From NCBI GenBank assembly GCA_001311805.1, contig BBCA01000053.1, positions 1 to 18,925 of the forward strand: a stretch of 18,925 bases of DNA, in the 5' to 3' direction. This document shows, one piece after another, positions 1-18,925 of this stretch (within the stretch, counting starts at the first letter, position 1; every line of letters begins with the position of its first letter). The notes beneath the pieces were generated by a model. That model saw nothing but the letters and a program-made list of their open reading frames with translations, was not told the origin of the DNA and ran no database searches. Both the position numbers and the translations under genes were made by a program. The stretch is from Lentibacillus juripiscarius JCM 12147. GTDB taxonomy: Bacteria; Bacillota; Bacilli; Bacillales_D; Amphibacillaceae.

Positions 1-149
1 CTTTCAATTTGATATCGCGGGGCTGGAGTTATCGTCGGATGCTAAAGCATCTGACTTCCAACCTTTGACATCTATTTTGTCATACTGGCTGTTTTGTTCA
101 GTTTTCAAAGAGCAAATCATTGATGTTCTTTATTACGGTCAACTTTTTC
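1..149 (-). other. 5' leader of a 16S rRNA operon (16S gene lies beyond position 1)
   Basis: Read on the minus strand, this stretch contains TGCTCTTTGAAAACTGAACA (boxA-like antiterminator plus the sequence usual in Bacillaceae rRNA leaders and spacers; boxA core at 107-114). A small hairpin GATGC-TTTA-GCATC follows at about 39-52. Neither 16S sequence nor an ORF is visible, so the mature 16S gene should start just outside the window. The position directly downstream of ygxA matches the B. subtilis ygxA-rrnD arrangement. The leader identity rests on recognised motif wording, not on an alignment. Confidence 0.75.
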
Positions 150-178
150 ATTATACCAAATAACTGTTTTGGTGTCAA
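150..178 (-). promoter_or_regulatory. rrn promoter, gene-proximal (fourth of four tandem promoters)
   Basis: On the minus strand, -35 TTGACA (178-173) and -10 TATAAT (155-150) are both perfect sigma-A consensus, with a 17-nt spacer. The base 7 nt after the -10 is G (143), which suits initiation with GTP as described for B. subtilis rrn promoters. The boxA leader begins about 30 nt downstream. Confidence 0.85.
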
Positions 179-223
179 TAGTTATTTTAAGTTTATTTGT
201 TTCGCTGAAAAAGCGACTTTATT

Positions 224-252
224 AATATACCATCTTTCGAATCCAAAGTCAA
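224..252 (-). promoter_or_regulatory. rrn promoter, third of four tandem promoters
   Basis: On the minus strand, -35 TTGACT (252-247) and -10 TATATT (229-224) have a 17-nt spacer. The -10 is followed by AATAAA and then GTCGC, with the G at 217 as likely +1. The start region can fold into a small CGCT/AGCG hairpin. The -10 and start region closely copy those of the next promoter upstream, 85 bp away, which suggests a duplicated module. Confidence 0.8.
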
Positions 253-308
253 CAACTTTTTTACGTTTTCGAAAGGGGTTTACGGCGCTTTTTAAAGCGA
301 CGCTTATT

Positions 309-337
309 AATATAACATGGTTCCCTTGTTTACGCAA
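309..337 (-). promoter_or_regulatory. rrn promoter, second of four tandem promoters
   Basis: On the minus strand, -35 TTGCGT (337-332) and -10 TATATT (314-309) have a 17-nt spacer. The -10 is followed by AATAAGC and GTCGC, with G at 301 as the likely start. The -35 is less perfect than in the promoters downstream. The CGCTTT/AAAGCG sequence just after the start can form a hairpin. Confidence 0.65.
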
Positions 338-395
338 GAGGTAATTTTATAAGATTTCGTCGGTTAAATTCGGTATGATTTTTGCGACGGATATA

Positions 396-424
396 AATGT
401 ACCATGCATAGCATCATGAGTCAA
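396..424 (-). promoter_or_regulatory. rrn promoter, most distal of four tandem promoters
   Basis: On the minus strand, -35 TTGACT (424-419) and -10 TACATT (401-396) have a 17-nt spacer. It is followed after 7 nt by GTCGC (G at 388), the same start motif seen at the next two promoters. This shared motif is the main reason to accept it as real. The rest of 361-546 shows no gene and no clear terminator for ygxA. Confidence 0.55.
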
Positions 425-546
425 TAATTTTTCAAATTGAATGTACTGCAAAAACAAAAAATGATCCTTGGTGGAATGCAGACCTGCTGTGTCGCCCGCA
501 TCCACACCAACTTCCTGAAACAACACGGTTACTTTCCTCTATTATA

Positions 547-1418
547 TTATTCCTGATTGATTCGGTACCTGCGTCTGTACACACCTGCAACCTTTGTTTC
601 ACTTTTCTCCGTTACTAGGATGCCTTTTTCCGTTAAATAGTGCAATATCGCTGTCAGATCAACCGCATACGAAGCGATTTTCGGGTGATCCTTCAATTCT
701 TCACAGGACCATGCTTCTGTTCTTTCATCCATTATGTCCAATAGGTGCTTTGCTGATACCTTGGCCCTTCTGCTGATTGCAAAGTCAGCGGCAAGAATCA
801 TCAATTGTATACGCTTGGCAATAGGCTCGTCGCTTTCAATCAGTTCATCGTACAGTTTATATATTTCTGGGTCTGTTTCCTTCACTTGACTCCACAAGGT
901 CGCTTCCGGATGATAACCCTCCTCTACTACTGCAAGCCTTGCCAAATAATGCAGCGTATGAACCATTCTGCTGAAAGCATCCTTATACTGTTCTGACGCA
1001 TAAAGGTCTTTAACTTCACTATAACTTTTTAGCAGCTTGCCAAACTCCATTGTCTTGCGCAAATCCCGCTTTTCATGCGGAAACCTTCTTAACTGATCTT
1101 TCAAATTGAAATGTATTCATCCCGGTCAAATACTACCTTTCCAGCGAGAATCCACTCAACAGCTTTCCTATTCCCATTGGTATCAATCCATTTGTTGAGT
1201 GAACGCTCGGTCAATGTGAGCATTGCTGCTGTTTTGCCGTAAAACTCATAATGTTTTTCATGCCAGTCCGCATCCGAGGCCTTAACAACCACAAGCATAA
1301 TCACATCAAAATTATCGGTGATCGGACTGTCCGGTTTCGTCTTTTCAATCAAAATAATTCCCAATGTATTGGTATGATTTGCTTGTTCCTCGTATATCGG
1401 TTTGAATAATTTTTCCAT
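547..1418 (-). CDS. ygxA: YgxA-like nucleotidyltransferase-fold protein (one frameshift)
   Basis: Two overlapping minus-strand reading frames (1433-1101 and 1104-547) together give a protein of about 290 residues, the size of B. subtilis YgxA, a nucleotidyltransferase-like protein of unknown role next to an rRNA operon. The first part begins MEKLFKPIYEEQ; I place the start at the ATG at 1418, because GGAGGAAAGG lies just before it and makes the upstream in-frame ATG at 1433 part of the ribosome binding site. The frames join at about 1106-1107, where one T missing from the plus-strand TT run (reading CAATTTG for CAAATTTG on the coding strand) ends the first frame at ...EYISI. Restoring the base gives a continuous ...EYISNLKDQLRRFP. 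The C-terminal half is helical and charged and ends with YRRRYRINQE. Synteny with ygzB, perR and rrn supports the name. Confidence 0.85.
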
Positions 1419-1505
1419 TTGCCTTTCCTCCATTACCTTGAATACTATCTATTTCGTTATGATTGTGTGAAATCCTTTTTCCAAATCAAAAAATCATTTA
1501 AAATA

Positions 1506-1514
1506 TGCTATACT
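1506..1514 (+). promoter_or_regulatory. ygzB promoter, extended -10
   Basis: TGC followed by TATACT forms an extended -10 element (TG at 1506-1507). No good -35 is visible 17 nt upstream. The ribosome binding site AAGGAGG lies near 1530, before the ATG at 1547. Confidence 0.45.
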
Positions 1515-1546
1515 GACTTATGAAGCATAACAAGGAGGACACATAA

Positions 1547-1933
1547 ATGGCTGACAATCTGGTTTATTCCAGCAAAATAAACAAGATCCGCTCGTTTGCG
1601 CTTATTCTGATTTTCGTTGGATTTGCCGTTATGTATGGTGGGCTCTTGGCTAAAAAGATTGAATGGCTGATGCTGACATTATTTCTGTTTGGGGTTATGT
1701 TCATCTTATTAAGCTGTGTCGTTTATTTCTGGATTGGCATGTTATCCGCCAAGACTGTATCAATTGTTTGTCCAAGCTGTGAGAAGCCAACGAAAATGCT
1801 CGGACGCGTGGATGCATGCATGCATTGCAAGCAGCCGCTGACACTTGATAAGGAATTGGAAGGCAAGGAATTCGACGAAAAGTACAATAAACGGAAGTAT
1901 CGGAAACAAGCGAAGTCAAATAACGGGAATTAG
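1547..1933 (+). CDS. ygzB: YgzB family membrane protein with zinc-ribbon-like tail
   Basis: The 128-residue protein begins [20 protein letters not shown]. Two hydrophobic helices (about residues 15-35 and 42-66) are followed by a soluble tail containing two CxxC pairs, CPSC (about 76-79) and CMHC (about 92-95), a likely metal knuckle, and then the conserved [17 protein letters not shown] stretch typical of YgzB. B. subtilis YgzB is about 10 residues shorter; the extra residues here are a basic C-terminal tail. Function is unknown in the family (UPF0295, from memory). It is convergent with perR and shares a bidirectional terminator. A strong AAGGAGG precedes the ATG. Confidence 0.9.
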
Positions 1934-1936
1934 CAT

Positions 1937-1973
1937 AAAAAATCCAGCTTCCAAATGGAGGCTTGGATTTTTT
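1937..1973. terminator. Bidirectional terminator between ygzB and perR
   Basis: Arms AAAAAATCCA (1937-1946) and TGGATTTTTT (1964-1973) pair perfectly. An inner AGC-TCC/GGA-GCT stem continues toward the loop. A-run and T-run flanks let it work for both convergent genes. Confidence 0.85.
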
Positions 1974-2001
1974 CTTTGAGGGGGTGAAATTTAATTTTTT
2001 T

Positions 2002-2451
2002 CTAATGTTTCGCCGTTTCAGCCTGCTGACAGCTTTCACATGTACCGTAAATTTCCATTCGGTGATGACTCACATCAAAACCGGTAACCTGCTCTGCCAG
2101 TGACTCCACTTCATCCAGCGTCGGATAATGGAAGTCCTCAATTTTCCCGCACACCTCACAGATTATATGATAGTGCTCACTTGAATTGTAATCATAACGG
2201 CTTGATGAATCACCATAGGTTAATTCACGGACAAGCCCGGCTTCCCGAAGTACACGCAGGTTGTTATAAACAGTGGCCACACTCATATTAGGAAATTTAC
2301 TTTCCAAGGCTTTATAAATGTCATCAGCTGTTGGATGGATCATTGAATGAAGAAGATATTCAAGAACCGCATGACGTTGTGGTGTTATACGTACGCCAGA
2401 TTCTTTAAGTGTATTGATGGCTTGCTGCAGTCTTTCATCAGACACCGTCAT
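2002..2451 (-). CDS. perR: Peroxide stress regulator PerR (Fur family)
   Basis: This is a metal-dependent repressor that senses hydrogen peroxide by iron-catalysed histidine oxidation and controls oxidative stress genes. It closely follows B. subtilis Per[16 protein letters not shown] near the N-terminus, a winged helix with [20 protein letters not shown], then the regulatory metal ligands. Counting from the ATG at 2451, H39, D87, H93, H95 and D106 correspond to the B. subtilis H37, D85, H91, H93, D104 set; the aspartate at the last position favours PerR over Fur. Structural zinc cysteines are in CEVC and CESC. I prefer the ATG at 2451 to the GTG at 2460, because the G-rich AAAGTGGGG stretch suits it as ribosome binding site, but this is not certain. 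A near-perfect Per box just after the -10 indicates autoregulation. Confidence 0.95.
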
Positions 2452-2496
2452 GCACCCCACTTTCTCATATATTCAGTCTCTAATAACATTCTTATA

Positions 2497-2511
2497 TTAT
2501 AATTCTTATAA
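2497..2511 (-). promoter_or_regulatory. Per box (PerR operator)
   Basis: TTATAATTCTTATAA matches the B. subtilis Per box TTATAATNATTATAA at all positions but one. It is a 7-1-7 style inverted repeat over the start site of perR, the expected place for autorepression. Confidence 0.85.
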
Positions 2512-2513
2512 TT

Positions 2514-2543
2514 AGTGTACCCGTTTACACGCTATCCTGTCAA
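2514..2543 (-). promoter_or_regulatory. perR promoter
   Basis: On the minus strand, -35 TTGACA (2543-2538) is followed by an 18-nt spacer and -10 TACACT (2519-2514). The Per box begins two bases after the -10, so bound PerR would cover the transcription start. Confidence 0.7.
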
Positions 2544-2581
2544 TATAAGTATATTTCCAACGTGACAATAATATTAATTAA

Positions 2582-2622
2582 AATACAAAAATGAGCGATT
2601 CATATGATGTAAATCACTCATT
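2582..2622 (-). terminator. Terminator of the dehydrogenase-adenosyltransferase operon
   Basis: On the minus strand, AATGAGTGATT pairs with AATCGCTCATT (one G-T wobble) and is followed by TTTTTGTATTTT. It begins a few bases after the stop of the adenosyltransferase gene. Confidence 0.8.
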
Positions 2623-2629
2623 CCCATCT

Positions 2630-3190
2630 TTAAATATCCGCTTTCAATGGTATTTCTTCTCCTTCCAACGACTGATTGACATACCTTGCCGCTACAAACA
2701 GAAAATCAGACAGGCGGTTCAAATACGAAATGACAAGCGGGTTGACGTCTTCCTGTTCATTCAGCGCAATCGCCTGTCGCTCGGCCCGACGTGCGACTGT
2801 CCTCGCCGTGTGCAGAGCACTGGAAGCAGAATGACCGGATGGCAAAATGAAATTGCGCAGTGGCTCAAGCTGTTTATCCCACGCATCGATTTGATCCTCG
2901 AGCTCCTGTATGTGCCCTTCTTTCAGTTTCCATTTCACTTCTTTATCATCTGGTGTCGCGAGTTCTGCACCTACATGAAACAAAATGGTCTGAATCCGGT
3001 GCATCTTCTCCAGGAACGTATCCTTATCCGCCCAGTCCACGCCGTTAAGAAAGCTTAGCCCAAGCCCAATCATAGAATTGGTTTCATCGCATGTCCCATA
3101 CGCTTCGACTCGGAGATCATGTTTCGCAACACGCTTGCCTGATATTAAGGATGTCTTCCCTTTGTCACCTGATCGTGTATAAATACGCAT
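2630..3190 (-). CDS. yvqK: PduO/MMAB-type ATP:cob(I)alamin adenosyltransferase
   Basis: The enzyme transfers the adenosyl group of ATP to cob(I)alamin to make coenzyme B12. The 186-residue length is usual for the PduO family. Signature segments are the N-terminal RIYTRSGDKGKTSL (ATP-binding), AYGTCDETNSMIGL, and the C-terminal helix with RTVARRAERQAIAL followed by INRLSDFLFVAARY-like sequence (here LNRLSDFLFVAARY). The start ATG has AGGGGG about 10 nt upstream, inside the end of the preceding dehydrogenase gene; with that gene's frame restored its stop lies only 2 nt before this ATG, so the two are probably translationally coupled. No cobalamin riboswitch is evident. No B12-dependent enzyme is seen in the window. 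Confidence 0.93.
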   Translation of the reverse strand: MRIYTRSGDKGKTSLISGKRVAKHDLRVEAYGTCDETNSMIGLGLSFLNGVDWADKDTFLEKMHRIQTILFHVGAELATPDDKEVKWKLKEGHIQELEDQIDAWDKQLEPLRNFILPSGHSASSALHTARTVARRAERQAIALNEQEDVNPLVISYLNRLSDFLFVAARYVNQSLEGEEIPLKADI

Positions 3191-3192
3191 GT

Positions 3193-4142
3193 TTAATACC
3201 CCCTGGTCACATCAATTTTATTTACATAGTCATCCCGGTTTCATTAAACATTTCAAGATTCTCCTCAAAAATAGCAAGGGCCCGGCGCTGGTAATGCGGT
3301 GATATCCCCGATATGTGCGGCGTTACCGTAACATTGTCCATTTGCCAGAATGGATGGCCTTCCGGTAATGGTTCCTCCTCAAAAACATCCAGCACCGCAT
3401 GGGCAATTTCCTTTTCTCGGAGCGCTTTTATCAAATCATTTTCACGGACAGCATCGCCGCGTCCCATATTAAGGAATATGGCACGATTTGGCATTACCCT
3501 GAATTCATCAAATGTAAAAAATTCCTTCGTTTCCGGGGTGCTTGGCAGGACAGATACAACAGCGTCCGCCTCAGGAAGGACACGTTCCAGCTCATCGTGT
3601 GTCACGTTCTGGTCCACATTCTCAACCGCCTTACCACTTCTCGATATGCCATACACCGTCATCCGGAATGCTTTAGCCAGCCGGGCGACTTCCTGCCCGA
3701 TCGCGCCTGTGCCAGCAATGACAAGCGTTTTCTCAGTCAGTTCCTGCATCCGTACAGAACGGTCCCACGTTTGTTCTGCTTCATTTTTCATTAGTTGTTT
3801 TTGCTGGCGAACGACTTGGAGAAGCATGGAAATAGCGTATTCAGCCATGGGCACTTTGTGGATTCCCCGTGCATTGGTGACGAGAATTCCCCGTTCTTTA
3901 ATTGCAGCAAATGGCAATCGATCAATGCCTGCTGAAAGTACCATAATCCACCGCAACCGAACGGCCTCGCTGATCAGCTCAGCAGTAAGATCCTCTCCAA
4001 ACGTAATGAAAATGTCCGCCCGCCCAATGTCCTGTTTTGCTTCATCCATATTCGCGCAAAAGATAAATGTTTCATCTGGATAATGTTCGCGTAGTCTAGT
4101 TCGATGTTTTTCAGAAATTTTTGCTGACGACAAAATGACCAA
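3193..4142 (-). CDS. D-isomer-specific 2-hydroxyacid dehydrogenase (frameshift near 3' end)
   Basis: This is an NAD(P)-dependent 2-oxoacid reductase of the D-hydroxyacid dehydrogenase family; the substrate cannot be told from sequence. The NAD motif GTGAIG is at residues 144-149, catalytic Arg228 is in NMGRGD, Glu257 in DVFEEEP and His276 in TPHISG. As read, the protein stops early at ...FNETGMTM (3222). One G missing from the run at 3234-3236 (CCC on plus) explains this: restoring it extends the protein by DDYVNKIDVTRGY, the usual family C-terminus, to a stop at 3193-3195. Start is TTG at 4142 (MVILSSAKIS), with AGGGGG 8 nt upstream. A TATAAT -10 at 4164-4159 and a cre-like palindrome lie upstream. 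First gene of a two-gene unit. Confidence 0.88.
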
Positions 4143-4158
4143 CGGAATGTCCCCCTCT

Positions 4159-4192
4159 ATTATAGCTACTATTTCTATGGTAAACGTTTTCG
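4159..4192 (-). promoter_or_regulatory. Dehydrogenase promoter with cre-like operator
   Basis: On the minus strand, -10 TATAAT is at 4164-4159. A 14-bp palindrome-like site, CGAAAACGTTTACC (4192-4179), sits over the expected -35 and matches the CcpA cre consensus TGWAANCGNTNWCA except at the two end bases. The -35 itself is poor. CcpA control is a guess. Confidence 0.4.
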
Positions 4193-4215
4193 GTTGAAAA
4201 TGCCATTGCGTTATG

Positions 4216-4246
4216 AAAAAAGCAGCCCTATCTGGACTGCTTCTTT
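4216..4246 (-). terminator. Terminator of bcp
   Basis: On the minus strand, AAGCAG (4242-4237) pairs with CTGCTT (4225-4220) and is followed by a run of Ts. It lies between the bcp stop and the dehydrogenase promoter. Confidence 0.75.
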
Positions 4247-4250
4247 CAGT

Positions 4251-4717
4251 TTATCCATTGTCGCGTAGAAATGCGAGCGCTTCTTCGACATGTCCGTCCA
4301 CTTTGACTTTACGGAACTCTTTCTGCAGATTGCCTTCTTTATCAATAATAAATGTGGAGCGTTCAATGCCGTAGTTTTCCTTGCCAAAGTTTTTCTTTAA
4401 CTTCCATACCCCGTAATCTTCGGCCACTTTATGTTCTTCATCCGCCAGCAATGTAAATGGCAATTCATGCTTATCGATAAACTTCTGATGACTTTCAGCA
4501 GGATCCGGCTTACGCCGATGATCACCGCATCGAGCTCGCCGAATGACTCCTGTGCGTCCCGGAAGTCACAAGCCTCATTTGTACAGCCTGGCGTCATGTC
4601 TTTTGGATAAAAATAGAGAACGACATGCTTGCCTCTGAAGTCAGACAGGCTCACTTCATTTCCGTTCTGATCCGGCAGCGTGAAATCTGGTGCTTGTTTG
4701 CCCAATTCTGTAGTCAT
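4251..4717 (-). CDS. bcp: Thioredoxin-dependent peroxiredoxin Bcp (one frameshift)
   Basis: Bcp (YgaF in B. subtilis) reduces hydroperoxides using thioredoxin. Two minus-strand frames join into about 155 residues, the normal length. The N-terminal part has PDFTLPDQNG, then YFYPKDMTPGCTNEACDFRD with peroxidatic Cys45 and resolving-type Cys50 five residues on. After ...AVIIGVS the frame breaks at 4507-4508 (GG on plus; one base missing). Restoring it gives PDPAESHQKFIDKHELPFTLL and then the DYGVWKLKKNFGKENYGIERSTFIID segment typical of Bcp. GGAGGG precedes the ATG by 8 nt. The channel gene lies 35 bp upstream on the same strand and may be co-transcribed. Confidence 0.93.
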
Positions 4718-4752
4718 ATTTCATCCCTCCATGAAAATTTCGATTATCTTCA

Positions 4753-5196
4753 CTATAGCATATCCGTATGCCTGTCTCTATCTTTGTGATTGGATTGCAC
4801 CAGTTTCAGAACAAACGCAGCCGGCAAAACATAGCCAATCAACGCTTGTATTAGCGCAATTAGCCTGCCGATGCCAATGGGTGTAATGTCCCCATACCCA
4901 ATTGTCAAAACAGTAACACCGCTGAAATAGATGGAATGAACAAGAGACCCGAATACACTGACTTCCCTCAGTTCACCATTCTCAACCAGCAAAATATGAT
5001 TCATCGATAAAATAAAATACACCAACGCGAAGCCAATGATTACAATCAGGTAAATAACCAGCAGCGTATAAAAAATTTCAGCAGAAAAACGGCTGTCCCG
5101 CATATTGCGAAATCGTTCACCGTGAATAAAGCCAATAATGCTGGCTGTAACGATGATGATAATGGCCGTCATCACAATCCAAGAAATAATATCCAT
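4753..5196 (-). CDS. Two-helix potassium channel family protein
   Basis: The 147-residue membrane protein has an N-terminal helix (about 5-25), a second helix (about 42-65), a re-entrant pore with TVLTIGYGDITP (about 97-108; TIGYGD is the K+ selectivity filter) and a final helix (about 111-132). The short basic tail lacks an RCK/TrkA-N domain, so gating would differ from YugO-type channels. The pore and flanking helices fit the Ion_trans_2 family. The ribosome binding site (GGGGCGGGG before ATTGTATG) is unusual but G-rich. It lies upstream of bcp in the same orientation and divergent from hemL. Confidence 0.88.
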   Translation of the reverse strand: MDIISWIVMTAIIIIVTASIIGFIHGERFRNMRDSRFSAEIFYTLLVIYLIVIIGFALVYFILSMNHILLVENGELREVSVFGSLVHSIYFSGVTVLTIGYGDITPIGIGRLIALIQALIGYVLPAAFVLKLVQSNHKDRDRHTDML

Positions 5197-5320
5197 ACAA
5201 TCCCCGCCCCGTCACTATCCTATGCTTATCCACACTATGAATTGCCTTTTATTTTTAAAGATTTGCTGGGACCACACCTAAAGCGGGTTCTAGTATCGTA
5301 TGGATAGCGGTGAATGCCAT

Positions 5321-5349
5321 TTGTTCCTGATTTTTGATATAGTTATAGT
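5321..5349 (+). promoter_or_regulatory. hemL promoter candidate
   Basis: -35 TTGTTC (5321-5326) and -10 TATAGT (5344-5349) are separated by 17 nt. A second possible pair, TTGATA (5334-5339) and TAGAAA (5357-5362), also has a 17-nt spacer but a poorer -10. Confidence 0.45.
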
Positions 5350-5366
5350 TGTAGACTAGAAACATA

Positions 5367-5389
5367 GGTTTTTCCGTATGGGAAAGACC
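5367..5389 (+). promoter_or_regulatory. Inverted repeat in the hemL leader
   Basis: Arms GGTTTTTCC (5367-5375) and GGAAAGACC (5381-5389) pair over 9 bp with one G-T wobble around a 5-nt loop. No T-run follows, so it is not a terminator. It lies between the likely promoter and the AGGAGG ribosome binding site, where it could be an operator or an mRNA-stabilising hairpin. Confidence 0.5.
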
Positions 5390-5413
5390 ATGTGAAGCAG
5401 GAGGCATTATTTA

Positions 5414-6708
5414 ATGGATTTTACTACTTCAAAAACATTGCACGAAGAAGCACTTGACCACATTGTCGGCGGTGTCAATTCACCATCGCGCGCTACAAGG
5501 GTGTTGGCGGCGGCACACCGGTGTATATGGAAAGTGCAAAAGGCGCCTATTTTTGGGATGTCGACGGCAATAAGTATATTGATTATTTGGGAGCGTACGG
5601 CCCAATCATCACCGGCCATGCCCATCCGCACATCGCGGAAGCCATTAGCCATGCCGCTTACAACGGCGTTCTGTACGGGGCACCGACAAAACTCGAAAAC
5701 ACATTCGCTAAAATGCTGAAATCAGCTATTCCATCCCTGGAAAAAGTCCGGTTTGTCAATTCCGGAACGGAGGCTGTTATGACAACCGTCCGAGTCGCCC
5801 GTGCCTATACGGGTCGGAATAAAGTGATTAAGTTTTCCGGCTGCTATCACGGTCATTTTGATTCTGTCCTGGTGGAAGCAGGATCCGGACCGGCGACATT
5901 GGGAACACCAGATTCAGCGGGGATCCCGCAGGATGTTGCCAAGGATGTCATCACCGTTACATTTAATGATCTGGAATCGTTCAGACAAGCAATGGAGCGC
6001 TGGGGTGATGAGGTTGCAGCCGTACTTGTCGAACCGCTTGTCGGCAACTTCGGTATTGTCACACCAAAAGAAGGTTTTCTGGAAGGTGTTAATACAATAA
6101 CACATGATGCCGGAGCCCTTGTCATTTATGACGAAATCATCACCTCTTTCAGATTCACTTATGGCAACACACAACAGCTGTATGGCATTGAACCGGATAT
6201 GACAGCAATGGGCAAAATTATCGGCGGCGGACTGCCCATCGGCGCCTACGGGGGACGCCAGGACATTATGGAGCAAGTAGCCCCGCTCGGACCAGCATAT
6301 CAAGCTGGAACGATGGCCGGAAACCCTGCGTCAATGGCTGCAGGTATCGCCTGTCTGGAAGTGCTTCAACAAGATGGTGTCTATGAGAAACTGGACCGGC
6401 TTGGCGAACGGCTGGAAATAGGCATAGTTGAAAAAGCATCGGAGTACGGGATTCCAATTTCTGTAAATAGGATGTGCGGTGCAATGACCGTTTACTTTGG
6501 CGGAGATACCGTGGAAAATTACGAACAAGCTGAAGCCACCGACGGCGAAGCCTTTGCACAGTTTTTCCATCTCATGCTGAATCAGGGTATCAATTTGGCC
6601 CCATCCAAGTTTGAGGCGTGGTTTTTGACGACCGAGCATACGGAAAGTGATATTGATGCAACCATTGAAGCTGCCGGAAAAGCATTTGCAGCTATGGCGG
6701 AAAAATAA
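5414..6708 (+). CDS. hemL: Glutamate-1-semialdehyde 2,1-aminomutase (one frameshift)
   Basis: This PLP enzyme converts glutamate-1-semialdehyde to 5-aminolevulinate, the C5 route precursor of haem. Synteny matches the second B. subtilis copy, gsaB (ygaE). The true start is ATG 5414 ([20 protein letters not shown]) with AGGAGG 9 nt upstream. A missing T at about 5494 (GCTACAAG for GCTTACAAG) shifts the frame after NSPSRA; restoring it gives [14 protein letters not shown] and joins the long frame to 6708, about 431 residues in all, the usual length. Visible features are the [20 protein letters not shown] segment, CYHGHFD, the aspartate of VIYDEII, and the PLP lysine in [16 protein letters not shown]. 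The other haem genes are not in the window. Confidence 0.95.
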
Positions 6709-6799
6709 ATTTAATTTGGATGTCGGATCATCGGTTTCCAATTAATGTAAATTTATGTCCCGTTTGCGATATGGGCTGTTTACTTACTTATGTTGACAC

Positions 6800-6845
6800 A
6801 GAAGGCAGAGTATTCCTTTGAAGGAGTGTTCTGCCTTCTTTTTTT
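6800..6845 (+). terminator. Terminator of hemL
   Basis: AGAAGGCAGA (6800-6809) and TCTGCCTTCT (6830-6839) form a perfect 10-bp stem. An inner TCCTT/AAGGA stem closes the loop, and seven or more Ts follow. Confidence 0.85.
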
Positions 6846-6870
6846 ATTATAATCGTTATGGGGGCCGGAA

Positions 6871-6890
6871 AAGTGTCACAGGACACCTTT
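6871..6890. repeat. Short palindrome, possible REP-like element
   Basis: GTGTC-ACAG-GACAC forms a 5-bp stem with a tetraloop, flanked by AAA and TTT that can partly extend it. It is not followed by a T-run. It may be a dispersed palindromic element, but no second copy is seen in this window. Confidence 0.3.
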
Positions 6891-6926
6891 AATGAACGGC
6901 ATTCGATTATACTTATGAAGGGTGTG

Positions 6927-6998
6927 TCACGCGAGTTTGGGGGTTTTCGCGCGAGTTTCGGGTGCTCGCGCGCGACTTTCTCGATTTTCACGCGAGTA
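6927..6998. repeat. Array of four CGCGAG repeats, period 20-21 bp
   Basis: The core CGCGAG (CGCGAC in the third unit) starts at 6930, 6950, 6971 and 6991. It is preceded by TC(A/G) and followed in most units by TTT and a G-rich stretch. The array lies between the convergent hemL and ygaD terminators. The rest of 6709-7124 contains those terminators, a small palindrome, and no supportable gene. Confidence 0.75.
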
Positions 6999-7077
6999 TA
7001 TAATCCCCTCACCAGTTTGTAGCTTTTAAAGATGAAGATTTTTGCGTTGCTCTCGCTCGATTTGGCACCAAAAGGTT

Positions 7078-7111
7078 AAAAAGCTCCCCCACATCACTCG
7101 TGGAAGAGCTT
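7078..7111 (-). terminator. Terminator of ygaD
   Basis: On the minus strand, AAGCTCTTCCAC pairs with GTGGGGGAGCTT (G-T wobbles inside), and TTTT follows. It lies 14 nt after the ygaD stop. Confidence 0.85.
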
Positions 7112-7124
7112 CCCTAAATCAGGT

Positions 7125-8875
7125 TCATGGAGTATCAAGGTTCTGCACTTGGTACAAGTCATAATAGTGACCCTGCTGTTTCATCAGTTCATCATGAGAG
7201 CCCATCTCTTTGATTTCACCATCTTCAATAACGACAATCCGGTCAGCATGTGTGATCGTCGCCAGCCGGTGTGCCACAATAAAGGTGGTCCGGTCTGAGG
7301 CAAGCCGTTCGACAGCTTCCTGGATAATGTGTTCACTTTCCAGATCAAGGGCAGATGTTGCTTCGTCGAAAATCAGGATAGGCGGATTTTTCAGGAACAC
7401 GCGTGCAATGGCAATTCGTTGTTTCTGCCCACCGGATAGCTTAACACCACGTTCACCGACAAGGGTGTCATAGCCATGTTGCAGTCCTTCAATGAAGTCG
7501 TGCGCATTTGCTGCTTTAGCCGCAGCCACTACTTCTTCATCCGTAGCATCCGGATTACCCATGCGGATGTTCATCGCGATGGATTCACTGAATAGGATAT
7601 TGTCCTGCAGCACCATGCCAATATTATTCCGCAATGAACGTGCCTGCACATCACGGATGTCGGTCCCATCTACTTTAATGGAGCCGCCAGTTACATCATA
7701 GAATCGCGGGATCAAGCTGACAAGTGTTGACTTGCCACCGCCACTGATGCCGACGAATGCGATTGTTTCGCCTCTTTCGACATGGAGGGAAACATCTTTT
7801 AAGACATTCGTTTCTTCTTCTTCATATTTAAATGATACGTGGTCAATATCAATTTTTCCTTCGACCCTGCCAAGTTGTTTAGCATCGGGTTTATCGACTA
7901 TATCATACGATTCATTCATCAATTCAAATACACGGTCAATTGATGCAACAGACTGTGTCAGCACTGTTGAGGAACTGATTAGCCGGCGGAGCGGACTGTA
8001 CACCCGTTCCATATAGGTGACAAACGCAACCATAGTACCAATGGACACATTTCCACTGATGACCTGATAGCCGGCGAACGCAATGACCAGCAATGGTGCC
8101 AGGTCGGTAATGGTATTCATAACAGCAAATGTTTTTGCGTTCCAGTCGGTATGGTTTAATGCTTTATGGAGGAAGTTCTCGTTTCGTGTGTCGAATTGCT
8201 CTTGTTCATAATCTTCAAGGGCAAAACTTCTTGTTACCGGAATTCCCTGCACACGTTCATGCAAATGGCCCTGCACTTCAGCTAGTGACTGGGAGCGTTC
8301 CCTCGTCAGCCGTCGGAGCCTGCCATAGAAGTATTTGACCGAAATGCCATAAAACGGGAACAGAATGATCGCGACAATGGTCAGCCCGACATCCATTGTC
8401 AGCATAATCCCGATGGCAATAAGGATTGTAATCATATCCAGCCAAACATTCATCAGCCCGGTTACGACAAAAGTTTTCGTTTGTTCGACATCATGTATTA
8501 CCCGGGAAATAATTTCCCCGGTTTTGTCTGAGAATAGAACCTGAGGCTCAATTTTTGTATGTGGTCGAACAGTTTATCCCTGATGTCATAAAGGACTGTG
8601 TTGCCTACCCACTGCGCCAAATATTGTCGAAAGTATTCAATTGGCGGGCGCAGGACAAGAAATATAATAAAAGCACCGCCCATCAGCCAAAACAGTTGTT
8701 CCAGTTTTGCCGAATCGGTCAGGTCATCCGCATTAATGATATTATCGATAACGTATCTTAATATTAGCGGCAAAAGAAGCGGAATACCAATTTGACAATT
8801 CCGATAAGGACCGTTAGCAAAATTTTTCCATTTGTACGGACGGACGAACTGTAAATACTGTTTGATGCTGCTCAT
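7125..8875 (-). CDS. ygaD: YgaD-type ABC exporter, fused TMD-NBD (three indels)
   Basis: This is a half-size multidrug-type ABC exporter, expected to work as a dimer at the membrane. Restored, it is about 583 residues: an N-terminal six-helix domain and a C-terminal ATPase with Walker [10 protein letters not shown], signature [16 protein letters not shown], Walker [13 protein letters not shown] and H-loop IVAHRL. The start ATG at 8875 ([17 protein letters not shown]) is well conserved. Residues 19 to about 30 are garbled by two compensating indels (an extra base in the T-run 8823-8827, a missing one at 8789-8790 on plus), which should read close to [18 protein letters not shown] missing base in 8516-8519 then splits the gene; restoring it gives [20 protein letters not shown] before GLMNVWLDM. 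The downstream ATPase is intact. Its own promoter lies upstream. Confidence 0.93.
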
Positions 8876-8961
8876 TCACATCAATTCCCCCATTCTAATT
8901 GTGGTTTAAAAAGAAAATCCTTGCTACAGCAAGTAACAAGGAACGATTAGACACTTATTGC

Positions 8962-8990
8962 ATTATAAGGCTTTGCTGAACGTTAATCAA
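8962..8990 (-). promoter_or_regulatory. ygaD promoter
   Basis: On the minus strand, -35 TTGATT (8990-8985), a 17-nt spacer and -10 TATAAT (8967-8962). The leader to the ATG is about 80 nt and carries a weak CTTGC-TGTA-GCAAG hairpin followed by a T-rich run (8910-8932). Confidence 0.65.
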
Positions 8991-9004
8991 TCGAACTGTT
9001 CAGC
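8975..9004 (-). repeat. Inverted repeat at the ntdP stop
   Basis: GCTGAAC (9004-8998 on minus) and GTTCAGC (8981-8975) form a 7-bp stem around a 16-nt loop. The first arm includes the ntdP stop codon, and no T-run follows. It could be a weak terminator or end-protecting hairpin, and it overlaps the ygaD -35. Confidence 0.4.
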
Positions 9005-9527
9005 GATACGTCAGATAGCGTTCATACCATTGATCGATGAAGTCTGGAGCAAAGGGACCCTGACGCTGCCTTACCCACCGCAGTAAATGTTCAACATTCT
9101 GCTCAAGAATCCGGTCCAGTACAACGGGATAGCTCATTTGTTCCTTATGTTCAGCATACTCATCTTCATCCAATAGATCGTATGTCATGTCCGGGTATAC
9201 TTTAACATCCAGATCATAATCGATATATTTCAATGCCTCCGCATCATAAACAAAAGGGGAACTGATATTGCAGTAGTAATAAATGCCGTCGTTGCGCAGC
9301 ATACCAATAACGTTGAACCAGTAATTCGCGTGGAAATAGCAGATCGCAGGTTCTCTTGTTATCCACGACCGGCCATCGCCTTCTCTGACAGTTGTTTTAT
9401 CATTGGCACCAATGACTACCATATCTGTGCCTTTGAGGACAAGGGTGTTTTCCCAAATCCGGTGCAATTGACCGTTATGTTTGTAGCTATGTATTTGTAT
9501 TGCCGTTCCTGCTTCTGGTCCAGTCAT
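9000..9527 (-). CDS. ntdP: NtdP nucleoside tri-/diphosphatase (YgaC, DUF402)
   Basis: B. subtilis YgaC/NtdP hydrolyses nucleoside tri- and diphosphates and belongs to the DUF402/FomD-like fold. From the ATG at 9527 the protein is 175 residues, close to the family length. Conserved segments are [10 protein letters not shown] near the N-terminus, [72 protein letters not shown], and [16 protein letters not shown] at the end; the acidic clusters in YIDYDLD and DEDEY are the likely metal ligands. I reject the upstream in-frame start at 9554: AAGGAG lies just before 9527, and related proteins align from MTGPEAG on. A TATAAT at 9572-9567 with TTATCA 16 nt upstream is a possible promoter. No B. subtilis-type ygaB is found between this gene and the SASP gene. 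Confidence 0.93.
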
Positions 9528-9623
9528 CCTATCGCTCCTTAGCTCCGCACACATTCTTTTTTCCTTATTATAATTCTAACTGAGCGATTGATAAGGAATA
9601 TGACGTCATTGGTATTTATAACG

Positions 9624-9655
9624 AAAAAAAGAGCTTCCCGAGGAAGGAAGCTCTT
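9624..9655 (-). terminator. Terminator of the SASP gene
   Basis: AAGAGCTTCC and GGAAGCTCTT (9629-9638, 9646-9655) form a perfect 10-bp stem. On the minus strand a run of seven Ts follows. Confidence 0.85.
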
Positions 9656-9683
9656 AGAAGTCAAAAATTGGGAGTGGATTTCG

Positions 9684-9858
9684 TTATTTTTGTTTTGCTG
9701 CGATTGTTGGTTTTGCTTTCTGACTTCTTGTGCGTCTGTTTCAGAAGCAAACTCAGTACCGTACTGGCTTTGTCCTTGTTGTGCCTTCTGGTTCTGCTTT
9801 TTTACTTGCTGTACGTTTGTGCCAGCAGTAGTTTGGTTTGGCTGTTGTTTTTAGCCAT
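9684..9858 (-). CDS. sspE: Gamma-type small acid-soluble spore protein (two frameshifts)
   Basis: Gamma SASPs are Gln/Asn-rich spore proteins degraded at germination as an amino-acid store. The minus-strand ATG at 9858 has a near-perfect GGAGGTGAT before it and starts MAKNNS. A missing base at about 9840-9841 breaks the frame after six or seven codons; the next frame reads NQTTAGTNVQQVKKQNQKAQ, then QYGTEFASETDAQEVRKQNQ, with the diagnostic GTEFASET germination-protease site. A second missing A in 9687-9691 hides the stop: restored, the protein ends QQSQQNKK at 9684-9686, just before the terminator. About 57 residues with a single EFASET block, shorter than B. subtilis SspE. No intact ORF remains in the raw sequence, so automated calling would miss it. 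Forespore (sigma-G) expression is expected, but I see no clear promoter. Confidence 0.87.
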
Positions 9859-9904
9859 TTGTATCACCTCCGCGTTAATTAATCTGCCCACGATGCGACT
9901 AACT

Positions 9905-9921
9905 ATCCATTTTGAATGGAT
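9905..9921. repeat. 17-bp palindrome upstream of the SASP gene
   Basis: ATCCATT-TTG-AATGGAT is a perfect 7-bp inverted repeat about 47 bp upstream of the SASP start. No T-run follows in either direction. It may be an operator or the remains of a mutY terminator. The rest of 9859-10035 shows nothing else I can support. Confidence 0.35.
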
Positions 9922-10035
9922 GTTAAAATTAACTGTCGAAGGAATTAAATGTTAAAAGTATGACCAGCCGTAAACCTGCATAAATTAACCGGGACCAGCA
10001 CATCTGCTTGAACGCTGGACTGACAGAACGCGGCA

Positions 10036-11106
10036 TTACGTCAGATAGTTCATCATTTTCTGATGTGGCACTGGAAAAGGGTAATCATCTAATTCTTCAT
10101 GGCCAACAAACCGAATTCGTTCATCCGCCGTTTCGAAACAGGCGGTAGCCGCATCATATACCTCCAGTTGCCAAATCAGATGTGAGAACACATGGCTGAC
10201 ATTCCCTTTTTTCGCTTGTAATGTTATGTCCATGCCATATTCCATGCGGAACCATTGTTCAATGTGGGCATTTCCGATTTCATCAACAGGCACCATTGGG
10301 AATTGCCACATATTTGCGAGCAAACCATTTTCCGGGCGCTTTTCGATCACATACTCCCCATTTCTGTTTTGAATCAGCAATGCAGCATAATGAACTTTTT
10401 TCTGCTTTTTCTTTTTGGATTTAACCGGCAATTCCTTCTCGACTCCTGTCTGGTACGCACGGTAATAATCCTGAACCGGGCAGAACATACACATCGGTTC
10501 CTTTGGCGTGCATACGAGCGCCCCCAGTTCCATAATCCCCTGATTAAAAGTTGATGGATCATCATGCGAAATGATGGCTTGCACATATTGTTCAAATTTC
10601 TTTTTCGTGCCAGCCTTTGCAATATCATCATTTATCTTCAGAACACGGGCCAGCACACGCATGACGTTGCCATCGACAGCAGGGTGTGGCTGGTTAAACG
10701 CAATGGATAAAATGGCTCCTTTCGTATATGGACCGACGCCTTTCAGTGAACCCAGTTCTTTCGGATTATCAGGCACTTTTCCACCATAAGAAGAAACAAT
10801 TTCTCGAACGGCGTTTTGTAAATTCCGTGCGCGGGAATAATAACCAAGGCCTTCCCATGTTTTTAAAACATCCTGTTCATCTGCATATGCCAAATCATGG
10901 GGAGTGGGATATTTAGACATAAAATGCTGAAAATAAGGAATGACAGTATCGACTTTCGTCTGCTGCAGCATGATTTCGGAAACCCAGACTTTATAAGGAT
11001 CCTGATTAGCACGCCACGGCAAGTCGCGTTTATTGGCTCGATACCATTCCATTAACGCTTTCTGGAAACTGGAAATGTTAAAATTCTGTAATGCTTTATC
11101 TGTCAT
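10036..11106 (-). CDS. mutY: A/G-specific adenine glycosylase MutY, missing one Fe-S cysteine
   Basis: MutY removes adenine mispaired with 8-oxoguanine. The 356-residue protein has the helix-hairpin-helix LKGVGPYTKGAI (about 121-132), catalytic Glu44 (VSEIMLQQTKVD) and Asp145 (HPAVDGNVMR), and a C-terminal NUDIX-like lesion-recognition domain with the FSH loop (SHVFSHLIWQ). The cluster loop reads C199-x6-C206-x2-C209-x5-Y215: the fourth cysteine ligand is tyrosine, codon TAC at 10464-10462, one transition from TGC. The region around it (VCTPKEPMCMFCPVQDY) is otherwise canonical. It may be a real variant or a base-call error, given the many errors in this sequence. GAGGAT precedes the ATG. Divergent from yfhP. 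Confidence 0.96.
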   Translation of the reverse strand: MTDKALQNFNISSFQKALMEWYRANKRDLPWRANQDPYKVWVSEIMLQQTKVDTVIPYFQHFMSKYPTPHDLAYADEQDVLKTWEGLGYYSRARNLQNAVREIVSSYGGKVPDNPKELGSLKGVGPYTKGAILSIAFNQPHPAVDGNVMRVLARVLKINDDIAKAGTKKKFEQYVQAIISHDDPSTFNQGIMELGALVCTPKEPMCMFCPVQDYYRAYQTGVEKELPVKSKKKKQKKVHYAALLIQNRNGEYVIEKRPENGLLANMWQFPMVPVDEIGNAHIEQWFRMEYGMDITLQAKKGNVSHVFSHLIWQLEVYDAATACFETADERIRFVGHEELDDYPFPVPHQKMMNYLT

Positions 11107-11210
11107 TCTGATACATCCTCTATGTTACAATTAATTCGTCAATTTACGACAATTTCTAAATACCAAGAACAACGCATCAATCAGACGCTGTTCAAGGAGG
11201 GCTTCCGCTT

Positions 11211-12201
11211 ATGGATACAGGAACCCATATCGTCATGGGCGTTGCACTCGGCGGTCTGGCAACGTTGGATCCGGCTGTGCAGCAGGACCCTGCACTGTTT
11301 TCGGCAGTATTGGCCGGAACCGTCATTGGCTCCCACGCCCCTGATTTTGATACCATTTTAAAACTCAAAAATAATGCTGTTTATATACGGCATCATCGTG
11401 GTGCCACCCATTCCATCCCTGCTGTCATCATATGGGGAGTCTTGATTGCCGGCATCATTCATCTGCTCGCACCTGGCGTGAGTCTGCTTCATTTATGGGC
11501 TTGGACGGCACTGGCCGTGGTCTTGCATGTCCTTGTCGATATCCCCAACGCATACGGGACACAAGCCTACCGCCCATTTACCAACAAATGGGTGGCTCAT
11601 GGTTTCATCAACACGTTCGACCCTTATATTTTCATGCTTCACATCGCCGGTATCGTCGCCTGGCTACTTGGTGCCAACCCCGGCTATACATGGTTAATCA
11701 TTTATACCGTCATCGTTCTGTACTACGTGAAGCGGTATATGGATAAACGCGAAATTGTCAAAAAGATCCAGGATCATTTTTCGGATACCGAACAGATAGC
11801 CACCTCCCCCACCATTAAACAAAATAAGTGGCGGGTTGCCATTACAACAAAAACAACTTTATGTCGGTGCGGTGAATGATGGCCACATCGAAATTCTGGA
11901 TGAATTCAAGCGAATTCCGCTTCCTGCCAATTCACTGTTCCGGCTTGCACAAAGCGATAAAAACATTGCGGCATTCCTGTCATTTTCCCCTGTTTACCGG
12001 TGGGAAGTGAATGATTTTGATGATTATACCGAAATTCGTTTTATCGATCTGCGGTACCGATCCAATGAACGCTACCCATTTGTTGCCGTTGCACAAATTG
12101 ATGATAACATGCGAATCCTAAATTCTTACACCGGATGGATTTTTTCCGAGCAAAAGCTTCAGAATAAGCTGGACGTTGGCGACAATCCAGTTTTAATTAA
12201 G
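11211..12201 (+). CDS. yfhP: YfhP-type membrane metal-dependent hydrolase (frameshifted)
   Basis: This belongs to the YdjM/LexA-binding inner-membrane hydrolase family; B. subtilis yfhP neighbours mutY. The N-terminus MDTGTHIVMGVALGGLA carries the family's first metal motif (THxxxG). Then follow GSHAPDFDTIL, RHHRGATHSIPA (His-rich, putative metal site) and several membrane helices (about 71-87, 92-110, 141-152, 155-170). Near residue 210 the frame breaks: an extra A in the run 11849-11853 ends it at 11879. Removing it gives VAITTKQLYVGAVNDGHIEILDEF and a soluble C-terminal domain with SFSPVYRWEVNDFDDYTEIRFIDLRYR. As read, that frame runs to 12342 through a terminator, so another indel near 12180-12200 probably hides the true stop; the end given is an estimate. 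GGAGGG precedes the ATG. Confidence 0.88.
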
Positions 12202-12227
12202 TATGTTCCTGTTTTCTGTTGTGATTT

Positions 12228-12255
12228 AAAAAACCGGCTATCTGGCCGGTTTTTT
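12228..12255. terminator. Bidirectional terminator between yfhP and yfhH
   Basis: AAAAAACCGGC (12228-12238) and GCCGGTTTTTT (12245-12255) pair perfectly over 11 bp around TATCTG. The A and T flanks serve both convergent genes. Confidence 0.85.
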
Positions 12256-12312
12256 AATTTGGCAGTTTTAACGGTAAACCAATTTTTCTACCCATTTACT
12301 GCAGTTGTTGGC

Positions 12313-12648
12313 TTATTCCTGCACTTCATCCCCGAGCAATGAGATCGGCAGTGCTTCTTCCTTTTCGTATACCTCGTCCAACAAGTTGACACGATGCCCC
12401 CAGGCAAACACACCGTTTAGATAGTTGATCTTAAATTTATGACCCGGATCACCATTCAATTCATACACGTGCTGTGGATGGAAATCATCCGGATTTATCA
12501 TATAGGCCATTGCGACTTGCATTTTCCGCTCATTAATCGCAACCTCACTAATATTACCAAGCTGTTCTGCCTTTTGTGCCTTTTCTTTCAACCGGCCTAC
12601 TTCAGCGCGCAGCTGTTCAATTGTATAATCACTGTACCGATAGTCCAT
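12313..12648 (-). CDS. yfhH: YfhH family protein (DUF1811)
   Basis: The 111-residue soluble protein begins MDYRYSDYTIEQLRAEVGRL. An N-terminal helical hairpin (about 8-50) contains the conserved LKEKAQKAEQLGNISEVAINERKMQVAMAYM-type sequence. A small beta domain follows with INYLNGVFAWGHRV, a segment strongly conserved in B. subtilis YfhH, and the tail EEALPISLLG. Function is unknown in the family. GGAGA precedes the ATG by about 9 nt. It is convergent with yfhP and divergent from the SDR gene, a position close to recX as in B. subtilis. Confidence 0.92.
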   Translation of the reverse strand: MDYRYSDYTIEQLRAEVGRLKEKAQKAEQLGNISEVAINERKMQVAMAYMINPDDFHPQHVYELNGDPGHKFKINYLNGVFAWGHRVNLLDEVYEKEEALPISLLGDEVQE

Positions 12649-12737
12649 TTGTTCATTCTCCCTTCTATTTCAGTTTACATTTTAGCAATTATCTAGGAAA
12701 ATAAAAATAATAATACATTGCATTGGGAGGGGAAAAC

Positions 12738-13397
12738 ATGTCAACAGTTGCTATCTCTGGAGCTGGAAGCGGTCTTGGTCGGACGCTTGCGCTCAAATAT
12801 AGTGCGAATAGCTATAAAGTATTTTTACTTGGGCGTGACGATACAAAACTTCATCTGGTCCAGAGCGAAATTATCGAACAAGGGGGACTGGCAGAGGTCA
12901 TTCTCTGTGATGTGCAAGAGCCTGCATCTGTCAGCATTGCCTTTCAGCAAATTGGGGAACTGGATGTATTTATCAACAATGCCGCCATTGGCATTTTTGG
13001 ACCCGTGGAAGATTACACCATTGAGGATATTGACAAAACATTGAACACCAATGTGAAAGGGTCTATTTTGTGTGTTCAGTCTGCTCTGCCATTAATTCGG
13101 GCAAGTGAAGGACGTATCCTGACAATAATCTCCACTGCTGGTCTGCGCGGAAAAGTGCACGAGTCGATATACTGTGCCAGCAAATTTGCTGTCAAAGGTT
13201 TCACCGAAAGTCTGCAGAAAGAATGGGAGAATGATCCGATTGCCATCACCGCTGTCTACATGGGAGGCATGAACACACCATTCTGGGATAACTCCTCCCA
13301 TGTTGCTGACCCGTCAGGTTTGAAAGGACCGGAAGTTGTCGCCGAACAAATTTTTAATGAAGATGACGGCAGGGGTGAGATTATTATCGACCAGTAA
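12738..13397 (+). CDS. Short-chain dehydrogenase/reductase (classical SDR)
   Basis: This is a 219-residue NAD(P)-dependent oxidoreductase of unknown substrate. It has the cofactor motif GAGSGLG (about 8-14), the NNAAIG motif (about 81-86), catalytic Ser in TIISTAG (about 134) and the catalytic YxxxK in YCASK (about 145-149). I start at ATG 12738, because GGGAGGGG lies just before it and makes the upstream in-frame TTG at 12723 part of the ribosome binding site. The C-terminus (GRGEIIIDQ) looks complete but short. No terminator separates it from the convergent recX 27 bp away. I do not recall an SDR at this place in B. subtilis, so it may be a lineage-specific insertion in the yfhH-recX interval. 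Confidence 0.9.
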   Translation: MSTVAISGAGSGLGRTLALKYSANSYKVFLLGRDDTKLHLVQSEIIEQGGLAEVILCDVQEPASVSIAFQQIGELDVFINNAAIGIFGPVEDYTIEDIDKTLNTNVKGSILCVQSALPLIRASEGRILTIISTAGLRGKVHESIYCASKFAVKGFTESLQKEWENDPIAITAVYMGGMNTPFWDNSSHVADPSGLKGPEVVAEQIFNEDDGRGEIIIDQ

Positions 13398-13424
13398 CAA
13401 TGGTGATTATTTTGCGGGTGTCGC

Positions 13425-14237
13425 TCAATTATCCAACTCATGCTCGAGAAATTCATTGATCGCATCCATCGTAAAGCCTTTGCGATACAGTGCTTCTTTC
13501 AGTTTTTGGCGAAGTTCATAGCCACTTGTTTTTGCTGGTATTTTCGTATCAGTTTTTCGCCTTGCTTGACAAGTGCTTCCCACTCTGCATCATCATCCTT
13601 TTCATCCTGCAGTTCTTTTGATACAGCCTGTACAACATCTCGAGTAAATCCTTTTTGGGTCAGCGTGCCCTGAAGCTGCTGGAGCTGCTGGCGAAAGGAT
13701 TTGTTTTTCCCGGTGTTTCGTTTTTTTATCGCCAGCTTCATCGCTTTGTCGAATTGGACATCATATGTATACTGCTCAACTGCTTCTGCGGCCAGTGCTG
13801 CATCCACACCTTTTTCCAGCAGCTCCTGTTGGACGAGCATCGGTCCTTTTGCTGCGGTGCTGATACGCGTGCGGACAAACGCATCAGCAAACTGTTTGTC
13901 ATCCGTCAGCCCTTGAGCAGCCAGTTTGTCCATTATTTTCGTAATATGTTCTTCATCCACTTCTTTGGTTTGCAGATAATCCCGAATTTCTTTTTTCGTC
14001 CGCATCCGGTAGCTTAAATAGTTGATAGCAAGGGAATATCCTTTTTGAAGTGTATCTTTTTGAATGAGCGCGGTAATGGTCGCCTCGTCCAGCTCCATGT
14101 CTTTGTGCAGGCGGTAATCGACAAGCACGGATTCATCCACACTGAAGGCATACCTTTCCCCTTGGCCATCCGAAAGAAAAATATTAAATCGGTCATGACG
14201 CTTTTTTTGCGTCGTAATCCGGGAAATTTTTTGTCAT
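13425..14237 (-). CDS. recX: RecX, regulator of RecA (two frameshifts)
   Basis: RecX binds RecA filaments and modulates recombination and the SOS response. The raw sequence offers only a 213-residue frame, but both ends are cut by indels. At the 5' end, an extra base in the T-run 14227-14232 masks the real start, ATG 14237 with GGAGGAT before it; corrected it reads MTKISRITTQKKRHDRFNIF and continues LSDGQGERYAFSVDESVLVDYRL. At the 3' end, a missing base in 13529-13533 replaces the real tail TSGYELRQKLKEALYRKGF and TMDAINEFLEHELDN (stop 13425-13427). Corrected length is about 270, as in B. subtilis. The three-helix repeats with YLSYRMRTKKEIRDYL and FRQQLQQLQGTLTQKGF are typical. Confidence 0.92.
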
Positions 14238-14259
14238 TGCGATCCTCCTGTCCAGTATT

Positions 14260-14288
14260 ATTGTATCACGAATACACAGCAGCGTCAG
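14260..14288 (-). promoter_or_regulatory. recX promoter candidate
   Basis: On the minus strand, -10 TACAAT (14265-14260) is preceded by TGA (extended -10). CTGACG at 14288-14283, 17 nt upstream, is a fair -35. No LexA box is evident. Confidence 0.5.
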
Positions 14289-14377
14289 AAAGTGAAGGAT
14301 GTTTTGAAAAAATCATTTTTCTATCATAAGAAACCTCTTATAGAGAAGTGATAATCCTGTTAAATGAGGTGATTAAA

Positions 14378-15264
14378 ATGACTATTTTAATGACTGGCGG
14401 TACTGGATTTGTCGGCAGGAATTTGACGAAAGTCTTAACGGACACGGGGCACCACGTCTATATCACCACCAGATCCCCTGAGAAATATTTTAACACGGAA
14501 CAGGTTACCTTCATCAGCTACGATTACCCAGTGGCAGATTTGCCAAAAATCGAAGCTATCATTAATCTTGCCGGTGATTCCCTGTTCGGCTACTGGACCA
14601 AATCAAAAGAAGACGCCATCCGCAAAAGTCGGATTGAGACAACACAAAAGTGATTGAAATGATGGAACAGATGGAGCATAAACCCGAAGTCTTGATTAGT
14701 GGTTCAGCCATTGGGTTCTATGGTACAGCGGAAGATTTGATATTTACCGAAGCAACCGAACGAGCCGGTAATGACTTCCTTGCTGAGGTTGTCGAAGCGT
14801 GGGAACGGACGGCCAGTCAAGCGGAACAGTTTGGTGTTCGCACCGTTTATGCCAGGTTTGGTGTTATTCTTGGCGAGGAAGGCGCTCTCCCGCTTATGAA
14901 ACTTCCGATTAAATTATTTGCCGGTGGGCGAATTGGCAGCGGAGAGCAGTGGATTTCCTGGGTCCACATAAACGATGTGGTAGACATGATACGATTTTGC
15001 CTGGCGAATAAACAAATCAGCGGACCTGTTAACGTCACTGCCCCTCACCCAGCACGAAACAAAGATTTCACAAACACGCTGGCCCGTGTATTGCGACGGC
15101 CTGATTGGCTTCCGGCTCCAATTCTGGCTGTCCGCACCGCCCTCGGTGACATGAGCATGCTGATCACAAGGGGGCAATATGTATTACCTGGAAAAGCCGA
15201 CATGCATGGGTACGAATTTTCCTATCCATACCTTGAAAAGGCACTATTTGAAACGGAACATTAA
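14378..15264 (+). CDS. yfhF: YfhF, TIGR01777-type NAD-dependent epimerase (one frameshift)
   Basis: This is a member of the extended SDR/epimerase family found in most bacteria; substrate and role are unknown. The N-terminus MTILMTGGTGFVGRNLTKVL holds the Rossmann motif GGTGFVG, followed by INLAGDSLFGYWTKSKEDAIRKSR, a family hallmark. The frame ends at 14652 because one A is missing in the run 14646-14649; restoring it gives RIETTQKVIEMMEQM and continues GSAIGFYGTAED, FGVRTVYARFGVILGEEGALPLM, QWISWVHINDVVDMI and GPVNVTAPHPARNKDF to 15264. Total about 295 residues, the family norm. GAGGTGAT precedes ATG 14378; the in-frame upstream start at 14348 lacks a site. Divergent from recX, co-directional with yfhE. 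Confidence 0.93.
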
Positions 15265-15294
15265 ATTGTCGCCTGTCTGGTATATTTCTCCCAT

Positions 15295-15303
15295 TGTGGA
15301 TAA
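15295..15303 (-). promoter_or_regulatory. DnaA box, perfect consensus
   Basis: TGTGGATAA is the complement of TTATCCACA. It lies between yfhF and yfhE, about 190 bp from the main DnaA-box cluster. Confidence 0.6.
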
Positions 15304-15340
15304 TCCTAATAGTATATCCTTGGGAAAATGAGGTGGTTAA

Positions 15341-15466
15341 ATGGGGCAAAAATCGATTGAACAGGAGCGTTACTTGTCCAAAACACAGGAAGTTCTTTAT
15401 CAGAAGGAGTTCAGACGGGCGGATCGGGAGTACAGCCGAAACTCCAAACAAGGGAACCGCATGTAA
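15341..15466 (+). CDS. yfhE: YfhE family small protein
   Basis: This 41-residue basic protein runs MGQKSIEQERYLSKTQEVLY, then QKEFRRADREYSRNSKQGNRM. The KTQEVLYQKEFRRADR core is what I recall for YfhE, a short Bacillaceae protein of unknown function coded next to yfhF. GAGGTGG precedes the ATG by 5 nt. The stop codon TAA falls in the loop of the gene's own terminator, so the last codons form the upstream arm. Confidence 0.82.
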   Translation: MGQKSIEQERYLSKTQEVLYQKEFRRADREYSRNSKQGNRM

Positions 15467-15488
15467 TCATGCGCTTCCCTTGTTTTTT
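15446..15488 (+). terminator. Terminator of yfhE, overlapping its 3' end
   Basis: ACAAGGGAA and CGCATG pair with CATGCG and TTCCCTTGT, with one C-C mismatch between, around the loop TAAT. Six Ts follow. It is very stable and overlaps the last yfhE codons. Confidence 0.88.
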
Positions 15489-15670
15489 ATGCACAATCTA
15501 TCCACAAGATTTGTGTAGTTTGTTAATAACCACAGCTAGTCCTGCTATGAAAACCCCGGATATTCATAACTGCATTGTGGATAAGTCAAGATATCGTTGT
15601 GGATTTTGTGCATAAGTATGTGAATCACCTGTTATCCTGCCCTTCTACCTGTTCATAACCTTGTGAATAA
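15487..15670. promoter_or_regulatory. Cluster of DnaA boxes outside the replication origin
   Basis: Boxes matching TTATNCACA on either strand: TTATGCACA (15487-15495, +), TTATCCACA as TGTGGATAA (15576-15584, -), TGTGCATAA (15607-15615, -) and TGTGAATAA (15662-15670, -). One-mismatch boxes: CTATCCACA (15498-15506, +) and TGTGGATTT (15598-15606, -). The first two sit at the terminator end, and the two at 15598-15615 are directly adjacent. The region is AT-rich. No dnaA, dnaN or plasmid replication gene is near, so a DnaA titration or regulatory cluster, as known in B. subtilis outside oriC, is more likely than an origin. Confidence 0.65.
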
Positions 15671-15873
15671 GTAAGAATTCCTTCAGCCGCTTCTCTTGCG
15701 TCGTGTTTATACTTTCCAAAACCATAACCTGCACGCACATTCACTGTTTCAAACCCTAGTGCAGCTTGCCAGATTCTTTCCCGTTCAACATTCCAGATAT
15801 AGATGATAACGGTACTTCCCCCGAGGACTTCAATTTCAAAATCCTCCTCATGAAACATTGCCCGAAGCATCAT
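15625..15873 (-). CDS. Small hypothetical protein
   Basis: The 82-residue reading frame starts MMLRAMFHEEDFEIEVLGGS and continues with a hydrophobic strand (TVIIYIW), then RIWQAALGFETVNVRAGYGFGKYKHDAREAAEGIL. It looks like a small soluble alpha/beta protein, with no signal peptide and no membrane helix. I do not recognise it. An in-frame stop lies about 27 nt upstream of the ATG at 15873, but no ribosome binding site precedes that ATG or the next in-frame ATG at 15858. Amino-acid composition looks protein-like. Its 3' end overlaps a DnaA box. It may be truncated by an indel. Confidence 0.55.
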   Translation of the reverse strand: MMLRAMFHEEDFEIEVLGGSTVIIYIWNVERERIWQAALGFETVNVRAGYGFGKYKHDAREAAEGILTYSQGYEQVEGQDNR

Positions 15874-16083
15874 AATTTTGTTAGGTTTGTCACAGTTTTA
15901 TGATAGAGCATCAAACAGCTTACCACGATATGCCATCCCCCATCCCGTTCCCTTTTAGAACATTTTAATATATGTGTGTGACAAGCACAACGAAACAGGC
16001 TTTTCTCACTCTGAATCGTGATAGGATTTAACTATCCAGCTACACAACGAATATTGGTTTATTATTTTGCAGAGTGTGATGCT

Positions 16084-16501
16084 ATGAGTTTAGAAAAAAA
16101 TTGCCTACAATATTAAGTTTTTACGGGAACAGAATGGATGGACCCAGGAACACCTGGCTGATCAGTTACATATTTCCCGCTATGTCATCATCCGCTGGGA
16201 GACTGGAAAAGTCACCCCGGATCTGGAATCACTAGTGAAGCTAAGTGAACTTTTCGGAGTCACCATCGATCACTTAGTCGGAAATCATTCGTTTCGTGAA
16301 GACTTGCTAAAAGACTTTAAGCGGATTTACAGCTCAAAGTCAAAGTCATTTGATGAAGAAGCAGTAGAGCTTGTCCAATATATAATGGAGAATCCTATAT
16401 TAAAAGAGCAGCTTTTCCGGATGCGCACCCTGCCTGTCCGGAAACAGCATGCCATACATAATATGCTGGAAAATTTCATCGATCAAGTTGACCGAATGTA
16501 G
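16084..16501 (+). CDS. XRE-family transcriptional regulator (one frameshift)
   Basis: This is a DNA-binding protein of about 138 residues with an N-terminal Cro/C1-type helix-turn-helix. The raw sequence has only the tail open from 16235; the start is masked by an extra A in the run 16094-16100. Removing it gives MSLEKIAYNIKFLREQNGWT, then QEHLADQLHISRYVIIRWET (helices 2 and 3), GKVTPDLESLVKLSELFGVT and IDHLVG, the classic XRE layout. The C-terminal 70 residues are helical and charged, with no recognised sensor motif. The usual alanine-valine-serine of the recognition helix (SRQAVSKWE) is replaced by SRYVIIRWE. A short inverted repeat GATAG/CTATC near 16019-16035 could be an operator. The preceding stretch 15874-16083 holds no other feature I can support. 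Confidence 0.82.
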
Positions 16502-16566
16502 CGGGAAGATTGCTGGAACAAGTGAGACAGGTAACTATCAGGTTTCCATACGGCCGGATTCCTTAG

Positions 16567-16597
16567 AAAAACTGCATGCACAGGCATGCAGTTTTTT
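16567..16597 (+). terminator. Terminator of the XRE regulator gene
   Basis: AAAAACTGCATGC (16567-16579) pairs perfectly with GCATGCAGTTTTT (16584-16596) around ACAG. A T-run ends the element. Confidence 0.88.
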
Positions 16598-16605
16598 ATT
16601 GCTCG

Positions 16606-16688
16606 TTTATCAGCGGTCTTCCTTCTTTTATCAGCGGTCTTCCTTCTTTTATCGGCGGTTTCCCGGGTTATCAGTGATTTGCCGGATA
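16606..16688. repeat. Array of four direct repeats, period 20-21 bp
   Basis: TTTATCAGCGGTCTTCCTTC occurs twice exactly (from 16606 and 16627, period 21). A third copy from 16648 (TTTATCGGCGGTTTCCC) and a decayed fourth from about 16668 (TTATCAGTGATTTGCC) follow. The array begins 8 bp after a terminator and ends about 28 bp before an ECF-type promoter. Confidence 0.8.
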
Positions 16689-16715
16689 TTCAGGTCCGAC
16701 AGTTTTATTGTTCCT

Positions 16716-16741
16716 TGGAACCTTTTAGATTACAGTACGTA
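16716..16741 (+). promoter_or_regulatory. ECF sigma (sigma-W-like) promoter of yxlEFG
   Basis: TGGAAC (16716-16721) followed by CTTTT, then a 16-nt spacer to CGTA (16738-16741). The B. subtilis sigma-W consensus is TGAAAC-N16-CGTA with CTTTT common after the -35, so only one base differs. The start codon of yxlE is about 44 nt downstream. Confidence 0.6.
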
Positions 16742-16784
16742 TTGAATGGGACGGACACAAACTGCGATAAAAGGGGGGGATCCG

Positions 16785-16994
16785 ATGGAGGATGTCAGCA
16801 TATTAAGCGAAATTGACTGGAGAGTAATTGCGCCTATGCTCGTGATCCAGGCCATTTTGCTAATCGTGGCGGTCATTGATCTTATTCGGATTGACAGAAC
16901 GAACGGCCCTAAATGGATGTGGATACTGATTATCGTATTCATTAATATTATCGGTCCGGTTGTTTTATTTATTTTTGGAAGGAGACAGGATTAA
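16785..16994 (+). CDS. yxlE: YxlE-like PLDc_N membrane protein
   Basis: The 69-residue protein has two membrane helices (about 16-36 and 45-65) separated by DLIRIDRTNGPKWMWILIIV, the signature of the PLDc_N (phospholipase D nuclease N-terminal) family. In B. subtilis YxlE is coded in the sigY-yxlCDEFG operon and is a negative regulator of sigma-Y. Start is ATG 16785, with AAGGGGGGG 5 nt upstream; the in-frame ATG at 16746 has no such site. yxlF begins directly after the stop at 16995. No sigY, yxlC or yxlD is present upstream. Confidence 0.88.
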   Translation: MEDVSILSEIDWRVIAPMLVIQAILLIVAVIDLIRIDRTNGPKWMWILIIVFINIIGPVVLFIFGRRQD

Positions 16995-17902
16995 ATGGCA
17001 CTGCTTACCGTCCGTAATCTCAGTAAAACATACGATTATAGAACTGCTGTCGATAACATTCGTTTTCAGTTTGAATCAGGGAAGTGTGTTGCTTTGATTA
17101 GACCGAATGGTGCCGGTAAAACGACAACATTGCGTATGCTTTCCGGGCTGTTAAAACCGAGCGGGGGAACTATTTCCTTTGCCGGCATGCAACCGCATGA
17201 TGATATACGCAAGTACATCGGCTATTTGCCGCAGCACCCTGTATTCTATAAGTGGATGACCGGTGAAGAGTTTCTTGTCTATGTCGGCCGACTAGGGTAC
17301 TTGTCCAAACAAGCGGCAAGACAACAAGCGGAACAGCTGATCGAACATGTCGGTCTGAAGGAAGCAGCTAATCGGCGTATCGGCAAATACTCCGGTGGAA
17401 TGAAGCAGCGACTCGGGATTGCCCAGGCCATGATTCACCAGCCAAAATTGCTGATGCTTGATGAGCCTGTATCATCCCTTGATCCATTTGGCCGGCGCGA
17501 AGTGTTAAATTTGATGGAAGAATTGAAAAAAGACATGACCATTTTATTTTCCACCCATATTTTAAGTGATGCTGATGAAGTCAGTGATGAGCTGCTTGTA
17601 TTGCATGATGGAAAGCTGGTTGAGTCAGGTTCAATGGACGATCTGCGCGAAAAGTATCACACAGCAAAGTTGGAACTGGGTCTGGAGCGCAACTTGGAGT
17701 TTTATCGTGACAAAGTGGCTGCGATACCTGCTGTGACAGCATGTTATCTTGATCATGGCCTGCTCCATGTGACCGCAAAAATATAGGAGACGCACGGAAG
17801 GAAATCCTGGCATCTGCATCGACCGAGGAATGGCCATTAACGTCTTTTTCCGTGAACCGGGCTTCCCTTGAAGATATGTTTATGAAGGCGGTGAATCAGT
17901 GA
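16995..17902 (+). CDS. yxlF: YxlF ABC transporter ATPase (one frameshift, altered Walker A)
   Basis: This is the ATPase of an ABC transporter with YxlG. Walker A reads IRPNGAGKTT at about residues 35-44: the first glycine of GPNGAGKT is arginine (AGA codon at 17100-17102, one transition from GGA). The Q-loop (YLPQHP), signature YSGGMKQRLGIAQAM, Walker B LLMLDEPVSSLDP and H-loop STHIL are intact. The frame breaks at the A-run 17777-17781, where one A is missing; restored, it reads TAKNIGDARKEILASASTEE and ends VNRASLEDMFMKAVNQ at the TGA 17900-17902, about 302 residues. That stop overlaps the ATG of yxlG (TGATG), so translation is coupled. GGAAGGAG lies before the start, inside the end of yxlE. 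Confidence 0.92.
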
Positions 17903-18677
17903 TGCAGTGGTGGACACTGTTTCAAAAAGAACTGACGGAAAACGCAAGAAACGTGAAATGGATATGGGTGCCGCTAGTTATGATTCTGATTGCCATCATG
18001 GACCCGCTCTCCAACTATTATTTGCCGCAAATTATTGATGCGGTCGGCGGTATGCCAGAGGGGGGAGCTATACAGCTTCCGGACTTCCAGCCAGGTGATG
18101 TCGTCATGATGAGCCTCGGACAGTTCAGCAGTATCGGTGTATTGATTATTGCATTCATGACCATGGGGACGATCTCCGGGGAACGCAAGAGTGGTGTTTC
18201 CGAGCTAATCCTTGTCAAACCCGTATCCTATCTGAACTACATTAGTTCCAAATGGGCATCAGTAGCACTGCTGACACTTGTCTCATTTACACTAGGCATG
18301 GGGGCCAGCTGGTATTATATTAATTTGCTGTACGGTGATTTAGGTTTTGGAATGCTCATGCAAGTGCTGTTCTTTTACGGGCTATGGCTGTTGCTTGTCG
18401 TGTCATTTTCTATTTTTTCAACACATTGGTCAAAATACCAGGCCTTGCAGCTTTTCTGACGATCGCGGCTATCATTGTGATGAACCTTGTGACAACAATC
18501 TTTGGTCATGTGGCTGAATGGAGCCCAAATAACATATCGAAGTACATTGAACAAATGATCATAACCGGCAGCGTCCCATCCGAATTAACTGGAGCAGCAT
18601 TTGTGACGACTGGCATGATGGTTCTTCTCTTGTTCGGGGCCGTTAATATGTTTAAAAGAAAAGAAATTGCACATTAA
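17902..18677 (+). CDS. yxlG: YxlG ABC transporter permease (one frameshift)
   Basis: This is an ABC-2 type membrane permease of about 258 residues, matching B. subtilis YxlG in length. It begins MQWWTLFQKELTENARNVKW, with the first helix at about 21-37, a periplasmic loop (about 38-70), and further helices at about 75-93, 116-140, 148-172 and on. The motif TISGERKSGVSELILVKPVSYLNYISSKW is the usual cytoplasmic segment of ABC-2 permeases. One T missing in the run 18413-18418 ends the first frame; restored it reads SFSIFFNTLVKIPGLAAFLT and continues to MFKRKEIAH at 18677. I use ATG 17902 over GTG 17899, because it overlaps the yxlF stop. The exported substrate is unknown. Confidence 0.9.
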
Positions 18678-18711
18678 ACAGGACTGGCATGATACCAGCC
18701 CTGTTTTTATT
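18676..18711 (+). terminator. Terminator of yxlEFG
   Basis: AAACAGG-A-CTGG pairs with CCAG-C-CCTGTTT (one internal mismatch) around a 7-nt loop, followed by TTTTT and a second T-rich stretch. It starts at the yxlG stop codon. Confidence 0.8.
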
Positions 18712-18779
18712 TTACATTGACTGTATTCTTTTTATAAAACAGCCTTGAAAAAAGATGGGAAAACTGAATAAAAGCTGAA

Positions 18780-18871
18780 GTTCACAGGCAAAGTGCTAAT
18801 GTTCACAAGAAATATGCTAAAGTTCACAGTGCGTTTGCTTGAAGTTCACAATTGAAATGCTAAAGTTCACA
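18780..18871. repeat. Array of five GTTCACA repeats, period 21-22 bp
   Basis: GTTCACA starts at 18780, 18801, 18822, 18844 and 18865 (steps 21, 21, 22, 21). Between copies, TGCTAA or TGCTTGAA precedes the next unit. It lies about 70 bp after the yxlG terminator. The rest of 18712-18925 shows no gene. Confidence 0.8.
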
Positions 18872-18925
18872 TTTTATACGCGAGGCGGCAGTGAACGCGG
18901 CTGGATTCTGAGCACAAAACATTAA

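What the first reader, a model, noticed from the sequence alone, without database searches (positions are those of the whole stretch)
15295..15670. DnaA-box cluster around yfhE, far from any origin gene
Within 376 bp there are two perfect TTATCCACA boxes (15295, 15576), three more matching TTATNCACA (15487, 15607, 15662) and two one-mismatch boxes (15498, 15598). The boxes at 15598 and 15607 abut, and those at 15487 and 15498 are 2 bp apart. By chance a 9-mer should appear about 0.14 times in a window of this size on both strands. B. subtilis is known to have DnaA-binding clusters outside oriC that influence initiation; a cluster at yfhE may be a comparable titration site. One further isolated perfect box is at 5226-5234.
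Basis: partly seen in the sequence, partly recalled or inferred. Interest (0 to 1): 0.7.

Follow-up and report, generated by a model that had tools for sequence, protein, structure and literature searches.

The report
Conserved DnaA-box cluster beside yfhE
Just after the small gene yfhE this bacterium carries an ordered row of binding sites for DnaA, the protein that starts chromosome copying; [quoted passage not shown]

Summary
The cluster is real. The window has six TTATNCACA sites (shuffle mean 1.06), five of them at 15295-15670. One detail is wrong: 15598 has two mismatches, not one.

The window is Lentibacillus-like (Bacillaceae); its own genome is not held. In 80 relatives' yfhF loci plus the window, 40 of 81 have at least 3 boxes in 300 bp within 4.5 kb 3' of yfhF, 0 of 81 in an equal stretch 5'; 300 shuffled motifs reach at most 1. 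The boxes share a layout: a profile from 28 relatives, window excluded, hits 15592-15671 at E 5e-13. In 18 chosen genomes, 38 of its 41 hits below E 1e-4 lie at yfhE (15), gcp (15), ywlC (3) or dnaA (5); the last three are known DnaA regions in B. subtilis. yfhF lies 0.65-1.05 Mb from dnaA in 12 of 13 relatives.

Verdict: an additional member of the known class of DnaA-box clusters outside oriC, at a place not among the 20 strongest of B. subtilis. Most likely it sequesters DnaA and delays initiation; that is inferred. Box spacing avoids 15-19 bp, suggesting an ordered DnaA oligomer.

The parts
15341..15466 (+). yfhE, small protein of unknown function, the gene 5' of the cluster
   Evidence: Pfam PF14152 YfhE, E 1.1e-07, 32.2 bits, cut-off 27
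15446..15485 (+). hairpin followed by a T run: probable intrinsic terminator of yfhE; its T run leads into the first box
   Evidence: RNA fold -25 kcal/mol, z -8.3 against shuffles; the simple terminator scan listed none in 15200-16200; the script found a terminator-like hairpin 2 bp before the first box
15487..15495 (+). DnaA box TTATGCACA, 5' edge of the cluster
15498..15506 (+). DnaA box CTATCCACA, one mismatch; offset -100, the common offset in relatives being -101 (6 of 35)
15521..15529 (-). DnaA-like box, one mismatch (TGTTAATAA on +); 23 bp after the + box, close to the recurrent 22-bp facing pair
15576..15584 (-). DnaA box TTATCCACA, perfect; offset -22
15598..15606 (-). degenerate box AAATCCACA, two mismatches; offset 0
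15607..15615 (-). DnaA box TTATGCACA; offset +9, abuts the one before
15619..15627 (-). DnaA-like box, one mismatch (TGTGAATCA on +); offset +21
15650..15658 (-). DnaA-like box, one mismatch (TGTTCATAA on +); offset +52
15662..15670 (-). DnaA box TTATTCACA; offset +64, one base past the common +63
15592..15671 (+). match to profile R1, built from 28 relatives' clusters without the window
   Evidence: 43.2 bits, E 4.9e-13, model positions 20-98 of 101
15295..15303 (-). perfect DnaA box between yfhF and yfhE, outside the shared layout; role unclear
14650..15264 (+). second part of yfhF (TIGR01777-like epimerase), anchor gene of the comparison; the reading frame is broken near 14650
   Evidence: PF08338 and PF01370; homologues of Lentibacillus and Virgibacillus
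13499..14140 (-). recX
   Evidence: three RecX Pfam domains
15625..15873 (-). open frame of a small protein without a Pfam match, convergent with yfhE; its 3' end overlaps the last boxes
   Evidence: ORF family 26 of the clustering, 10 members; no Pfam hit

Best explanation
The stretch 15487-15671 is a DnaA-box cluster outside oriC, of the same kind as the B. subtilis clusters at gcp/ydiF, ywlC and sda. Shown by sequence: about nine boxes or near-boxes in under 200 bp, most on one strand, at recurrent distances (22, 9, 12, about 31, 12), right behind the probable yfhE terminator, in a position and orientation shared by many Bacillaceae loci. Inferred: DnaA binds cooperatively as an ordered oligomer, so the site holds a sizeable number of DnaA molecules; it is copied in the earlier part of the cycle, so its capacity doubles after initiation; together with the gcp and ywlC clusters it lowers free DnaA and delays the next initiation at oriC.
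For: Excess of boxes in the window. Conservation: 40 of 81 loci with at least 3 boxes in 300 bp 3' of yfhF, 0 of 81 on the 5' side, 300 shuffled motifs at most 1 locus. Genes 3' of the cluster differ between loci while the cluster stays. In the 28-sequence alignment all 16 invariant or nearly invariant columns lie in box slots, mean column identity 55% (the sequences were anchored on the abutting pair, so the two central slots are favoured by construction). Profile R1 without the window: window E 4.9e-13; in the 80 loci all 69 hits at E up to 0.05 lie 3' of yfhF, in 46 loci, 18 of them outside the training set, 62 of 69 in the same orientation. 18 chosen genomes: of 41 hits with E below 1e-4, 15 at yfhE, 15 within 3 kb of gcp, 3 at ywlC, 5 at dnaA, 3 elsewhere (places matched by hand). 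By a threshold of 2 exact and 5 near boxes in 300 bp, 14 of 20 genomes have a yfhE-side cluster, 12 of 20 have it together with one at gcp, 9 of 20 with gcp and ywlC. The window cluster (4 exact, 8 near) is as dense as three dnaA-dnaN regions (3 exact, 6-8 near). B. subtilis DnaA binds the gcp, ywlC and sda regions in vitro with apparent Kd 0.15-0.25 uM for ATP-DnaA, like oriC at 0.16-0.21 (PMC4447404, section 8 read). Deleting six such clusters causes early initiation in B. subtilis (PMC13220808 and PMC5295017, passages).
Against: No binding or replication data exist for this locus here. 29 of 81 loci have fewer than two boxes in any 300 bp there (a few of these loci are cut short), so the site is absent from parts of the family, e.g. 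6 of 8 Oceanobacillus-titled loci; 5 of 18 genomes lack a yfhE hit below E 1e-4. The 13 large-contig genomes were taken from the 73 that have the abutting pair, so they are not a random sample, and model E-values are rough. In B. subtilis yfhE is not among the 20 strongest DnaA regions (the full list of 269 was not seen). One review says the B. [quoted passage not shown] The window's box at offset 0 is degenerate.
Confidence: 0.75

Rival explanations
1. The cluster is a DnaA-dependent switch of transcription for a neighbouring gene, as at sda in B. subtilis.
For: DnaA activates sda through such boxes. In some loci the cluster precedes a gene on the same strand (families 12, 39 and 9). One window box, 15295, lies 5' of yfhE, and a promoter-like site on the minus strand lies at 15311-15340.
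Against: In the window the cluster lies between the 3' ends of yfhE and a convergent frame, behind a strong hairpin. The genes 3' of it differ between loci while the cluster stays. No sigma-70-like site was found inside 15487-15671.
Confidence: 0.1
2. The cluster is an active platform that changes the nucleotide state of DnaA, like datA or DARS of E. coli, rather than a passive sink.
For: Box geometry shared with gcp and tandem spacing genome-wide that avoids 15-19 bp, 0 of 150 listed pairs. A review states that whether B. subtilis has regulators of DnaA-ADP/ATP interconversion remains unknown.
Against: B. subtilis lacks IHF and the datA and DARS loci. Such geometry is also expected of a purely cooperative binding site. 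No biochemical data.
Confidence: 0.12
3. It is a second or relic replication origin.
For: Box density equals that of three dnaA-dnaN regions, and abutting boxes occur in both.
Against: G+C across the cluster is 0.38-0.42 in 50-bp steps, so no strongly AT-rich stretch (not compared with oriC), and the longest DnaA-trio run is 2 in the window region and 2 to 4 in 15 relatives' clusters. The trio test is weak: three oriC controls gave 6, 4 and 3 and random pieces have a 95% point of 4. No dnaA or dnaN homologue in the window; yfhF is 0.65-1.05 Mb from dnaA in 12 of 13 genomes.
Confidence: 0.02
4. Chance or base composition.
For: The motif is common in such genomes: 170 TTATNCACA sites in one 3.7-Mb genome against 132 of the reversed motif.
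Against: Shuffles, shuffled motifs and conservation at one place.
Confidence: 0.01

Closest known systems
DnaA-box cluster at gcp(tsaD)/ydiF of B. subtilis and relatives
   Same: Similar box layout: a profile trained on yfhE clusters alone hits within 3 kb of tsaD with E below 1e-4 in 15 of 18 genomes; similar density; lies beyond gene ends in B. subtilis.
   Different: Other locus; opposite orientation of the layout relative to oriC in the two genomes I compared by hand (G122, G016); known to bind DnaA in B. subtilis.
DnaA-box clusters at ywlC and sda/yqeG of B. subtilis
   Same: Dense clusters outside oriC, some with abutting boxes.
   Different: Weaker profile matches than gcp and a different spacing mix; sda is a promoter activated by DnaA.
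oriC of Bacillaceae (dnaA promoter and dnaA-dnaN regions)
   Same: Box density and abutting boxes; weaker profile matches.
   Different: oriC lies at dnaA and has an unwinding element; the yfhE cluster lies far from dnaA and no clear unwinding signs were seen (weak test).
datA and DARS of E. coli
   Same: Non-coding DnaA-box loci outside oriC.
   Different: They work with IHF, and DARS2 also with Fis; B. subtilis lacks IHF. No sequence likeness was tested here.

Membership tests
DnaA-box cluster (DBC) outside oriC, Bacillus type | several TTATNCACA boxes within a few hundred bp, beyond chance | tested here: met
DnaA-box cluster (DBC) outside oriC, Bacillus type | lies outside oriC, not at dnaA | tested here: met
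   no dnaA or dnaN homologue in the window, best tblastn E 0.063; relatives' yfhF 0.65-1.05 Mb from dnaA in 12 of 13; the window's own genome is not held
DnaA-box cluster (DBC) outside oriC, Bacillus type | arrangement shared with established clusters | tested here: met
   strong for gcp, weaker for ywlC and oriC
DnaA-box cluster (DBC) outside oriC, Bacillus type | binds DnaA in vitro or in vivo | not testable with these tools
   needs footprinting or ChIP
DnaA-box cluster (DBC) outside oriC, Bacillus type | loss advances initiation | not testable with these tools
   reported for six B. subtilis clusters deleted together
oriC | AT-rich unwinding element with DnaA-trio beside the boxes | tested here: inconclusive
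   none seen, but two of three oriC controls score no better than random pieces in the trio test and G+C was not compared with oriC
oriC | adjacent to dnaA/dnaN | tested here: not met
datA/DARS (E. coli) | box core with IHF or Fis sites and an effect on DnaA nucleotide state | not tested
   no IHF or Fis site search was made; biochemistry is needed
DnaA-regulated promoter | boxes overlap a promoter of a conserved target gene | tested here: inconclusive
   no sigma-70-like promoter inside the cluster; genes 3' of it vary; other promoter types not covered

The most novel reading that the evidence does not exclude
Across the Bacillaceae the yfhE and gcp clusters are copies of one defined nucleoprotein element: a phased array that assembles a DnaA oligomer of fixed size and acts on DnaA state or release, a Gram-positive counterpart of datA/DARS. 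The element can change its place in the chromosome: strong matches lie elsewhere in a genome with no yfhF match (G010, L084) and in two genomes that lack the yfhE cluster (G013, G147).
Probability: 0.2. Interest if true: 0.85.

Novelty: new member of a known kind. Interest (0 to 1): 0.55.

Why it matters
Clusters of DnaA boxes outside oriC have been studied in B. subtilis, where their importance is disputed. A cluster that is kept at one place beside yfhF/yfhE, in one orientation and with a recurrent box layout over many genera, while the genes 3' of it change, is evidence for selection on the cluster itself. The shared layout gives a profile with which such clusters can be sought in other Bacillaceae genomes, and a precise hypothesis (ordered, phased DnaA oligomer) that footprinting and spacing mutants can test. 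It bears on the open question whether Gram-positive bacteria regulate DnaA through chromosomal loci.

Tried and rejected
Chance and composition were rejected by shuffles, shuffled motifs and the 5' side of yfhF. A second origin was rejected mainly for lack of dnaA/dnaN and distance from dnaA; the test for unwinding signs is weak. RNA elements: no Rfam match at gathering score in the window, no tRNA. A structured RNA over the cluster was rejected: the fold of 15490-15600 has z -0.19. A terminator before every cluster was not found: 19 of 44 clusters have a terminator-like hairpin within 160 bp 5' against 35 of 264 random places; on the 3' side, minus strand, 11 of 44. A sharp helical period was not resolved: periods 9.5 to 11.5 fit the listed distances about equally. 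Okumura et al. 2012 is not held; its results are taken from passages of two reviews. Literature searches: only one search used the word yfhE; judged by listed titles and abstracts, no hit joins yfhE with DnaA, but the hits with one mention (two are B. subtilis expression papers) were not opened, and most subscription papers are outside the library. The locus titled B. subtilis DE0224 (L078) has no cluster at yfhF; its genome is 4.6 Mb with two frames between the gcp-side cluster and tsaD (L111), unlike the published B. subtilis table, so I do not take it as B. subtilis. Rows dropped: one search used 37 of the 39 positive loci (without L055 and L077, Fictibacillus loci close to others) plus the window, 15 of 20 gcp and 15 of 20 ywlC loci (left out: L133, L134, L135, L137, L138; L154, L155, L156, L158, L170, most with few boxes). 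One search took 39 loci and the window; 5 had no 9-bp pair; there offsets 0 and +9 are occupied by construction. One search measured the 150 listed of 260 pairs; genomes are related, so its P values are indicative only.

Full report
WHAT WAS CHECKED. The six TTATNCACA sites of the window are at 5226, 15295, 15487, 15576, 15607 and 15662; 200 shuffles give a mean of 1.06 and none reaches six. With one mismatch to TTATCCACA there are 15 against 5.63. Five sites in 376 bp has a Poisson probability of about 3e-11.

WHERE IT IS. The best named homologue of the yfhF piece is from Lentibacillus lipolyticus at 75% identity, with other Lentibacillus and Virgibacillus next. The order is recX(-), yfhF(+, frame broken), yfhE(+), cluster, a convergent small frame. 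The window's genome is not held. yfhE ends in a strong hairpin with a T run (15446-15485; -25 kcal/mol, z -8.3), and the first box begins in that T run. The window has no dnaA or dnaN homologue (best tblastn E 0.063).

CONSERVATION. Counting loci with at least three TTATNCACA in 300 bp: 40 of 81 (window included) within 4.5 kb 3' of yfhF, 0 of 81 in an equal stretch 5' of it; 300 shuffled motifs reach at most 1. 12 of 81 have two, 29 of 81 fewer than two. Sites in total: 212 on the 3' side against 14 on the 5' side. Genera of positive loci by record title include Lentibacillus, Virgibacillus, Ornithinibacillus, Oceanobacillus (2 of 8 titled so), Aquibacillus, Sediminibacillus, Terribacillus, Gracilibacillus, Melghiribacillus, Pontibacillus, Fictibacillus, Priestia, Peribacillus, Rossellomorea, Sutcliffiella, Pseudalkalibacillus and Allobacillus. 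Among loci without a cluster are those titled Salimicrobium, Alkalibacillus, Alteribacillus and Salibacterium. The genes 3' of the cluster differ.

LAYOUT. In 38 clusters the commonest distances between same-strand boxes (up to one mismatch) are 9 bp (31 clusters), 12 (25), 31 (20), 42 (19), 54 (16) and 22 (15), and 22 bp for facing boxes (20). In 500 random placements no distance class exceeds 19; so 9, 12, 31 and the facing 22 lie above every trial, 42 equals the maximum, and 54 and same-strand 22 are only above their own means of 5.3 and 6.7. Aligned on the abutting pair, which 35 of 40 inputs have, further minus boxes recur at -22 (13 of 35), +21 (7), +51/52 (19) and +63 (11). The window has boxes or near-boxes at -22 (15576), 0 (15598, degenerate), +9 (15607), +21 (15619), +52 (15650) and +64 (15662), preceded by 15498 at -100 and 15521. 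In the alignment of 28 relatives the 16 invariant or nearly invariant columns lie in box slots and the mean column identity is 55%; the two central slots are favoured by the choice of sequences.

PROFILE TEST. A sequence-only profile (R1) from these 28 relatives, window excluded, finds window 15592-15671 with 43.2 bits, E 4.9e-13. In the 80 loci all 69 hits at E up to 0.05 are 3' of yfhF; they lie in 46 loci, 18 of which were not used in training; 62 of 69 have the same orientation. In 18 whole genomes 41 hits have E below 1e-4. These genomes were chosen by me: 13 with large contigs from the 73 genomes that have the abutting pair, and five behind named loci, so they are not a random sample. 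Matching places by hand with the gene searches: 15 at yfhE (13 genomes, four of them with a training locus; two genomes with two hits), 15 within 3 kb of gcp/tsaD, 3 at ywlC, 5 beside dnaA, 3 elsewhere. The tool scored only the best 150 candidates of a first look per genome, and E-values of the model are rough.

GENOME-WIDE SPACING. The abutting pair TGTGNATAATGTGNATAA occurs in 73 of 146 genomes of the family, 85 places, against one place for the reversed pattern. Of the 30 places fetched, 10 are at gcp (9 of them with ydiF on the other side), 5 at ywlC, 7 at yfhF/yfhE or the gene between, 3 between dnaA and dnaN, 2 at sda/yqeG, 3 elsewhere (assignment by sequence clustering and recalled gene identities for tsaD, ywlC, ydiF, sda, yqeG and dnaN). 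With gaps of 0-30 allowed, 59 of 60 genomes have tandem pairs (260 places against 11 for the reversed control, sums by hand and). Among the 150 listed, start-to-start distances of 9-14 bp occur 50 times, 15-19 none, 20-22 22 times, 23-29 13 times, 30-34 40 times, 35-39 25 times. This avoids the opposite face of the helix at short range, but periods from 9.5 to 11.5 fit about equally, so the exact period is not resolved.

POSITION. In 13 genomes with yfhF and dnaA on one large contig, taken as circular, yfhF is 650-1045 kb from dnaA (15-29% of the contig length) in 12 and 1606 kb (35%) in one (G136), which has no yfhE cluster. In 20 genomes, with a threshold of 2 exact and 5 near boxes in 300 bp, 14 have a cluster in the yfhF locus, 15 beside gcp, 16 beside ywlC, 12 both yfhE and gcp, 9 all three.

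WHAT IS KNOWN. Smith and Grossman (PMC4447404, section 8 read, passages) list the 20 strongest DnaA regions of B. subtilis in vitro; the first eight are oriC (two), ywcI, gcp, trmE, ywlC, yqeG/sda and yydA; yfhE is not among the 20 and the word does not occur in the main text; the list of 269 regions was not seen. Reviews (passages of PMC13220808, and PMC5295017) report that deletion of six clusters outside oriC causes early initiation; [quoted passage not shown] Work on Thermotoga maritima oriC (passages of PMC10316083) links box direction and phasing to DnaA oligomer assembly.

READING. Membership in the class of DnaA-box clusters outside oriC is supported by each of the three sequence features tested. 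The function, holding DnaA and delaying initiation, is by analogy. An origin is unlikely from gene context and distance; the search for an unwinding element was weak. A promoter switch is unlikely in the window because of the convergent, terminated setting. The shared geometry leaves room for the bolder reading that yfhE and gcp clusters are one defined element that acts on DnaA.

Noticed in passing
window 14350-15264, 7125-8875, 16101-16501: Several genes appear split over two frames (yfhF, an ABC transporter, a regulator-like frame), which suggests assembly indels or decay in this contig.
   Followed up: no
window 15625-15873 (-): Small frame without a Pfam match, convergent with yfhE, of an ORF family with 10 members in the loci examined.
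   Followed up: partly
window 5226-5234: Isolated perfect DnaA box between two divergent frames (an ion-channel-like one by eye, and an aminotransferase class III gene).
   Followed up: no
L084 1491-1573; L201; L116 1445-1541; L082 1445-1529: Strong matches to the cluster profile at other places in genomes, one of which has no yfhF match (G010): the element may have moved.
   Followed up: partly
L078 and its genome G147: Record titled Bacillus subtilis DE0224 whose gcp neighbourhood and 4.6-Mb size do not fit the published B. subtilis table; the label may be wrong.
   Followed up: partly
tsaD and ywlC loci: Two of the known DnaA-box clusters sit beside tsaD (gcp) and ywlC, both recalled as tRNA threonylcarbamoyl genes; the reason for this pairing is unknown.
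   Followed up: no
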